From the NCBI RefSeq assembly GCF_014850955.1, contig NZ_JACXSS010000001.1, positions 3,162,001 through 3,226,000 on the forward strand: a stretch of DNA of 64,000 nucleotides, given 5' to 3'. Position numbers and translations under genes: made by a program. The first letter of the stretch is position 1. The number at the start of each line of letters is the position of its first letter. The notes beneath the pieces are model-generated. The model worked only from the letters and a program-made list of their open reading frames with translations, did no database searches and had not been told where the DNA came from. This document shows positions 1 to 64,000 of this stretch, in pieces. The stretch is from Methylomonas albis. GTDB taxonomy: Bacteria; Pseudomonadota; Gammaproteobacteria; Methylococcales; Methylomonadaceae.

Positions 1-387
1 CCAGCGGTCGGCAATCTCTCGGATCAAATTCGAGCATGCCGCCAGTTGCGCGGCAGTAGGTGAACCGAGCAAAGGTTCTTCCAGGGCAATGCCAATCGAG
101 AAAAAATTGGGGTTGGTATTGGGTCTTTGCTTAATGAGTTCGGCTTCAGGATTAACCACCAAACCGGCGTGAAAAGCGGTGTCCGCTTCCAGGACATATT
201 GATGAATCTCGCCATTATTGCCGATGGCGTAATGCATAGACTGTAAAGCGCCCGACTTGTTATAACGCACACTGGCATCTGCCAGACTGCCATCCGCCGA
301 GTGCAGGACAATGATGTCCGGTTTGAAACCAGCCGGGCGACCGACCCGACAATTTCCCGGCGCGCAACCTATCCATTTCTTGTCCAT
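1..387 (-). CDS. N-acetylmuramoyl-L-alanine amidase (Amidase_2 fold), cut by the left window edge
   Basis: From an ATG at 387 with a GAGGAG ribosome site, 129 codons stay open to the window edge, so the C-terminus is missing. The visible part has the Amidase_2 layout: a first zinc-ligand histidine in IIVLHSADGS (about residue 29), then SMHYAIGNNGEIHQYV and TAFHAG. Such enzymes cut the amide bond between MurNAc and the stem peptide. No signal peptide is visible at this start, and the N-terminus WIGCAPGNC is unusual for an exported amidase, so a cytoplasmic or phage-lysin-like role is possible. The gene lies 9 bp after the membrane-protein gene on the same strand, probably in one transcript. 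The family call is firm; the physiological role is not. Confidence 0.8.
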   Translation of the reverse strand, partial: MDKKWIGCAPGNCRVGRPAGFKPDIIVLHSADGSLADASVRYNKSGALQSMHYAIGNNGEIHQYVLEADTAFHAGLVVNPEAELIKQRPNTNPNFFSIGIALEEPLLGSPTAAQLAACSNLIREIADRW

Positions 388-396
388 AAGCTCTCC

Positions 397-1770
397 TCAA
401 CCCTGCGCCTTAAGATCGCCGCGTTCGCCTTGTAAAGGATTCGCCGCTGTCGAATTATCCGAGCTTTGCGGATCGCCACCCACGGTCTGCGTGGTTTGGC
501 GGATAGCTTTTTGCTCATCATCCTTGCGAGCGAGGCCGGAACGCAATTGCACCAGCTTACTCAAGGCGTTATACCAAAACGGCCCACCCAAGCTGAGTAG
601 AAAAATCGATAAGATCAAACCGGGAATACTCACCAGTTTCCAATGTTTGCACCAGCTCTCCAGGTCAACCGGCAGGCTGATCAAGCCCTGTTCCGCTAGA
701 AAATTCAAATAATACTTTTGCTTTTCCGGATCGACGCGTTCTTTGGCTTTAACAGCATCTTCCGTCGCCGCCTCGGCACCCTGCCCCGCGGCACCCTTGG
801 CATCCGTTGATTGAACCGCAGCCTTTATTTGCTGCTCGTCGGCCAGCTTGGGCGCCAACTCCACGAAGGCCGACCGCATTTGCTCGTCCATGGACAAACG
901 GTTGATCAAATATACCGTGTCCAACTGCAATGCAATCGCTACCAGGGCCGCGCTGATAAAGCTGACCACACGGGTGGTGGCGGTAAATCTAACGCTGACC
1001 CGGTCGATCAAATGATCGAAACTCAAACAAATTTTCGCCAAAAATTCACTGGAGGCCTCCTGCAATAAGGCATTGGCCTCACGCACGTCGTGCGCCAATT
1101 CCGGATTGGATTTTTCAAATTCCAGCGCCAGCATGCGCGCGTTTTTTAATGTAGCCACCGGATCCTCGATACCATTGTCGTGCAATACGGATTTCAACTT
1201 ATCCAGCAGATCGATTTGTCCGGCGACAATTCTCTCCAGCTTGAGATACTGCTGTTTTTTTGACTCGGCCTTTTCTTGTTTGATCTTGGCAAGCAAAGCT
1301 TCAATATCCAGGCGCTTAAAAAACCACGGATATTCCAGCAGTTTGCTTTCCAGGGCTTCCGTGGCTTGGCCGACATTGATGGTTTTACTGGCCAGCCTGG
1401 CTTTGATTTGTTCGAATTCGGTTTTGATCGATACATCGTAGCCAGCCGCCAAATCCAGCAAAATCTTGATAAATTCTTCACGATGGATCACTTCACCAAA
1501 CTGAAAAAACTGTAGCCAGGCCGGCAGTCGGCAGCGACAGCGGCCGCCGATAGTCCGTTGCGTCAGGGTTAAAGCGGCGATGGCCTCGGCTTCGGTTCGG
1601 GAAAAGCGGGCATCCAGCAATTCCAGCAAGTCGGCCAGGCCGGCGCGCAGATTGCGGCCGCGGCTGGCCAGTAGATTCAAAATGCCCTGGCTGATTAAAG
1701 TCACCGCCATGCTGACGATCAACATCACCACCGACAAACCCAATAACACATCCAGTGACTTCAACATCAT
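397..1770 (-). CDS. Hypothetical membrane protein with a long coiled cytoplasmic region
   Basis: I do not recognise the family. I chose the ATG at 1770 over an in-frame codon at 1791 because AGGAGA lies just upstream of 1770. The 457-residue product has an N-terminal membrane segment (LDVLLGLSVVMLIVSMAVTLI), a charged helical middle rich in Lys/Glu (about 110-250), a second hydrophobic stretch (VVSFISAALVAIALQL), and a third near residue 385 (LVSIPGLILSIFLLSLGG). The tail is polar and probably disordered. It sits directly upstream of the amidase on the same strand, so a cell-envelope role is possible, but only by context. Confidence 0.7.
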   Translation of the reverse strand: MMLKSLDVLLGLSVVMLIVSMAVTLISQGILNLLASRGRNLRAGLADLLELLDARFSRTEAEAIAALTLTQRTIGGRCRCRLPAWLQFFQFGEVIHREEFIKILLDLAAGYDVSIKTEFEQIKARLASKTINVGQATEALESKLLEYPWFFKRLDIEALLAKIKQEKAESKKQQYLKLERIVAGQIDLLDKLKSVLHDNGIEDPVATLKNARMLALEFEKSNPELAHDVREANALLQEASSEFLAKICLSFDHLIDRVSVRFTATTRVVSFISAALVAIALQLDTVYLINRLSMDEQMRSAFVELAPKLADEQQIKAAVQSTDAKGAAGQGAEAATEDAVKAKERVDPEKQKYYLNFLAEQGLISLPVDLESWCKHWKLVSIPGLILSIFLLSLGGPFWYNALSKLVQLRSGLARKDDEQKAIRQTTQTVGGDPQSSDNSTAANPLQGERGDLKAQG

Positions 1771-1871
1771 TATTCTCCTTTGGAAAACCATTGCAGCTGA
1801 TCGAATCTACCATTCTCGCGAAAGCGGCGTCCAGGCTTTTGACTTTTACCGCTTCCCGCCGTAACGAAAAT

Positions 1872-2885
1872 TCAAATACCAGTCTGTATTGGCAAGCGCT
1901 CCATCAGGTAACACAAACAATCCTGGCGAATGACCCGTTCGTCCAGGGTTAACATGGACGGCATCGTCGGCCGAGTGACTTGCACTTGCCCTTCCCTAAT
2001 CATCAGGAATTGTTCGGTAACCGGCTTACCGTCGTTGTCTTTGGCAATCAAGGGCATCCTTGCGCAGTCGGTTGTGGCCAACACGGTACCCGCCGGAATC
2101 TCTGTGAAATTCAGACCTTCCAATTCCGGATCAAGACGCAGATCGGCCGTGGCGTCGCTAAAGCTATAACCGACCTCGTCGGCGACGGTAACTTGCGCGA
2201 CCGTGTGATAAATATCCACATCCTGCTTCGCAATCGGCTGCGCCGGAAATTCGTGTAAATGCAGGCAACTATCCAAAAACTGAAAGGCATGTTCGGTGCC
2301 GTGCGGCTGGCCCGGCCGGCCGCATTCCAAAGTCACCGCCGGGCAAAACTCGGCAAAAGCGCTGGACTGCGTACCCTTGGGATGGGTGAAATACACCAGC
2401 AAGCGGCCGAACAACGCGCCCAGATGCAGAAAATCCTTATCCAGCTTGTTAATGCAGGCGTAATGCGGATTCAGGCCGGTGTTGTTATGCACATCCACAC
2501 TGGCAAACACGCCACGCCGGCGCATGATCTCGCAAATCTGCGCCGCCCAAAGCGTTTCCGGCGACTCCGGTAACGCAGTACCAGGCCAGATACGGTTGAA
2601 ATCCTGCTGCCCGTCCAGCCGCCTTAGATTGGAACGCGCCGCCTGGGTATTACCGAAAAACAGCGTCAAGCCACGCGGCAAGCTTTGGTCGTGATATTTT
2701 TGCAGCAGCTTTTGCACAGCCAGAAAGCCGGTGGATTCGTTGCCGTGCAGTAAGACCGAGACAAACAGGGTTTCCGGGCGTTTGCCGGGGAGGTGGAATA
2801 AGGTTGGTTCGGGGATTAGCTTATGCAGGGCTTCGACAGAAATATCTAGTAAGCCATTGGGTAAGCTTTCGAATTGTTTTAACAT
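1872..2885 (-). CDS. Succinylglutamate desuccinylase/aspartoacylase family zinc hydrolase
   Basis: The 337-residue protein carries the M14-type zinc site of the AstE/AspA family: LLHGNES supplies His47 and Glu50, and DVHNNTG (about residue 130) supplies the third ligand. An arginine-rich NTQAARSNLRRLDG segment follows the family pattern for substrate carboxylate binding. These enzymes hydrolyse N-acyl amino acids. No arginine-catabolism (ast) genes are nearby, so the substrate is unknown and astE should not be assumed. The gene stands alone, 101 bp downstream of the membrane-protein start. The C-terminal 100 residues (VGYSFSDATADL and on) resemble the small beta domain of the family. Confidence 0.75.
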   Translation of the reverse strand: MLKQFESLPNGLLDISVEALHKLIPEPTLFHLPGKRPETLFVSVLLHGNESTGFLAVQKLLQKYHDQSLPRGLTLFFGNTQAARSNLRRLDGQQDFNRIWPGTALPESPETLWAAQICEIMRRRGVFASVDVHNNTGLNPHYACINKLDKDFLHLGALFGRLLVYFTHPKGTQSSAFAEFCPAVTLECGRPGQPHGTEHAFQFLDSCLHLHEFPAQPIAKQDVDIYHTVAQVTVADEVGYSFSDATADLRLDPELEGLNFTEIPAGTVLATTDCARMPLIAKDNDGKPVTEQFLMIREGQVQVTRPTMPSMLTLDERVIRQDCLCYLMERLPIQTGI

Positions 2886-3029
2886 TGAATTAGCAGGTAG
2901 AATTGGTTACATGAATATAGTTTGATATAATTTCTAAAAATATATATAGCAACACCAAAACATTTAGTTATTATTTACCACACATTATCGGGCAACTTTC
3001 CTTTCTGATCGCTGGTTCACTAATAAATA

Positions 3030-4136
3030 ATGTCTCCTACATTGAAAAACAAGAACACAAAGCTTCTTCCAGACAACTTTCATATTGCTCACGATCTTTG
3101 CTACCTGATTCACGATGTAATGGTTCAGATATTAAGATCAGGTGAAGAAGGAGGTTTTTTCATAACTACCATCGATTTGCTAGAAGACGAAGACCAAGAG
3201 CTATCAAAAGCTAATGACATTTTTGTATGGCTAGCAAATAAAAATCGGACTAATGATAGAGCTAATATATTAGTGTCAATGATTTTTCCAGCTGTCTTGT
3301 CTGATGCATTACATTGCGTGTATGAGGCGTTAGAATGCTCTCGCAAAGCCAAACTGGGAATATCTTATATGCTTATAAGAAAACCATTGCAAGAAAATCT
3401 GTATATCCTTGAATCAATTATTTTGGATAAGCTGAGTTTTGCAGAAACGCTTGCAATCGACTCATTGAAACTTCGACATAAGAACGCAGGAGGCGTTGAG
3501 GGTCATCGCAAAAGAATAAGCCAAGTATTAAATATCCTAGGAGAAGAAAAACGTTTTGATCCTCTATATTTGGCTAAATTACGTTACGATAAAAGCTTTG
3601 AAGATAGTTTTGATGGTATATGCAACCTCGCCATGCATTTATTCACAGAACACCCTAAAATTCGCACAGACAATCTAAATATAAATTTTATTTTCTCTGG
3701 CTGGGATCAAAAGTTGACTCAGTGGGCATACTTATACAGCAGACTACCATATTTACTTTTTTATATGCATCTATTAGTTGAATATATTACCGAACGTATA
3801 GCACCAACTTCTAAGGAATATTTAGACGATATTTCTCGAAGAATATCCGCGTCAATTATTTTGTGGTGGGAATGTTTGGATGAGCAGTATCAATCAACTC
3901 AGCTAAAAGTGTTCTTTCAAGAAACAGAAAAATGGTTAAATCTTCATTGTCTTGAGAATGGATTTCCCACCCCATCAACAGATGATCTACAAAGCATGTC
4001 CAAAATTGGCTCATTTCCGGGAGAGCCAACTTTTGCAGCGGAAAAAAGAAATACTAAATATTATCTCCATGCTGCATACAATAAAGAGGCTTATATTACT
4101 CGTATGGCGAAACGGGCCAGCGATTCCGCCGATTAA
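3030..4136 (+). CDS. AT-rich orphan protein of unknown function
   Basis: A 368-residue soluble, helix-rich protein that I do not recognise. The ATG at 3030 has no clear ribosome site; the upstream 100 bp is very AT-rich. Base composition and codon use (many AAA, AAT, ATA codons) differ sharply from the GC-richer neighbours, which suggests horizontal transfer. The middle has a hydrophobic helix pair (ANILVSMIFPAVLSDAL, YLLFYMHLLVEYI). No catalytic motif is obvious. It lies between a zinc hydrolase and the duplicated ligase fragment, directly before a palindromic repeat. Similar composition is seen only in the HEPN-motif gene at 38344-39516, so both could be defence or accessory cargo, but this is a guess. 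Confidence 0.65.
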   Translation: MSPTLKNKNTKLLPDNFHIAHDLCYLIHDVMVQILRSGEEGGFFITTIDLLEDEDQELSKANDIFVWLANKNRTNDRANILVSMIFPAVLSDALHCVYEALECSRKAKLGISYMLIRKPLQENLYILESIILDKLSFAETLAIDSLKLRHKNAGGVEGHRKRISQVLNILGEEKRFDPLYLAKLRYDKSFEDSFDGICNLAMHLFTEHPKIRTDNLNINFIFSGWDQKLTQWAYLYSRLPYLLFYMHLLVEYITERIAPTSKEYLDDISRRISASIILWWECLDEQYQSTQLKVFFQETEKWLNLHCLENGFPTPSTDDLQSMSKIGSFPGEPTFAAEKRNTKYYLHAAYNKEAYITRMAKRASDSAD

Positions 4137-4195
4137 TGGTCAACTAATTTCATCGTTCCCACGCTCCGGCGTGGGAACAATGATGTTGTGCTTAT

Positions 4196-4567
4196 TCATA
4201 TCCCCCATCCGGCAACCGCTTCCCCACTGCGTTGCCTCTGCAAATAAGCCTGCGTCAGCTCCCTAAACTCACCCGGATTCTCCGTGATAAACCGCCGCTG
4301 CCAGTGGCTGCCGGTCTGTTGCTTGGCAAGACGTTGGCGAATCACATCCAGATAATTCTCACGATCAGCAGTGCAGATGCCTAAAGCCTGCAATCCCTGA
4401 ACGGCGCGCGGCAATAGCTCCTGCTCTATCAGCGTTGCCAACCGTAACTTATGTTCACCAAACCAGACGATATGGCTAGCCAAGCCATGCCGCGCGGCCT
4501 GATAAAAATTGTCCTTGGCCTGGGCAAAGGATAAATCTGCCCTGCCCGCTTGGCGTTCGTCAGCCAA
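4196..4567 (-). pseudogene. Truncated C-terminal copy of the GCS2 carboxylate-amine ligase
   Basis: This 123-codon open frame repeats the C-terminal part of the ligase at 4697-6127, from ADERQAGRADLSF to the shared end GEAVAGWGI. Differences are few (for example Glu for Asp in WFGEHK and Thr for Lys in RFITENP). It lacks the whole N-terminal catalytic half, including GFEIEAW and the IRIEHRSPA segment, so it cannot be an active ligase. There is no ribosome site at its start. It is a duplication remnant downstream of the intact gene. Confidence 0.85.
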
Positions 4568-4575
4568 GTTTTTTT

Positions 4576-4655
4576 ATCATTCCCACGCTCCGGCGTGGGA
4601 ATGCAGCCCGCACCGCTCCAGCGGTGCGCACCAGGACGCTGGAGCGTCGAGCCCT
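4576..4655. repeat. REP/MITE-like palindromic block between the two ligase fragments
   Basis: About 80 bp built of nested short palindromes: TTCCCACGC-TCCG-GCGTGGGAA, then CACCGCTCCAGCGGTG, then GACGCTGGAGCGTC. The first palindrome is repeated near 4155-4178 and in altered form at 4656-4680, so this is a dispersed repeat family within the window. It could fold as an RNA cloverleaf-like structure or act as a terminator for the convergent genes around it. No open frame is present. Confidence 0.6.
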
Positions 4656-4696
4656 GTTCCCACGCCGGAGCATGGGAACAATGATGTTGTGCTTAT

Positions 4697-6127
4697 TCAT
4701 ATCCCCCATCCGGCAACCGCTTCCCCACTGCGTTGCCTCTGCAAATAAGCCTGCGTCAGCTCCCTAAACTCACCCGGATTCTCCTTGATAAACCGCCGCT
4801 GCCAGTGGCTGCCGGTCTGTTGATTGGCAAGCCGTTGGCGAATCACATCCAGATAATTCTCACGATCAGCAGTACAGATGCCCAAAGCCTGCAATCCCTG
4901 AACGGCGCGCGGCAATAGCTCCTGCTCTATCAGCGCGGCTAACCGTAGTTTATGGTCACCAAACCAAACGATATGACTAGCCAAGCCATGCCGCGCCGCC
5001 TGATAAAAATTGTCCCTGGCCTGGGCAAACGATAAATCCGCCCTGCCCGCTTGGCGTTCGTCAGCCAAGTTTTTTACCAAGCCGTAAAAAAACGCCGCGT
5101 TCGCTATCATGTCCAACACGGTAGGCCCAGCGGCGGGGCTGCGGTGTTCTATGCGGATATGCGGAGTGCCGTCGGCATCGAAACCCACCAGCGGCCGATT
5201 CCAGCGCCAGACGGTACCATTGTGCAGGCGTAGGTGCTGAAACGCTTCCGGCGCATCGTCGAAAAACTCGGGTAATAGAATTGGAAAATGCTGCTGGTTC
5301 TCGACAAAGCATTCCAGGATAGAGTGCCGGGCAAAATCGGAACCGAAACTGACCCGGTGCAACGGCCCGTCTGCCGCACCGGCATAGCCGCCGGTGGCGA
5401 TGGCTTGCTCGAATAGCGGGATACGGGTTTCCGCCCAGAGATCCTTGCCGAACAAAAACGGTGCGTTGGCGCTCACAGCCACCATCGCCGCCGAGGCGAT
5501 GATAGCCGCGTTATACACATGATGAGCGATGCTGAGCGGGCATTGGATATGCAATTGAAACGAGGTGGTGGCGGCTTCCAGCATCACGTCGTGATGCTCT
5601 AATTTGAGATGTTCATGCCCGCAAATATCCAACACAATCGGCCGCCCCCGGCAGCGCAAAATCTGTTGATTCAAGGCCCGGTAGCGATTCATGTCCGACA
5701 TATTGCCCAGATGCAGATCGCTTTGGCGCAAGGTTGGCAAGGTGCCTATCGCCAACAAATGCAAATCCAGTTGCCGGGCATGTTGTTCTGCATCTTCCCA
5801 AGTACTTTGTAAATCCTGATGCATTTGGCTGAACACTTCGCCGGTCAACGCCAGCGGCGGCGTGTTTAGTTCGATATTGAATTTGGCCAGTTCCGGCCCG
5901 GCCATCGGGTGGGCGAAGGATTGCAGATAGGCCTGATTAGCCGGTGCCGGCTGCATGTTGTCGTCCAGCAGCCAAGCTTCGATTTCAAAACCGGCCACCG
6001 GCTCGGCTTCCGAACAGGCACGATTTTTAATCAGCCGGCCGAGCTGTTCGGTTTCTGCGAATAGGCGTTGTCGAAAGCGCTGAAAGTCGGCATCTTGATA
6101 GATTGCGGCATGAATTTCTTGGCCCAT
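4697..6127 (-). CDS. GCS2-family glutamate--cysteine-ligase-like carboxylate-amine ligase
   Basis: A 476-residue member of the GCS2 superfamily. Visible family features are GFEIEAWL (46-53; acidic Mg/ATP ligands), KFNIELNTPP, the DMNRYRALN segment, TSFQLHIQ and the C-terminal core IRIEHRSPAAGPTVLDMIAN. Members join glutamate and cysteine in glutathione synthesis or act as weak YbdK-type ligases; the sequence alone does not decide which. The length is above the roughly 370-residue YbdK norm because of an extended C-terminus rich in Arg/Gln, and that part is what has been duplicated downstream. It is last in a minus-strand run that begins with nifJ, 97 bp after the preceding gene. Confidence 0.75.
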   Translation of the reverse strand: MGQEIHAAIYQDADFQRFRQRLFAETEQLGRLIKNRACSEAEPVAGFEIEAWLLDDNMQPAPANQAYLQSFAHPMAGPELAKFNIELNTPPLALTGEVFSQMHQDLQSTWEDAEQHARQLDLHLLAIGTLPTLRQSDLHLGNMSDMNRYRALNQQILRCRGRPIVLDICGHEHLKLEHHDVMLEAATTSFQLHIQCPLSIAHHVYNAAIIASAAMVAVSANAPFLFGKDLWAETRIPLFEQAIATGGYAGAADGPLHRVSFGSDFARHSILECFVENQQHFPILLPEFFDDAPEAFQHLRLHNGTVWRWNRPLVGFDADGTPHIRIEHRSPAAGPTVLDMIANAAFFYGLVKNLADERQAGRADLSFAQARDNFYQAARHGLASHIVWFGDHKLRLAALIEQELLPRAVQGLQALGICTADRENYLDVIRQRLANQQTGSHWQRRFIKENPGEFRELTQAYLQRQRSGEAVAGWGI

Positions 6128-6224
6128 ATTACGCCCGGCGATTGACTATCGGATTTTAGACACTACGCGTAGCGGTGCATGGCGGTCAATCGCGAAACGC
6201 GGCGGCACCAAGCAAGCCGAGGAT

Positions 6225-6752
6225 TCAGCGATAAAGGTCGTCATGCACGTTTTGTAACAAACGCAAACACCCTTGATAAAGCATGCGCTCAATGCCTTTT
6301 TCATCCAGCAAATGGTGCCTGAACAGCGCCAGGTTTTTGAAATAGCTGCGCCATGGCATCGCCATGCGCAAGGTTTCGCTGTATCGGGTGCGGCCATCGC
6401 GCACCCGATATACCCTGACCCCGATACTGACTTTCGGCCGCCAGAAGAGCGGAAAACCGAAATACCCCAGATCGACTTCCTCGACGCATCCGAGTTGATA
6501 GTCGTATACCATCAAGTCAAGGTAATGGGCCTCGTTGTCGTCGGCTCCTGATTTGTCCCGCTCCGGCAGCGACAAAATTTCGGAAAGTTTTTGCTGCCAA
6601 CAGGCAGCGTAATCCGTGCTCCGGAAGAAATCGAGCTGTGGCTGCGCGTTCGAAGCGATCACTACCGCCCCTTTGTAAAGTCTGATTTTCTGCGGTTTGG
6701 CGAATAGTCGTTTAAACACCGTGGCTGATCCGAATTGGAAAACAGTAATCAA
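6225..6752 (-). CDS. Hypothetical protein, 175 aa
   Basis: Not recognised. The frame opens at a TTG (6752); a GTG twelve codons in (before FKRLFAKP) is an alternative. The protein is soluble, with many aromatic and basic residues (YLDLMVYDYQLG, FWRPKVSIGVRVYRV, MPWRSYFKNLALFRHHLL). It follows the DUF4186 gene by 18 bp on the same strand, so it is probably co-transcribed with the nifJ group. No signal peptide or membrane segment is visible. Confidence 0.6.
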   Translation of the reverse strand: MITVFQFGSATVFKRLFAKPQKIRLYKGAVVIASNAQPQLDFFRSTDYAACWQQKLSEILSLPERDKSGADDNEAHYLDLMVYDYQLGCVEEVDLGYFGFPLFWRPKVSIGVRVYRVRDGRTRYSETLRMAMPWRSYFKNLALFRHHLLDEKGIERMLYQGCLRLLQNVHDDLYR

Positions 6753-6770
6753 TCGACAGCGCCAGCATGC

Positions 6771-7121
6771 TCAGAGTTGCTCACTTAGCCAGCGCTCCAG
6801 AACCGCGCCGATATAGCTCTGCTCAGTGTCGCTCAACTCGCGATGTTGCGGAATTTTATGCCATTTTTCCAGGCAGCCCCGGCAGCAGCACGCGGTGGCG
6901 TGTTGCGCGACAAACACCGGATGGCCGCGAAACGGGGTTTGTTTGCCGTCATTGCGCGGCTCGGCGGCGGCTAAGCGTTTTTCGACGAAATCTTGGGCGT
7001 GGCTTAATACCGTTTCCAGGCCCTTGTTGTGCAAATAATCCCGGTCTTTAGCATTCAAACGAAATTGGCTGCGGAATCTGGACTTAGCCAAGCCGGCGAA
7101 TAGTTCATCCAAATCCCGCAC
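6771..7121 (-). CDS. DUF4186 family protein
   Basis: A 116-residue protein with the DUF4186 hallmark HPVFVAQHATACCCRGCLEKWH, which contains four cysteines (CCC..C) and two histidines and looks like a metal or Fe-S site. The upstream half is a conserved helical region (SRFRSQFRLNAKD). The start is a GTG at 7121, since no in-frame ATG precedes the conserved part. It lies 9 bp after the dihydroorotate-dehydrogenase-like gene, clearly in the same transcript. Function is unknown; the cysteine cluster next to a PFOR gene hints at a redox or metal role. Confidence 0.8.
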   Translation of the reverse strand: MRDLDELFAGLAKSRFRSQFRLNAKDRDYLHNKGLETVLSHAQDFVEKRLAAAEPRNDGKQTPFRGHPVFVAQHATACCCRGCLEKWHKIPQHRELSDTEQSYIGAVLERWLSEQL

Positions 7122-7130
7122 GGTCTTTCG

Positions 7131-8144
7131 CTATCTCAACACGCCGGCAGAGGGCGTGTAACTGTCCAATACATGGATATAATTGGCACGCTCATACGCA
7201 CTGGGGTCAATGGCGTGCTGTTGGCTAACACTGCCTTTTAACTGGCTGATGGACTCGTATTCGTGTTCGATCAGCCATTGTTCCAATTCCGCGCGGATTT
7301 CGCTGAGTTTGCCCACGCCTTGCGCCAGCAATACGCTGCACAGATGCACCACGTCTGCGCCCGCCAACAAGGCTTTAATCACATCCGCGCTGTGATGAAA
7401 ACCACCGGTTACCGCCAAAGACAATTTCACCCGACCATATAGCAAGGCAGTCCAGCGGATACGCAGCAAGGCTTCGGCTTGCGTAGACAATTGCAGTTTC
7501 GGCACCACTTCCAGCGTTTCCAGATCGATATCCGGCTGATAAAACCGGTTGAATATTGCAATACCATCGGCACCGGCCGCTTCCAGGCGTTGGGAGAAAT
7601 GAATCGGCGAGCTGAATTGCGGACCGAGCTTTAGGGTCAGCGGCACACTCACCCGGCTTTTTAATTCCCGCAAAATATCCAGATAGCGGTTTTCCACCGT
7701 TTCGCTGCTTTCATCGGCATTAGCCGCCAGATGGTAGATATTCAATTCCAGCGCATCCGCGCCGGCTTGCTGCAAGGCTTGGCCGTATTCGATCCAACCG
7801 CCTTGGGAGATGCCGTTCAAGCTGGCGATCACCGGAATATGCAAGCTGCTTTTCAAGCGTTGCAGATGTTCCAGATACTGTTCCTGGTAAGTCAAAATCT
7901 GCTCAGGCACCGGATGAAAGGAATCCGCCTCGCCGTAACCAATGCCTTGCCCGAAAAAAAACCGCTCCATCTGTTGCTGTTCAGCTTCGATTTTTTCTTC
8001 AAACAAGGACGACATGACGATGGCCGCCGCACCGGCATCTTCCAGCCGACGGGCACTGTCCAAGTCCTTGCTCAGCGGCGATGCTGAAGGCACCAAAGGA
8101 TGCGCCAGTTTCAGGCCCAAATAATTTGTTGTTAAATCAACCAT
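7131..8144 (-). CDS. Dihydroorotate dehydrogenase-like flavoprotein
   Basis: A 337-residue TIM-barrel flavoprotein of the dihydroorotate-dehydrogenase-like group that is often encoded beside PFOR. Visible features: N-terminal NYLGLKLAHPLVPSASPLS, substrate/FMN loop SLNGIS (Asn and Ser), LELNIY, LTLKLGPQFS, GADGIAIFNRF and the FMN phosphate loop LAVTGGFH. The start is the ATG at 8144, which has AGGAG 6 bases upstream; it overlaps the nifJ stop by 8 bases, implying translational coupling. It is probably not the pyrimidine-pathway PyrD. A link to PFOR electron flow is inferred from context only. Confidence 0.8.
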   Translation of the reverse strand: MVDLTTNYLGLKLAHPLVPSASPLSKDLDSARRLEDAGAAAIVMSSLFEEKIEAEQQQMERFFFGQGIGYGEADSFHPVPEQILTYQEQYLEHLQRLKSSLHIPVIASLNGISQGGWIEYGQALQQAGADALELNIYHLAANADESSETVENRYLDILRELKSRVSVPLTLKLGPQFSSPIHFSQRLEAAGADGIAIFNRFYQPDIDLETLEVVPKLQLSTQAEALLRIRWTALLYGRVKLSLAVTGGFHHSADVIKALLAGADVVHLCSVLLAQGVGKLSEIRAELEQWLIEHEYESISQLKGSVSQQHAIDPSAYERANYIHVLDSYTPSAGVLR

Positions 8145-11100
8145 GTTGGCTCTCCTGGGCAAGATCGGCTTTCAGTGCGGCTTTGGCAGCGGCGACGCTG
8201 GTGGCATCGCTCCATTCCAGCGCGGCCAGTTGTTGGTAGTAGCGATAGCGGTTTTTCACGTCTTGTTGCGCCTGTTTCAAGAAGGCTTCGGCGTGGTCGG
8301 GATGACTTTGCCAGAGCATGCTGAAACGGGTTTCGCTCATCACAAACTCGCGCAGCGGCACCGACGGTTCCGCGGAATCCAGTTGCATCGGATTCTTGCC
8401 TTGCCGGATACGACCAGGATTGAATCTGAATAACGGCCAATGCCCGCTTTTCACCGCCAAATTTTGCTGCCTATGGTTGTTGGACAAATCGACGCCGTGC
8501 GCGATACAAGGCGCGTAAGCAATGATGATGGACGGCCCATCGTGCGCTTCCGCTTCCAGGAAGGCATTCAGGGTTTGGGTGTCTTTGCCGGCATAAGCCA
8601 CATGGGCAACGTAGACGTTGCCGTAATCCATGGCTAACAAGGCTAAATCCTTTTTGGCCGTGGCTTTGCCGCCGGCCGAGAACTTGGCCACCGCACCCAG
8701 CGGCGTGGACTTGGACGTTTGGCCGCCGGTATTGGAATACACCTCGGTATCCAGCACCAGGACATTCACGTTGCGGCCGCTGGCCAGCACATGATCCAGA
8801 CCGCCATAACCGATGTCATAAGCCCAACCGTCGCCGCCGATAATCCAAACGCTTTTCTTGCACAGATAATCCGCTAGCGGCAACAGGGCTTGCGCGGCAG
8901 GCTGCTTCAGCGAGGGTAAATGCTGTTTCAATTCAGCGACACGTTGGCGTTGTTCGTAAAGGCCGGCTTCATCAGCTTGGTCGGCATGTAAAATCGCATC
9001 CACCAACTCTCCGCCCAAGGTTTCCCTTAACGACACCAGTAACTCGGCCGCATGTTCGGCTTGTTTATCTATAGCCACCCGCATGCCCAAACCGAATTCG
9101 GCGTTATCCTCGAACAAGGAATTGTTCCAGGCCGGACCGCGGCCGTCGGCATTTTTGGTCCAAGGCGTAGTCGGCAAATTGCCGCCGTAAATCGACGAAC
9201 AGCCGGTAGCGTTGGCTACCACCATGCGGTCGCCGAAGAGCTGAGAGGCCAATTTCACGTACGGGGTTTCGCCGCAGCCGACACAAGCGCCGGAAAATTC
9301 GAATAAAGGCTGCAACACCATGGAGCCTTTGATGGTGTTGGTTTTTAGCAAGCGACGATCATATTCCGGCAAGGACAGGAAGTAATCCCAGTTTTGGCTC
9401 TCCGGCTCGCGCAACGGCGCTTGCGGACTCATGTTCAAAGCCTTGCGGCTGGCGTTGGATTTGTCGCGAATCGGGCAAATATCCACGCAAAGTCCGCAGC
9501 CGGTGCAATCTTCCGGCGCCACCTGATAGCTGATCGACAGGCCGGCCGGAAAGTCCTTACCCAGCATCGCCGCGTGTTTGAAAGTCTCCGGCGCATTGCT
9601 CAAGGCTTCGTTGGGCACGATTTTGCTGCGAATCGCCGCGTGCGGGCAAACCATTGGGCATTTGCCGCACTGGGTACACAGATCGGTTTCCCAAACCGGA
9701 ATCTCCAAAGCCAGATTGCGTTTTTCGTAAGCCGCCGTACCGGTGGGAAAGGTGCCGTCGGCCGGCATCGCGCTGACCGGCAGCGCATCACCGCGACCGG
9801 CGATGATTTCGCCGGTAACCCGGCGGATAAATTCGGGCGCCGTATCGGCGATCAATGCGGCAATATCGAACCCGCTATCGGCTTGCTTGGGTAGAGGTAC
9901 TTGTTGCAAGCCGGCCAAGGTTTCGTCTATCGCTTTAAAATTTAAATCGACGATGCGCTGGCCTTTTTTGCCGTAGGTTTTTTCCACGGCATGCTTGATC
10001 GCGGCAATAGCCTGATCTTGCGGCAATACCCCGGAAATCGCGAAGAAACAGGTTTGCATGATGGTATTGATTCGCTTACCCATGCCGGACTTTTCCGCAA
10101 CCGCGTTGCCGTCGATCAGATAAAAACGAATCTTCTTGGCCAGCATTTGCTCTTGCATCTTATGCGGCAAGGTATCCCAAACCTGCTCGACCGGTACCGG
10201 GCTGTTCAACAGAAACACCGCGTTGTGGGCTGCATTGGCCAGCATGTCGTAGCGTTCCAGAAACACGGTTTGATGGCAGCCGATGAATTTGGCGTCGTTT
10301 TCGGCTATCAGATAAGTTGAGCGGATCGGTTTGGGGCCGAAGCGCAAATGCGAAACCGTGATGGCGCCGGATTTTTTCGAGTCGTACACGAAATAGCCTT
10401 GGGCAAACCAATCGGTTTCTTCGCCGATGATTTTAATGGTGTTTTTATTGGCGCCGACCGTACCGTCGCTGCCCAAGCCGTAAAACATAGCTTGAAAGGT
10501 TTGGTCGTGGGCGTCGGTGCGATATTCGCTGTCCCACTCCAGGCTGGTATGGCTGACATCGTCGTGGATGCCGATGGTAAATTGATTTTTCGGCCGCTCG
10601 CGTTTTAACTCGTCGTAAACCGCCTTGATCATACCGGGGGTGAATTCCTTGGACGACAAGCCGTAACGGCCGCCGACCACTATCGGTAAGCCGGCAAACT
10701 TGCCGCCGTTGCTGAAATCTTGCGCCAACGCCGTCAGCACATCCTTGTACAAGGGTTCGCCGTCGGCGCCCGGTTCCTTGGTGCGATCCAATACCGCGAT
10801 TTTCCGGCAACTGGCAGGTAAGGCCTCGATCAAGCGCTCCGGAGCAAAGGGCCGAAACAAACGCACTTTCAACAGACCGACTGCTTCGCCCTGGCGATTG
10901 AGATAATCCAGCGTCTCTTCCACCGCTTCCGCGCCGGACCCCATCAGCACGATCACTCGTTCGGCGTTCGGCGCGCCGACATACTCGTATAAACGGTATG
11001 CCCTGCCGGTCAGCGCCGCGAATCTATCCATGGCTTGCTGAGCGATGTCAGGCAAGGCCGAGTAATACGGGTTTACCGACTCCCGGCCTTGGAAATACAC

Positions 11101-11772
11101 GTCCGGGTTTTGCGCGGTACCGCGCAGTACCGGCTTATCCGGCGTCAAGGCCCGGCCGCGATGCTCGCTAACCCAGGCATCGTCTATCATCGCCCGAATG
11201 ACCGCATCGTCGACGCTGACGATTTTTGATACTTCGTGCGAGGTGCGAAAGCCGTCGAAAAAATGCATGAAGGGGATCCGGCTTTGCAAGGCCACCGCGT
11301 GAGAAATCAGCGCCAGATCCTGCACTTCCTGTGGCGAGTTGGAGCATAACATGGCAAAGCCGGTCATCCGCGCCGCCATCACATCGCTGTGATCGCCGAA
11401 GATAGACAGGCCCTGGCAAGCCAGGGAACGGGCGGCGATATGGAACACCGTCGGGCTTAATTCGCCGGCGATTTTGTACATATTCGGCAGCATCAGCAAT
11501 AAACCTTGCGATGCGGTAAACGTCGTAGCTAGGGTACCGGCTTGCAACGCGCCATGTATGGTGCCGGCCGCGCCGGCTTCACTTTGCAATTCGACGACTC
11601 TGGGGACCGTACCCCATAAATTCGGTTGCCCGCGCGATGACCATTCATCGGCCCACTCCCCCATCGGCGACGACGGTGTGATTGGGTAAATGGCGATGAC
11701 TTCGTTCAACTTGTGGGCAATGCCGGCGGCGGCCTGGTTACCGTCAATGGTGAGGGTGTGTTGAGTTTCCAT
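8137..11772 (-). CDS. nifJ: Pyruvate:ferredoxin (flavodoxin) oxidoreductase
   Basis: A 1211-residue single-chain PFOR, which decarboxylates pyruvate with CoA to acetyl-CoA and reduces ferredoxin or flavodoxin. Domain I has YPITPSSPMGE (near residue 30). Two 4Fe-4S motifs lie at about 690-765 (CTQCGKCPMVCPHA and CTGCGLCVDICPI). A further cluster cysteine pair is in CVGCGETPY near 830. The TPP-binding segment GDGWAYDIGYGG begins near 977 and is followed by EVYSNTGGQ. The start is the ATG at 11772 (METQHTLT) with AAGG upstream; an in-frame extension to 11853 lacks homology. The enzyme is oxygen-sensitive, so in an aerobic methanotroph it suggests low-oxygen fermentation or nitrogen-fixation electron supply. 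Confidence 0.95.
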   Translation of the reverse strand: METQHTLTIDGNQAAAGIAHKLNEVIAIYPITPSSPMGEWADEWSSRGQPNLWGTVPRVVELQSEAGAAGTIHGALQAGTLATTFTASQGLLLMLPNMYKIAGELSPTVFHIAARSLACQGLSIFGDHSDVMAARMTGFAMLCSNSPQEVQDLALISHAVALQSRIPFMHFFDGFRTSHEVSKIVSVDDAVIRAMIDDAWVSEHRGRALTPDKPVLRGTAQNPDVYFQGRESVNPYYSALPDIAQQAMDRFAALTGRAYRLYEYVGAPNAERVIVLMGSGAEAVEETLDYLNRQGEAVGLLKVRLFRPFAPERLIEALPASCRKIAVLDRTKEPGADGEPLYKDVLTALAQDFSNGGKFAGLPIVVGGRYGLSSKEFTPGMIKAVYDELKRERPKNQFTIGIHDDVSHTSLEWDSEYRTDAHDQTFQAMFYGLGSDGTVGANKNTIKIIGEETDWFAQGYFVYDSKKSGAITVSHLRFGPKPIRSTYLIAENDAKFIGCHQTVFLERYDMLANAAHNAVFLLNSPVPVEQVWDTLPHKMQEQMLAKKIRFYLIDGNAVAEKSGMGKRINTIMQTCFFAISGVLPQDQAIAAIKHAVEKTYGKKGQRIVDLNFKAIDETLAGLQQVPLPKQADSGFDIAALIADTAPEFIRRVTGEIIAGRGDALPVSAMPADGTFPTGTAAYEKRNLALEIPVWETDLCTQCGKCPMVCPHAAIRSKIVPNEALSNAPETFKHAAMLGKDFPAGLSISYQVAPEDCTGCGLCVDICPIRDKSNASRKALNMSPQAPLREPESQNWDYFLSLPEYDRRLLKTNTIKGSMVLQPLFEFSGACVGCGETPYVKLASQLFGDRMVVANATGCSSIYGGNLPTTPWTKNADGRGPAWNNSLFEDNAEFGLGMRVAIDKQAEHAAELLVSLRETLGGELVDAILHADQADEAGLYEQRQRVAELKQHLPSLKQPAAQALLPLADYLCKKSVWIIGGDGWAYDIGYGGLDHVLASGRNVNVLVLDTEVYSNTGGQTSKSTPLGAVAKFSAGGKATAKKDLALLAMDYGNVYVAHVAYAGKDTQTLNAFLEAEAHDGPSIIIAYAPCIAHGVDLSNNHRQQNLAVKSGHWPLFRFNPGRIRQGKNPMQLDSAEPSVPLREFVMSETRFSMLWQSHPDHAEAFLKQAQQDVKNRYRYYQQLAALEWSDATSVAAAKAALKADLAQESQHG

Positions 11773-11868
11773 GGGGAACAACCTTTTGCGTGATAAAACG
11801 GGGCCGGTCGGCCATCGCCGCCGGCTCTTCTGAACAGTACTAAGGATAGTCAAAAAAACGGCCGACTA

Positions 11869-11889
11869 ATTGACTAATAATTAGCCAAT
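11869..11889. promoter_or_regulatory. Palindromic operator-like site upstream of nifJ
   Basis: About 100 bp before the nifJ start lies a near-perfect palindrome with half-sites ATTGACTAAT and ATTAGCCAAT around one central base. A third partial half-site (GACTAATT) abuts it. The AT-rich dyad is what a small dimeric regulator would bind. No regulator gene is adjacent. The rest of the 310-bp gap (11773-12082) holds AT-rich promoter-like sequence and no gene. Confidence 0.5.
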
Positions 11890-12082
11890 TTAATGCAGCT
11901 TCAAACAAGACGGGCACTGGCAAGCTTTGCCCACGATTTGATCACAAACTTATCCACAGCTTCTGTGTATAACTGTACTTTTGGACAATGGTTACCGCGA
12001 CAAAATAACCGCCCCACCTTGAACGCGGTTACGTTAAATTTGCCGCGGCAGCGTTGCGAACGTGAAATTGCCGACTCCCCGC

Positions 12083-12616
12083 TTATTCATCGCGTAAGAC
12101 TATCGGCATGATCTTTTCTTCTACGCTGATCACCGCCTTATTTAGTACAAAGAAATGTTTATCCTCGACAAATTGCACGCCCAACATGTAAAAAATCGGC
12201 CCCCAAAATGGATTGATCATCAAGCCGCCCAGGGTGCTTTTCAGAGTCCGTTTTAGATTTCTCAACGGATTAAAAGCGACCGCCAAAGTCTGTTGGGGAT
12301 GTTCGTCAAACACTTGCGCAATGGGTTTTAACGTGTATTGGTCCCGGCTTTCCAGTTCTCTCATGGATACTGTCAGTTTTTGCGCCATTTTATAGAAATG
12401 CAGACGGGCCAAGGTGGCCGAAATCGCAAATGCGATAGCCATCAGCGGCAACAGAATAACGGGCGGCAATAAGGGGGCGAAAGCCGGTGCCAGCAATACC
12501 AAGCCATAGCCCAGCATGATGGTATCTTCGCCGCGCTCCACATCGCGATCCAGATTTTTGACGATGGCAATCACTTGATTGCCGGATTGATCCAAATAAC
12601 CTTTGTCTTGAGCCAT
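12083..12616 (-). CDS. Hypothetical inner-membrane protein, 177 aa
   Basis: Not recognised. AAGGAGACTAAT before the ATG at 12616 is a strong ribosome site. Residues 35-70 form two adjacent membrane helices (MLGYGLVLLAPAFAPLLPPVI and LLPLMAIAFAISATLARL) followed by a cytosolic basic region and a third weakly hydrophobic stretch (LGGLMINPFWGPIFYMLGVQF). No catalytic motif is seen. It stands alone between nifJ and the SRPBCC gene, which is on the same strand 92 bp upstream. Confidence 0.65.
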   Translation of the reverse strand: MAQDKGYLDQSGNQVIAIVKNLDRDVERGEDTIMLGYGLVLLAPAFAPLLPPVILLPLMAIAFAISATLARLHFYKMAQKLTVSMRELESRDQYTLKPIAQVFDEHPQQTLAVAFNPLRNLKRTLKSTLGGLMINPFWGPIFYMLGVQFVEDKHFFVLNKAVISVEEKIMPIVLRDE

Positions 12617-12708
12617 ATTAGTCTCCTTCAGGTTGAATGTGCAGGATCTTGATTAGATGCCTGCGGATGAAAAAAGTCAACTGTCAAACCGGTACCGATT
12701 TGAATGCG

Positions 12709-13173
12709 TCAAGGCTCCGCAACGCCCCATTTTGCTTGCAGATAATCGCGGCGCGTATCGAATATGCGCTGCAATTTATCGCCGATAAACCCATGTAACA
12801 ATTGGCCCAGCCAGCCGAACGGCATCGTATAAAACACGATGTCTTCCAGCACGACACCTTCCGCGCAATTGCTCAGGCAAACCTCATGACTCCAGAAACC
12901 GAACGGACCCACGGCCTGTTGGTAGACAAACCGGTTCGGCTTATCGCAATGACTAACTTCCGATAGCCAAGACATGGGCACACCAAACACTGCCTTCATC
13001 CGATAGCGGATCAGCAAGCCTGAGTAAATATCTTCTGGTACAGGCGAGGTGATATCGACATGGAAAAACTCAGGGGTAATTTGGTTTAGATAATGCGGGG
13101 ACGAAAAGAACTCCCAGGCTTGCTGCTGGCTGAGGGCCAAGCGCTGCTGCCGGTGGAGTTGATAAATTTTCAT
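12709..13173 (-). CDS. SRPBCC-fold ligand-binding protein
   Basis: A 154-residue protein with the START/polyketide-cyclase layout: N-terminal strand YQLHRQQRLALSQQQAWEFFSSP, the conserved ITPEFFHV, a central GPFGFWSHEVCL, VVLEDIVFYTMPFGWLGQLLHGFI, and a long C-terminal helix ending in RRDYLQ. Members bind lipids or other hydrophobic ligands, and the specific ligand cannot be read from sequence. No signal peptide. The ribosome site at 13173 is weak. Confidence 0.75.
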   Translation of the reverse strand: MKIYQLHRQQRLALSQQQAWEFFSSPHYLNQITPEFFHVDITSPVPEDIYSGLLIRYRMKAVFGVPMSWLSEVSHCDKPNRFVYQQAVGPFGFWSHEVCLSNCAEGVVLEDIVFYTMPFGWLGQLLHGFIGDKLQRIFDTRRDYLQAKWGVAEP

Positions 13174-13345
13174 AAAACTTGCCGAGGACGATGCAGCACT
13201 ACTGCGATAGCAATCAATCTACCGTAAAAAAAATTTTGCGGTAGTGCCACCGCTTATGTACATCGGTTACGCGGATGCGCCAGTCCGGAAATCGGGGCGC
13301 CAGTCGGTGAAACAAGATGTCGGGTAAACCCCAACAAACCGAAGA

Positions 13346-13717
13346 CTATTGAGTCCTTCCGCTTTCTTCCTTGATTTCAGCGATTAAATCGCCGAGGTTT
13401 TCGCGTTGTCTCAGCACGAAATTCCGGCTTTCCTCTGCAGTGCGACTACCCAGCACGATGATGTCCTTGCGATGTTTATGCGCCAGATAGCCGGCCAGCA
13501 AACCACCGGAGAATAAGGCAAGCGGATGGCGAATCAGCGCGCGGGTGATGCTTTTACTGGCGTGCGTCAACCCGGAAATCACGATACCCATCACCACACC
13601 TTTGACCAGAATCTCGCCATTGGTCGGCGGCGCCATTCTGACTTTCTTGCCCTTGCGCGCCGGCGATTTCTTAACTTTCTCGGTAACAGCTTGGTTTACT
13701 ATTTTTACTTGCGTCAT
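13346..13717 (-). CDS. Hypothetical protein with one membrane segment; start duplicated at 17.7 kb
   Basis: A 123-residue protein starting at 13717 with AGGAGACAGGGAT upstream. A basic N-terminus (KKSPARKGKKVRM) precedes a hydrophobic middle (GVVMGIVISGLTHA and LALFSGGLLAGYLAH), then a charged tail. The family is not recognised. The first 11 codons have a degraded counterpart at 17723-17755 (MRQAKTANYAV against MTQVKIVNQAV). This shows that the segment spanning this gene's start and the L,D-transpeptidase 3' end was once tandemly duplicated. Confidence 0.6.
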   Translation of the reverse strand: MTQVKIVNQAVTEKVKKSPARKGKKVRMAPPTNGEILVKGVVMGIVISGLTHASKSITRALIRHPLALFSGGLLAGYLAHKHRKDIIVLGSRTAEESRNFVLRQRENLGDLIAEIKEESGRTQ

Positions 13718-13785
13718 ATCCCTGTCTCCTAAAAAACCACACTCCGGATAACAGCATAATCCAAAACCGCTAAAACTGAACCCCG

Positions 13786-14457
13786 TTAACCGCCGCCGGC
13801 ACCATTTACCGCTTTACTGACCAATTGTTGTTTAGCGCCCGGATTAGCGGCTTTGCTCAAAGCGGTTTGCAACAATTGATCTTGACCGTAAATATCCGGG
13901 TAAAAACGCGGTTTGTCATCAAGGCCCACAAAAACAGTGGTATAAAAAAACAAAACAGGTATCGACTTTTTTAGACTGACCCGCTGAGTTTTGGGCCCGG
14001 CCATGGCTTGCTGTATAGTTTGCTGGTCCCAAGCAGTTTGGTCGCCAAGTACGAATTCCCCCAATTTTTCCGCTTCAGCCACTCTGACGCAGCCGTGACT
14101 CAAATCACGGCGATCCCGGTTAAACGCGGATTTGCCCGGCGTATCATGCAAATACACATCGGCCTTATTCGGAAAAATAAACTTCACCCGCCCCAATGGA
14201 TTATTACTGCCGGGGCGTTGTCTGGCGCGGATCCGACCGCTTTTGATTTCATCGACAATGCTGTCCTGGTTGTCTTCTTCATCGTCGTCAGCATGACGAT
14301 CCACCAGCTCAATATCCTGATTGGCTAGAAACTCTTCATCGCTTAATAGCTTCGGCAGCATTTCTTTATCCATGATGCTTTGCGGAATATCTCAATACGT
14401 CATGAACTCCAGATATTTCATCTCTTCCCATAGCACCGGCGTCTGGTTCTTCTCAAC
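13786..14457 (-). pseudogene. Broken 3' copy of the L,D-transpeptidase gene
   Basis: Bases 13786-14457 match 17800-18471 at a constant 4014-bp offset. The homology ends abruptly at TTCTTCTCA, where the sequence runs into a repeat element. Within the copied part the TGG codon that encodes Trp in YWNIP has become TGA (near 14393). Only the last 195 codons stay open (13786-14373). They keep the catalytic SHGCVRV motif but lack the signal peptide, peptidoglycan-binding domain and the start of the catalytic domain. No ribosome site is seen, so this is very likely non-functional. Confidence 0.85.
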
Positions 14458-14465
14458 GCGGTAAC

Positions 14466-14585
14466 GTGCGCCGATAAGATGTGCCGACGTCAGGAGGCGC
14501 ATCTGTCGCGTGATCGAACCAAACTTATCCTAAGCCGCCGAATTCTACCTTCGGCGGCTTATTTTCGTTCCGCCCCGAAAACCCC
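14466..14585 (+). repeat. GTGCG-starting repeat element, copy A
   Basis: The block starts GTGCGCCGATAAGATG, passes through GACGTCAGGAGGCGCATC and TGTCG, and ends with the hairpin AGCCGCCGA...TTCGGCGGCT followed by TTCCGCCCCGAAA. A second copy lies at 16129-16247. The first part contains an inverted repeat AGATGTGCC/GGCGCATCT. It begins precisely where homology to the transpeptidase gene stops. A further inverted repeat (AAACGCCAGC at 14586, GCTGGCGTTT at 14613) follows it. The GTGCG start is what group II introns have, but no intron protein or domain V is evident. Confidence 0.55.
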
Positions 14586-14687
14586 AAACGCCAGCAATGG
14601 CTAAACCGTCCCGCTGGCGTTTCAATCGAGCTCCGCAAGGCCGTAAGTCGCAATAGGTAGAGCGTCAAGCGGCTCGTCCGTGAACAG

Positions 14688-15020
14688 TTATCTTTTCCCT
14701 TGCCCCACCAAAAAGCCGATTAGACCGGATGCAATTGCACTGATAATACCTGCGGCCCATTTTTTGTCGTCTACCGTCCCCACCGCGAAGACGTAAACAC
14801 AGCCGCCAAAAACAACACCCACTACTAAAAGCGCGAAACAAAATAGCGAATAGGTCATTTTCCGTTTCAGTTCGGCATCCGCCATTTCCCTTACACATCT
14901 AGCGGTGGCATCTTCTGGCGTTTCGTTGCTGACTGACAACTCGTACTTATGATCCTTGCCGACGATTTGTCCTAGGTTGATCTGGGGATCGCCGCGTTTT
15001 TCATTGGTCTGTTCCTCCAC
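14688..15020 (-). CDS. Small two-helix membrane protein in the accessory patch
   Basis: A 110-residue protein, start ATG at 15020. The N-terminal half is polar (TNEKRGDPQINLGQIV), then two membrane helices follow (YSLFCFALLVVGVVFGGCVYV and WAAGIISAIASGLIGFLVG). The family is not recognised. It lies 49 bp after the ribbon-helix-helix gene on the same strand and could form a pair with it. The topology resembles small holin-like or toxin-like membrane proteins, but there is no specific evidence. Confidence 0.55.
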   Translation of the reverse strand: MEEQTNEKRGDPQINLGQIVGKDHKYELSVSNETPEDATARCVREMADAELKRKMTYSLFCFALLVVGVVFGGCVYVFAVGTVDDKKWAAGIISAIASGLIGFLVGQGKR

Positions 15021-15069
15021 TAAATACCTACAATCTCGGTCAATAGCTGTTTGTTTTGGTCAAGGATAC

Positions 15070-15240
15070 CTAATCTTTTTTCTCCGTTTTAGCTTCGGCA
15101 GCCACGTCATACAAGGCAATGGCTTTACGTAGAATCTCGGTTTTGGTGGTGTGCCCCGAAGACGCCAGTTGCTCCAGTCGTTCGTTTAACTCAGGTGATA
15201 CGCTCAAGCTAAGGCGAATTGTTTCTTTATCGTTTGCCAT
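15070..15240 (-). CDS. Ribbon-helix-helix (CopG-like) DNA-binding protein, 56 aa
   Basis: A short gene from ATG 15240 to TAG 15070. The protein starts MANDKETIRLSLSVSPEL, the beta strand and first helix of an RHH fold, and continues NERLEQLASSGHTTKTEILRKAI, helix A, turn and helix B. The charged tail ends EKKD. AGGAGA lies just upstream (15244-15249). RHH proteins of this size are typical antitoxins or plasmid copy regulators. No ParE/RelE-like toxin is adjacent; the downstream neighbour is a two-helix membrane protein. If this is an antitoxin, that neighbour is the only candidate partner. Confidence 0.75.
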   Translation of the reverse strand: MANDKETIRLSLSVSPELNERLEQLASSGHTTKTEILRKAIALYDVAAEAKTEKKD

Positions 15241-15315
15241 ACAGTTCTCCTATAGCGCAAAAAAGGCGCTATTTATATGCAAATAATACGCTTATTTTTC
15301 ACCTAAGTAAGTTAC

Positions 15316-16128
15316 CAAATTTCGGCCGACGGCGGCAACCGCGTCACTCAGACCGTCTACAACAGCGATGACAGCGTGCAGATCCTCAAAAAAGCCGTGG
15401 GCAGCGGTATTGCGCAGAACTACGCGACCTACACCTACAGCAACAACGGCCTACCGCTCACAGTCAAGGATGCTAAAAACCAGCTGACCACCTACCAATA
15501 CGACGGTCACGACCGCAAGCTGAAAACCCTGTATCCGGACAAAGTCACCGCCGGCGCCTCCTCGGCGACCGACTTCGAACAGGTGGCCTACGATAACAAC
15601 AGCAACGTCACCAGCTTGCGCAAACGTAACGGTCAAAGCATTACCCTGGCCTACGACAACCTCAACCGTCTGCTGAGTCGGACCTATCCGACTGCGGCCG
15701 ACAACATCAGCTTCAGTTATTTATGCCCTTTAGGGTATGACTTGGTCGGCCGTAAAACCGCCGCCAACAAAACCGGCTACGCCATCGGCTACGTCTACGA
15801 CAACGCCGGCCGCCTGACCAGCACCAGCGCCGGCGGCAAAACCCTGGCCTACCAATACGACCCGGCCGGCAACCGCACCCGCACCACCTGGCCGGAAGCC
15901 ACCGCGTTCTACATTACCGCCAGCTACGACGCCCTCAACCGGCCGACCACCCTGCTGGAAAACGGCACGGTCAGCCTGGCCAGCTACGCCTACGACGACC
16001 TGTCGCGGCGCACCACCGTCACCGGCTACGACGCGCAATCGGCCCTGGCCAGCCTGACCCAAAACCTGGCCGGCACCGCCCAGGACAACACCTGGAGCTA
16101 CACCCGCAACCAAGTGCAAGACATCAAC
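15316..16128 (+). pseudogene. RHS/YD-repeat protein fragment 1
   Basis: A stretch of RHS repeats with no proper start: the open frame can be read back to about 15316 (ISADGGNRVTQTVYNSDDS) but a stop precedes it and only a GTG at 15376 is available. YD-type units are clear: YDGHDRKLKTLY, YDNLNRLLSRTYP, YDNAGRLTSTS, YDPAGNRTRT, YDALNRPTTL and YDDLSRRTTV. The frame is cut at 16128, where the repeat element begins, so no toxic C-terminal domain remains. RHS proteins are large secreted polymorphic toxins or wall proteins; this is only an internal piece. Confidence 0.85.
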
Positions 16129-16247
16129 GTGCGCAGATAGGATGCTGCCGACGCCAGGAGGCGCATCTGTCGAGTGACCTTGCAAACCACAATCAAACCC
16201 CAGGCCGCCGATCTCAACTATCGGCGGCCTGTTCCACTGCCCGAAAC
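16129..16247 (+). repeat. GTGCG-starting repeat element, copy B
   Basis: Begins GTGCGCAGATAGGATGC directly after the RHS codons for VQDIN, continues GACGCCAGGAGGCGCATC and TGTCG, and ends with the hairpin GGCCGCCGA...TCGGCGGCC and TTCCACTGCCCGAAACC. It is colinear with copy A over about 115 bp, including both hairpins. The intact second RHS fragment reads straight through at the equivalent place (VQDIKAAS), so this element marks a junction rather than native RHS sequence. Confidence 0.55.
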
Positions 16248-16412
16248 CATCTGATTCCCCACAACGAACCGCCTCTGGCTTTACCGCATAGCGACACTCC
16301 ACACCCGCTTATTCGCGCGATGCACTCAAGGCTTATCCTGCTCTGCGAGGCCACCGGCTGCCGCTGGTCAATGGAAAAGGGTTTTATTTTTGGCGGTTAA
16401 ACGCCAACCCGC

Positions 16413-16512
16413 GTAGGTCAGAATAGCGAAGCGTATTCGGACGCATGTGATTAACCAAGGCCGTAAGCCGTAATCGGTAGGTCAATAGACGAAGCCGTAT
16501 TGCGCCGCATGT
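16413..16512. repeat. Two 36-bp REP-like repeats
   Basis: Two related 36-bp units at 16413-16448 and 16477-16512 share GTAGGTCA at the start, GCGAAGCGTATT or GACGAAGCCGTATT in the middle, and a GCATGT end. Between them lies AAGGCCGTAAGCCGTAAT, which also occurs, slightly altered, at about 14638 after element copy A. These are typical of short extragenic palindromic repeats. They occupy the gap before the antitoxin gene. Confidence 0.55.
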
Positions 16513-16533
16513 TTTAGCCAATTGCGCGGGATG

Positions 16534-16815
16534 TCATGCCGCCTCTCGTACCCACATCTCGATATGCAACCCTGCTGATGCGGCCATATTGACGAGAGCA
16601 TCCAGGCCGAACAAGTTAATCTTGCCGCGCATAAGATCCGAAATACGCGGTTGGGTCACGCCGAACAGCTTGGCGGCCTGGGCTTGGCTCAACCCGGTTC
16701 GGGTAATGTAATCCGTCAAATTCATCATTAGCCTCGCGCGAAGTTTCATATTTTCGGCTTCTTCGGGAGTGTCTTCAATCGCATCCCAGACACTGGAGAA
16801 TTGTTCGCTGTTCAT
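16534..16815 (-). CDS. HigA-type helix-turn-helix antitoxin
   Basis: A 93-residue XRE-family protein. After an acidic N-terminus (WDAIEDTPEEAENMKLR) comes a clear helix-turn-helix: TGLSQAQAAKLFGVTQPRIS, then DLMRGKINLFGLDALVNMA. Its ATG at 16815 overlaps the toxin TGA by four bases (ATGA), so toxin and antitoxin are translationally coupled in HigBA order. It would neutralise the toxin and repress the operon through the palindrome at 17154-17183. Confidence 0.85.
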   Translation of the reverse strand: MNSEQFSSVWDAIEDTPEEAENMKLRARLMMNLTDYITRTGLSQAQAAKLFGVTQPRISDLMRGKINLFGLDALVNMAASAGLHIEMWVREAA

Positions 16816-17150
16816 TGGGTAAGCTCCTTCAATAAATCACGATAACGTTTGGCGGCCAGATCGATATCCGACTGGCTGGTTTTCTGGGTTTTCTTCTGAA
16901 AACAGTGTACGACGTAGATAGCATCGGCGAATTTGGCGACATAGAGCACGCGAAATGCGCCGGTCGCGTCGCGAATTCGAATTTCTTTAACCCCCGGTCC
17001 TACCGTATTCATGGGTTTCCAGTCGCTTGGTTCGTATCCATATTGCACATGGTCAAGTTGATAACCCGCTTCTCGGCGTACAGATACGGGAAATCCGCGT
17101 AGGTCTTCAAGTGCATTGCCCAGGAATTTAATAGGTTTTGGGTCGGTCAT
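16812..17150 (-). CDS. RelE/HigB-type (phage Gp49-like) toxin
   Basis: A 112-residue protein from ATG 17150. The pattern WKPMNTVGPGVKEIRIRDATGAFRVLYVAKF followed by DAIYVVHCFQKKTQKT and a C-terminal AKRYRDLL is that of the Gp49/HigB branch of RelE-like mRNA interferases. In this group the conserved arginines (EIRIRD, FRVLY) and the FQKK loop form the active face. The reading frame continues upstream of 17150 but there it is antisense to RHS sequence, so I place the start at 17150, right after the operator. The toxin is first in the operon, with the antitoxin overlapping its stop. Confidence 0.87.
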   Translation of the reverse strand: MTDPKPIKFLGNALEDLRGFPVSVRREAGYQLDHVQYGYEPSDWKPMNTVGPGVKEIRIRDATGAFRVLYVAKFADAIYVVHCFQKKTQKTSQSDIDLAAKRYRDLLKELTQ

Positions 17151-17153
17151 GGG

Positions 17154-17183
17154 TTGAAATATACAAAATTTCGTATATTTCAA
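17154..17183. promoter_or_regulatory. Operator/promoter palindrome of the HigBA-type operon
   Basis: A perfect 11-bp inverted repeat, TTGAAATATAC and GTATATTTCAA, is separated by 8 bp (AAAATTTC) and ends 3 bp before the toxin ATG. Placement and AT-richness fit an autoregulatory operator bound by the antitoxin and covering the core promoter or leader. The half-site length matches a dimeric helix-turn-helix protein. Confidence 0.75.
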
Positions 17184-17213
17184 CAACTCTTTTTGAACAA
17201 TAACGTCACCTGT

Positions 17214-17722
17214 GTCGGCAGCGGTATCGCGCAGAACTACGCGACCTACACCTACAGCAACAACGGTCTGCCGCTTACCGTCAAGGATGCCAAGAACCAG
17301 CTGACCACCTGGCCGGAAGCCTCTGTGTTCTACATCACCGCCAGCTACGACGCCCTGAACCGGCCGACCGCCCTGCTGGAAAACGGCACGGTCAGCCTGG
17401 CCAGCTACGCCTACCACGACCTGTCGCGGCGCACCACCGTCACCCTGGGTAACGGCACCACCACCGGCTACGGCTACGACACGCAATCGGCGTTGGCCGG
17501 CCTGAACCAATACGCCACCGCCGCCGGCACCGGCCAGGACAACACCTGGAGCTACACCCGCAACCAGGTGCAAGACATCAAAGCGGCCAGCTGGACCAAC
17601 AACAGCTACCAATGGACCGGCTAAACCAACGCCGCCCGTGCCTGCACCGCCAACGGCCTCAACCAATACGCTACCGCCGCCGGCAGCCCCTTAATTATGA
17701 CGCCAGCGGCAACCTCGGTAGC
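17214..17722 (+). pseudogene. RHS/YD-repeat fragment 2 with an internal deletion and early stop
   Basis: Starts at GTCGGCAGCGGTATCGC, matching 15397 onward in fragment 1 (GSGIAQNYATYTYSNNGLPL). It then jumps from KNQLTT straight to WPEASVFYITASYDALNRP, skipping the repeats present in fragment 1. It continues TVTLGNGTTTGYGYDTQSAL and WTNNSYQWTG to a TAA at 17622. RHS-like coding (NAARACTANGLNQYATAAG) continues after the stop. It has no start codon of its own and is truncated at about 17722. Confidence 0.8.
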
Positions 17723-17755
17723 AACCGCATAGTTTGCTGTTTTCGCTTGCCTCAT
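17723..17755 (-). pseudogene. Remnant of a second copy of the 123-aa membrane protein start
   Basis: Reading from ATG 17755, with TAGGAGGCTAATCT upstream as a good ribosome site, gives MRQAKTANYAV, a clear relative of MTQVKIVNQAV at 13717. After 11 codons the sequence becomes antisense RHS. The gene was therefore cut by the arrival or rearrangement of the RHS piece. It lies just downstream of the transpeptidase gene, as the intact copy lies just downstream of the broken transpeptidase copy. Confidence 0.6.
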
Positions 17756-17799
17756 AGATTAGCCTCCTAAAATCAGCTATCCCAGTGACAATATACAAG

Positions 17800-19554
17800 C
17801 TAACCGCCGCGAGCAAGATTGCCAGTTTTAATAACCACTTGCTGTTTGGCGTTCGGAGCCAATGCCTTATTCAAGGCATTTTGCAACAGACTATCCTGGC
17901 CGTAAATGTCGGGATAAAAGCGCGGCTTATCATCGCGGTCCACGAACACAGTGGTATAAAAAAACAAAACAGGTATGGAGTTTTTTAGACTGACCCGCTG
18001 AGTTTTGGGCCCCGCCATGGCTTGCTGTATGGTTTGCTGGTCCCAAGCAGTTTCATCGCCAAGTACGAATTCCGCCAATTTTTCCGCTTCAGCCACTCTG
18101 ACGCAGCCGTGACTCAAATCGCGGCGATCCCGGTTAAACGCGGATTTCCCCGGCGTATCATGCAAATACACATCGGCCTTATTCGGAAAAATAAACTTCA
18201 CCCGCCCCAATGGATTATTGCTGCCGGGGCGTTGTCTGGCGCGGATCCGACCGCTTTTGATTTCATCGACAATGCTGTCCTGGTTGTCTTCTTCATTGTC
18301 GTCAGCATGACGATCCACCAGCTCAATATCCTGATTGGCTAGAAACTCTTCATCGCTCAATAGCTTCGGCAGCATTTCTTTATCCATGATGCTTTGCGGA
18401 ATATTCCAATAAGGCATGAACTCCAAATATTTCATCTCTTCCCATAGCACCGGGGTCTGGTTCTTCTCAGCCTTACCGACGATCACTTTCATGGTCAACG
18501 GCTGTTCATCTTCGCGAGAATTGAACGCCCACAACTGAAACGCCGGGATATTCACGGCAATCCTTGGCCCTTCCGGTAACGCGGGCATCCAGCGTAAACG
18601 TTCCATGGCTAATTCGATTCTGCCGATTTTATCGGCCGGAGATTGATTCAATAAGGCCAGCGTTTGTTTGCCAATCACGCCGTCGGCTTTTAAACCCTGT
18701 TGTTGCTGCAAGCGTTTGACAGCCTCTATCGCGGCATTGTCATAGATGTTATCCGTGTTGCCGCCGAGAACTTCTTCCGCTTTCAGCTCGCCCAACGCAA
18801 GCAGATGTCGGCGCAACTCCGGTAATTGCAGATCTTGCTCGCCGGGACGCAGCGATTTCGCAAACAGCAGTTTTGGCAGCTGCGCAGCGGTATTTTGCTG
18901 ACGATAGCTTGCTAATAAAGTCTTTAACTGTTGATATTGCTTGAATTTTGGCGCCAATACCGCCGGCAGCTCAGCAAGCGTTTGTTGCTGAATATGTTGG
19001 CTCAACAACGCCGCAACATCGACAGCGGACTTGGCAGCAAACTTCACCGGATAATCGAAATTGCGCGGATCGACTCTACCCATATGCAGGTCACGCGCGT
19101 AATGCACCAGTGCTATCGATAAAGCCAGGTCGTAAGATACCAACTCGCTGGTTGCGTTTTGCGGCAATGTCGCGGCCTGTTGTAAATAACCGCGCAAACG
19201 CTCGGCATCGTAAACATCCGGGCTCAAGCCGTCGGTTTTGGTATTACTTAACAAGCTCAACACATCGTCGCGGTTTTTCGCGGGCTTATCCGCGCCCAAC
19301 CAAATCAGCTGGTTGGCGTTCATCTGATATAGCTGTTTCAGCGCTTCGCTATACTGCGAAAAATCCGCCTGTGACAGCAAAGGATGCTGTTTAGCGGCCA
19401 GCAAGGACTCTATCGTTTGCCTAACACCAGACTCGGGACTTTGGGCGCCGGCGGGCTGCGAAAAAAAATAAAGCAGCGCCAGTATCGTCAGCAGATACGG
19501 TGAGGATTTGCGCAATTTTGTTTGATTATTGGTTGATGCGGCTTGTTGCTTCAT
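17800..19554 (-). CDS. L,D-transpeptidase of the YcbB/LdtD type
   Basis: A 584-residue periplasmic enzyme that would form 3-3 peptidoglycan cross-links. A signal peptide (SSPYLLTILALLYFFSQPAGAQS) opens the protein. A long helical scaffold follows, then a peptidoglycan-binding-type motif (AIEAVKRLQQQQGLKADGVIGKQTLALLN) and the catalytic YkuD domain, with RIAVNIPAFQLWAF and the nucleophile motif DLSHGCVRV. The order scaffold, PG_binding_1, YkuD and the length fit YcbB. I prefer ATG 19554 to an upstream TTG at 19581 because the signal peptide then starts normally; the ribosome site is weak for both. Its 3' third is duplicated at 13786-14457. Confidence 0.87.
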   Translation of the reverse strand: MKQQAASTNNQTKLRKSSPYLLTILALLYFFSQPAGAQSPESGVRQTIESLLAAKQHPLLSQADFSQYSEALKQLYQMNANQLIWLGADKPAKNRDDVLSLLSNTKTDGLSPDVYDAERLRGYLQQAATLPQNATSELVSYDLALSIALVHYARDLHMGRVDPRNFDYPVKFAAKSAVDVAALLSQHIQQQTLAELPAVLAPKFKQYQQLKTLLASYRQQNTAAQLPKLLFAKSLRPGEQDLQLPELRRHLLALGELKAEEVLGGNTDNIYDNAAIEAVKRLQQQQGLKADGVIGKQTLALLNQSPADKIGRIELAMERLRWMPALPEGPRIAVNIPAFQLWAFNSREDEQPLTMKVIVGKAEKNQTPVLWEEMKYLEFMPYWNIPQSIMDKEMLPKLLSDEEFLANQDIELVDRHADDNEEDNQDSIVDEIKSGRIRARQRPGSNNPLGRVKFIFPNKADVYLHDTPGKSAFNRDRRDLSHGCVRVAEAEKLAEFVLGDETAWDQQTIQQAMAGPKTQRVSLKNSIPVLFFYTTVFVDRDDKPRFYPDIYGQDSLLQNALNKALAPNAKQQVVIKTGNLARGG

Positions 19555-19835
19555 AGTTCTTGCGACTTCAAATACGGACAAAGGTTGTCATAGTGACAAA
19601 ATACGCGCTCAAGTTCTAGCTTTGCCGGACAAAAGGGCTTAATCCCGTTTTTCATCTAATCTTGCCGCTCTTTATATTTATGCGCCGTCATTCCAATAAA
19701 AAACCGGATAGGTAAAATAGCAATAAGCTCATGAGCCGGGAATTAGATCGCTTGGCCGCGCTGACAAGCGCCTATATTAGGATTTACCGATTCGCGAGCC
19801 AGCGTATCGCGTTAGAATAGTGGCGTAAATCTTGT

Positions 19836-21155
19836 TTGACCAACAACCCACGTTTAGCGTTTTTCATGCATCCCTATCCAGACCCCGAACACATACCTAG
19901 CGCCGAACAGCTAAACAGCAATTGCCGCTGCTCGTCGCTAAATCGCAAAGCCCTGCGTAGCGAACTGCATAGGCTAGAGGGCAACGACAATTTGTATCGG
20001 ATGATCGCTGAGGAGCGGCCGAATTTGTTCGCCGAGTCTGCGGTGTTTATCAGCCAAGACTGCCTGGAACGACAACTGGAGATCATCGCTGCGCTGGAAC
20101 GGGTAATAGCGCTACCGGCTTACCAGCAACATGTACTGGAATACGCACCGGATACCGCGCGATTTTTAGTCAAAGCCCGCGGCGCATTTCTGGGCTATGA
20201 CTTTCATCTGAGCGCCGACGGCCCGAAGCTGATCGAAATCAATTCCAATGCCGGCGGCGCGATGATTAATGCGCTATTAATTCGCGTCCAAAACAGCTGT
20301 TGCGAAATCGTCGGTAACCAGCAGCCGGGTAAACTTAAGCTGCATAACCAAGACATCCGCCAAACCGAAACGGTATTCATGGAAATGTTTTACCAGGAAT
20401 GGCAGGCGGAACGTGATTCAGCGCCATTGCGCAACATCGCCATCGTCGATGACGATCCGCAAAATCAATACATGTGGCCGGAGTTTTTGTTGTTTAAACA
20501 CCTGTTCCAGCAACATAAAATCGAGACTGTGGTTTGCGATCCGCAGGCCTTAAGCTATCGCGATGGCGGGCTTTGGCACGGCGATCTGCAAATCGATCTG
20601 GTGTATAACCGCTTGACCGACTTTGGCTTGGAAGCTTTAAAATGCCACGCTTTACGCGCAGCCTATTTGGCCGGTGCAGTAGTGCTGACCCCGCATCCGC
20701 GAAATCACGCGCTTTACGCCGATAAAAGAAATCTGGCATGGTTAGGCAAGGACGATTTTCTGCAGGCTATCGGCGTCGATGACAATACCTGCGCGATATT
20801 GAGCACGGGGGTCGCTCATACCGTTTTGGTTGATGCACAAAAAGCCGAATGGTTTTGGTCCAACCGTAAACAACTGTTTTTCAAACCGGCCAAAGGCTAC
20901 GGCAGCAAGGCGGCTTATCGCGGCGATAAGCTGACCCGGCGAGTTTTCGAAGATATTCTGCAACACGATTATGTCGCGCAGGCCTTAGTGAAACCCAGCG
21001 AACGGCTTCTGGACGCCGGCGAATTGAAACTGGATCTGCGCCACTATGTCTATCAAGGCCAAACCCAATTGGTCTGCGCCCGCCTCTACCAGGGGCAAAC
21101 CACCAACTTCCGTACGCTGGGTGGCGGCTTCGCGCAAGTAGTGGTGGTTCCTTAA
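19836..21155 (+). CDS. ATP-grasp-like ligase of unknown substrate
   Basis: A 439-residue protein with ATP-grasp signatures: LIEINSNAGGAMIN near residue 150, FFKPAKGYGSKAAYRG near 350 (a phosphate-binding lysine/glycine loop), YVAQALVKPSERLL and the C-terminal ELKLDLRHYVYQGQ...TTNFRTLGGGFAQV, which supplies Mg-binding residues. ATP-grasp enzymes join a carboxylate to an amine or thiol. No known subfamily is evident. The N-terminus has CRCSS and HPYPDPEHIPS. The start is uncertain: TTG at 19836 or ATG at 19866, neither with a strong ribosome site. It heads a plus-strand row with DUF2905, a small hydrolase and rubredoxin. Confidence 0.7.
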   Translation: MTNNPRLAFFMHPYPDPEHIPSAEQLNSNCRCSSLNRKALRSELHRLEGNDNLYRMIAEERPNLFAESAVFISQDCLERQLEIIAALERVIALPAYQQHVLEYAPDTARFLVKARGAFLGYDFHLSADGPKLIEINSNAGGAMINALLIRVQNSCCEIVGNQQPGKLKLHNQDIRQTETVFMEMFYQEWQAERDSAPLRNIAIVDDDPQNQYMWPEFLLFKHLFQQHKIETVVCDPQALSYRDGGLWHGDLQIDLVYNRLTDFGLEALKCHALRAAYLAGAVVLTPHPRNHALYADKRNLAWLGKDDFLQAIGVDDNTCAILSTGVAHTVLVDAQKAEWFWSNRKQLFFKPAKGYGSKAAYRGDKLTRRVFEDILQHDYVAQALVKPSERLLDAGELKLDLRHYVYQGQTQLVCARLYQGQTTNFRTLGGGFAQVVVVP

Positions 21156-21187
21156 CCCTTACGGTATTGGCGTAATAGAGAAAAGAA

Positions 21188-21403
21188 ATGGAACCCAGCA
21201 AAGCACTAATCATTATTGGCTCGGCCATCCTGGTGATCGGCTTGGTTTTGCACTATGTCCCGTGGTTGATCAATTGGTTTGGCAAACTGCCCGGCGACAT
21301 CCGGATTCAGAATAAAAACAGCTTCGTATTTATACCTATCACGTCGATGATCGTGGTCAGCGTGCTAATCACGCTGCTGGCTAATTTATTTTTCCGCAAA
21401 TAA
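21188..21403 (+). CDS. DUF2905 small membrane protein
   Basis: A 71-residue protein with two membrane helices (ALIIIGSAILVIGLVLHYV and VFIPITSMIVVSVLITLLAN). They flank the family motif WFGKLPGDIRIQNKNSF, which would face one side of the membrane. Length and motif fit DUF2905. GAGAAAAG precedes the ATG. It follows the ATP-grasp gene by 32 bp and precedes the hydrolase by 25 bp, so the four genes are probably one operon. Function unknown. Confidence 0.88.
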   Translation: MEPSKALIIIGSAILVIGLVLHYVPWLINWFGKLPGDIRIQNKNSFVFIPITSMIVVSVLITLLANLFFRK

Positions 21404-21428
21404 GCTATTCAACACCGAGACTGAAATC

Positions 21429-21932
21429 ATGACCAATCTGGTAATTTACAACCACGGCAAGGACAGCATCCCTTGGGGCGAAAAACCCTTGGCATTGGCA
21501 GAAGTCGCCAAACGTCAAGGGTTTGAATTTGTCAGCCCGGATTATCAAGCCAGCAACGATCCGGACTGGCGCGTGCAACAGCTATTGGCCTTGGATATAA
21601 CTGGATGCGAAACGCTAGTGTTGGTGGGCTCCAGTATGGGGGCTTATGTCTCTACCGTCGCGGCGGAAACCATCAAACCAAAAGGACTGTTTTTGATCGC
21701 ACCGGCCTTTTATTTACCGGGATACGCACGTACCGATTTCAAGCCTACGACAGCCAATATCGAGGTGTTTCATGGCTGGCAAGACGATGTCGTACCACCG
21801 GAAAACGCCTGGCGCTTCTGCCGCGAGCATCGCGCGCGTCTGCATATGCTAGACGCCGACCACCGATTATTAAGCATATTGCCCTTGATGGTAACAGCTT
21901 TCGAACGATTTCTCGGCACTTGCGCCGCTTAG
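21429..21932 (+). CDS. Small alpha/beta hydrolase (YqiA-like esterase fold)
   Basis: A 167-residue single-domain hydrolase. The nucleophile elbow is LVGSSMGAY, the acid is in [12 protein letters not shown] and the histidine in DADHRL, so the Ser-Asp-His triad appears complete. The small size and the N-terminal [10 protein letters not shown] are like the YqiA/UPF0227 group of small esterases. No signal peptide, so cytoplasmic. The substrate is unknown. The rubredoxin gene starts 17 bp after its stop. Confidence 0.8.
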
Positions 21933-21949
21933 ACGCAGGAGAAAATCCG

Positions 21950-22123
21950 ATGAGCGATTACAAGAAATACCACTGTATGGAATGCGAACACATTTACGAC
22001 GAAGCCAAGGGCGACCCGGATAGCGGCATCGCGCCTGGCACCCGCTGGGAGGACATCCCCGACGATTGGGATTGTCCGATTTGCGGCGCGCCGAAAAGTT
22101 TTTTCAAGTTACTGGAATATTGA
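21950..22123 (+). CDS. Rubredoxin
   Basis: A 57-residue rubredoxin from the ATG at 21950, with GCAGGAGAAAATCCG as ribosome site. The iron site is two Cys pairs: [11 protein letters not shown] and [11 protein letters not shown]. The core [12 protein letters not shown] is classical. It is a one-electron carrier. In this neighbourhood it could serve an oxidase or hydroxylase; the adjacent hydrolase and ATP-grasp genes do not reveal its partner. Confidence 0.93.
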
Positions 22124-22142
22124 CCGCTCCGACCAGGCAGCC

Positions 22143-22502
22143 TCAGTACATACCGTTACCCAACAAAGCCCCGGCGGCAGCACCAATGCCAGCGGCTATC
22201 GGGTCGCCATTTCCTAGCTGATAACCCATCGCACTGCCGACCATTCCTCCCAACAAACCTTGCGGTGAACGTTGGTCATATCCGTAATAAACAGGTGGAG
22301 GTGGTGGCGCGTAATACCGGGGAACCGGCACATATTCCACTACCGGGGCGGGTTGATAATAAATCACGTCCTCCCGATACATTGGCCGGTCATAGCCATG
22401 ATGGTGATGATGCCCGTGATGCCCACCCCAATGCTCGTGGTCGGCTAGCGCAGCCGACGAGACCAATAAACCCAAAACGATGACTGTTGTTCTGCTTAAC
22501 AT
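22143..22502 (-). CDS. Exported His-rich glycine-zipper protein
   Basis: A 119-residue protein with a signal peptide (TTVIVLGLLVSSAALA). A histidine cluster follows (HEHWGGHHGHHHHHG), then a Pro/Tyr-rich linker (YYAPPPPPVYYGY) and a glycine-zipper C-terminus (GGMVGSAMGYQLGNGDPIAAG and GAAAGALLGNG). The last part resembles outer-membrane glycine-zipper lipoproteins but no lipobox cysteine is present. The histidines may bind a metal such as nickel or copper. AGGAGG precedes the ATG. The gene converges with rubredoxin. Confidence 0.75.
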   Translation of the reverse strand: MLSRTTVIVLGLLVSSAALADHEHWGGHHGHHHHHGYDRPMYREDVIYYQPAPVVEYVPVPRYYAPPPPPVYYGYDQRSPQGLLGGMVGSAMGYQLGNGDPIAAGIGAAAGALLGNGMY

Positions 22503-22588
22503 CGCAAACCTCCTGTTAGAAAATTATTTGCTTGCGATAAAGTGTGCAGGTCAGAGCTTAATTTTTGCTTATTGGCTTTATACGCGTC

Positions 22589-23554
22589 TCAACGATTTTT
22601 TTGCTCCACCCGCTTCAACAGGCCAAATAAATCGCTGTTGGTAGACAACACAATGGTGGCGTCACCGTCTATCACCTTGCGATAGGTTTCCATGCTCTTC
22701 AAAAACTTGTAAAACTCGGCAGACTCGGGTTTTTGCCCATAGGCTTTGGCATAAATTTCGGTCGCCTTGGCGTCGGCTTCGCCCTGGATTTCTTGCACAC
22801 GTTTGTAGGCAGTGGATTCGATTTCGTTGAGATCCCGGTCTCGATTACCGTTAATCCTAGCCGCCTCGCCCTCGCCTTCCGAACGGAAACGCTGGGCAAT
22901 TTGCAAGCGCTCGCTGATCATCCGTTGATGGATGCGCTCCAAAACCTGATGGTTGTAATTGATGCGCTTGAAGCGCACATCCAGCAATTCGATACCAAAT
23001 TCGGCCAACTTAGGTGCGGCCGCATCGAATACATCTTTTTCGATCGCCGCCCGGCCCACCCGGATTGGCCGCAGCACCCCTATGGTTCCTTCGCCGGTAA
23101 GTGGCCCCAAGCTCTCGTCTTGCAGGGGCTTGCGATCCTTATCGGAACGCACCACTTCGATCAATTCGTGCCGGGCTATTGCGGTGCGAGTTTCGCTACC
23201 CAGAATATCTTCCAAGCGCGATTGCGCGCTACGTTCGTCGCGCAAGCGCAAGTAATATTGCATGGGCTGGGTTATGCGCCAGCGCGCGAAGGTATCGACC
23301 TGCACATAAGTCTTATCCTTGGTGGACATCTCCACCATAGGCCCATCCCAGGCTAGATAGCGCTTATCAAAGCTATTGATCTGCTGGGTAAATGGAATCT
23401 TGAAATGCAAACCAGGACTGGTGATCGGTTCGCCGACCGGTTTACCGAATTGGGTGATGATAACTTGCTCGGTTTGATTGACGGTAAACACCGATTGCAA
23501 CAGCAAAAAGGCGAAGACAACGATTAATAACCAGACTCTTGTGGATACACTCAT
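22589..23554 (-). CDS. hflC: HflC, membrane-anchored SPFH protein
   Basis: A 321-residue protein with an N-terminal membrane anchor (RVWLLIVVFAFLLLQSVF), followed by the SPFH domain (NQTEQVIITQFGKPVGEPITSPGLHFKIP). The helical region includes EIQGEADAKATEIYAKAYGQ and ends near the C-terminus with FYKFLKSMETY. With HflK it forms the HflKC complex that controls FtsH proteolysis in the inner membrane. Its ATG overlaps the hflK stop by 4 bases (ATGA). Confidence 0.95.
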   Translation of the reverse strand: MSVSTRVWLLIVVFAFLLLQSVFTVNQTEQVIITQFGKPVGEPITSPGLHFKIPFTQQINSFDKRYLAWDGPMVEMSTKDKTYVQVDTFARWRITQPMQYYLRLRDERSAQSRLEDILGSETRTAIARHELIEVVRSDKDRKPLQDESLGPLTGEGTIGVLRPIRVGRAAIEKDVFDAAAPKLAEFGIELLDVRFKRINYNHQVLERIHQRMISERLQIAQRFRSEGEGEAARINGNRDRDLNEIESTAYKRVQEIQGEADAKATEIYAKAYGQKPESAEFYKFLKSMETYRKVIDGDATIVLSTNSDLFGLLKRVEQKNR

Positions 23555-24528
23555 TTCACCACTCCCTCAGCTTGACCCGGAAACGGCAACATCGGCAATA
23601 TCTGTTGCACCGTATCGTCGACAATAATCTGCTGACGGGCTTGCGGCAGCACATCGCCCATCGTCTCCAGATAAATCCGTGCGCGCGTCACGTCCGGTGC
23701 TTTCAGATATTGCTCCAATACTTGGTTGAAAGCAGTCACATCCCCTTCCGCTTCGTTAATCCGTTTAAATCGATAACCTTCTGCGGCGCGAATTTTCTGG
23801 TCCGCTTCGCCGCGCGCTCGTGGCACGGCTTTGTTATATTCACCGTTAGCCAGGTTGATGACATTTTCGCGGTCTTGCTGGGCCCGATTCACTTCATTAA
23901 ACGAGGGTTGTACCGGTTCGGGCGGATTAACGTTTTTCAACTGTACCTGATTGATCGACACCCCCAATTGATAGCGCTCGGCCAACAGGCGCGCACGTGC
24001 CAGTACGGTTTCCTCTATCTCTTGCCGGCCGATGGTGATGATTTCATCGACAGTGCGATCACCCACCACCTCCCGCATTACCGCTTCGGAAATATCCCGC
24101 AAGGTCAAGCCAGGATCGCGGACATCGAATAGATATTTTTCCGGATCGGTGATCCGGTATTGCACGATCCACTCCACCAGCGCCGAATTCAGATCGCCGG
24201 TTACCATGGATTTTTCCAGGGCCGGCTCGTCGCCGATTTGATCCGGGTTAGTGAAGCCTGCTGTGGCAAACCCAAACTCCAGTTTCTGCTGACGCTGAGT
24301 CGGCACGGTGATGATGCTGTCCACGCCAAACGGCAGTTTGGCATGCAAGCCGGAAGGGACTTTTTCGATGTATTCGCCAAAGCGCAAGACGATGCCTTCA
24401 GATTCGGCGGGAATGGTGTAAAACGACATTGTGGCGCCGACCAACACGGTGACAGTAATCAGTATGGCCAACGGCGAAATCGGCAGCGAGTCGGGCAGGT
24501 TTTTGAAAATAGGATTGGCGTCGTTCAA
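23551..24528 (-). CDS. hflK: HflK, membrane-anchored SPFH protein
   Basis: A 325-residue protein. I place the start at a TTG (24528), because AGGAG lies 7 bases upstream; an in-frame ATG at 24564 lacks a ribosome site. The anchor is ISPLAILITVTVLVGATMSF and the SPFH domain starts at PAESEGIVLRFGEYIEKVPSGLH. The usual glycine-rich N-terminus of E. coli HflK is absent, so this is a short form. Diagnostic HflK segments include QLKNVNPPEPVQPSFNEVNRA and RARIYLETM. It is translationally coupled to hflC. Confidence 0.93.
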   Translation of the reverse strand: MNDANPIFKNLPDSLPISPLAILITVTVLVGATMSFYTIPAESEGIVLRFGEYIEKVPSGLHAKLPFGVDSIITVPTQRQQKLEFGFATAGFTNPDQIGDEPALEKSMVTGDLNSALVEWIVQYRITDPEKYLFDVRDPGLTLRDISEAVMREVVGDRTVDEIITIGRQEIEETVLARARLLAERYQLGVSINQVQLKNVNPPEPVQPSFNEVNRAQQDRENVINLANGEYNKAVPRARGEADQKIRAAEGYRFKRINEAEGDVTAFNQVLEQYLKAPDVTRARIYLETMGDVLPQARQQIIVDDTVQQILPMLPFPGQAEGVVK

Positions 24529-24681
24529 GGGCGGACTCCTGTTAAGTCGGCGAAAAATCGGCATGAGGGAACTTACAATCCCCTAAGCACCACAGCATTC
24601 GGTCAGCAAGCATGAACGTAGTCGGCCATTTCGTCAATTTGTCCACCACACTTGGCGCCGTCGCAAAGTGCCGGACACCAC

Positions 24682-27600
24682 TCAAGACACTGCAGTCGAA
24701 TCAACTACCCTCTGCCGCAAAAATACTTCGAACTGTTCGCTAGGCATGGGCTTGCCGAATAAATAGCCTTGAATCTCCTGGCAGCCCTGTTCACGCAGAA
24801 ACGCCTGTTGCTCTAAAGTTTCCACCCCTTCGGCTATGGTCCGCAAACCCAAGCTGTTGGCCAGACTGATCACGGCACTAACGATGGCTTTATCTTCCGA
24901 ATCGGTAGTGATATCGCGTACAAAGGATTGGTCTATCTTCAATTTGTATACTTTAAACTTCTTCAGATAACTCAAGGAAGAGTATCCGGTACCGAAATCG
25001 TCGATAGACATGCGCACGCCACGTTGATGTAAATTATTCATCACCGCAATCGCGGCTTCAGGGTTTTGCATCGATACCCCTTCGGTCAACTCCAACTCCA
25101 GATACTCCGGCGGCAGCCCTTCTTCCGCGAGTATGCGCGAGACTAACTCCGGCAGCGCCGGATGACCAAATTGAACCGCTGACAGATTAACCGCCATTGT
25201 CAATGGCCCCAAGCCTTGCTCCAACCAGGATTTAGCTTGCCGCACAGCGGTTTGTAATACCCACTCGCCTATCGGCAGAATCAGCCCGCTATCTTCGGCA
25301 ACCGGAATGAATTCGGCCGGCGAAACCATGCCAAACTCGGGATGCCGCCAACGCAGCAAGGCTTCCGCACCAATCACTTGCCCAGTATGTATGTCCGCTT
25401 GCGGCTGATAATAGACATGAAATTGCTCACGATCCAAAGCCTGCCTTAATGCATTGACCAATTGCAGATTGCGCTGAGCGCGGGCGTGCATTTCCGGCGT
25501 AAAAAAGCGATAACCGTGCCGACCAGCCGTTTTAACTCGGTACATCGCCACATCAGCGCTTTTAGACAGGCTTTCCAAGTCCTCCCCGTCGTTTGGATAC
25601 AACGCAATCCCAATCGATGCACTCATCGTCAAATCGTATTGCTCGATCCGATAAGGCTCGGCGATAGCATCCAGCAATTTTTGCGCGACATTGGCGGCAC
25701 CATCGGCATCGGTGCCGGGTAACAGAAAAATGAATTCATCGCCACCCAAGCGCGTCACGGTATCTTCATCACGCAGCACGGCACATAGCCGCTGGGCCAA
25801 TTCAACCAACATAGCGTCACCTACGCTGTGGCCCAGAGAGTCATTAATGTCTTTAAAATGATCGAGATCCAGAAACATCAACGCCAAATGGCCGTTGCTG
25901 CGCTTTGCCAAACTCAAGGCGTATTTAAGATGATCGTCCAACTGACTGCGATTTGGCAAACCGGTCAGCGGATCGTAATTTGCCAGGTAATAAATGTGTT
26001 CCTGAGCCTGTTTGCGCTCGATGGCCAGTGACACAAAATGCGCCACCATCTCCAGCAAACGCAGTGTATGTTCGTCAGGAACCGCGGGATGACGGTGATA
26101 GATGGCAAAAGTACCGAGGACTTTTTTACTGCCGGAAAAAATCGGTTCCGACCAACAGGCCGCCAAACCTGCTCGTTCCGCCAACGGCAGATAAGGCTGC
26201 CAGAAAGGATGATTGGCGATATTCTCAACAACGGTGCGCTGCCCGGTGTACGCCGCATTGCCGCACGACCCAAGCCCGGCGCCTATCTTTAAGCCATCAA
26301 TCGCTCGATTGTAGAAATCCGGAAGGCTGGGGGCGGCGCCTAGCCGTAAACGCTGTTCGTCATCCAAAAGCAAAACCGAACAAACACTGTCAGCAAGCAT
26401 GGTTTCAAGTTCTGTTACCACATCCTGCAAAATATCCGGCAACGGCACATTGCCATTCAGACGTTCAAGCATGAACACCCGAAAACTTTCCATTTGCCGG
26501 GTTTGGAAGCGCTCGATCTCGCGCTGAAAACCATTCAGGGCATGATCGATGTCCATAGCCATTTCCATCAGTAAATTGCGCGCGGCATCGTCAAACGCAT
26601 TGACGGCGTCCGCATACAACATAAACGCGCCAATAGCTCTACCTTGCAGATGCAATGGCAAGGCTGCGGATGCATTCCACGCAAATTTTGCGCCACGCTC
26701 ATGCCATACTGTTGTGGCAAAATCATGCTGAAAATCTTGACACCAAAAAGGACTATCTTCGCGTACCGCTGTGCCGGTTGGTCCGCGTCCGGTCGGCAAA
26801 CTCTCATCTATCGATATTTCAATTCCAGCCAGATATTCAGTACCGCTGCCGTAAGATGCTACCGGTTTAATCAATTTGCTGGTTTCATCCAACATACCGA
26901 TCCACGCCATCTTCATCCCGCCAAAGGTCACCGCATCGCGGCAGATTTGCGGAAATAATTCGGCTTCGCTAGTGCAACGCACAATAGCCTGATTGCATTG
27001 GCTTAGCGCCGCGTACAACTGAGTCAGCCGCTGATTTTTCGCTTCCGTCTCCCGGCGTTCAGCATCGATGCGAGCCAGATTTAACTGAGTTTCAGACAGC
27101 CAGGCCACCACGCTGTTTTGCGCTCCATCAATATTTGGGACTGTGCCGGAAAAGTCACCCTTGCCTAACCGAACTATCCGCGAGTGCAATTCATCCACCG
27201 ATACGCCCAAGGTGGCGTGCAGAGTGCGGTGAACTCGCCAAAGCATCAGCATCGACACGATCCCGAGAAACACAAACACGCAACGCATCCAAAATGCGGC
27301 GGATTCCTTGGCACTCACCGCCTGCAGCGTGCGGCTATCCATCAGTCGGTAGGCCTCTCCGATTGACCTCATGATATTAGCTTTAGCCTGATGATAGGCC
27401 TTATCGTGCAGCAATAGGCTCGCTTGATTGCGTTTGATCTCGATATCAGCATTATTTGCTTCGACCACAGCCATAGCCGCGCGCTCGGTAACGGTTAGCG
27501 TATCGGAATTGGCACTCGCCTCCACCATCTTAGCCAATTCCGGCTCAGCAAATCCGGCTTGACGTATAAGCTCTAGTAAGGCGATGGTATGGCCGCTGGA

Positions 27601-27945
27601 AGGGTGTACTGCTCTGGCGTCGGCTATCGCCAAATCCCAATAGACGTCGTGATAATTCAAAGGTCGCGGCTGCTTACCCTCGCGTATTTCGATAATGTCT
27701 TGAAAGTATTGTTTGTAGATTGGCTCACCGGTGGCGACATAACTACGTGCCATTTGCGTTAGATAGTCGGAGGACTGCCGTAATTCGTCCATCAATACAT
27801 ACGATTGCAGGCGCAATTCGTTGGCGCGGTCTATCTGCTTTTCCGAGCGGACGTATATTGCAAACACGACAACGAATATCGCAAACGTGGCCGCGGTAAG
27901 CCACACGCTTCGAGAGAAACGAGAAAAATTATGCGGACGATTCAT
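24682..27945 (-). CDS. Membrane-bound GAF-GAF-GGDEF-EAL cyclic-di-GMP enzyme
   Basis: A 1087-residue signalling protein. Order: transmembrane helix (SVWLTAATFAIFVVVFAIYV), a helical periplasmic sensor of about 180 residues, second helix (CVFVFLGIVSMLMLWRV), HAMP-like linker (VRLGKGDFSG), two GAF domains (about 335-480 and 510-650), GGDEF and EAL. The cyclase site RLGGDEFIF is intact, and so are EAL-domain residues GAEALLRW, ELELTEG, DDFGTGYSS and KIDQSFV, so both synthesis and breakdown of c-di-GMP are possible. I take ATG 27945 (GGAAG upstream) over ATG 27981. It is a single gene; 27982-28290 upstream is mostly non-coding. Confidence 0.9.
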   Translation of the reverse strand: MNRPHNFSRFSRSVWLTAATFAIFVVVFAIYVRSEKQIDRANELRLQSYVLMDELRQSSDYLTQMARSYVATGEPIYKQYFQDIIEIREGKQPRPLNYHDVYWDLAIADARAVHPSSGHTIALLELIRQAGFAEPELAKMVEASANSDTLTVTERAAMAVVEANNADIEIKRNQASLLLHDKAYHQAKANIMRSIGEAYRLMDSRTLQAVSAKESAAFWMRCVFVFLGIVSMLMLWRVHRTLHATLGVSVDELHSRIVRLGKGDFSGTVPNIDGAQNSVVAWLSETQLNLARIDAERRETEAKNQRLTQLYAALSQCNQAIVRCTSEAELFPQICRDAVTFGGMKMAWIGMLDETSKLIKPVASYGSGTEYLAGIEISIDESLPTGRGPTGTAVREDSPFWCQDFQHDFATTVWHERGAKFAWNASAALPLHLQGRAIGAFMLYADAVNAFDDAARNLLMEMAMDIDHALNGFQREIERFQTRQMESFRVFMLERLNGNVPLPDILQDVVTELETMLADSVCSVLLLDDEQRLRLGAAPSLPDFYNRAIDGLKIGAGLGSCGNAAYTGQRTVVENIANHPFWQPYLPLAERAGLAACWSEPIFSGSKKVLGTFAIYHRHPAVPDEHTLRLLEMVAHFVSLAIERKQAQEHIYYLANYDPLTGLPNRSQLDDHLKYALSLAKRSNGHLALMFLDLDHFKDINDSLGHSVGDAMLVELAQRLCAVLRDEDTVTRLGGDEFIFLLPGTDADGAANVAQKLLDAIAEPYRIEQYDLTMSASIGIALYPNDGEDLESLSKSADVAMYRVKTAGRHGYRFFTPEMHARAQRNLQLVNALRQALDREQFHVYYQPQADIHTGQVIGAEALLRWRHPEFGMVSPAEFIPVAEDSGLILPIGEWVLQTAVRQAKSWLEQGLGPLTMAVNLSAVQFGHPALPELVSRILAEEGLPPEYLELELTEGVSMQNPEAAIAVMNNLHQRGVRMSIDDFGTGYSSLSYLKKFKVYKLKIDQSFVRDITTDSEDKAIVSAVISLANSLGLRTIAEGVETLEQQAFLREQGCQEIQGYLFGKPMPSEQFEVFLRQRVVDSTAVS

Positions 27946-28021
27946 TGCGCGTCTTCCATAGTTCGGCGCCAATATGGACATCAGTCTTTCAAAAATACTG
28001 ACATGACCGGATAGAAACCGG

Positions 28022-28240
28022 ATGTTTTATAAGCAAATATTCTACACCCAATGCTGGGCGCTAACCTTAAGAGTATCCCGCAAGGAACCGAATAAAAGCC
28101 CTCTTGCAGGGATACAGGCAATCGTCTTGGCCCCATTCCTAATCGGCATTGTGCTAATTGCTTTTCAAGGAATACTCATGCTGATAGTTAACAATACCAC
28201 CCAGGCCTTCGTTGCAACACCGTATGTTTTGCTTTATTAG
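28022..28240 (+). CDS. Possible small membrane protein (weak)
   Basis: A 72-codon frame whose second half is hydrophobic (IQAIVLAPFLIGIVLIAFQGILMLIV). The first half is not convincing and there is no ribosome site, though composition is ordinary. It fills part of the 308-bp gap between the GGDEF-EAL gene and the peroxiredoxin gene. If it is not real, that gap holds nothing else I can identify apart from promoter sequence. Confidence 0.25.
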   Translation: MFYKQIFYTQCWALTLRVSRKEPNKSPLAGIQAIVLAPFLIGIVLIAFQGILMLIVNNTTQAFVATPYVLLY

Positions 28241-28290
28241 AAACCTATAGGCTTGCCATCATGTAAATTTTTATCTAACGGGGACTCTCA

Positions 28291-28836
28291 ATGCAAAAAA
28301 CCGATTCGACTTTCAAACGCTTACTCTTTATTCTATTGACTTGCTCTGCATTTACCTTGCCGGCCTACGCCGATAATCTGCAGCCCGGCCAACCGGCACC
28401 GCTATTTCAATTGCCATCTCAGGACGGCAGCAAAATAAGTTTAGCCGCTCGGCAAGGAAAGGGGTGGACAGTGTTGTATTTTTATCCCAAAGCCGGGACG
28501 CCGGGATGTACCACCCAGGCCTGCGCTTTTCGCGATGCCATCAAACTGATCCGCGATCAAAATGCCGAGATTTACGGGATTAGCACTGACGAGGTTAAGG
28601 ATCTACAGGCCTTTCATCAGCAGCATAAGCTCACATTCTCACTGTTATCCGATCAGGATGCTAAGGTCAGTGAAGCCTATGGCGTAAAAATGCCGATATT
28701 GAACATGGCGAAACGCTGGACCTTTATCGTCGACCCCAACTTAACGATACGCCGTATCGATGACGACGTTGACCCTGCATTGGATGCCAAACGCGTAGCG
28801 GAAATGCTGAAACAATTGCAGGCCGACACCAACTGA
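28291..28836 (+). CDS. Exported thioredoxin-dependent peroxiredoxin (Bcp/PrxQ type)
   Basis: A 181-residue peroxiredoxin. A signal peptide (RLLFILLTCSAFTLPAYA) directs it to the periplasm, which is unusual for this family. The PxxxTxxC motif is PKAGTPGC, giving peroxidatic Cys73, with a resolving Cys78 five residues later (CTTQAC), the PrxQ arrangement. It would reduce hydrogen peroxide and organic hydroperoxides. GGGGA precedes the ATG. It is monocistronic, followed by a fold-back element. Confidence 0.9.
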   Translation: MQKTDSTFKRLLFILLTCSAFTLPAYADNLQPGQPAPLFQLPSQDGSKISLAARQGKGWTVLYFYPKAGTPGCTTQACAFRDAIKLIRDQNAEIYGISTDEVKDLQAFHQQHKLTFSLLSDQDAKVSEAYGVKMPILNMAKRWTFIVDPNLTIRRIDDDVDPALDAKRVAEMLKQLQADTN

Positions 28837-28853
28837 CGCTATTTTGAGTGTGT

Positions 28854-29032
28854 CTTAATTGTACTTTGTCAGATTACAAAAAAGGTTCGTCATACCCGCA
28901 GGGAAGCGGGGAAGCGGGTACCCAGTGCCATGGATGGTAAGCTTCGATCCGTCCATGGCGTCCGGATTTCGGCAATCCCTGCCGAAACGACGGACTTAGA
29001 GAGGTAGTTCGAGTAATCTGACTAGAATTAAG
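28854..29032. repeat. MITE-like fold-back element with terminal inverted repeats
   Basis: A 179-bp element. The left end (28854-28877, starting CTTAATTGTACT and ending GTCAGATTAC) is the inverted match of the right end at 29013-29032 (GTAATCTGACTAGAATTAAG). The interior is also self-complementary: ACCCGCAGGGA near the left pairs with TCCCTGCCGAAACGA near the right, and CCATGGATGG with CCGTCCATGG. No open frame is present. It separates the peroxiredoxin and corA genes and may act as a bidirectional terminator. Confidence 0.7.
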
Positions 29033-29077
29033 GCACCCGATCACAACAACTAAAGGTCGGGAATCACAGCCCGCAGC

Positions 29078-30067
29078 TTACAACCACCCGGCCCGCTTTA
29101 GACGCAAATACAGCGCCAAGCTGCACAGCGCTACGCCACCAACAACTAAGGGATAGCTATAGGGCCAATCCAGCTCCGGCATATGCCGGAAATTCATGCC
29201 ATACCAGCTGAAGACCATGGTGGGTATCGCCAGAATCGCCCCCCAGCCGGCCAGGCGTTTGACCACCTCGTTTTGCCGCACCGTCTCGAAGGTCAGATGC
29301 ACCTGCATCGCCGCCAGCAACATTTCGCGCATGCCATGAATGGCCTGGTCGACGCGTTTAATGTGGTCGGAAATATCACGAAAATACACCCTAACCTCTT
29401 TGTGAATCAATCCGTTATGAAAACGCATCAACTCGTTGCAAATATCGATCACCGGATTGATCGCGCCTTCCAGCAACAATAGCTCACGCTTTAACTCATA
29501 CAGGTCTTCCATGGTTTGCCGACTGGGCCGATATTGAAAAATCGCCGATTCCAGCACATCGAAGCGGTCTTGCAGGCCGGCAATCGCCACCATGTAATTA
29601 TCGACAATAAAATCCATAATCGAATACAAGGCAAAGCCCGGCCCTTTGCTTAATTGGTGCGGCATGGCCTGGCAACGCTCGCGCACCTTGCTTAGACTCT
29701 GCGACGCGCCATGACGCACGGTCACCAAAAAACGCGGCCCCATAAAAATGTGAGTCTCACCAAACTCGACGTTTTTACCAGGCAATTCCGCGGTATGCAG
29801 CACGATAAACAAGGAATCGCCGTACTCCTCGATCTTCGGCCTTTGATGCGCCGCGCAAGCATCTTCGATGGCCAGATCGTGCAAACCAAATTCCTGCTGA
29901 ATTTTTCGCAATATCTCGGCATCAGCCTCACGCAAGCCCAACCAAATAAAGGTGTCGTCCTTAAGTAGCACCTCGCTGATGTCTTCGATGGTGACATCGC
30001 CTATGCCCATGCCTTTTTGATAGGCCACGCAGCGCATCACCATGTTTTTATCGATTACTTCAGTCAA
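29078..30067 (-). CDS. corA: CorA-type magnesium/cobalt channel
   Basis: A 329-residue CorA. A large cytoplasmic N-terminal domain (DDTFIWLGLREADAEILRKI) leads into two C-terminal helices. The selectivity signature YGMNF follows the first helix (WGAILAIPTMVFSW), then MPELDWPYSYP and a second helix (LVVGGVALCSLALYLRL). The start is a TTG at 30067 with GGGGGAG just upstream; the first ATG is eight codons later. It mediates uptake of Mg2+ or related divalent ions. Confidence 0.93.
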   Translation of the reverse strand: MTEVIDKNMVMRCVAYQKGMGIGDVTIEDISEVLLKDDTFIWLGLREADAEILRKIQQEFGLHDLAIEDACAAHQRPKIEEYGDSLFIVLHTAELPGKNVEFGETHIFMGPRFLVTVRHGASQSLSKVRERCQAMPHQLSKGPGFALYSIMDFIVDNYMVAIAGLQDRFDVLESAIFQYRPSRQTMEDLYELKRELLLLEGAINPVIDICNELMRFHNGLIHKEVRVYFRDISDHIKRVDQAIHGMREMLLAAMQVHLTFETVRQNEVVKRLAGWGAILAIPTMVFSWYGMNFRHMPELDWPYSYPLVVGGVALCSLALYLRLKRAGWL

Positions 30068-30079
30068 AAATCTCCCCCT

Positions 30080-31285
30080 TTATTTGGAAATAGTAATTTC
30101 CGGCGCACCCTTCCGCGCCAGATCGGTCATGGTCATTTGAAAAATCTGACATAACAATCTAAAACCTTCCCGATTCCATTGATAGCCGGTTTCCGGCCGC
30201 AACGCATAATAATTGTCTCCGAAACGCACGCTAATTTCAGTTGACGGAGGCTCGTCTTCGCTGACCAGCAAAGCCATGGTTTGCACCGGATTCTCGCTTA
30301 CCGAAGGCGTCAGAGGATGCTTATCGACAGGATATTCCGGATCATCGTTTATTGTTTGTCCGATAAAATTCAACACATTGTGAAAGCTGCGCAAGCGAAA
30401 CACACCATGTAGCGGCCACTCGCCGCCAGGATATCCGGCGCGAATATCGACGCTGACATCGTTTTCCGCGCCTTGATCGGCTTCTTCATGCAAACGCAAA
30501 CGCTCGTCGTTGCTCAAGGTTGCGGGATCGAAATTAGTCAATAATATCCGTCCGGTCACCCGTTTAGTTAAGATCACTTTTTTTTGGTCGGCACTGAACT
30601 CAACCTTATAGTCTTTTTGCAAGACCGCCAACTGCTCGGCGTTTAGCGACTCGGCCGGCAGATTCCAGCTTCGACTGAATACCAACGGTTCCACAAACAG
30701 CTTATGACTGTCCTGGATAGCCGACAAATGCAACACGGCTTGCCGGAATAGCCGATAACCGTCGCCATCCGTCGGTTTATTCAAATACACGCCGCCCTGC
30801 TTGCCGCCGTTTAGACGCAGCTCGCCGGCAAGCAGACGTAATACCAAATCCACATCCACGCCTTGGCGTAACAACATGGTCAGCTTGTTTTCCTGAAACG
30901 GTGTCAACAAGCGCCGGGTAAATTCCTCGCCTTCGATGGGCACAATGCTGATAGTCGGATTTTCCGACATCGTGCCACCGAATATCGGCGTCATTACCGA
31001 ACCGACTTCGCCGGTGAAAGCGGGCGTGGCACCGGCATTGAATTGAAAATTAAACGTGGCGGCGATGTTCGAAACGCCGGTGAAATGCATCGGTTGGTGC
31101 TGGTGGGCACGACCGATATTCAGCAGCAACTGTTTCGACAAAATATCGGTGGTAACCTTGTCGTACTCGATCACCGCCCTATCCAGCGCCAGCGGCGAAA
31201 AACAGCCCTGCAGACCGCATAAAATCGGCATTGCCAAGCACCTGACGGCGAACGACGCGAGAGAAACTTGGCGATTAACGCTCAT
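30080..31285 (-). CDS. Hypothetical lipoprotein, 401 aa
   Basis: A 401-residue protein with a lipoprotein signal ending in a lipobox (CGLQGC, Cys28). The mature part is mixed alpha/beta without a motif I recognise; notable segments are FNFQFNAGATPAFTGEVGSVMTP (split at 75-97) and EISVRFGDNYYALRP. The absence of Asp after the cysteine favours outer-membrane localisation. The stop is 12 bp before the corA start on the same strand, so the pair may be co-transcribed. Function is unknown. Confidence 0.75.
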   Translation of the reverse strand: MSVNRQVSLASFAVRCLAMPILCGLQGCFSPLALDRAVIEYDKVTTDILSKQLLLNIGRAHQHQPMHFTGVSNIAATFNFQFNAGATPAFTGEVGSVMTPIFGGTMSENPTISIVPIEGEEFTRRLLTPFQENKLTMLLRQGVDVDLVLRLLAGELRLNGGKQGGVYLNKPTDGDGYRLFRQAVLHLSAIQDSHKLFVEPLVFSRSWNLPAESLNAEQLAVLQKDYKVEFSADQKKVILTKRVTGRILLTNFDPATLSNDERLRLHEEADQGAENDVSVDIRAGYPGGEWPLHGVFRLRSFHNVLNFIGQTINDDPEYPVDKHPLTPSVSENPVQTMALLVSEDEPPSTEISVRFGDNYYALRPETGYQWNREGFRLLCQIFQMTMTDLARKGAPEITISK

Positions 31286-31490
31286 CTACTTGCTATCCAA
31301 ATGAATAAAATGTGAGAAGTTTGCCTGCTAAGCGCCCTAAAACACAAGCACGATCATGAATAGGCTGCGCTACATACCGGAAATAAGCCGATTCGTTCTA
31401 AACTACCCTACTTGACTCGCTTATCGGATTACGGCCACGAAAATTCACCATTTAACCCCCGAAGACGCCCTGGAGAGTTTAGGTTCCAGC

Positions 31491-34145
31491 ATGGATGGCC
31501 TGGCGGACGTAGCCATAGAAGGCCGTTTGCACGAGTTTGGCTTCAACCGTATCGAAGAAAGCAAAAAGACCTCCGCGCTACTGGCGTTTGCGCGAGAGTT
31601 CCTGCACTTTTTTGCCTTGATTTTATGGCTGGCGGCGGGGCTGGCATTTTTCGCCGAGTCTCAGCAACCCGGCGAAGGCATGGCGACCTTGGGCTACGCA
31701 GTATTGGGCGTGATTGCGATCAACGGCTGCTTCTCGTTCTGGCAGCGCCATCAAGCTGAACAAGCGATTGCCGCCTTACAAAAGCTGCTGCCTCATCAAG
31801 TCAAAGTTATTCGCGACCAGGAACTGAGCCTGGTGTTTGCCGACGAATTAGTACCGGGCGACCTGCTGGTTCTGGAGGAAGGCGACAATGTACCGGCCGA
31901 TTGCCGGCTGCTGGAAGCTTTTAGCTTACGGGTGAATAACGCCACCATCACCGGCGAATCACTCCCTAAAGGCCGCGACGCGCAAACCTCGGATGTCGAG
32001 GACATCACGCAAAGCCGCAATATCCTGCTGGCCGGCACATCGGTGGTATCCGGCGAAGGCAAGGCACTGGTATTCGCCACCGGCATGCATACCGAGTTCG
32101 GTAAGATTGCCCATACCTTGAAAACTACGGTCAAAGGCCAGTCGCCACTGCAATTGCAAATCAGCCGGCTCAGCCGCTTCGTGGCTTTGTTGGCCCTGCT
32201 GTTGGGCGTGGTGTTTTTCTTTATTGGCCAATTCATCGGTCTGACGTTTTGGGAAAACTTTATGTTCGCGATCGGCATCATCGTTGCCAACGTCCCGGAA
32301 GGTTTACTACCCACTGTGACGCTGTCGCTGGCGATGGCGACCCAGCGCATGGCCAAGCGCAATGCGCTGATCCGCAATCTGCCCTCGGTGGAAACGCTGG
32401 GCTCGACCACGGTGATTTGCACCGACAAAACCGGTACGCTGACCCAGAATCGAATGGCCGTTAAACAACTGTTCATCGACAACCGTTATTGGCAACCCGA
32501 ACGCTTGGGCAGCGACAGCCTGCAACATCACGCCGCCTTTCTGGCCAACGCGGCTTTGTGCCATAACTTGAAACGCGTAGAAGGCAAGGATTTACTCGGC
32601 GATCCGATGGAAGTCGCGCTGGTGGCGATGGCGCATACGCAAGGCATGCGAGTCGATTATCCCAAGATAGGCGAAATCCCGTTCGATACCGACCGCAAAC
32701 GCATGTCGACCATCCACAACACCCCGGCCGGCAAATTACTGTTTTGCAAGGGCGCGTTGGAAATGGTGTTGCCTTTGTGCAAGCAGATTGCTATCGACGA
32801 CCAGATAGAGCCGCTCGACGAGGCCCTGAGACAACAACTGCTGAAAGCGCTGCAAACCATGGCCGACCAAGGTTTACGCGTATTGGCGTTTGCCTATCGC
32901 CCCCTGGCCGAACCCGTCGATAAAAACCCGGAACAGGCGCTGATTTTCAGCGGTCTGGTGGGCCTGGAAGATCCGCCACGTCCCGAAGTCGCCGACGCCA
33001 TCGCCCAGTGCCACCTGGCCGGTATCAAAGTCATCATGATCACCGGCGACCACCCGCATACTGCCGTGGCGATTGCCAGACAAATTAGTTTGGTCAAGTC
33101 CGACAATCCCAGGGTGATTGCCGGCGACAAGCTAAAAAAACTCACGTCCAGCCAATTGCAGGTGGCGCTGGATGCACCGGAGATCATTTTCGCCAGGGTC
33201 GGCGCCGACCAAAAAATGCATATCGTCGAGGCCTTGCAACGTAAGAAACACGTGGTGGCGGTGACCGGCGACGGCGTCAACGATGCCCCGGCCCTGAAAA
33301 AAGCCGACATTGGCATCGCGATGGGCAAGGCCGGCACCGACGTCGCCAAGGAAGCGGCCGACATGATTTTGCTGGACGACAATTTTGCCAGCATCGTCGC
33401 CGCCATCGAGGAAGGCCGGGCGGTGTTCGATAACATCCGCAAGTTCCTGACCTACATCCTCAGCTCCAATATTCCGGAACTGATTCCCTACCTGGCCTTC
33501 GTGCTATTCAAAATTCCGCTGCCGCTGACCATCATCCAGATTCTGGCGGTGGATTTGGGTACCGACATGTTGCCGGCACTGGGCCTGGGCGTGGAAAAAC
33601 CGGACGCGTCAGTGATGAGTAAACCACCGCGCTCGCACAAGGAAACCTTGATCGACTGGCGCTTGCTGGCCAGGGCGTACGGTTTTCTCGGCCTGCTGGA
33701 AGCCGTTGCGGCGATGGCGTTATTTTTCTTCGTGTTGGAACGCGGCGGCTGGGACTATGGCGAGATATTACGTAGCCATCATCCACTGTACCTGCAGGCC
33801 ACCACCGCCTGCTTGAGCGCGATCATCATGATGCAGATCGCCAATGTATTTATCTGCAAACAACCTCAGCGCGGCCTTTTCTCGACTCTTTTACTGGATA
33901 ACAAACTGATCCTGTCCGGCATCCTGCTGGAAATTGCCTTGCTTCTGGCGATTGTCTACACACCGTGGGGCAACGCGCTATTCGGCACCGCGCCAATAGA
34001 CTCAGGTGTTTGGCTGTTTACCTTGCCGTTCGTGATCGGTATGTTGCTGCTGGAGGAATTTAGAAAATGGCTGGTGCGGCGCTTTGCATTATTTCCGCTC
34101 ACCATCAAACCGGTCAAATTGAGAAAGCCGTCAGGCAGCCGCTAG
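31491..34145 (+). CDS. P2-type cation-transporting ATPase
   Basis: An 884-residue (or slightly longer) pump. Motifs: TGES (about 153), phosphorylation site CTDKTGTLTQN (Asp near 310), and hinge TGDGVNDAPALKKADIGIAMG near 593. The M4 segment IIVANVPEGLLPTVTLSLA followed by LPSVETLGST matches the P2C/Na-K-ATPase-like branch more than Ca-ATPases (which have VAAIPEGLP). The transported ion is not known. Conserved N-terminal sequence (HHLTPEDALESLGSS) is readable in frame before the ATG at 31491, back to a stop at 31413, but with no ATG, GTG or TTG there. Either the start is a rare ATT (31428 or 31443) or the ATG at 31491 is used. Confidence 0.9.
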   Translation: MDGLADVAIEGRLHEFGFNRIEESKKTSALLAFAREFLHFFALILWLAAGLAFFAESQQPGEGMATLGYAVLGVIAINGCFSFWQRHQAEQAIAALQKLLPHQVKVIRDQELSLVFADELVPGDLLVLEEGDNVPADCRLLEAFSLRVNNATITGESLPKGRDAQTSDVEDITQSRNILLAGTSVVSGEGKALVFATGMHTEFGKIAHTLKTTVKGQSPLQLQISRLSRFVALLALLLGVVFFFIGQFIGLTFWENFMFAIGIIVANVPEGLLPTVTLSLAMATQRMAKRNALIRNLPSVETLGSTTVICTDKTGTLTQNRMAVKQLFIDNRYWQPERLGSDSLQHHAAFLANAALCHNLKRVEGKDLLGDPMEVALVAMAHTQGMRVDYPKIGEIPFDTDRKRMSTIHNTPAGKLLFCKGALEMVLPLCKQIAIDDQIEPLDEALRQQLLKALQTMADQGLRVLAFAYRPLAEPVDKNPEQALIFSGLVGLEDPPRPEVADAIAQCHLAGIKVIMITGDHPHTAVAIARQISLVKSDNPRVIAGDKLKKLTSSQLQVALDAPEIIFARVGADQKMHIVEALQRKKHVVAVTGDGVNDAPALKKADIGIAMGKAGTDVAKEAADMILLDDNFASIVAAIEEGRAVFDNIRKFLTYILSSNIPELIPYLAFVLFKIPLPLTIIQILAVDLGTDMLPALGLGVEKPDASVMSKPPRSHKETLIDWRLLARAYGFLGLLEAVAAMALFFFVLERGGWDYGEILRSHHPLYLQATTACLSAIIMMQIANVFICKQPQRGLFSTLLLDNKLILSGILLEIALLLAIVYTPWGNALFGTAPIDSGVWLFTLPFVIGMLLLEEFRKWLVRRFALFPLTIKPVKLRKPSGSR

Positions 34146-34156
34146 AGTAAAAGCTT

Positions 34157-34183
34157 AAAGGCCGGTGAATCACCGGCCTTTTT
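34157..34183. terminator. Bidirectional terminator between ATPase and flagellin genes
   Basis: Hairpin GGCCGGTG-AAT-CACCGGCC (34160-34178) flanked by an A-run on the left and TTTTT on the right. It lies 12 bp after the ATPase stop and just after the convergent flagellin stop, so it can terminate both. Confidence 0.9.
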
Positions 34184-34198
34184 ACTGCAAAGCCTTTG

Positions 34199-34993
34199 TT
34201 ACTTTAACAAGCCTAGTGTCGCGGTTTTTTGATTGTCTTGGTATAGCTTGAGCGCATAGTTAGCCACTTGGTTTTGCACCTTGCCTTTGTTCAACTCAGT
34301 AGCGGTTTGCGCGTAGTCGGTATCTTGAATACGGCTGCGGGTTTCGGCTAGGTTCTGATAGCTGCTTTGCAGATTTGCCAGATTGGAATTCAAGCCCGCA
34401 GAGGTGCTTGCCAAATTACTCTGCACATTCCCGACATTTTTAATCGCGCTATCTATCGTATCCAGCGCATTGGTCGCATTGGTGGCAGTCGATACATCCA
34501 ATCCCGAAACACCTAAGGCAGTGCTGGACACATTAGCCAAGCTGAGGTTAAGCGTATCGCCGGCATTGGGGCCGATTTGCACTTGGCCGGAAAAGCTACC
34601 GTCCAACAATTTTTGATCGTTAAACCGGGTGTTGCCGGCAATCCCGTCGATGCTTTGGCCCAATCCGTTGATCTCGTCCTGAATGCTTTGCCGATCCTGG
34701 GTCGACAACGTACCGTTACCTGCTTGCACGGTCAATTCGCGGATGCGTTGCAGATTATCGCTTACTTGGTTTAATGCCCCGCCGGCTGTGTCTGTCAGCG
34801 ATAAACCATTGCCAATATTGCCGATTGCTTGGTTTTGGCCGCCCAAGCGACTACTTATTGCATCAGCAATGGCCAACCCAGCCGGGTTGTCGGCAGCCGA
34901 GTTGATCCGCTTTGCGGAACTTAGGCGCTGAATACTTGATTGGATAAGGCTTTGGGACGTATCCGAATTAGTCTTATTAATTGACGACAGCAT
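34199..34993 (-). CDS. fliC: Flagellin
   Basis: A 264-residue flagellin. The N-terminal D0/D1 region shows QSSIQRLSSAKRINSAADNPAGLAIAD and QVSDNLQRIRELTVQAGNGTLS; the C-terminal D0 shows NLAETRSRIQDTDYAQTATEL and ends ATLGLLK. The variable centre is very short, so this is a minimal filament protein exported by the flagellar type III system. GAGGTGG precedes the ATG. A companion gene of unknown function follows upstream on the same strand. No other flagellar gene is in the window. Confidence 0.93.
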   Translation of the reverse strand: MLSSINKTNSDTSQSLIQSSIQRLSSAKRINSAADNPAGLAIADAISSRLGGQNQAIGNIGNGLSLTDTAGGALNQVSDNLQRIRELTVQAGNGTLSTQDRQSIQDEINGLGQSIDGIAGNTRFNDQKLLDGSFSGQVQIGPNAGDTLNLSLANVSSTALGVSGLDVSTATNATNALDTIDSAIKNVGNVQSNLASTSAGLNSNLANLQSSYQNLAETRSRIQDTDYAQTATELNKGKVQNQVANYALKLYQDNQKTATLGLLK

Positions 34994-35032
34994 AATGCCA
35001 CCTCGCTTATCTAATGATTGCAGGTACCAAGA

Positions 35033-35419
35033 CTAGACAACGGTATCTAGATTGGTGCCGACCACCGGCTTGTCATTACTCACTGAAACCGTGGTATTCG
35101 TCGCCGGCGGAGAATATGTAGACGGCTTGACCTCAGCGTTCTTGATAGTGTTACTGAGCTGCGTGCCCACTTCCTGAAAAGCATTGGACAGATTTAATCT
35201 CAAATGTGCCGCGTCGGCATTAACTTTTGCCTTATTGGCTTGGGAATCGAGAGTCTGAGCTTTGGCTTCATATTGATCGGCCTGTGCTTGCACGGCATCC
35301 GCCTGTTTTCGCAACGCTTGCGCCATTTGCCCGGCCTGGTCGGCATTTCTTTTGGCCATAAGCGCACTCAGCTGTTGAAAACCGGATTGATTAACACTGG
35401 ACACAGATAAGGAAGACAT
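35033..35419 (-). CDS. Hypothetical coiled-coil protein upstream of flagellin
   Basis: A 128-residue protein, start ATG 35419 (MSSLSVSSVNQSG) rather than an upstream in-frame codon at 35440. The middle is a long Ala/Gln/Lys helix (QMAQALRKQADAVQAQADQ and AKAQTLDSQANKAKVNADAA), followed by a Ser/Thr/Pro tail (STYSPPATNTTVSV). Not recognised. Position and the Ser/Asn-rich N-terminus, like flagellin-type export substrates, suggest a flagellar or surface-associated role, but this is inference. The 35441-35738 gap holds no convincing gene. Confidence 0.6.
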   Translation of the reverse strand: MSSLSVSSVNQSGFQQLSALMAKRNADQAGQMAQALRKQADAVQAQADQYEAKAQTLDSQANKAKVNADAAHLRLNLSNAFQEVGTQLSNTIKNAEVKPSTYSPPATNTTVSVSNDKPVVGTNLDTVV

Positions 35420-35738
35420 GGCGATCTCTAACTCCCTCAATACAAAAACGTAGGCCGGCGACCTGTTGCGGAATGAACATACACGTTCACCCCAAATATC
35501 ACCGTATTACTCCCTGTTTGCGAAAATGTCAAACACTGTTTTTAAGACCTAAACACACGCGGCGCAACACAGAAACCTCGCACCGATGAAACAATCGACT
35601 TTCCATTATTCTTACCCTCAACCCGCTGACAGCCGCTGCAAAATTCACTAAAATGCGAAAAATTTTATCCTGCTTAAGCAACAAAAACTCCGGATAAGAT
35701 TCCTCAAACAACTGCCACGGTATAAGCCTGCAATCCAG

Positions 35739-36029
35739 ATGAATCACGACGTAATTGCCGCTCGCGTAGAACATGTCGCAATGGCCACAGGTATTATCGC
35801 TGGCCTTTCCGCTGTCGCAGCTACCGTCGCCACGCCGACCGGACTGACGGCTTTTGGCGTCTGGTTGGGGCTGGTCGATGAACCTCTGATCGTAACGGTG
35901 GCGCCTATCCTGGATAAATTAGCCACCGTATGCGGCACCATTTCCGGTATGACCTATTTCTATGCCATCAGGAAAAAACGGCAAACTGTCAAACAGTCCG
36001 CGTCCGATAATTCCGCGCAATCGGATTGA
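35739..36029 (+). CDS. Small membrane protein, holin-like in layout
   Basis: A 96-residue protein with an N-terminal helix (VAMATGIIAGLSAVAATVAT), a loop, an amphipathic segment (VWLGLVDEPLIVTVAPILDKLAT), a short helix (VCGTISGMTYFYAI) and a basic tail (RKKRQ). The pattern recalls class II holins but no homology is claimed. There is no clear ribosome site and an opposite-strand frame overlaps its start, so the call is moderate. Confidence 0.5.
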   Translation: MNHDVIAARVEHVAMATGIIAGLSAVAATVATPTGLTAFGVWLGLVDEPLIVTVAPILDKLATVCGTISGMTYFYAIRKKRQTVKQSASDNSAQSD

Positions 36030-36045
36030 CCCGTCACTTAACGCG

Positions 36046-36225
36046 TCAAATTCGCGGGAATAACAAGCCCCCCATCAAACCGCTAACCAGGCTAAAGATC
36101 ACTGCCAGTATGATAATGGCGGGGATGGATGCCAACGCCCATTTCACCATCAACACCACGATGGAGAAAAACGGCATCTGCAAATCCACTACGATGACTT
36201 TTTTGGCTTCGTTTGAATCGTTCAT
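36046..36225 (-). CDS. 59-residue small membrane protein
   Basis: Reads from ATG 36225 to TGA 36046. A short polar N-terminus (MNDSNEAKKVIVVDLQMPF) leads into one long hydrophobic span (VKWALASIPAIIILAVIFSL) and a C-terminal GGLLFPRI. AGAAGGTAAACC precedes the ATG. It is the last of three tightly packed small genes on the minus strand. Family unknown. Confidence 0.65.
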   Translation of the reverse strand: MNDSNEAKKVIVVDLQMPFFSIVVLMVKWALASIPAIIILAVIFSLVSGLMGGLLFPRI

Positions 36226-36246
36226 GGTTTACCTTCTGTTAATGTG

Positions 36247-36327
36247 TCAGGAAGGGCGCAGAATATCAATAAACCGGTCAATGGTGATCATTAACGGCAA
36301 TTCGGCATTATCGTTCTCGATATCCAT
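36247..36327 (-). CDS. 26-residue peptide gene coupled to its upstream neighbour
   Basis: ATG at 36327 overlaps the stop of the 71-residue gene in a TAATG junction and runs to TGA at 36247. The peptide is acidic then basic (MDIENDNAELPL, then RFIDILRPS). The junction type and the packed spacing (21 bp to the next gene) argue for translation, but the gene is very short. Confidence 0.4.
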   Translation of the reverse strand: MDIENDNAELPLMITIDRFIDILRPS

Positions 36328-36542
36328 TATTCCGCCCAAGCGTGCTTATCCTTATTTGCAGACCTGATGGCGGAACCAGTTAAAATGCCAGCAAAGCCGG
36401 GTGGTTGCTCGGACACTTGGCTCAAATAGGCAACGCAAGCGATGGCCAAACTTGCGGCAAGCCAGGCGACTAAAATGACCGATATTGATGGCCGAATTGG
36501 CAGCGCTACGGCGCGGGTTCTACTTTTACTTTTTAACGACAT
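36327..36542 (-). CDS. 71-residue small membrane protein
   Basis: A basic N-terminus (MSLKSKSRTRAVALPIR) precedes a single membrane helix (ISVILVAWLAASLAIACVAYL), then a short polar tail with GFAGILTGSA. This is the head of the three-gene small-protein set, with the promoter presumably in 36543-36614. Not recognised. Confidence 0.6.
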   Translation of the reverse strand: MSLKSKSRTRAVALPIRPSISVILVAWLAASLAIACVAYLSQVSEQPPGFAGILTGSAIRSANKDKHAWAE

Positions 36543-36614
36543 GGCTTAAGCTCAAAAAGGAAAGGATGCGGGCAAGATGCCACGCATCCCTAGGGCTAGT
36601 TCAAGCGGTGTGCA

Positions 36615-37817
36615 TCAAGACTGCTTGAATTTAGCCGCCTCTTCCGAACCGCCGGTGGCATTGCCTTTACTATAGGAATGCGCGCCTACACCGGCCAACT
36701 GGCCGCCTTGCACGATCAAATATTCGTCGCGAATCGGCCGGCCTTCAAAGTAGCATTCCAGGATTTCACGGGTACCGGCGGCATAACGGGTTTGAGCAGA
36801 CAGGCTTGTTCCAGAGATGTGAGGGGTCATGCCGTGGTTCGGCATGCTGCGCCAAGGATGGTCTTGCGGCGCTGGTTGCGGGAACCAGACGTCGCCGGCA
36901 TAACCGGCCAGTTTACCGCTTTCCAATGCGGCAACCACCGCGTCACGATCAGCTAATTTGCCGCGAGCGGTGTTGACCAGATAGGCGCCGCGCTTGAACC
37001 ATTTCAACGATTGCTCGTTGATCATGTGCTCGGTTTCAGGATGCAGCGGGCAGTTCAAGGTCACGACATCGCAGACCTTGGCCAGGCTTTCCAGGCTGCT
37101 GTGATAGGTCAGATCCAATTCCTTTTCCACCTCTTCAGGCAAACGATGCCTATCCAGGTAGTGCAGTTTGACGCCGAAAGGTTTCAGCAAGCGCAGCACG
37201 CGCAAGCCGATACGGCCAGCCGCCACGGTGCCGACACTCATCGCTTCCAAGTCATAGGAGCGCGATACGCAATCGGCGATGTTCCAGCCGCCTTTCAACA
37301 CCCAGTTATGCGACGGGATGAAGTTGCGCACCAACGCCAGTATCGACATCAGCACGTGCTCGGCCACCGCGTTGCTGTTGCAGTAAGTGACTTCCGCCAC
37401 GGTAACATTGTGCTCCATCGCCGCTTGCAAGTCGGTATGGTCTGAACCGATACCGGCAGTGACGATCATTTTCAGTTTTTTGGCTTTGGCAATGCGTTCG
37501 GCAGTCATGTAAGCCGGCCAGAACGGTTGCGAGATGACGATTTCAGCATCATGTAGCTCGCGGTCCAACACGCTGTCTTCGCCGTCTTTGCTGGAAGTCA
37601 CGATCAATTCGTGACCGTTTGCTTCCAGATATTTGCGCAGACCCAATTCACCGGATACGCTTCCCAGCAACGCGCCGGGAACAAAATCAATGGCTTTAGG
37701 AGTCGGCAGGGTTTGACCGTCAGGATAGATTTCCGGCTGCGGGCAATCGTCACGCGCGTAAGAAGTGGGATAGCCGTCGACCGGATCATCGTAAAGAACT
37801 AAAACAATTTTTGCCAT
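36615..37817 (-). CDS. fdh: NAD-dependent formate dehydrogenase (metal-free, D-2-hydroxyacid dehydrogenase superfamily)
   Basis: A 400-residue enzyme that oxidises formate to CO2 with NAD+, the last step of C1 oxidation, in the cytoplasm. It resembles the well-known Pseudomonas enzyme along its length: NAD-binding SVGTVAAGRIGLRVLR, an Asp in YLDRHRLPEEVEKEL that gives NAD preference, catalytic Arg in VNTARGKL, Gln in WFPQPAP and His in PHISGTS, and the C-terminal GAHSYSKGNATGGSEEAAKF. The start is ATG 37817 (MAKIVLVLYDDP); the reading frame extends further upstream but without homology. It is monocistronic. Confidence 0.95.
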   Translation of the reverse strand: MAKIVLVLYDDPVDGYPTSYARDDCPQPEIYPDGQTLPTPKAIDFVPGALLGSVSGELGLRKYLEANGHELIVTSSKDGEDSVLDRELHDAEIVISQPFWPAYMTAERIAKAKKLKMIVTAGIGSDHTDLQAAMEHNVTVAEVTYCNSNAVAEHVLMSILALVRNFIPSHNWVLKGGWNIADCVSRSYDLEAMSVGTVAAGRIGLRVLRLLKPFGVKLHYLDRHRLPEEVEKELDLTYHSSLESLAKVCDVVTLNCPLHPETEHMINEQSLKWFKRGAYLVNTARGKLADRDAVVAALESGKLAGYAGDVWFPQPAPQDHPWRSMPNHGMTPHISGTSLSAQTRYAAGTREILECYFEGRPIRDEYLIVQGGQLAGVGAHSYSKGNATGGSEEAAKFKQS

Positions 37818-38343
37818 TTTCTTGTACCTTTGGTGTGGGTGAAAAACGGGATGCGCCGCGTATGGCTCATCAGATGTTCCCTGGCCAGGAAAAGGTATTG
37901 TTGGCTTAGCGTTGATTTGCGTCCAATCGTTTGCAAATATGATCCGATAGCTTGCAGCTATCAAAATGCAGTGGTTTGAGGTTTGTATAGCGAAATGCAT
38001 CGGTCGCGAACGATGCGCGGCTTTGCCTTGGCGCATCCTTGTATGATGAATTTTAACAATCGATAGCGTAGAAAAACTGGGGCTGGAAGGATTTTTTAAT
38101 CCGACCGTAACGTTTATCTTACCTTCAAGCTTGATTGAAACGTTTGCAACGGGGTTACAAACCCCTTTGCGCTCAAAAGGGCGAGCCAGTCGATATTCGG
38201 GTAAGAGATTGCTAGTGGACAGTAGTTTTTATTGGCTGACGGCTAAGTATCGGTTTTTTCAACTTTAGTCCTGAAAGAGCCTAATCGGCCATTCCGCGAC
38301 ATTCTAAGACTTTAGCGCATGGCAGTAGTAAAACGGAAACCAG
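37818..38343. other. 526-bp non-coding region upstream of fdh
   Basis: No gene is visible. The fdh promoter should lie here. A stable hairpin, GCAACGGGGTT-ACA-AACCCCTTTGC, occupies 38146-38170 and could be a terminator or protein-binding site. The segment from 38230 to 38340 looks like degraded repeat DNA. Confidence 0.5.
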
Positions 38344-39516
38344 TCATTTAGCGTAGAGTTCACCTGCAAACTCATGCTTGGCCTTTTCCACTGCTTTTAG
38401 GTGGGAGTGGATTTCTTTTGCAACACTAATGTGATATTGCAAAACTTTATGAATCCAAGATAGTGCTTTGACCTCAATATCCATCTTCCCCTCAACGAAG
38501 TAGTCTCTTCCCAAGAATCTCACTGGCTGTCCGGAGTCTAAACAATCTCGGGCATACTGTGCTGAATAATATAAAGGCATTTCATTTATTTCATTGGTCG
38601 CGATTCCAATGTAGATTTTTTCTAATTCAATCGCAGATGTTGAATGTATAAGATCATTTCGAAATTGAATTATTTCAGGTATGTCGGTATTTGAATCTTG
38701 GATACCAACAATGTTTTTTAGCACTTTGTCTGCAATAAATTTTGGTTGTATCTTCTTTACCTCATGATATTGTTTATCTCTAGCTGACTTAAAAGAAATA
38801 CTGGAAATATCTATAGAGTTTAAGTATTGAATTAACTTTGCTGATAAATCTAATGATGAACAAAGAGATATAACCAGGGATGTAACTGCAGATGCGGCTT
38901 GATATGAATCATTTCCACGATGAATAATTTCTTTGGATCCAAACTGCTCAATGGCCTTATAAGATTTAGCAATGCACTGTCTATGAGATCTCAACAGTTC
39001 TATATAAGCGGATATAGATCGACTGATCAGTGACATAATGTCGTTGCAGATTCGCTTAACCTGATTAGTTACCAGGAACAACTCTAAATCCCGTTCTTGA
39101 ATAGGAAAATGCCCATCATTGCAAAGTTTTTTAAAAGTTTCGTGAAGAAACTCTAATGCATATCTAGAGCCCTCTCCATAACCAAACTCAAGATAACCTA
39201 TTGGGAATAATCCGATAATGGAGTGATATCTCTCAATTTCTTCTCTATTAATCAGGCAGGCTAAAAAAGCGTAATCAATGTGCGCTATGTAATAGTGCTC
39301 TAGCTCGTTCCACCTAAAGTCGGAAAGATCAGGAAACTCTAAATCTATGCCTATAGTTACGAGCTTCTGTACTTTTGCAATCGTGTTTGTTTTCTCATTT
39401 AGCTCTTCTTCGCTAGACTGAAATGGCAATGAGCATGTACCAAAAATATCCTGAATCACATAAGAGCTATCACTAAGCTTTCTGATGAAAAGCCCTTTAT
39501 TTGCAAAGTACATCAT
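38344..39516 (-). CDS. AT-rich protein with a HEPN-type RxxxxH motif
   Basis: A 390-residue, largely helical protein not recognised at family level. Near the C-terminus, QFRNDLIHSTSAIELEKIY gives Arg286 and His291 with four residues between them, the R-N-xxx-H signature of HEPN domains, many of which are RNases or toxins in defence and TA systems. Composition is far more AT-rich than the neighbouring genes, indicating transfer. It sits between fdh and a 21-bp-period array, with about 350 bp of AT-rich DNA between its start and the array. HEPN assignment rests on one motif in a helical context, so a nuclease activity is only a possibility. Confidence 0.65.
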   Translation of the reverse strand: MMYFANKGLFIRKLSDSSYVIQDIFGTCSLPFQSSEEELNEKTNTIAKVQKLVTIGIDLEFPDLSDFRWNELEHYYIAHIDYAFLACLINREEIERYHSIIGLFPIGYLEFGYGEGSRYALEFLHETFKKLCNDGHFPIQERDLELFLVTNQVKRICNDIMSLISRSISAYIELLRSHRQCIAKSYKAIEQFGSKEIIHRGNDSYQAASAVTSLVISLCSSLDLSAKLIQYLNSIDISSISFKSARDKQYHEVKKIQPKFIADKVLKNIVGIQDSNTDIPEIIQFRNDLIHSTSAIELEKIYIGIATNEINEMPLYYSAQYARDCLDSGQPVRFLGRDYFVEGKMDIEVKALSWIHKVLQYHISVAKEIHSHLKAVEKAKHEFAGELYAK

Positions 39517-39888
39517 TATTTATTCGCCATCCATTGAGATTGCCCAGTATTCGCTTACGAACCTAACTAATGTGTTAAGACCATCCGTTGATGATTATAT
39601 GTATTTTGTCTAACAAGGAATTAAATTGTTAACTGCATATCTATATGAAAATGCTCTTTGACATGATAACTTTTTGATCTACATTTAATTTTCCTATCTG
39701 CATTTCATCGACGGTGACAGGCATCAATGACTGGTAACGATCAAATCGCTGCCATCGAATCAGACAAAGCGATAGTCCGCAAAGGGTCTATTTCGACAAT
39801 TCATCATTTCCAAAGTTTATCGAGCGTGGAATATGCCAATAAAGCATAGTCCTGCAATAACTTAGAAAAGTCATTATTCAAACCTGAG

Positions 39889-40245
39889 CATGGCAGTTCC
39901 GAGCTTGAGCGATGGAGAAGTTTTCTGCATCGCCCAGGCTTTTTTCCTGATCATTGGACAAATTTACTCCAACGTTCTCGTTCAGAACCAAAACGATGGC
40001 GTTCTTAGCCAAAACGTTCGAGAAAAAAGCTTGGCCATTTCAGTTAGGAACCCCAGCATTCGAGAAATTTTCTCGGTCGTTCCAGCTCAGAGCTTGGGCA
40101 TTGGACAAAATTACTCCAATGCTCTGGTTGAGAACTAAAGTGATGGACTTCTCAGCCAGAATGTTCGAGAAAATTTCTCGGTCATTCCCGCTCAGAACTT
40201 GGACGTTGGACAAAATTACGTCAATGTTCGAGTTTTAAGCCGGAA
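39889..40245. repeat. Tandem array with a strict 21-bp period (17 units), including regularly spaced palindromes
   Basis: Cut every 21 bp from 39889, the sequence gives 17 related units with no insertion or deletion; most start with CATT, CGTT, CGAT or TGTT. Three unit types carry dyads: TTGGACAAATTTACTCCAA, CGAGAAATTTTCTCG and a degenerate form. Dyad centres fall at about 39921, 39963, 40026, 40068, 40110, 40173 and 40215, so gaps are 42, 63, 42, 42, 63 and 42 bp. A higher-order repeat of 147 bp (7 units) is visible (39952-40056 against 40099-40203). Two plus frames are long and encode heptad-like text (for example FEKFSRSFQLRAW), but neither has a ribosome site. The rest of 39517-40334 holds no other gene. 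Confidence 0.85.
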
Positions 40246-40334
40246 TCTTGGGGTGATTTTGTAGCGTGATGGTGAAAAGAAATGAATCAAATGCACGTCA
40301 CGCCAGCTTACCGGCCCCTTCGATCCCGGCAAGT

Positions 40335-41264
40335 TCAACTCATGACATTGTCAATTTGCGCCGACATCAGCTTGTCGAAATGTTGTTGCAATTCCAGTGT
40401 CTGTGCAATTCGCCAAGCCACATCCTGAATCGGCGAGAGCATATCCTGGCGCCGAATGATCAAGCCGACCTCACGGGTCAACGCCGGGTAAAGCGGAATG
40501 GCCACAATATCCGGCTGGTACTGGGCCACGTTTAACATGCTATGGGGGACGACGCTGTATAGGCCGCTGCGAACATGCGAGTACAGTGCAAAAATCGAAT
40601 CGGTTTCCAACACGATATTGGGTTTGATACAGGCATCGCGGAATGCGCCGTCTATCAAACGGCGATTTTGCATGTTGGGTGTCAGCAAGCATAAGGGCAA
40701 TTCGGCGATTTCCAGCCAATTCAATTCGCGTTTGAGTAGTGAATGATCAGGGCGTAATGCCAATAAGACGTGACGTTCCCGATATAAGGGCTGTATGTTA
40801 AAGCCTTTCAAGCGGGGATCATCCAGATAGGTTAAACCCAAATCCAATTCGTATTGGTCTAGTTGTCGAATCAATTCTTCCGCGCAGAGTGATACCAAAT
40901 TGATCGAGATACCCGGACATTCAGCTTGAATCGGGCGTGTGATCGACGGCGTGACCGCGAGAGTGGTGGGTATCGCACCGAAGCGCAGGGTGCCGGTGAG
41001 TTGATGTTGAGCTTGTCGAGCCGTTTGCTTAAGGCTTTCCCAGTTGTTGGCTAAAACCTGGGCCCATTGCAAGATCCTTTCGCCTTCTTCGGTGAATCCC
41101 TGAAAGCGCTGTCCGCGTTTAATAATGGTAATGCCGAGTTCTTCTTCCAGATGCAGAATGGCAGTCGACAATGAAGGCTGCGAGACATGGCTGATTTCAG
41201 CTGCCCGCCCGAAGTGCTGAGTCTTTGCCAGGGCCAGAAGATAATGAATTTGGCGAATAAACAT
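40335..41264 (-). CDS. LysR-family transcriptional regulator
   Basis: A 309-residue LysR protein: N-terminal winged helix (IHYLLALAKTQHFGRAAEIS and HVSQPSLSTAILHLEEELG), then a type 2 periplasmic-binding-like effector domain starting at TGTLRFGAIPTTLAVTPSI. It lies 84 bp downstream of the formate dehydrogenase alpha gene on the same strand, so it may be co-transcribed with it and regulate it. LysR regulators beside fds genes are known in formate-oxidising bacteria. The effector is not known. The ribosome site is weak. Confidence 0.9.
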   Translation of the reverse strand: MFIRQIHYLLALAKTQHFGRAAEISHVSQPSLSTAILHLEEELGITIIKRGQRFQGFTEEGERILQWAQVLANNWESLKQTARQAQHQLTGTLRFGAIPTTLAVTPSITRPIQAECPGISINLVSLCAEELIRQLDQYELDLGLTYLDDPRLKGFNIQPLYRERHVLLALRPDHSLLKRELNWLEIAELPLCLLTPNMQNRRLIDGAFRDACIKPNIVLETDSIFALYSHVRSGLYSVVPHSMLNVAQYQPDIVAIPLYPALTREVGLIIRRQDMLSPIQDVAWRIAQTLELQQHFDKLMSAQIDNVMS

Positions 41265-41348
41265 GCAGAATAAGGAATTACCGTTAGCAATTTGCCATCC
41301 TTGGCAAAAATTTCAGGCAGTCAGGCGTTAGGGTTGCTCTGCATTCAA

Positions 41349-44219
41349 TTAACTATCGACTGTCGCTTTTTTAGGTTTCTTCAAGAAAGTTTCCTGATCG
41401 CCTCTAAATTGCTGAAAACGTTGCTGCCATTCCGAGGGTTGCGCGACTTTAACCACTTGTACCGCCGTGACTTTGTATTCAGGACAGTTGGTGGCCCAAT
41501 CGGAGTTGTCGGTGGTGATGACGTTGGCGCCGGAGAATGGATGATGAAACGTGGTGTAGACCACGCCGGGCTGCATCCTGGTCGATACTTTGGCATGTAG
41601 CACCGTTTCACCGGCCCGGCTCTGAATGCCGACCCAGTCGCCATCAACAATGCCGCGCTCTTCGGCATCGTGCGGATGGAGTTCCAAGATGTCTTCCGGA
41701 TGCCAGATGCTATTTTTGGTACGCCGGGTTTGCGCGCCGACGTTGTACTGCGACAGAATGCGACCGGTCGTCAAAATCAGCGGGAAGCGGCGCGTGACTT
41801 TTTCGTCGGTCGCCACATACTCGGTGTTCATGAAATGGCCTTTGCCGCGCACGAAGCCATCGATGTGCATGGTTGGCGTACCTTCTGGGGCGTCGTCATT
41901 ACAAGGCCATTGAATACTGCCCATCTCGTCTAATTTGGCGTAACTGACCCCTTTAAAAGTGGGCGTCAATTCGGCGATTTCGTCCATGATTTGCGAGGGA
42001 TGGTCGTAATGCATGGGGTAGCCCATGGCATTGGCCAGCATCATCGTCGCTTCCCAGTCGCCATAGCCACCTAATGGCGGAGCCACTTTACGCACACGAG
42101 AGATACGACGTTCGGCATTGGTAAAGGTGCCGTCTTTTTCCAAAAAGGAAGCGCCTGGCAACAGCACGTGTGCGAATTTGGCCGTCTCGTTCAAAAACAA
42201 GTCTTGCACTACGATGCACTCCACCTGGCGTAGTGCGGCTTCCACATGTTGGGTGTTGGGGTCGGATTGGGCGATGTCTTCGCCTTGGCAATACAATCCT
42301 TTAAAAGTGCCTTCGAAGGCCGCTTCGAACATGTTCGGTATCCGCAATCCCGGTTCGTTTTGCAGGGTCACGCCCCAAGCCGCGTCAAACACAGCGCGCG
42401 CGTCAGCGTTGGATACATGGCGATAACCGGGCAACTCATGCGGGAACGCACCCAAATCGCATGAGCCTTGCACATTGTTTTGACCGCGTAACGGATTAAC
42501 GCCGACGCCGGTGCGACCAATGTTGCCGGTGGCCATCGCCAGGTTGGCAATGGCGATCACCATCGTGGAACCCTGGCTGTGTTCAGTCACGCCCAAACCG
42601 TAATAAATCGTGCCATTCGGGGCGGCGGCAAATAGTCGCGCGGCGCCGCGCACTTGATCAGCCGGCACACCGGTAATTTCCTGCATCTCTTCCGGCGAAT
42701 TGCGCGGCTCGAGAATGAAGTTTTTCCAAGTTTGAAATTCTTTGGGGTCGCAACGCTCGTTGATAAAGTTTTCGTCGTACAAGCCTTCGCTGACGATGAC
42801 ATGCGCCAAAGCATTTGCCATGGCGACATTGGTGCCAGGGCGCAATTTCAGATGGTAATCGGCATGGATGTGCGCTGAATTGACCATATTGATTTCACGC
42901 GGATCGACCACAATCAGTCCGGCCCCTTCACGTAAACGGCGCTTTATTTGCGAGCCCACCACCGGATGACCGTCGGTTGGATTGACGCCAATCAGCATAA
43001 TCACATCGGCATCCTGCACCGAATCGAAGGTTTGCGTACCGGCCGAGGTACCAAATGTCGCGCTCAATCCGTAACCCGTCGGCGAATGGCAAACCCGCGC
43101 ACAGGTATCGACGTTGTTATTGCCAAATGCGGCGCGCACCAGTTTTTGTACCAAGTAGTCTTCTTCATTGGTACAACGCGAAGACACCAGTCCACCAATT
43201 GAGTTTTGGCCGTATTTGGCTTGAATAGCTTTGAATTTAGTGGCGGCAAACTCGATAGCTTGCTCCCAAGTCGCTTCCTGCCAGGGATCGGTGATTTTTT
43301 CGCGGATCATCGGTTTGGTCAGGCGATCGGGATGTGTCGCATAGCCCCAGGCAAATCGGCCTTTAACACAGGCATGGCCGTGGTTAGCGTCGCCGTTCTT
43401 ATTCGGAAACATGTTGACCACTTGCGTGCCTTTGACTTCGGCCACCAGTGAACAGCCAACCCCGCAATAGGCGCAAGTCGTCACGATGTGATCGTCAGAC
43501 TGGCCGCGCTCGATTAAGGTTTTTTCCATCAGAGTGGCGGTTGGGCAAGACAGCACGCAGGCGCCGCAAGACACGCAATCGGAATCAAGGAACGCTTCAT
43601 TTTGGCCTGCGGAAACCCTCGACTCAAAGCCGCGACCGTCGATGGTTAGCGCGAACGTGCCCTGAACTTGTTCGCAGGCACGCACGCAGCGGTTGCAAAC
43701 AATACATTTGGAAGGGTCGTAGGTGAAATACGGATTGGACTCGTCCTTTTGTAACGATAGATGGTTATGACCTTCGTAGCCGTAACGCACTTCGCGCAGC
43801 CCCACCCGACCCGCCATGGTTTGCAGTTCACAATTGCCATTGGCTGGACAAATCAGGCAGTCGAGCGGGTGATCGGAAATATACAGTTCCATTACACCCC
43901 GGCGAATTTTGGCGAGTTGCGACGTTTCAGTGTGAACTTTCATACCGGCTTCGGCGGGTGTGGTACAAGAGGCCGGATGACCGCGCCGACCATCTATTTC
44001 TACCAGACAAAGACGGCAGGAGCCGAATGGTTCCAAGCTTTCCATCGCACACAATTTGGGTATTTCAATCCCCGCCATGGCGGCGGCACGCATCACGGAT
44101 GTCCCTTGAGGCACGGTGACCTTGATCCGGTCGATTTCCAGTTCGATCAAGGTGTCCGAGAATTTTTCGGGTGTTCCAAAATCTTTGTCACAGCCACAAT
44201 TTCCGCATTGATGCGCCAT
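41349..44219 (-). CDS. fdsA: Formate dehydrogenase alpha subunit, bis-MGD molybdo- or tungsto-enzyme
   Basis: A 956-residue catalytic subunit. Order: an N-terminal CGNCGC motif (residues 5-10), a 2Fe-2S domain (PFGSCRLCLVEIDG, near 60), a HxxxC-type cluster (DHPLDCLICPANGNC, near 123), two 4Fe-4S sites (CIVCNRCVRAC near 173, CVSCGACVLSC near 218), then the molybdopterin domain (CAYCGVGC near 250; metal-ligand Cys in RVCHSPTGYG near 378). Cysteine rather than selenocysteine is used. The start is ATG 44219 with AGGAG upstream. The NADH-dehydrogenase-like partners (fdsB, fdsG) and fdsD are not adjacent, so they must be elsewhere or the subunit has another partner. Confidence 0.92.
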   Translation of the reverse strand: MAHQCGNCGCDKDFGTPEKFSDTLIELEIDRIKVTVPQGTSVMRAAAMAGIEIPKLCAMESLEPFGSCRLCLVEIDGRRGHPASCTTPAEAGMKVHTETSQLAKIRRGVMELYISDHPLDCLICPANGNCELQTMAGRVGLREVRYGYEGHNHLSLQKDESNPYFTYDPSKCIVCNRCVRACEQVQGTFALTIDGRGFESRVSAGQNEAFLDSDCVSCGACVLSCPTATLMEKTLIERGQSDDHIVTTCAYCGVGCSLVAEVKGTQVVNMFPNKNGDANHGHACVKGRFAWGYATHPDRLTKPMIREKITDPWQEATWEQAIEFAATKFKAIQAKYGQNSIGGLVSSRCTNEEDYLVQKLVRAAFGNNNVDTCARVCHSPTGYGLSATFGTSAGTQTFDSVQDADVIMLIGVNPTDGHPVVGSQIKRRLREGAGLIVVDPREINMVNSAHIHADYHLKLRPGTNVAMANALAHVIVSEGLYDENFINERCDPKEFQTWKNFILEPRNSPEEMQEITGVPADQVRGAARLFAAAPNGTIYYGLGVTEHSQGSTMVIAIANLAMATGNIGRTGVGVNPLRGQNNVQGSCDLGAFPHELPGYRHVSNADARAVFDAAWGVTLQNEPGLRIPNMFEAAFEGTFKGLYCQGEDIAQSDPNTQHVEAALRQVECIVVQDLFLNETAKFAHVLLPGASFLEKDGTFTNAERRISRVRKVAPPLGGYGDWEATMMLANAMGYPMHYDHPSQIMDEIAELTPTFKGVSYAKLDEMGSIQWPCNDDAPEGTPTMHIDGFVRGKGHFMNTEYVATDEKVTRRFPLILTTGRILSQYNVGAQTRRTKNSIWHPEDILELHPHDAEERGIVDGDWVGIQSRAGETVLHAKVSTRMQPGVVYTTFHHPFSGANVITTDNSDWATNCPEYKVTAVQVVKVAQPSEWQQRFQQFRGDQETFLKKPKKATVDS

Positions 44220-44620
44220 CGATTTATCTCCTAACGGTTGTCCGGATGTGAGCATACGGGATGCAATATTTTGAAAACGCGCATCCGGGTTTCCAACACA
44301 AAAGACGTTGTTGGGATTGGCTTGCTCTGAACCGATCTGAATCACGACTAAGTGGAATTTTAGATACTGTTATATTTGTTAGTATATATCGAAAAATAGT
44401 GTCGAGCTAACGCTTGATCGCCGTACATTAAGCTTTAATGTGTATAAAATGCCGTGTGGCCCCAATTGGCTCGGCTTAGCGAACAGTCTGTCAATGAAAT
44501 TCGGTAGTAATTTTGGGACTTTTAACTGGTATGGCTATGTTGATCCTGCGTATAATTCAAACTTCGATATATTTTTTGAAATATATTGATTTGCGCATTT
44601 TTTTGGCAGGGGCGACGCTT

Positions 44621-44935
44621 ATGAAAGACGGAATGTACGAGACATTAATCTCAGCACCAGCTCCATCCAAACCATTCGAACTCGTGCTTAACAACCTCAA
44701 TGATATAGGACGGTTTTACGAGGCTTATCCTGAGGACGAGGCGATCTAAGAAATCCTGGCTCACGTTCAGAGCTTCATGGCACCAAGCATCCGCAGACAA
44801 ATTGTTGCGCATCTGCATCATGGTGGCGTTGGAATGAAGGCGACTGTGCTGCAAGCCGTTGGGTTGCTGAAAGAAGCGACTGAGTATCGTGAACAAAGAT
44901 CACAATTGGAACACAGCAAATCATACGAGGAGTAA
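44621..44935 (+). pseudogene. Small gene interrupted by one in-frame TAA
   Basis: From ATG 44621 (AGGGG upstream) the frame reads MKDGMYETLISAPAP and FELVLNNLNDIGRFYEAYPE to a TAA at 44747-44749. The same frame then continues without further stop for 61 codons (EILAHVQSFMAPSIRRQI, LQAVGLLKEATEYREQ) to TAA at 44933. Both halves are protein-like and in the same frame, so the simplest reading is a 104-codon gene broken by a nonsense change. Function unknown. It lies in the spacer between divergent fdsA and xoxF. Confidence 0.6.
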
Positions 44936-45502
44936 GTCTGCCCGTGCGTATTTTGAACCAATGCGCTCGTAATAATGAAGTCTACAGTCGGTTTAACAAC
45001 TTAAATCAGCCCTTCAAGAGCGACAAAAATTGAATAACCGAAGTCGCAAGGCCATCTAAGTCCACCAGTAATAAAGTGATCGATTACATCCAATCCCCGA
45101 ACGGATGGAGGGTCCCATTAGGCTCCGGCAGAGTGCTTGCCATCCCATCTTGTTTGCTTGCGGACTTAACCGTTAAGGATGCTGGAAACAAAGTAAATTT
45201 CATCGGTCGAGCAATAGATGTTGTTTGTAAACTCAATATTCTCTAAGCCTACTTTCGGCTGGAAATTTGCCTGTTTCATCTACCGGCTATGGCCGATTCA
45301 GGCAAAGAAACAGCTAAAAATCTTAATACCTTCCTAATCAAACACTAACAATACCATAACTTTTAAAGGGTAGTCTGAAAGCGCTTCACTTCCTTATCGC
45401 GCAACAGTTGGATTTTGTACGTCAGTGCGTAGTTGGTCAGTCCATTCCATGTACTAGTGCAATTTGCCAAGCGATATTTCACCTTAACAAGGAGACCATT
45501 AA
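44936..45502. other. 567-bp upstream region of xoxF
   Basis: No firm gene. A 56-codon frame from a GTG at 45076 is open (DYIQSPNGWRVPLGSG) but lacks support. An inverted repeat TTTGCCTG/CAGGCAAA at 45266-45306, with inner CCGGC/GGCCG, may be a terminator or regulator site. The xoxF ribosome site AAGGAGACCATTAA is at the end of the region. Confidence 0.5.
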
Positions 45503-47326
45503 ATGACTGTCATAAACATGCTTCATTATAATAAAGAGCCGCACGGAGGCTTAAAAGCGCGATCGACCCCCATCCATAAGGGCGTGGTATTTGCGATGTT
45601 GCTCGGCGGTAGCGCCTTGTCCATCGGCGCCGCTGCGGCGACCGGTGCAGGGGCCGACTGGCCAACCGCTGGCGGTACGCCGGAAGGTACCCGTTACAGC
45701 GAACTCGCCGACATTAATCCTGACAATGTCGGCCAACTAAAAGAAGAGTTTTCGTTTAAAACCGGTGCCCACGGCAGCCACATGGGCGAACCGCTAGTTG
45801 TCGGCAGCACCCTTTATGTTGTCACGCCCTTCCCCAACAAACTGATCGCCTATGATCTTAATAAGGGCGTAACCAAATGGACTTATGCCCCTAAAGTGAG
45901 TGAATACGCCAAGGGTGCTAATTGCTGCGGCGGCATCAACCGAGGGGCCGTTTACGCGGAAGGCAAAATCGTCTTCAACCTGCTCGACAATACCACCGTG
46001 GCGGTCGACACATTGACCGGCAAGGAAGTCTGGCGTAATCACATGGCGGACCCGCATACCGGTGTCACGATGACGGTAGCCCCGATCATTGCCAAAGGTA
46101 AAGTCATCACCGCGTCTTCCAGCGGCGAGATGGGGGTGCGCGGCTGGATTCAGGCCTTGGATCTGAATACCGGCAAATCGCTGTGGCGCGCCTATAACAC
46201 CGGCCCTGACAAAGATGTATTGATCGGCCAAAACTTTCGCGACAATTCCATTTATTACAAAGATCAAGTAGACCAAGGTGCCACCAGTTGGCCCAACCAA
46301 AGGGCTTACCTGCTGGGCGGCAGCGCTGCCTGGGGATACCTGAGTTACGACCCGGAACTCGATTTGCTGTTTTACGGCACCAGCCAACCTGGAGTCTGGA
46401 ATGCGGATATGCGTTGCGATGCTGCAACATATAAAACAAATCCGCGCAAGTGTGACAACAAATGGGGTTCTTCTATTTTCGCCAGAAAACCCGACACGGG
46501 AGAAGCCGTGTGGGCCTATCAGCTTGTTCCGCACGACAGCTGGGACTACGATGCCGCCAGCGAGAATATCGCCGTCAATCAAACGCTGACTATCAACGGT
46601 GTTACCCACGAGAAATTGCTGGTTCATTTCAATAAAAACGGTTTTGCCTACACCTTCGACCGAGCAACCGGCGAGGTTTTGCTGGCACCGCAATTCGTCA
46701 AAGAAGTGAATTGGGCGAAGGGTGTGGATTTGACGACTGGCCTACCCATTGTCAACGACAACATGCGCGTCCATCAGGGGGCTTTAACCGAAAAAGTCTG
46801 TCCGTCTGTACTTGGAGGAAAAGGCTGGGAACCGGCGTCATTCTCGCCGAAGACCGGTCTATTCTATGCGCCGACCTTCAATCTATGCGGCAATCTGGAA
46901 GCATTAAAGGCTGAATTTATCTCCGGCGCACCTTACATGGGTACGGATTACAGCATAGGCGCAGCCTCGGATACCAGTTATTCAAGCGACCTTATCGCCT
47001 GGGATGCCGTGAAAGGCGAGAAGAAATGGGAGGTTAAAGAAACCAGCTGGATCTATGCCGGTACATTGACGACGGCTGGCGGGGTAGTGTTTTACTCGAC
47101 CAAAGAGCCGGCACTGAAAGCAGTTGATGCCGACAAGGGTGGAAAACCTTTGTTTACCGCCAAATTGGAATGCAACACTGTCGGTAACCCCATCAGTTTT
47201 GCCGGCCCTGACGGCAAACAGCGCGTCGCGGTATTTAGTGATGATAAGTGTGCGGCTAACACCAGCTCCGATGGTGAACACCAAACCGGTAACGGCGGCT
47301 GGGTTCACGTATACAAGCTGCCTTAA
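45503..47326 (+). CDS. xoxF: XoxF lanthanide-dependent PQQ methanol dehydrogenase
   Basis: A 607-residue quinoprotein that oxidises methanol in the periplasm. A signal region (GVVFAMLLGGSALSIGAAAATGAGA) follows a 26-residue polar leader. The eight-bladed propeller shows the vicinal disulphide (GANCCGGINRG, about 140), the Glu ligand in SGEMGVRGW (about 207) and the catalytic Asp348 in HDSWDYDAASEN. Asp350, two residues later, is the extra carboxylate that marks lanthanide-binding XoxF and is absent from Ca-dependent MxaF. The DAASEN ending differs from the more usual DGVNE, hinting at a separate XoxF clade. First gene of xoxFJG. Confidence 0.95.
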   Translation: MTVINMLHYNKEPHGGLKARSTPIHKGVVFAMLLGGSALSIGAAAATGAGADWPTAGGTPEGTRYSELADINPDNVGQLKEEFSFKTGAHGSHMGEPLVVGSTLYVVTPFPNKLIAYDLNKGVTKWTYAPKVSEYAKGANCCGGINRGAVYAEGKIVFNLLDNTTVAVDTLTGKEVWRNHMADPHTGVTMTVAPIIAKGKVITASSSGEMGVRGWIQALDLNTGKSLWRAYNTGPDKDVLIGQNFRDNSIYYKDQVDQGATSWPNQRAYLLGGSAAWGYLSYDPELDLLFYGTSQPGVWNADMRCDAATYKTNPRKCDNKWGSSIFARKPDTGEAVWAYQLVPHDSWDYDAASENIAVNQTLTINGVTHEKLLVHFNKNGFAYTFDRATGEVLLAPQFVKEVNWAKGVDLTTGLPIVNDNMRVHQGALTEKVCPSVLGGKGWEPASFSPKTGLFYAPTFNLCGNLEALKAEFISGAPYMGTDYSIGAASDTSYSSDLIAWDAVKGEKKWEVKETSWIYAGTLTTAGGVVFYSTKEPALKAVDADKGGKPLFTAKLECNTVGNPISFAGPDGKQRVAVFSDDKCAANTSSDGEHQTGNGGWVHVYKLP

Positions 47327-47361
47327 TTGCCATGTCGCACATAGGTACGAAGCGGAGTTAT

Positions 47362-48249
47362 ATGCTCCAGTCATCGTTTAAATCGCCAGACGCACTGCGA
47401 ATTGCTTTCTTAGCCGCCATATTGTCGTTTGCTACGGCGGTGGCCGCGGATAGTGAGTTGCGCGTGTGTGCGGATCCGGACAATTTGCCGTTCTCCAATC
47501 AGAAACAAGAAGGCTTTGAAAACAAGATCGCCAAGCTATTGGCTGACGACTTGGGGATGAAGCTGAACTTTTACTGGCAGAAACAACGGCAGGGTTATAT
47601 CCGTGAAACCCTGGGGGCAAAATACTGCGATGTGATGATGGGTGTACCACACGGTTATGAACGGGTGCTTTCCACCCGGCCCTATTACCGTTCCGGCTAC
47701 GCTTTTGTCACGGCGCGCGGTCGCCATCTGGCGTTTAAATCTTTTGACGATCCGCGTTTGCACAAGCTGAAAATTGGCCTGCACGCAATCGGCATCGACG
47801 GTTCCAACTCCCCGCCGGCCAACGCGTTGGCTCGGCGCGGCATAGTCGAAAATATTGTCGGCTATTCCATGTGGGGTGAAGAATCGATCGATAACCCGCA
47901 AGGTGAAATTGTGAGTGCCGTCGCCAAGCAGGAAATCGATGTCGCCATCGTCTGGGGGCCGATCGGCGGCTATTTCGCCAAGCCATTCGGTAAAGCCCTG
48001 GTGGTAACGCCAGCGCCGGCCGATGCCGACATGCCGTCGATGCCTTTTGACTTTGATATTTCCCTGGGCGTTAGAAAAGGCGAAGAGGCTTTCGCAGCGC
48101 AACTGGAGCAAAGTCTGACGCGTAAACAGCGCGAGATTCAAGACATTTTGACTGCTTATAACGTACCGCTTATCAAACCATTTTTGGGCGCCACTGTATC
48201 CCTTTTGGATAGGGATCCGGCGACCTCTCAAACTTCACTCAAGAGGTAA
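47362..48249 (+). CDS. xoxJ: XoxJ periplasmic binding protein
   Basis: A 295-residue solute-binding-like protein, starting at ATG 47362 with GCGGAG just upstream; an upstream in-frame ATG at 47332 lacks this. The signal peptide is RIAFLAAILSFATAVAA. The mature fold begins LRVCADPDNLPFSNQKQEGFENKIA, the usual XoxJ/MxaJ opening, and includes KYCDVMMGVPHGYERVLST. XoxJ is thought to help activate XoxF. It lies 35 bp after xoxF. Confidence 0.93.
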   Translation: MLQSSFKSPDALRIAFLAAILSFATAVAADSELRVCADPDNLPFSNQKQEGFENKIAKLLADDLGMKLNFYWQKQRQGYIRETLGAKYCDVMMGVPHGYERVLSTRPYYRSGYAFVTARGRHLAFKSFDDPRLHKLKIGLHAIGIDGSNSPPANALARRGIVENIVGYSMWGEESIDNPQGEIVSAVAKQEIDVAIVWGPIGGYFAKPFGKALVVTPAPADADMPSMPFDFDISLGVRKGEEAFAAQLEQSLTRKQREIQDILTAYNVPLIKPFLGATVSLLDRDPATSQTSLKR

Positions 48250-48256
48250 ATCAATC

Positions 48257-48724
48257 ATGCGAGTTCTACTGAATATAGTCTCAATCGCCTTCGGGCTAAT
48301 CCTGTTCGCGGGCGGCATGAGCGCCGCCCATGCGGACAGACCGCGGACATCGTCGTCCAATTCGACCGATTCAAAGGGTTCAAGCACAGGCGGATCGACA
48401 GCGTCGACCACGATAACGACACCCCCTACCTGCATTACGCCTACTCAGGACGCGGCCGGCGAAGGACGCAGGGCTTACATGCGGATGAATTGCTACAGCT
48501 GCCATGGTGGCGGCGGTCATGGCGGAGCCATGGGGCCTAGTTTGGTTGGCGAGGCGGACGAAACCGGCGAGGCAGTTCTGAATGGCAAAGGCGAGGGAAT
48601 GCCGTCCTTTAAAAACAATCTGTGTCCCAACGACATTGCCAATCTTAAAGCCTATTTGCAATTGCTGGATACAGGTACAGAGCCGAGCTTTGTCAGGTGG
48701 TGGGAACCCAATCCATCCAGATAG
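48257..48724 (+). CDS. xoxG: XoxG c-type cytochrome, electron acceptor of XoxF
   Basis: A 155-residue periplasmic cytochrome c. A signal peptide (NIVSIAFGLILFAGGMSAAHA) is followed by a long Ser/Thr-rich linker (SSSNSTDSKGSSTGGSTAS), a haem site MNCYSCHGGG, and a probable Met ligand in GEGMPSFKNN. XoxG accepts electrons from PQQ in XoxF. The low-complexity linker is longer than is usual. GAGGTAAATC gives the ribosome site 7 bp after xoxJ. Confidence 0.9.
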   Translation: MRVLLNIVSIAFGLILFAGGMSAAHADRPRTSSSNSTDSKGSSTGGSTASTTITTPPTCITPTQDAAGEGRRAYMRMNCYSCHGGGGHGGAMGPSLVGEADETGEAVLNGKGEGMPSFKNNLCPNDIANLKAYLQLLDTGTEPSFVRWWEPNPSR

Positions 48725-48734
48725 GCATCATCGA

Positions 48735-48761
48735 GTGGACGGTCCGGCTGCGGTCGTCCAC
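48735..48761 (+). terminator. Hairpin between xoxG and pqqA
   Basis: Inverted repeat GTGGACG (48735-48741) and CGTCCAC (48755-48761), followed by CCTTT. A weak terminator or attenuator could set pqqA expression lower or separate it from xoxFJG, or stabilise the upstream mRNA. Confidence 0.4.
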
Positions 48762-48859
48762 CCTTTGCCAGCCATGCTTTCAGGCTATGTTAATCATCAA
48801 AGTCTGCAACAAGCTGACAGAGAAACAAAACCTAAATCAATTTAATAGAGGTATACGAT

Positions 48860-48934
48860 ATGAAATGGGAAAAACCTTGCTATAACGACTTGCGCTTTGG
48901 TTTTGAAGTAACCATGTACATCTACAATCGATAG
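48860..48934 (+). CDS. pqqA: PqqA, 24-residue precursor of pyrroloquinoline quinone
   Basis: A very short gene, ATG 48860 to TAG 48932-48934, with AGAGG 8 bases upstream. The peptide starts [14 protein letters not shown] and ends [10 protein letters not shown]. The Glu and Tyr that are fused to form PQQ are Glu16 and Tyr20 in FEVTMY, with exactly the conserved three-residue gap. The rest of the pqq pathway (pqqBCDE) is not here, so this is an additional or separated precursor gene placed beside the PQQ enzyme it would serve. It ends with a strong terminator. Confidence 0.93.
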
Positions 48935-48953
48935 CTATCGATTAAACCCAACA

Positions 48954-48991
48954 ACGGGGCTCCTTAGTCAGCTAAGGGCTCCGTTTTTTTT
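48954..48991 (+). terminator. Strong terminator after pqqA
   Basis: Hairpin ACGGGGCTCCTTAG / CTAAGGGCTCCGT with a short loop, followed by eight T residues. Position and shape fit the end of the xoxFJG-pqqA transcript. Confidence 0.92.
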
Positions 48992-49082
48992 GGACTTGCA
49001 GAATTCACAGCTTGATCGTGATTTATCGCCGGCAGTCACGCCTGTTCGCGATGGCGCAAAACGAGCAGCCTCAGCCAAGCCG

Positions 49083-50039
49083 TTACTTCATTATTTTTTT
49101 ACGTTTTCGTTTGCTTAATTGATCCAGTTTATTCGAGGCTTGCTCAAACGACTTCAACATATTGTCGAAAGCAGTGGCGCTGTCGACTCCGGCAGGCTGA
49201 GTAGACGGTGTAGCACCCTCTTCTATCTTGCTGCTGCTGTCTGGCGCAGGCTTGGCCACTTCGGGCTTTTTTGAATTCGGTTCAGCCGAACCCTCAACGG
49301 CGCTATCAACATCCAAGTCGTAGCTGGTGACATCATTTTTCCCATCGTTGATCAAATTGCGCCTATATTGCAGGAAGGATTCGCGGGTAAACACATAGGG
49401 ATCTAAAGCCGCCTCGTTGATAAAGTTTAATGCACCCTCGGCGTTTGCGCGATCATTGATCCCCTCGATAATTCCCGTGCCCGGCACATAAGTACCTGGG
49501 TTGGCGGCTTTGTCCAGGATGCCGCCGCCGCCATCGCGAATCGTGGTTGGCCCCATAACCGGCAATACCAAATACGCGCCCTGACCCACGCCCCACACCG
49601 CCAAGGTTTGCCCAAAATCTTCAACGTTGTTTTTTAACCCGACTTCGCTCGCAACGTCGATCAAACCACCTAAACCAATCGTGGTGTTGGTTAAGAAGCG
49701 CCCGGTATCCGAGGCGCTTTGTTGGAATTTGCCCTGCAGGACGTCGTTCAGCACCACATTAACGCCTTTCAAATTACTGAAAAAGTTATTGACGCCGGTT
49801 TCCATGAAATCAGGCGTAATAAATTTATAACCATCGGAAACCGGCTTAAAAAAATATTTATCCAGGGACATATTAAACCCGTACATAGACCGGTTAAACC
49901 CTTCATACGGATCATCATATACTGAGAGCTCATCGTGTTTCTCGGTGCTAGCGCATCCTGGCATCAGCAATGCGCTTGTCAATAAAAACACTTCGACCGA
50001 AAGTGCGCGGCTTTTGCCTGGATGCAATTGGGTAAACAT
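49083..50039 (-). CDS. mlaA: MlaA/VacJ-family outer-membrane lipoprotein
   Basis: A 318-residue lipoprotein, lipobox LMPGC. The MlaA core is clear: DPYEGFNRSMYGFNMSLDKYFFKPVSDGY, NNFFSNLKGVNVVLNDVLQGK, TGRFLTNTTIGLGGLIDVA, DFGQTLAVWGVGQGAYLVLPVMGPTT. MlaA removes phospholipid from the outer leaflet of the outer membrane. The C-terminus is extended by a low-complexity acidic/proline region (ENSKKPEVAKPAP-like) and a basic end (KRKRKKIMK), not part of the core. I take ATG 50039; a GTG one codon earlier is equivalent. The other mla genes are not here. Confidence 0.92.
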   Translation of the reverse strand: MFTQLHPGKSRALSVEVFLLTSALLMPGCASTEKHDELSVYDDPYEGFNRSMYGFNMSLDKYFFKPVSDGYKFITPDFMETGVNNFFSNLKGVNVVLNDVLQGKFQQSASDTGRFLTNTTIGLGGLIDVASEVGLKNNVEDFGQTLAVWGVGQGAYLVLPVMGPTTIRDGGGGILDKAANPGTYVPGTGIIEGINDRANAEGALNFINEAALDPYVFTRESFLQYRRNLINDGKNDVTSYDLDVDSAVEGSAEPNSKKPEVAKPAPDSSSKIEEGATPSTQPAGVDSATAFDNMLKSFEQASNKLDQLSKRKRKKIMK

Positions 50040-50276
50040 CACGTAAAAATCCTGAAAGTATATTGTTGCTGGAAGCTCTAAATTTAGGGTTAAGACTTAA
50101 GCTCTCCCTGAATTAAAGAATCGATTCGCCATTATAGCCTTTACCTAAATATCGCTAAGCCATCTTCACAGTGTTCCATGCTTTGCATGGCAATTCCACC
50201 ACCCCGGACTTAAATATCCGCAGCGTCCTGCATATTTGGCTAGACTAAACCCCGTACATCATAGCAAATCAGGCGC

Positions 50277-52058
50277 ATGCGGGAAGAACACAAATCCGAA
50301 GACAGAAAGCTGGACATCAACCAAGTGGTCAAATGGTTGCAAGAGGACGGCATGCTATCCGCCAAGGATGTCGAAAAATGCCGACAGTACGCGGTCGCCA
50401 AGATCAATATAAACAAGCATCCGTTAAAAGTGTTGGCCGAGTGCGAGCTCACCGATCAAGGCCAGCTTGGTAATTTACTGACTCAGGAAGACTTGACCCA
50501 ATGGCTGGCAAAAAAGCTGACCATGCCTTATTACTATTTCGACCCGCTAAAAATCGACGTACCCACCGTCACTGCGTTGTTCAGCAAGGCTTACGCCGGC
50601 AATTACAATATTCTACCGATCAAGATAGACGCCGATGAAATCGTAGTGGCTACCGCCGAACCCTTCATCCGCGCCTGGCAACTAGATCTAGCGAAAATGC
50701 ATCAAGGCAAAATTCGCTGCGTGTTTTCCAACCCGGACGAGATCAAGCGCTATCTGGACGAGTTTTATAACTTTTCCAAGTCGCTGAAAGGTGCGCAAAC
50801 CCATAACGATGGCCGTGCCGCGGAAGGCCAAAATTTCGAACAATTGGTCGAGCTGAGTAAAAGCGCCGATTTGGACGCCAACAATCAGCATGTGGTGAAT
50901 CTGGTCAACTGGCTGTTGCAGTACGCCTTCGACCAGCGCGCCAGCGATATTCATATCGAGCCGCGCCGCCAGCAAGGCAATGTGCGATTTCGGATAGACG
51001 GCATTCTGCACAATGTTTATCAGCTGCCGATGCCGATCATGAATGCGGTGTTGAGCCGCTTGAAGATTCTGGGCCGAATGAATATTGCGGAAAAACGCCT
51101 GCCGCAGGACGGCCGGATCAAGACCCAAAATAGCAACGGCAAGGAAATCGAGCTGCGACTTTCGACCATGCCGACTGCGTTTGGCGAGAAACTGGTGATG
51201 CGGATTTTCGACCCGGAAGTGTTACTGCGCGATTACGAGCAATTGGGGTTCAACAAACAGGAGCTGGCGACCTGGAACCGGATGACCAGCCAAACCCACG
51301 GCATCATTCTAGTAACCGGCCCGACCGGTTCCGGTAAAACCACCACCTTGTATTCGACCTTAAAACGGCTGGCTACATCGGAAATTAATCTTTGCACCGT
51401 GGAAGACCCGATCGAACAAATCGTACCGGCTTTCAATCAAATGCAGACCCAGGCCAATATTGGTTTGGACTTTGCCAGCGGCATCCGCACTCTACTGAGA
51501 CAAGACCCGGACATTATCATGGTCGGCGAGATCCGTGACCTGGAGACGGCGGAAATGGCGGTACAAGCCTCGTTGACCGGACATTTGGTGATTTCCACTC
51601 TGCATACCAATAGCGCACCGGCTGCGGTGACCCGCTTGCTGAATCTGGGTGTGCCGGGCTATCTGATCCAGCAAACCATACTCGGCGTAATGGCTCAGCG
51701 CTTGATACGGGTGTTATGTCGGCAGTGCAAAACCGCGACAGAGGTAGACGAAGCGCAATGGCAGGCTTTGGTCGCGCCGTTTAAAGTCGCTAGCCCTAAG
51801 CAAATTTACAAAGCCGTCGGCTGTAAGTCATGCCGCAACACCGGCTTTGCCGGCCGTATCGGCATCTACGAAATCTTCGAAAACAACCCTGCTCTGCAAA
51901 AACTGATCGTGACAGGCTGTGACACACTTTTGCTGCAACGTCAGGCTATCCGAGAGGGCATGCGCCCGTTAAGGCTAAGTGGCGCGGAGAAAGTCGCCGC
52001 CGGTATTACCACTATGGAGGAAGTGTTGCGGGTGGCACCGGAACAGATAGACTTTTAA
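50277..52058 (+). CDS. PilB/GspE-type pilus or type II secretion ATPase
   Basis: A 593-residue hexameric ATPase that would drive pilus or pseudopilus assembly. The N-terminal domain is of the GspE/PilB N1 type. The core shows SDIHIEPRRQQGNVRFRIDG, Walker A GPTGSGKTTTLY, Asp box VEDPIE, Walker B IIMVGEIRDLETAEMA and His box LHTNSAPAA. The zinc tetracysteine follows as LCRQCKT and GCKSCRNTGFAGRIGIYE. It is not beside pilC, pilD or gsp genes, so the system it serves is unknown. Confidence 0.9.
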   Translation: MREEHKSEDRKLDINQVVKWLQEDGMLSAKDVEKCRQYAVAKININKHPLKVLAECELTDQGQLGNLLTQEDLTQWLAKKLTMPYYYFDPLKIDVPTVTALFSKAYAGNYNILPIKIDADEIVVATAEPFIRAWQLDLAKMHQGKIRCVFSNPDEIKRYLDEFYNFSKSLKGAQTHNDGRAAEGQNFEQLVELSKSADLDANNQHVVNLVNWLLQYAFDQRASDIHIEPRRQQGNVRFRIDGILHNVYQLPMPIMNAVLSRLKILGRMNIAEKRLPQDGRIKTQNSNGKEIELRLSTMPTAFGEKLVMRIFDPEVLLRDYEQLGFNKQELATWNRMTSQTHGIILVTGPTGSGKTTTLYSTLKRLATSEINLCTVEDPIEQIVPAFNQMQTQANIGLDFASGIRTLLRQDPDIIMVGEIRDLETAEMAVQASLTGHLVISTLHTNSAPAAVTRLLNLGVPGYLIQQTILGVMAQRLIRVLCRQCKTATEVDEAQWQALVAPFKVASPKQIYKAVGCKSCRNTGFAGRIGIYEIFENNPALQKLIVTGCDTLLLQRQAIREGMRPLRLSGAEKVAAGITTMEEVLRVAPEQIDF

Positions 52059-52207
52059 ATTCGTCGCAAACCATTTATCGGGTAGCGTCAATGAGCAGGC
52101 AAATCACCAATAAGCTCAAAAAGCGCGGAAAAACACCCGGCCTTAATCGATGCGTTGTTTCCCTGCTAAAACCGGCTGGGCCGCTAAAGCAGCTCTTCCA
52201 AGCCGGT

Positions 52208-52363
52208 TTAATCTAAGTGTTTCTTCCGATTTACGTTGATATTGCTGGCAACAGTGGTTGAGGCAAATAATGCCGATGAAATGATAAATTCGCCTGACAT
52301 AAAACCTATCACACCGGTGATAAACGCCAAACCATTCAAAATATCTTTTTGTAAGTCATTCAT
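52208..52363 (-). CDS. 51-residue small membrane protein
   Basis: ATG 52363 to TAA 52208, with CGGAGTAGAAAA upstream. The protein starts MNDLQKDILNG, then a hydrophobic hairpin (LAFITGVIGFMSGEFIISSA and LFASTTVAS) and a short polar tail (NVNRKKHLD). The codon use and ribosome site favour a real gene. Family unknown. The 52059-52207 and 52364-52684 gaps otherwise hold only repeats. Confidence 0.6.
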   Translation of the reverse strand: MNDLQKDILNGLAFITGVIGFMSGEFIISSALFASTTVASNINVNRKKHLD

Positions 52364-52614
52364 TTTTTCTACTCCGTAATAAACACGCTTACACTATAAA
52401 ATAGATGCGTTTTATTAACAATGCCACTAAATAAGCATGATTTGTTTTACCGGAAGAAACAATTGTAACATTTTCACCATAAACTAACAGTCGGAAACAT
52501 CTTTGCGTAGCGCTCGGCGACGTCACCGACGTCTATTCACACGGACTCACTTACACTATATGGAAGGAATTAGCGGCAAAGCCGGGAGGATTGCCTGAGG
52601 CGAATCAAAGTCGG

Positions 52615-52659
52615 AAATGCCTTTTCTTGATACCGTGCTGGCGATTAGAAAAGGCATTT
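52615..52659. terminator. Inverted repeat downstream of the YebC-family gene
   Basis: Perfect 12-bp arms AAATGCCTTTTC (52615-52626) and GAAAAGGCATTT (52648-52659) around a 21-base loop, about 25 bp after the stop of the minus-strand gene. It may terminate transcription, though no long T-run follows. Confidence 0.45.
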
Positions 52660-52684
52660 GCCAATTTACTGAACGCTATTGCCC

Positions 52685-53401
52685 TCAATACTCCGCATCG
52701 TGAAAAACGCTTTGCACATCGTCCAGATCGTTCAACATATCTAAAAACTTTTCGAACATGGCAACATCGTCGCCACCAAGCGTGGTGACGCTTCTGGGTA
52801 TAAATTGAATTTCATCCGCTTCGAAATCGATCTCTCCCAATAAATCCATCAAGGCTTGCTTGGCTTTGGCGTAATCGGCGTGGGGGGTAAACACGGTCAA
52901 CTTGCCGTCTTCGTTTTCAATGTCCGACACATCCACATCCGCGCTCAGCAAAGCTTCCAGCACTGCATCTTCGTCGCCATGTTTAAACGCCAGGATTGCC
53001 GAATGATCGAACATATGACTGACCGCGCCCTGCGTGCCGATCTTGCATTTGGTTTTGGTAAAACAGAGGCGCACATCGCCAAAAGTGCGATTAGGATTGT
53101 CTGTCAGACAATCGACTATCACCATGCAACCGCCAGGTCCGAAGCCTTCGTAACGGGCAGGCGCGAAATCTTCTCCGCCGCCGCCCTTGGCTTTATCGAT
53201 GGCTTTTTCGATAACATGGGTAGGCACCTGGTCTTTTTTGGCTCTATCGATCAATCCCCGCAAGGTCAAATTGCCCGAAGGATCTATCCCGCCGGCTTTG
53301 GCCGCCATATAGATTTCCCGGCCATATTTGCTGTAAACCTTGGCCTTGGCATCAGCCGTTTTAGCCATGGACACTTTACGGTTTTGATACGCTCTACCCA
53401 T
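52685..53401 (-). CDS. YebC/PmpR-family protein, YeeN-like
   Basis: A 238-residue protein of the YebC family. The N-terminus [20 protein letters not shown] and [21 protein letters not shown] are closer to the YeeN branch than to classical YebC. Other hallmarks: [39 protein letters not shown] and [13 protein letters not shown]. YebC proteins bind DNA and/or assist ribosome passage through difficult codons. The start ATG 53401 has GGGGAG upstream; the frame extends to 53491 without homology. Confidence 0.9.
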
Positions 53402-53512
53402 CCGATTTTTGCTCCCCTGATCGCTTGGCAAAAAGCGCGATTCTACAGATAAGTATTTGCCCTGGGAATTTTTTGCCTGATCTCCAAGCACCGTTAATCA
53501 AGTGCAACCGGC

Positions 53513-53674
53513 TTATTGAACAAAAACCTCAGGCAGGCGGCAGCCGTATTGTTCCGGAAACAAGCGCTGCGCTTCGGTTTCTACCCCTTCTACAATCACC
53601 GCATCGCTGGTTTTAACACCTATATTCCGCACGAAGCCGAAGGTAGGCGTTGTGGGCCGTCCATGCTTCGACAT
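53513..53674 (-). CDS. Possible 53-residue protein (weak)
   Basis: ATG 53674 to TAA 53513. The product (MSKHGRPTTPTFGFVRNIG, then DAVIVEGVETEAQRLFPEQ) is protein-like but matches no family I know, and no ribosome site is visible. It may be a gene remnant. The rest of 53402-53789 holds no gene. Confidence 0.3.
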   Translation of the reverse strand: MSKHGRPTTPTFGFVRNIGVKTSDAVIVEGVETEAQRLFPEQYGCRLPEVFVQ

Positions 53675-53789
53675 TACTAAGCACTAACGCCCCAGAACAC
53701 ACACCAACTGCTCTTTTTAGGCTGATTGATAAACAGCGGGCAGGAGAGGCGATTATTCGACCCCGCGTCACTTAGAGAATCTGTTTAGA

Positions 53790-54203
53790 TTAGTGTTTAC
53801 CCGGCTCCAACTTCACCCCGCGCCGTTCGTACGTGACATAAGCCTGAATCGCGATCATCTTCGGATCGTCGGCGGCCAAAGGCTGGCCTTCCAGCGGATT
53901 GCGCAAACACCAATTGATCATTTCCCACAACGGGATGACCTTGCCTATCTGTTTCTGGAACTTGGGGTAGGTTTCCGGATGGGTGTTGGCGGCGTTGGGG
54001 TGGCATTGCGCGCAGACCACGCCGTTGCTGCCCAGCGTTGGACTAGTCCATAACTCTCGGCCTTGTTTGACGCTATCCATGAATTGCTGTTGCCAGCGCT
54101 CGGTATCCGCAGTGCTGAATTCGTCGGCTGGTGCCGTCGCCCATGCCAGCGAGCCTAAAACCGCCACCACCAGCATCGATTGAGTTAGCTTTTTATTCGT
54201 CAT
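53790..54203 (-). CDS. Periplasmic cytochrome c, 137 aa
   Basis: A mono-haem c-type cytochrome. Signal peptide: TQSMLVVAVLGSLAWATAPA. The haem site is VVCAQCHPNAANTHP. The remainder (YPKFQKQIGKVIPLWEMINWCLRNPLEG) has the SoxA/c-type pattern, including a Cys before RNPLEG that could be an extra ligand or disulphide. AGAGGAGCATGAC is the ribosome site. It is the last gene of a three-gene operon with the phosphoesterase and the di-haem peroxidase, separated by 15 bp. Confidence 0.85.
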   Translation of the reverse strand: MTNKKLTQSMLVVAVLGSLAWATAPADEFSTADTERWQQQFMDSVKQGRELWTSPTLGSNGVVCAQCHPNAANTHPETYPKFQKQIGKVIPLWEMINWCLRNPLEGQPLAADDPKMIAIQAYVTYERRGVKLEPGKH

Positions 54204-54218
54204 GTCATGCTCCTCTGA

Positions 54219-55295
54219 TTAATAGTGGTTTTGCGGCGGTATCCGGCTGGATTCGGCCTGATAGGCGCGATCTTCGGGATGTTTGGCTTTTGGGTTGAAA
54301 ATCACCGAGCGTTCGCTGTTGTTGTACAGCGTAAAATTCAGATCGACCCGGCCGTTGGCGACATTAATGAACTGCCAGCCGGTGGCGTCGCGTTCCTGGA
54401 ACGGGTCGGCACGGTTCATCGGCACGGTTAGTTTGGGTAGATATTGTTCGGTTTGGGCGTAAGTCGATGGATACGGCCAGGGCCAGGCGGTGGCCATTAC
54501 CGAATTAAAGCTGATGTTGCCGATCTGGTTGTATTGAATCTGGTGCACGTGACCGTAGATCACCGAGACTTTGGCGAACGGTTTTAACAAAGCCTGAATC
54601 TGCTCGGCGTCTTCGGTCCAGAAATTCCAGCCCTTGTAAATTTTTTGCAGCGGCGAATGCGAGAACACCACAATGGGCGTGGTCTTGGCGACTTTATCCA
54701 GATCGGCTTTCAACCATTTGCGCTGCTCGTCGCCGACCATGAACGGCGAGCCGTTGGGGTTATCCAGACCGGCCATTTCCGACATCCGCTGCTCAGCGGT
54801 CGGCCAGCGCTTGTAAGTCCAGTCGTCGTAGGTGCGGATACTGTTCAACACGATGAAATGCACGCCTTTATGATCGAAGCTGTGATATTGCGGGCCGAAC
54901 AGTTTTTCCCAGTACGCGCCCATGTCCAGGTAATAGTCGTGTTCGCCCATCACGTAATGTACTTTGTGGCTCAGCGCGGACATGATTTCGGCACCGTGGT
55001 CCAATTCCGGCTTGCTGCCCAGTTGCGCCAGATCGCCGCCAAACATCACAAAATCCGGCTTGGGCGTTAACAGATTGGCTTCAGCGACCGCGCGCTTCAA
55101 GCCCTGATCCCAATTGCGCACGAAACGGTTGCCGCTGATATGCTGGATATGGGCGTCGGAAATATAGGCAAAGGTAAAGTTTTCGGCGGTGTCGGCAAAC
55201 GCCAGTTCCACCAGACTGATCGGCAAAGTCGTTCCAAGCGCCAAGGCGCCGCCGGTTTTGATAAAGTTGCGCCGGCTGCTGTTGATGATATTCAT
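54219..55295 (-). CDS. Tat-exported calcineurin-like metallophosphoesterase
   Basis: A 358-residue enzyme. The Tat signal is SSRRNFIKTGGALALGTTLPI, split at its cleavage region, so it is exported folded, perhaps with its metals. The metallophosphoesterase motifs are all visible: AYISDAHIQ (Asp, His), FVMFGGDLAQ (Gly-Asp), MGEHDYY (Gly-Glu-His-Asp, in place of GNHD), VFSHSPLQ and YGHVHQIQYN. The substrate is unknown. It lies between the peroxidase (11 bp) and cytochrome c (15 bp) genes, an uncommon pairing. Confidence 0.88.
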   Translation of the reverse strand: MNIINSSRRNFIKTGGALALGTTLPISLVELAFADTAENFTFAYISDAHIQHISGNRFVRNWDQGLKRAVAEANLLTPKPDFVMFGGDLAQLGSKPELDHGAEIMSALSHKVHYVMGEHDYYLDMGAYWEKLFGPQYHSFDHKGVHFIVLNSIRTYDDWTYKRWPTAEQRMSEMAGLDNPNGSPFMVGDEQRKWLKADLDKVAKTTPIVVFSHSPLQKIYKGWNFWTEDAEQIQALLKPFAKVSVIYGHVHQIQYNQIGNISFNSVMATAWPWPYPSTYAQTEQYLPKLTVPMNRADPFQERDATGWQFINVANGRVDLNFTLYNNSERSVIFNPKAKHPEDRAYQAESSRIPPQNHY

Positions 55296-55306
55296 GACCT
55301 TTCTCC

Positions 55307-56473
55307 TTATTGAGCCGCTGCAGCGGTGGGTTGGGCATATTGGGCGCTGGTCAAAGATTGCAGGAAAGCCACCAGGTCGTCGATTTGCGCGTCGGTCAGA
55401 TTCAAAGGCCGGATGCCGCCGCTTAAAAAATCGTTGGATTTAGCACTCGCTGGCGTCACGCCGCCGTTGTTGTAATGAATCACCACCTCTTTCAAGGTTT
55501 TCAGGCTGCCGTCGTGCATGTAAGGCGCCGTCAAGGCAATGTTACGTAGCGTCGGCGTCTTGAAACCGCCAATATCGGCCAAGGAATCGCTAACGGCAAA
55601 CCTGCCTAGCTCGGAGGATTTTTTATCGGTGAGCACAATTTTATCGACATCTCCGCCTTTATTTTTTGCATCGAGAAACGCCTGCACCAGGGGCGTGATG
55701 TCTTGCTGCACTGCGTTAATGCCTACGCCGATATTGTGGAAGCGGCTATCGGTGAACAAGGCCTGATTCTGTTCGATAACATGACAGGAAACGCAACGAC
55801 CTTGTTCCAGAAACAGCTTGAAGCCGCGCTGTTGTTGTTCATTCAAAGCCGTTTTATCGCCTTTGAAATAAAACCGGTCAAACGGCGAATTACCGGCCAC
55901 CAGCGTACGCTCGAAACTGGCGATGGCCTTAGCAACATGATCGATAGTCAGTTTCTGATCGGCTACATCAAACACTTCCTTAAACGTTTTTTGATACTCC
56001 ACATCGGCACGAATGATGTCCAATAAGGCTTGATGATTGGGCAAACCGCCTTCCACCGGATTGACGAACGGACCTTTGGATTGCGCTTCCAGGCTCGGTT
56101 CGCGGCCATCCCAGAATTGCGATTTGTAGTATGCCGCGTTAATTACCGTCGGCGCGTTGCGAGTACCTGTCAGGCCATGATGGCCGACCGAAACGGGCAG
56201 ATTGTCGGTAAAGGCTTTTTTGTCGTCGTGGCAGTTGGCGCAGCTAACGGTGCCGTCTATGGAAAATCGTTTATCGTGGAAAAGTTTGTCGCCGAGAGTA
56301 ATTTTGGCGAGCGATTGCGGGTTATCGGCGGGAATGGGGACAGGCGGCAAGCCCAGTAAATTATCTAAGCCGCCACTGCCGGCCTGCACAACCGGCGCAG
56401 CAGGCTTGGGCGTTTCTTCTGCCTGCACGGTGGCGGCAAAACCCGCCAACAAGATCATCCAAAGGTGTCGCAT
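55307..56473 (-). CDS. Di-haem cytochrome c peroxidase (CcpA/MauG family)
   Basis: A 388-residue periplasmic protein, signal peptide HLWMILLAGFAATVQA. Two haem sites are present: VSCANCHDDKKAF and RCVSCHVIEQN. The pattern FWDGREPSLEAQSKGPF and NAPTVINAAYY is family-typical. A Met in TAPYMHDGSL is the expected distal ligand of the high-potential haem in true peroxidases, while MauG has Tyr. It reduces hydrogen peroxide with electrons from cytochrome c. The downstream cytochrome c gene may encode its donor. AGGAGG precedes the ATG; first of the operon. Confidence 0.92.
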   Translation of the reverse strand: MRHLWMILLAGFAATVQAEETPKPAAPVVQAGSGGLDNLLGLPPVPIPADNPQSLAKITLGDKLFHDKRFSIDGTVSCANCHDDKKAFTDNLPVSVGHHGLTGTRNAPTVINAAYYKSQFWDGREPSLEAQSKGPFVNPVEGGLPNHQALLDIIRADVEYQKTFKEVFDVADQKLTIDHVAKAIASFERTLVAGNSPFDRFYFKGDKTALNEQQQRGFKLFLEQGRCVSCHVIEQNQALFTDSRFHNIGVGINAVQQDITPLVQAFLDAKNKGGDVDKIVLTDKKSSELGRFAVSDSLADIGGFKTPTLRNIALTAPYMHDGSLKTLKEVVIHYNNGGVTPASAKSNDFLSGGIRPLNLTDAQIDDLVAFLQSLTSAQYAQPTAAAAQ

Positions 56474-56769
56474 AAAAACCTCCTGATCAAAAGGCTAGTA
56501 GCCACAAAGGCACTAACCGTTACGAGCTATAACTGCAATCGATACTAGTGTCGGCGAACAGCCTATCCAGCGGGTCGAACGTTACTGCCGGCGATTGTAT
56601 GCTTCCCCGTCACAGCTTTAAAGAAAAATAGTCGCGGTTAATTATTTCGATCCTTCTATTGAAACTTCCTTAGTGGCACCCAACTGTGAAGGAAACTTTA
56701 AAGCCATTTCGAAGTCTTTGCCAATGCCGGTAGTTAGCCGGGTTATATGCTCAGCATAGGAGTTATTAA

Positions 56770-57435
56770 ATGAATTCACAGGAACGCAACCAACTCAGCC
56801 AGTTTCTGAGTCAACTGAACGAAGTAAGGCTTCCGAGCAAAGATGCCGATGCTGAAGCGCTGATCGGTGAAGCGGTTGCCAAACAACCCGACGCGGCTTA
56901 TCTGCTGGTCCAACGCGCATTGTTGCAAGACCAAGCTTTGCAGGCAGCTAAGGCGCAAATCGCCGAGTTGCAGAATCAATTGCAAAACGCTGCGGGCTCG
57001 CAACGTAGCGGATTTCTGGGTAACGATCCGTGGGCGCAACCGGTCAATAACAGTGGTACCGTGCCAGGTGCCGGCAATTATCAAGTGCCGCGTGGCGCTC
57101 CAGTGCAGCAACAATCGCCCGGATTTTTTGGCGGTGGCGGCGCAGGCGGCTCCAGCTTCTTGGGTAATGTCGCCACCACGGCGGCCGGCGTGGTGGCGGG
57201 TTCGTTTTTGTTCCAGGGCATCGAAAGTCTGATGGGACATCATGGTAGCTCTAGCGCTTGGGGCCAGCAAGCTTTTGGCGAGCATGGCGCCGCACCTGAA
57301 CAAACCGTGACCAACAATTATTACGGGGACGACGCTATACAGCAAGCCAGCAATGATAATAGCCAAAACGATTATTCGCTCAGCGACGCCGACTATAACG
57401 TGCCGGACGACAGCGACGATTCCGACTGGATCTAA
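56770..57435 (+). CDS. DUF2076 family protein
   Basis: A 221-residue protein. The N-terminus (ERNQLSQFLSQLNEVRLPSKD, then DAYLLVQRALLQDQAL-like helix) is the DUF2076 signature. A low-complexity middle rich in Gly, Pro and Gln follows. GFFGGGGAGGSSFLGNVATT precedes a hydrophobic segment (AAGVVAGSFLFQGIESLMG), and the tail is acidic (DADYNVPDDSDDSDW). It may be periplasmic or membrane-associated. GGAG precedes the ATG. Function is unknown. The upstream 296 bp (56474-56769) holds no other gene. Confidence 0.85.
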   Translation: MNSQERNQLSQFLSQLNEVRLPSKDADAEALIGEAVAKQPDAAYLLVQRALLQDQALQAAKAQIAELQNQLQNAAGSQRSGFLGNDPWAQPVNNSGTVPGAGNYQVPRGAPVQQQSPGFFGGGGAGGSSFLGNVATTAAGVVAGSFLFQGIESLMGHHGSSSAWGQQAFGEHGAAPEQTVTNNYYGDDAIQQASNDNSQNDYSLSDADYNVPDDSDDSDWI

Positions 57436-57457
57436 ACGCTTTAATCCCTCATCATGC

Positions 57458-57486
57458 AGGGCAATCGAACGGATTGCCCTACTCTT
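57458..57486 (+). terminator. Terminator after the DUF2076 gene
   Basis: Hairpin AGGGCAATC-GAACG-GATTGCCCT (57458-57480) followed by ACTCTTCT, 22 bp after the stop. Thymine content is moderate. Confidence 0.7.
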
Positions 57487-57663
57487 CTTCCGCTTCCCTC
57501 TGCTAAAAGCCTTGCTAACGTGTCAACGTGACGCGTTATGAGATTCAACACCGTCAGTACTTGAGCTTTGTCTATGCAAAGCGCAAAACAAACACGCCAT
57601 AAATCGCCGATTTCTGCAAAAACGCCCCAGCTATATGTTGCCCGGAAAATTTTTCCTTGACTT

Positions 57664-57682
57664 AAAGATGATAATCATTATC
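57664..57682. promoter_or_regulatory. Fur box upstream of the iron operon
   Basis: AAAGATGATAATCATTATC matches the 19-bp Fur consensus GATAATGATAATCATTATC at 16 of 19 positions, and the flanking CATTTG extends the dyad. It lies about 110 bp before the first gene of the hemP-tonB row, as expected for iron-dependent repression. The 57487-57790 region holds this site and promoter sequence, with no gene. Confidence 0.85.
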
Positions 57683-57790
57683 ATTTGTATCCGACAGTCT
57701 TCTCTCGTGCTGTCCTTGCCGCACCTGCACAGCCTCTTAATTTATCCAGTGTGCGGCAATTTACTTAACCCCCAGCAACTCGAGGTCATC

Positions 57791-58072
57791 ATGTTCGAAG
57801 ATAACTCTAACCGCTTAGCGAACGGCCGGGATGTGGCACAAATTCATGCCGCAACATGTTTGTTGATGACCCAATTCATCAACGGCCACCATAACCCAAA
57901 ACTGGCACATCTGATTGTTCAGCAATTGGGTCGACTACTCAGCCATCCGGAACTGGAACACAGTGCCTCAAGCCGCGATATGTACCTGCAGCTACTGGAA
58001 CACTGGCAAACCGTGACCGGGCTGTTGTTGGAGCGCAAAGCCGCTCACCCAGTTGCCGTAGCAACACATTGA
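57791..58072 (+). CDS. Hypothetical protein, first gene of the iron operon
   Basis: A 93-residue helical, soluble protein (MFEDNSNRLANGRDVAQIH, then LLMTQFINGHHNPKLAHLIV). The start ATG 57791 has CTCGAGGTCATC upstream. The frame extends upstream but that part overlaps the Fur region. Not recognised. Repeated HxxNPK / HPELEH histidines could bind metal. Its place just after a Fur box and before hemP suggests an iron-related role. Confidence 0.65.
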   Translation: MFEDNSNRLANGRDVAQIHAATCLLMTQFINGHHNPKLAHLIVQQLGRLLSHPELEHSASSRDMYLQLLEHWQTVTGLLLERKAAHPVAVATH

Positions 58073-58109
58073 CCGAGTTCGGTATTTCTTTATCAACCCT
58101 TTGCAGCCT

Positions 58110-58298
58110 ATGAATACGCCGTCAAACCAACCATTGGCACATTCGTCTAAGGTCGATGCCTCGGACTTGCCGCAAGGCCGACCGCGTCTAAACAGCCAGT
58201 TGCTGTTTGGCACGCAAAACGAAATTGTCATCGAACATCAAGGCGACGAATATCGCCTGCGCATTACCAGTAACGGCAAATTAATTTTGACCAAATAA
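58110..58298 (+). CDS. hemP: Hemin uptake protein HemP family
   Basis: A 62-residue protein whose C-terminal half is the HemP signature: RLNSQLLFGTQNEIVIEHQG, then YRLRITSNGKLILTK. HemP is a small DNA-binding or uptake factor needed for haem and siderophore uptake in several bacteria. ATG 58110 is chosen because codons before it are not conserved. It follows the 93-residue gene by 37 bp. Confidence 0.9.
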   Translation: MNTPSNQPLAHSSKVDASDLPQGRPRLNSQLLFGTQNEIVIEHQGDEYRLRITSNGKLILTK

Positions 58299-58380
58299 AC
58301 CGCAACACCCGACAACACCAGCCAGCCAGCCTCAGGGTAGCCAGCCAATCGTTTTCAGATCCGTTAATCGAGAGGCCTGT

Positions 58381-59166
58381 ATGTTACCGACCGCCAGTTT
58401 TCGCCAGCTTGCTTGCCTGGCCCCCATGCGCCTCGTAGCCAGCGACGGGCCACATAAATCGATAGCCACACTACAAAAAGCCGAATACAACGAGCGCGGC
58501 CTGGGCTTTCTCATCGCCCTTGGCCTGCATTTAGCCTGGTTCGGCCTCATGCCGAACAGCGAGACACTGCAAGCTATTACTCCGCCGCAACCTATCATGG
58601 TGCAGTGGCTAGGCGACACCCAAACCCAACAGGCACCAGCCAAACCACCGGTACAACAAGCCCAGCCAACCCCGGAAAAAACCGTCAGTAAACCCAAGAC
58701 GCCGCCCAAACCGGAAAAAAAACCCAATCTCGTCTCGACCGCCAGTCACGCACCGGCAGCAATGGCAGCACCCGAACCGACGCCGGAACCGCCTCGACCA
58801 GAACCCGCGCCAACAGCCGCAACATCCGCACCTGCCCCGGCACCCAGTTCGGCCAGCACCAGCGAAACCGCATCGGCGCCGATGACCTTGCCCAACCTGA
58901 ACGCCGACTACTTGAACAACCCGGCCCCGGCCTATCCCAGTGCATCGCGGCAACTCGGCGAACAAGGCAAGGTATTGCTACGCGTGTTGGTCAATACCGA
59001 AGGCCAGGTTGAGCAAGTCACGCTGCGTAAATCCAGCGGCCACGAACGCCTCGACCAAGCCGCCCAGGACACCGTCCAAAAATGGCGTTTCGTCCCCGCT
59101 CGCCGCGGCGACCAGGTGGTTTCCGCCTGGGTCGTGGTTCCCGTTTCATTCTCTCTCGAAGGATAA
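58381..59166 (+). CDS. tonB: TonB energy transducer
   Basis: A 261-residue TonB. A membrane anchor (GLGFLIALGLHLAWFGLM) includes the conserved His used for ExbBD contact. A long Pro/Lys/Glu-rich spacer follows (PEKTVSKPKTPPKPEKKP, APEPTPEPPRPEPAP). The TonB C-domain is NNPAPAYPSASRQLGEQGKV, LRVLVNTEGQVEQVTLRKSS, QDTVQKWRFVPARRGDQ. It transmits proton-motive energy to the receptor encoded downstream. GAGG precedes the ATG; exbB starts 3 bp after its stop. Confidence 0.93.
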   Translation: MLPTASFRQLACLAPMRLVASDGPHKSIATLQKAEYNERGLGFLIALGLHLAWFGLMPNSETLQAITPPQPIMVQWLGDTQTQQAPAKPPVQQAQPTPEKTVSKPKTPPKPEKKPNLVSTASHAPAAMAAPEPTPEPPRPEPAPTAATSAPAPAPSSASTSETASAPMTLPNLNADYLNNPAPAYPSASRQLGEQGKVLLRVLVNTEGQVEQVTLRKSSGHERLDQAAQDTVQKWRFVPARRGDQVVSAWVVVPVSFSLEG

Positions 59167-59169
59167 ATC

Positions 59170-59910
59170 ATGGCACTCAATCAAAGTCTCGACCATTTCC
59201 TGGCGCAAACCGACAGTGTCGGCGCCTTCCTGTTCAGCTTGCTGATCATCATGTCGGTCGCCAGCTGGTATTTCATCGTCGTCAAAGCCTGGCACGCCAT
59301 CCGCATCCGCCGCCGCGCCGAACTGTTTTTACAGAAATTCTGGACCAGCGAGACACTAAGCGACGTAGCCGGCCACTTGCCCGACGGCGCCCAAACCGAC
59401 CCGTTTTCCAATCTGACCCGCCACGCGCTGGCCGCCTCGCAACATCATGCCCGCCACGGCAGCCACGGTTTGCAACAGGCCGGCTCGACGGCGGAATTCC
59501 TCACCCGCTCGATGCGTCGCGTCATCGACGAGGAAACCGCGCAGCTGGAATGGGGCTTAACAGCACTGGCGTCCATCGCCAGCACCGCACCGTTTATCGG
59601 TTTGTTCGGTACGGTCTGGGGTGTTTACCATGCCCTGGTCAACATCGGCCAAGGCGGCTTGGGTGGCCTGGATCAAATCGCCGGCCCGGTCGGCGAAGCG
59701 CTGATCATGACCGGCTTAGGTCTCGCGGTGGCGATACCGGCGGTGTTGGCTTATAACGATTGCGTGCGCAGCAATCGCTTGTTGTTGGCGCGCTTGGACG
59801 GCTTTGCCCACGATTTGTTTGCCTTCCTGACCACCGGCGCCACCATCGCCAACGCGCCAGCCGCCGCTATTGCCGGCGTCGAACTGGCCTTCGCCACAGG
59901 AGAACACTAA
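59170..59910 (+). CDS. exbB: ExbB proton-channel subunit
   Basis: A 246-residue MotA/TolQ/ExbB protein. Three membrane helices: GAFLFSLLIIMSVASWYFIV, then GLTALASIASTAPFIGLFGT and GEALIMTGLGLAVAIPAVLAY. The TVWGVYHAL and GLAVAIPAV motifs are typical. It forms the ring of the ExbBD-TonB motor. Its stop overlaps the exbD start (TAATG). Confidence 0.93.
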   Translation: MALNQSLDHFLAQTDSVGAFLFSLLIIMSVASWYFIVVKAWHAIRIRRRAELFLQKFWTSETLSDVAGHLPDGAQTDPFSNLTRHALAASQHHARHGSHGLQQAGSTAEFLTRSMRRVIDEETAQLEWGLTALASIASTAPFIGLFGTVWGVYHALVNIGQGGLGGLDQIAGPVGEALIMTGLGLAVAIPAVLAYNDCVRSNRLLLARLDGFAHDLFAFLTTGATIANAPAAAIAGVELAFATGEH

Positions 59911-60332
59911 TGGCATTCGGCGGCTTCGATCAAAACAAGGGCGGCGGCCACACCGTCGCCGAAATCAACATGATCCCGTTAATCGACGTGATGTTGGTGC
60001 TGTTGGTGATTTTTATGATCACCGCCCCACTGATGACCCATGCGGTGAAAATCGATCTGCCCAAGGCCAGTAGCGTGCCACAGCAGCCCAGCGACGACCC
60101 GGTCGCACTGTCGGTGGACGGCGAAGGCCAGTTATTCTGGAATCAGGAACAAATCGACCGCGCGGCCTTAAATCAACGCTTGGCGGAAATCGCCCAAGCG
60201 CCGCAGCAACCGGAATTGCATATCCGCGCCGATCAGAACGTACCGTATCACTTTGTCGCCGAAACCCTGGCCGACGCCGCTAAAGCCGGCGTCAGTAAAA
60301 TCGGTTTCGTGTCTGAGCCTGAGAAAAAATAG
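59910..60332 (+). CDS. exbD: ExbD proton-channel subunit
   Basis: A 140-residue protein, ATG 59910 overlapping the exbB stop by one base. The single helix MIPLIDVMLVLLVIFMITAP contains the essential Asp. The periplasmic domain shows VALSVDGEGQLFWN and ELHIRADQNVPYHFVAE. Completes the TonB-ExbB-ExbD complex. Confidence 0.93.
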   Translation: MAFGGFDQNKGGGHTVAEINMIPLIDVMLVLLVIFMITAPLMTHAVKIDLPKASSVPQQPSDDPVALSVDGEGQLFWNQEQIDRAALNQRLAEIAQAPQQPELHIRADQNVPYHFVAETLADAAKAGVSKIGFVSEPEKK

Positions 60333-60394
60333 CGCGTAAAACCCCGGCGCTTTGCCAACTTGTAAGACCGGGGTCATAGATACAAAAAAATTCG

Positions 60395-60489
60395 CCGGCT
60401 TTGGGATGTCCGGCAGATAGGCCAGGCAAGGATGCCGCCTTGTAATGGTAACGAAGTAAACCCCTGTCTGCCGGACATCCCAAAACCGG
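60395..60489. repeat. Long fold-back between exbD and the receptor gene
   Basis: Arms 60395-60417 (CCGGCTTTGGGATGTCCGG and on) and 60467-60489 (TCTGCCGGACATCCCAAAACC and on, split) are complementary over 23 bp with one mismatch. The 49-base loop contains a second stem (CAAGG/CCTTG). RNA from this region would form a long hairpin that may stabilise tonB-exbBD mRNA, attenuate receptor transcription, or be a dispersed repeat. The surrounding 60333-60591 holds no gene. Confidence 0.75.
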
Positions 60490-60591
60490 AAATACAAAAC
60501 GTACCCGTTTTCTGACGGGTAACAAACCCGCCACCCAGCCTCCGCCAGGTAGCCATGACTTTAAAGACATTGCTAACCCGACGGAGCACCC

Positions 60592-62793
60592 ATGCCCCAA
60601 CCCAATTCACGCCGCCGGCAAAAGCCGGCGGATACCCGAGCACTGATAGCGGCGCTGCCGCTGGCCGCCGCGCTGCTCTGCCCAGCGCCGGCCGCGGCAA
60701 AGGATACCGACAAGGATTCGTCGGCCGACAAGGACGTCACCCTACCCGTTGTCGAAGTCAAAGACCACAATACACGCCGCGACGTTGGCTTCGTGGCGGC
60801 CGCCTCCAGCGCCGCCAGCAAGACCGACACGCCGCTGCTGGAAACGCCGCAGTCGATTTCGGTGGTCACCGACGACCAACTGGAAGCGCAAAACGTCGGC
60901 ACTATCGCGGAAGCCCTGCGCTACACGCCGGGCGTGCAAAGCGAATCGTTCGGTTTCGAACCTCGCACCACTTATTTAAAAATACGCGGTTTCGACGTGA
61001 CCGAGACCGGCCTGTTTCAGGACGGCTTAAAGCTGGTCAATCCTGGCTTTGCCGTCAGTTACAACCTGGAGCCGTTCGGCGCCGAGCGCATCGAGATACC
61101 GCGCGGCCCGGCCTCGGTGCTGTACGGCCAAGCCGGCGCCGGCGGCCTAGTAAACTTCGTTTCCAAGAAGCCGATCTTCGGCGCCTTCGGCGGCGACATC
61201 AAATTCGAGGCCGGCAACTACGACCGCTTGCAAGGCGAGCTGGATCTGCACGGTTCGCTGGACCGGCCCGGTAGCTTGGCGGCCCGGCTGGTGGCCTTGG
61301 GCCGCGACAGCGGAACTCAAGTCGACTTTATCGACGATAACCGGATTTATCTGGCGCCATCGCTGACCTGGAAGCCGGATGAACGGACCACGCTGACCTT
61401 TTTAAGCCATTACCAGCAAGACCAAACCCAGCCATCGCAACGCTATCCGGCGGCAGGGACCTTGTTCGGCAATCCGAACGGGCCACTGCCCAGCAACCGC
61501 TTCACCGGCGAACCGGCCGTTGATCGGTATGATCGCGAACAGTTTTCGGTCGGTTACCTATTCGAACACCGCTTTAACGACAAATTGGCGATACGGCAAA
61601 ACACCCGCTATTACAACAATACACTGGACGCGCGCAGCGTTTACACGGCGGCACTATTGGCCGACCAACGCACCATCAGCCGCTACTACTACGAAATAGC
61701 CGGCCGCGTACAGGGATTTAGCCTGGACAACCAAGCCGAATTGAAATTGGCGACCGGACCTATTGCCCACACCTTGCTGGCCGGCCTGGATTTTCAACAT
61801 ACCGACGCGACCTATGTGTTGCCGTTCGGTCGCGCGCCGAATCTTGATCTGTACGCGCCGGTTTACGGCGCGGCGGTGCCGGCCGCGTCGCCTTACCAAA
61901 ACGACGTCTCGGTGCAGAACCAGATCGGTTTGTATTTGCAGGATCAAATTAAACTGACCGAGCAATGGCGGCTGACCTTGGGCGGCCGTTACGATCTGGC
62001 CGACAGCGCCACCACGGATCGTTTGGGCGGATCGGCCAGCGGCCAGCAGGATGAAAAGGCGACCGGTCGCGCCGGCTTGGTCTATCTGGCCGACAATGGC
62101 TTGGCGCCGTATTTCAGTTACGCTACCTCCTTCCTGCCGGCGCTCGGTCGAGACGCCCTAACCCGGCAAACGTTCCAGCCGGAAACCGGCGAACAATACG
62201 AATTCGGCGTCAAATACCAACCCAGGTACCAACAAAGTTTCGTCAGCTTGGCCTATTTCGACCTGACCCGCGACAACTACCTGACCACCGACCCGACCAG
62301 TTTCCAGAACGTGCAGAAAGGCAGCGCCCATTCGCGCGGTATCGAATTGGAGGGCTTGGCCAGTCTGGATAACGGCCTGAATGTGACGGCCAGTTACAGT
62401 TACTTGGATGCCACCGTCACGAAGAGCTCGTTTGCCAGCGAAGTCGGTGAGCACCTGGAGTACGTGCCGGACCACAAGGCCACGCTATGGGCCGATTACA
62501 CCTTGGCCAACGGCCCGGCCAAGGGCTGGGGCATCGGCGGCGGCGCCCGATACATCGGCACCTCGTACGGCAACAACTATTACGGCCGCAACACCAGCGA
62601 GGTGCCGAGTTACGTGTTGTTCGACGCCAGTCTGCATTACACCTGGAAGCAACTACAACTGGCCTTCAACCTGCAAAACGCGCTGGACAAGAAACATGTG
62701 ACGTCGGCCTTCGATTACGGCACTCCGGCCGACGGCTTCGCCACTTACGGCATGCGCCGGGTGATCACCGGTTCGGTCAAGTACAGTTTCTAA
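60592..62793 (+). CDS. TonB-dependent siderophore receptor (hydroxamate/ferrichrome-like type)
   Basis: A 733-residue outer-membrane receptor. Signal: ALIAALPLAAALLCPAPAAA. TonB box: TLPVVEVKD. Plug domain: LETPQSISVVTDDQL, LRYTPGVQSE, LKIRGFDVTETGLFQDGL, ERIEIPRGPASVLYGQAGAG. The barrel ends in the usual aromatic residue (RVITGSVKYSF). The plug motifs are those of the siderophore group (FhuA, FoxA-like); the exact ligand is unknown. GGAGCACCC precedes the ATG. Confidence 0.93.
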   Translation: MPQPNSRRRQKPADTRALIAALPLAAALLCPAPAAAKDTDKDSSADKDVTLPVVEVKDHNTRRDVGFVAAASSAASKTDTPLLETPQSISVVTDDQLEAQNVGTIAEALRYTPGVQSESFGFEPRTTYLKIRGFDVTETGLFQDGLKLVNPGFAVSYNLEPFGAERIEIPRGPASVLYGQAGAGGLVNFVSKKPIFGAFGGDIKFEAGNYDRLQGELDLHGSLDRPGSLAARLVALGRDSGTQVDFIDDNRIYLAPSLTWKPDERTTLTFLSHYQQDQTQPSQRYPAAGTLFGNPNGPLPSNRFTGEPAVDRYDREQFSVGYLFEHRFNDKLAIRQNTRYYNNTLDARSVYTAALLADQRTISRYYYEIAGRVQGFSLDNQAELKLATGPIAHTLLAGLDFQHTDATYVLPFGRAPNLDLYAPVYGAAVPAASPYQNDVSVQNQIGLYLQDQIKLTEQWRLTLGGRYDLADSATTDRLGGSASGQQDEKATGRAGLVYLADNGLAPYFSYATSFLPALGRDALTRQTFQPETGEQYEFGVKYQPRYQQSFVSLAYFDLTRDNYLTTDPTSFQNVQKGSAHSRGIELEGLASLDNGLNVTASYSYLDATVTKSSFASEVGEHLEYVPDHKATLWADYTLANGPAKGWGIGGGARYIGTSYGNNYYGRNTSEVPSYVLFDASLHYTWKQLQLAFNLQNALDKKHVTSAFDYGTPADGFATYGMRRVITGSVKYSF

Positions 62794-62805
62794 GGGTTGG
62801 TAAAC

Positions 62806-63930
62806 ATGTCCGCCAGATCAACGTTCAAAGTTTGGTATGGGGTCCACCAGTGGACCAGCCTGGTCTGTACGCTGTTCATGCTGCTGTTGTGCCTGACCGG
62901 CTTGCCGTTGATTTTTGCCGAGGAAATCGATCTGGCGCTGGGCCGAAATATCGCGGTACCCGAACGGCCTGACGACCAGCGCCAAGCCGACGTCGACGCC
63001 ATCGTTGCCGATGCCTTGGCCCGCCGGCCCGGCGACACCGTGCAATTTCTGGTCGGCGACGCCGAGGAGCCGGACTTGTGGTCGGTGCGGCTCGGTAAAA
63101 CCGCGGCCAGTAGCGACGTGAGTGCGTTTTATCTGTACGACGCCCGCAACGGCGAGTTTTTGCACGCGGTTCCTCTGGACAGCGGCTTTATCAACCTGAT
63201 GTTTCGCTTGCATTACGACTTGTTCGCCGGCTTGCCCGGCAGCCTGCTGCTCGGAGCGATGGGCTTGCTGCTATTGGCGTCGCTGGTCTCCGGCGCCGTG
63301 CTGTATCACTACCACATGGCTAAATTGCCGTTCGGTACGGTGCGCCGGGCCGGTTCGAGTCGGCTGCGCTGGCTGGATTTGCACAACCTGCTCGGTATCG
63401 CCACCCTGGTCTGGCTGGCCGTGGTCGGCTTGACCGGCGTCGTCAACACCGTGGCCGAACCGATTTTTCAGCGTTGGCAGGACAGCGAACTGGCGGCGAT
63501 GCTGGCGCCCTACCAGGGCCAAGCGCCGGTCAACGGCCAAGGCCGGGCCGGCGCGGCACTGGCGGCGGCCTTACGCGCCGCGCCGGACATGGCCCTGAGC
63601 TTTATGGCCTTCCCCGGCAACGAATTCGCCGGACCGCGCCAGTTCGTGGCCTTCCTGCAGGGCAATACGCCGCTGACCAGCCAATTGCTGACGCCGGTGC
63701 TGATTGACGCGGCGACCAGTGAAGTATTGGCACAGCGCGAACTGCCGGCTTACGTCAAAGCCTTGCTGCTGTCTAAACCGCTGCACTTCGGCAATTACGG
63801 CGGCCTGCCGCTGAAATGCCTGTGGCTGGTATTGGATTTAATTGCCATCGCAGTGCTGATCAGCGGCGTGCACTTATGGCTGGCCCAGCGGCGCTGGCGG
63901 CTTCCGGCGGTTGCCGGGGCGGCGGCCTGA
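62806..63930 (+). CDS. PepSY-associated transmembrane protein of iron uptake
   Basis: A 374-residue inner-membrane protein. First helix: HQWTSLVCTLFMLLLCLTG. A periplasmic PepSY region is followed by helices GSLLLGAMGLLLLASLVSGA, LLGIATLVWLAVVGLTGVVN and CLWLVLDLIAIAVLISGV. Histidines near helices (WYGVHQW, LHYDLFAG, HNLLG, LHFGNYGG) resemble haem- or metal-binding sites in PiuB-like ferri-siderophore reductases. I take ATG 62806 (AAGGG upstream). It follows the receptor by 12 bp; reduction of the imported ferric complex is a plausible but unproven role. Confidence 0.87.
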   Translation: MSARSTFKVWYGVHQWTSLVCTLFMLLLCLTGLPLIFAEEIDLALGRNIAVPERPDDQRQADVDAIVADALARRPGDTVQFLVGDAEEPDLWSVRLGKTAASSDVSAFYLYDARNGEFLHAVPLDSGFINLMFRLHYDLFAGLPGSLLLGAMGLLLLASLVSGAVLYHYHMAKLPFGTVRRAGSSRLRWLDLHNLLGIATLVWLAVVGLTGVVNTVAEPIFQRWQDSELAAMLAPYQGQAPVNGQGRAGAALAAALRAAPDMALSFMAFPGNEFAGPRQFVAFLQGNTPLTSQLLTPVLIDAATSEVLAQRELPAYVKALLLSKPLHFGNYGGLPLKCLWLVLDLIAIAVLISGVHLWLAQRRWRLPAVAGAAA

Positions 63931-64000
63931 TGCGGGCCATCAGCCTGCGCACGTTTTGGCAAATCTGGCGCCTGCCGCTGGCGCTGGGTTTGACCAGCGC
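63930..64000 (+). CDS. Start of a further iron-operon gene, cut by the right edge
   Basis: ATG at 63930 overlaps the PepSY stop (TGATG) and the frame stays open to the end: MRAISLRTFWQIWRLPLALG and on. It probably encodes a small inner-membrane protein of the same operon. Too little is visible to name it. Confidence 0.6.
   Translation, partial: MRAISLRTFWQIWRLPLALGLTS

Follow-up and report, generated by a model that had tools for sequence, protein, structure and literature searches.

The locus analyzed here raises a question that concerns length rather than sequence: why should a row of short DNA units keep an exact spacing when the units themselves have diverged a great deal? The units in question lie in a window of 64,000 nucleotides from Methylomonas albis (assembly GCF_014850955.1, contig NZ_JACXSS010000001.1, positions 3,162,001 to 3,226,000), by which we mean the whole stretch of DNA under analysis. 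A first-pass annotation of its letters had described seventeen units in an exact 21-bp register at 39889..40245, and had offered three explanations: a scaffold for protein binding, a structured RNA, or a decayed heptad-repeat coding sequence. The array, which is assigned to neither strand, has genes on the minus strand to both sides, as identified from open reading frames and Pfam. To the left is a 390-aa open reading frame (38344..39516) whose start codon is towards the array, and which has no match of any kind in Pfam. To the right, with its stop codon 89 bp past the array, is a gene for a LysR-type regulator (40335..41264), followed on the same strand by a gene for a molybdopterin oxidoreductase with ferredoxin domains, similar to the alpha subunit of formate dehydrogenase (41349..44345). 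A scan of positions 36000-44500 against Rfam gave no match within the array and one sub-threshold match outside it: ar45, at 42030-42182 (E 0.021; 25.9 bits against a cut-off of 40), which lies inside the formate-dehydrogenase-like gene and is probably due to chance.

The units of the window array were scored with a profile built from 26 arrays, the window array not among them. The 17 units receive scores of +5.8 to +19.1, compared with a window background of -20.5 (sd 9.0; 99.9th percentile 5.9). That is, 16 of the 17 units exceed the 99.9th percentile of the background, one falls 0.1 below it, and all steps between units are 21 bp, which bears out the annotated register. Taking the commonest base at each position across the array family, the unit consensus is CGTTCGAGATATTATCTCGAA. 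Outside the array the register is lost: the four 21-mers upstream of 39889 all score below zero, and the scores of the two that follow 40245 are -1.5 and +3.0. These last two (40246..40287) are weak units in register, included when units are chained, and they possibly represent a decayed end of the array.

The first-pass annotation had proposed two checks of periodicity, both of which were run. Autocorrelation peaks at lag 21 and at every other multiple of 21 tested, eight in all, up to 168. Relative to 500 dinucleotide shuffles, the z-scores at lags 21, 42, 63 and 84 are 6.0, 9.0, 7.7 and 7.4, and those at lags 105, 126, 147 and 168 are 11.3, 4.9, 12.8 and 4.0. The highest autocorrelation, 0.643, is found at lag 147, and the annotated 147-bp higher-order repeat is indeed real: two copies of seven units each, 39880-40026 and 40027-40173, are 70% identical (39880..40173). 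The best-preserved internal duplicate (40059..40234) is a 71-bp block, present at 40059-40129 and again at 40164-40234, 105 bp or five units apart, with 85% identity. Because the units are too diverged, the standard finder misses most of the array; Tandem Repeats Finder, even with its threshold lowered to 40, calls merely 2.4 copies, at 39971-40020.

The same annotation had listed seven dyad centres, spaced 42-63-42-42-63-42, which would place them on one face of the helix. Since it gave the spacings without positions, we placed the centres by fit, at 39921, 39963, 40026, 40068, 40110, 40173 and 40215, where 8, 7, 4, 7, 8, 8 and 5 of 10 mirrored pairs match, respectively. The spacing is not independent evidence: all of the dyads are centres of 21-bp units, and distances of 42 and 63 bp follow from that alone. 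The unit centres at 39984 (8 of 10 pairs) and 40089 (7 of 10) are as symmetric but are not among these seven. Palindrome strength differs between units of the window array; taken together, the 17 units have 98 matching pairs of mirrored bases out of 170, compared with 30 of 90 across nine flanking 21-mers.

The window array belongs to a family. Searching its own genome with the window array yields 13 matches, the window array included, and the stretches fetched around these matches, once scanned, contain at least nine arrays, each with between 7 and 19 units. By eye, the neighbouring genes and their orientations differ among the nine arrays, and none is common to them. A sequence-only model of 105 positions finds matches in 11 of the 37 Methylomonas genomes, and similar arrays were chained in all 11. 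Since, at the sensitivity used, arrays are seen in no more than these 11 genomes, their function is dispensable within the genus. In scans at the levels of class and phylum, matches occur in 2 of 274 and 2 of 398 genomes, in both cases the genome of the window and one other (G064). Within the family to which that other genome belongs, a different family of the same class, the model matches 11 of 119 genomes and 8 of 54 genera. The scans of class, phylum and family used stricter filters and sampled genomes, and their counts are lower bounds. Arrays were chained in nine of the 11 matching genomes of this other family, and at the G383 and G384 loci no array rose above threshold despite the model matches. 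The 20 loci examined there reduce to 13 non-redundant arrays, which are biased to similar units, having been found with a model built on Methylomonas. Their sequences are different, and in several of them two or three units together form a clear higher-order repeat.

A search of public species genomes with a 19-base pattern returned 18 stretches: 12 in Methylomonas, all within arrays and with no off-register step, and four in Nitrosomonas and two in Bacteroidota, which are single matches without arrays. We also considered, and rejected, an origin from plasmids or phages. Two arrays queried against plasmid records found no match, nor did the window array against phage records, and an exact-pattern scan of a viral collection found none.

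How strictly is the register kept? Unit chaining permitted steps of 18 to 24 bp but penalized all those other than 21; under this procedure, 381 of 382 steps are 21 bp and the remaining one is 22 across 27 non-redundant Methylomonas arrays (409 units), six additional arrays (L107, L122-L126) have 75 steps of 21 bp out of 76 and a single step of 22, and in the 13 arrays of the other family 156 of 163 steps are 21. Because chaining penalizes other steps, the independent test of the register is the gapped alignment of arrays matched by locus. We compared 16 such pairs, which share lineages and hence are not independent, with their flanks, of which 22 of 32 pieces were kept (10 were dropped for having fewer than 80 aligned bases or less than 70% identity). 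Of 4448 aligned array bases 552 are substituted, and of 8621 aligned flank bases 998, so that the substitution rate of the arrays is close to that of the flanks. The gaps are another matter. The flanks contain 56, none of them divisible by 21, whereas the arrays contain five in total, of sizes 1, 1, 21, 21 and 42. Given the number of flank gaps per substitution, about 31 off-register gaps are expected in the arrays and 2 are seen, roughly 15 times fewer, and this comparison is conservative, since the flanks contain coding sequence. Both single-base gaps, moreover, occur in one pair (L032/L038), and since each of its arrays keeps 13 exact units, the two gaps compensate each other.

Thus, array length is much more strongly conserved than array sequence, as had been claimed for the window array. 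The first-pass annotation had named free indels in related strains as the finding that would overturn it; checked on related species rather than strains, free indels did not appear. Its suggestion that the array grew by segmental duplication gains support from the whole-unit gaps of 21, 21 and 42 bp together with the 147-bp repeat.

We next ask about the age of this spacing, for which 21 of the 27 arrays could be assigned to loci by hand from their flanks; the six unassigned arrays were dropped, as were pairs with fewer than five matched units. Arrays at the same locus in different genomes have a mean likeness of 0.823 (44 pairs). The corresponding mean is 0.684 for arrays at different loci of the same genome (19 pairs), and 0.687 for arrays that differ in both locus and genome (113 pairs, one of which reaches 0.905). 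Likeness therefore follows the locus and not the genome, which indicates that the array loci predate the split of the species. Since arrays group by locus, recent amplification or homogenization does not account for the regular spacing. For example, six genomes (L145, L147, L148, L149, L150 and L152) show an array upstream of leuB. No clean empty counterpart of this leuB site was recovered, as the array-less genomes have different flanks.

Some of the loci have distinctive surroundings. At three of the nine array loci in the window's own genome there is an open reading frame for a Mutator-family (IS256-like) transposase (L111:5182-6411, L115:4666-5895 and L113:4288-5517), assigned by Pfam on the L111 copy and by the first 50 residues, which agree in all three. 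Its distance to the array is 38 and 48 bp at two of these loci and 689 bp at the third; arrays may be landing places. An open reading frame 1.4 kb from a leuB array (L110:4142-4672) has a weak, below-cut-off match to Y1 (IS200-like) transposases, and a near-identical relative (L125:3713-4243) lies 1.9 kb from the leuB array of a second genome, the match having been tested with the L110 frame. Five loci (L005, L007, L029, L030 and L037) have the same short palindromic sequence in their left flanks, close to the array, with one base off in L029, as if array and left flank had moved or arisen jointly. The two arrays of G064 (flanks L116:8247-8310 and L117:7960-8022) also have a common flanking stretch, in opposite orientations, which we take to contain a sequence resembling a DnaA box.

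Having established what is constant about the length of the unit, we now turn to what is constant about its letters. When the Methylomonas unit profile is compared with its own reverse complement, the correlation is 0.918 at one centre and 0.187 at the next best. The pooled profile of the other family gives 0.92, and the same dyad centre is ranked first in 13 of its 13 arrays (r from 0.31 to 0.88 in single arrays), subject to the bias of a related model. The letters that vary least are C-G at the start of the unit (positions 0-1), A-G and C-T nine bases apart (positions 6-7 and 15-16), and a T and an A outside those. The centres of the units are A/T-rich in alternation with G/C-rich.

Such symmetry could reflect either a stem or a pair of half-sites. 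If the units were transcribed and folded into hairpins, as the structured-RNA option would have it, one would look for a stable fold and for mirrored bases that go together. The predicted fold of 39880-40260 is far more stable than its shuffles (z -8.9), although any repeated palindrome gives such a value, and an association across units does exist for the mirrored positions 4-18, 9-13 and 10-12 (z 7.0, 5.4 and 14.6). However, the freest mirrored positions, 2-20 and 5-17, show no association across units, and we therefore read the association at the other three as a sign of unit types. What decides between stem and half-sites is the comparison of matched units (10 array pairs, 133 units). Mirrored pairs that have changed are still paired in just 5 of 112 cases, and double changes at mirrored positions are in slight excess, 30 against 22 expected; the substitution rates of mirrored positions correlate moderately (Spearman 0.58, p 0.08). 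Bases that mirror each other do not change in concert, and hence the unit is not a hairpin: their near-independent change is the pattern expected of two half-sites, not of a stem. On this pair test we rejected a hairpin RNA or a cruciform, and, the array being also without a match in Rfam, we regard a structured RNA as very unlikely. The possibility that the array encodes, or once encoded, a heptad-repeat protein (21 bp being seven codons) calls for similar care, because the position-class rates looked coding-like at first. The low-information positions of the Methylomonas units recur every third base; the three position classes change at 0.158, 0.114 and 0.247, as measured between arrays with 75% identity or more (50 pairs, which overlap and do not all come from a single locus); and all six frames have fewer stops than independent columns predict, 86 against 159 for example. 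Nonetheless, every one of the six frames has stops, between 47 and 158 of them, over the 27 arrays. The fastest class is not the third codon position but the second in the 82-aa plus frame and the first in the 94-aa frame, and the three-base pattern is absent from the other family. Within Methylomonas, the palindrome leaves about 11 independent positions, so that we estimate the chance of the pattern to be of the order of 1 in 100. In the window array itself, neither of the two open frames matches Pfam. On stops, codon phase and Pfam together we rejected coding, and even a decayed coding sequence seems extremely improbable to us.

It is important, furthermore, to separate the proposal of a dedicated binding protein from two explanations that were not on the original list. 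The helix-phased A/T-rich centres might bend the DNA by themselves, the bend being used by a general nucleoid protein or by RNA polymerase. Curvature of this kind would keep length over sequence, as observed, and the 10.5-bp power of A/T segments is greater than the shuffle mean in 27 of 27 arrays, with a mean of 15.7 versus 1.6 in shuffles and 5.1 under jitter of unit length. But the power at 10.5 bp is in part a harmonic of the 21-bp repeat (19.4 at 21.0 bp, 11.6 at 7.0 bp) and is not independent proof, and bending requires neither the dyad-symmetric, base-specific conservation outside the centres nor G/C-rich alternate centres; we consider intrinsic curvature unlikely to be the explanation. 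Alternatively, the array could be a functionless satellite, whose units are made by slippage or recombination and whose off-register variants are purged by in-register recombination. Whole-unit gaps, higher-order repeats and the patchy presence of arrays in the genus are all in keeping with such a neutral history. Yet there is strong divergence among the units of a single array, and arrays cluster according to locus and not to genome, which implies that homogenizing recombination is rare, and the palindromic profile is left unexplained. A neutral satellite is, in our judgment, unlikely as well.

We conclude, with a probability of roughly 0.6, that the array serves as a scaffold of non-coding DNA, with a repeat of two helical turns, for a putative dimeric protein. 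This reading follows from several features together: spacing letters are free, contact letters are symmetric, the spacing is exactly two turns, and stem covariation is lacking; of the three explanations offered at first pass, protein binding fits best, given the strict spacing across species and the dyad-symmetric profile. Counting against it are the moderate correlation of rates at mirrored positions, the slight excess of double changes there, the association of some mirrored positions across units, the lack of a shared neighbouring gene or orientation at the nine loci, and the dispensability of the arrays within the genus. The array would present a row of mirror-symmetric sites, one per 21 bp, i.e. 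two helical turns. A symmetric (dimeric) DNA-binding protein would sit on each unit, all along one face of the helix, and neighbouring dimers would touch side by side to form a cooperative or filament-like complex. We infer here all three of protein binding, the dimer state and the interaction of neighbours. As for the consequence, we can only guess at an effect on nucleoid folding, local silencing or local expression.

The motif was also followed outside the arrays, for two unit types. The first type occurs at eight places, six of them inside arrays, and the other two compare with two in a reversed-pattern control; the second occurs at 20 places, 16 of them inside arrays, and the other four compare with two in the control. 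For the most part, then, the motif keeps to arrays. On these counts (2 of 8 and 4 of 20 places outside arrays, against two in each control) we rejected the idea of isolated operator sites.

The sole candidate family of binders that we tested consists of proteins with Lrp/AsnC-type domains, whose E. coli consensus likewise has A-G and C-T half-sites. Such domains are found in 35 of the 37 Methylomonas genomes. A strong hit (E < 1e-16) is present in 10 of 11 array-bearing genomes versus 12 of 26 array-less ones, for which a one-sided hypergeometric calculation by hand, ignoring kinship and genome size, gives about 0.012; the mean number of matches is 5.1 in the former and 3.9 in the latter. One array-bearing genome (G017) is nonetheless without a strong hit. 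The presence of Lrp/AsnC proteins thus stands in a loose association with the presence of arrays, and is not a clean match to it. More broadly, length-constant satellites in unrelated families might share a dyad-symmetric 21-bp code, read by a filament-forming nucleoid protein, a generalization that we advance tentatively and rather doubt. If it were true, the half-site letters would be fixed and the spacer letters free, and such arrays would amount to a bacterial equivalent of positioned chromatin.

It remains to place the array among known repeat systems. A search of one literature library on Methylomonas repeats and on phased palindromic arrays, at the level of titles and the openings of abstracts, found no description of this array family. 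REP repeats form stem-loops. Like REP, BIME and REPIN sequences, the arrays are clusters of short, palindromic, intergenic repeats, and the weak Y1 match noted above lies near one leuB array; unlike REP and BIME, their units run head to tail, with no spacers and without stem covariation. In plasmid centromeres and phased operator arrays, such as ParR/parC, SopB/sopC and KorB, protein dimers assemble on tandem phased sites. The array can be likened to these systems in having phased tandem sites for the proposed dimers, but it differs from them in being chromosomal and in having at least nine copies per genome; neither the two arrays queried against plasmid records nor the window array against phage records gave a match.

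The closest relatives are found in the work of Subirana and Messeguer, who describe bacterial tandem repeats of constant length, 20-21 or 52 nt, and variable sequence, point out that a 21-nt repeat spans two turns of the helix, and suggest either a polymerizing protein that needs a constant repeat size or small RNAs, in the parts of their paper used here (PMC8161180); a 2019 survey (PMC6749651) and a 2021 paper on transcription (PMC8625621) are by the same authors. As far as those parts go, the arrays resemble the 20-21-nt satellites in being non-coding, with a two-turn unit of constant length, a variable sequence, several arrays per genome and short conserved motifs (PMC8161180). In the present family, the constant length is seen in 381 of 382 steps over 27 arrays, and the non-coding character in the stops of all six frames and in window frames without Pfam matches. 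There are at least nine arrays in the genome of the window, the sequences of the other family differ, and A-G and C-T, at fixed places, supply the characteristic short sequences. One respect in which the family departs from that description is the restriction of a satellite to one species, since matching arrays occur in several Methylomonas genomes. The source paper itself, in the portion considered, contains an exception to species specificity (PMC8161180), and we therefore treat such specificity as a usual and not a strict feature.

There are two further differences from the satellites as presented in those parts of PMC8161180: the Methylomonas units are too diverged for a standard finder (2.4 copies), and their arrays stand at matching loci across species. 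In addition, dyad symmetry has been demonstrated here and the constraint on length measured against flanks, tests that do not feature in the same parts of that paper (PMC8161180). We thus file the window array as a diverged member of a known but unexplained kind of constant-length satellite. Satellites of constant length have been reported in bacteria before, without explanation; what the Methylomonas family offers is a constraint on length measured between species, a symmetric profile to serve as bait, and array-bearing and array-less loci within one genus, which together make the proposed array-binding protein directly testable.
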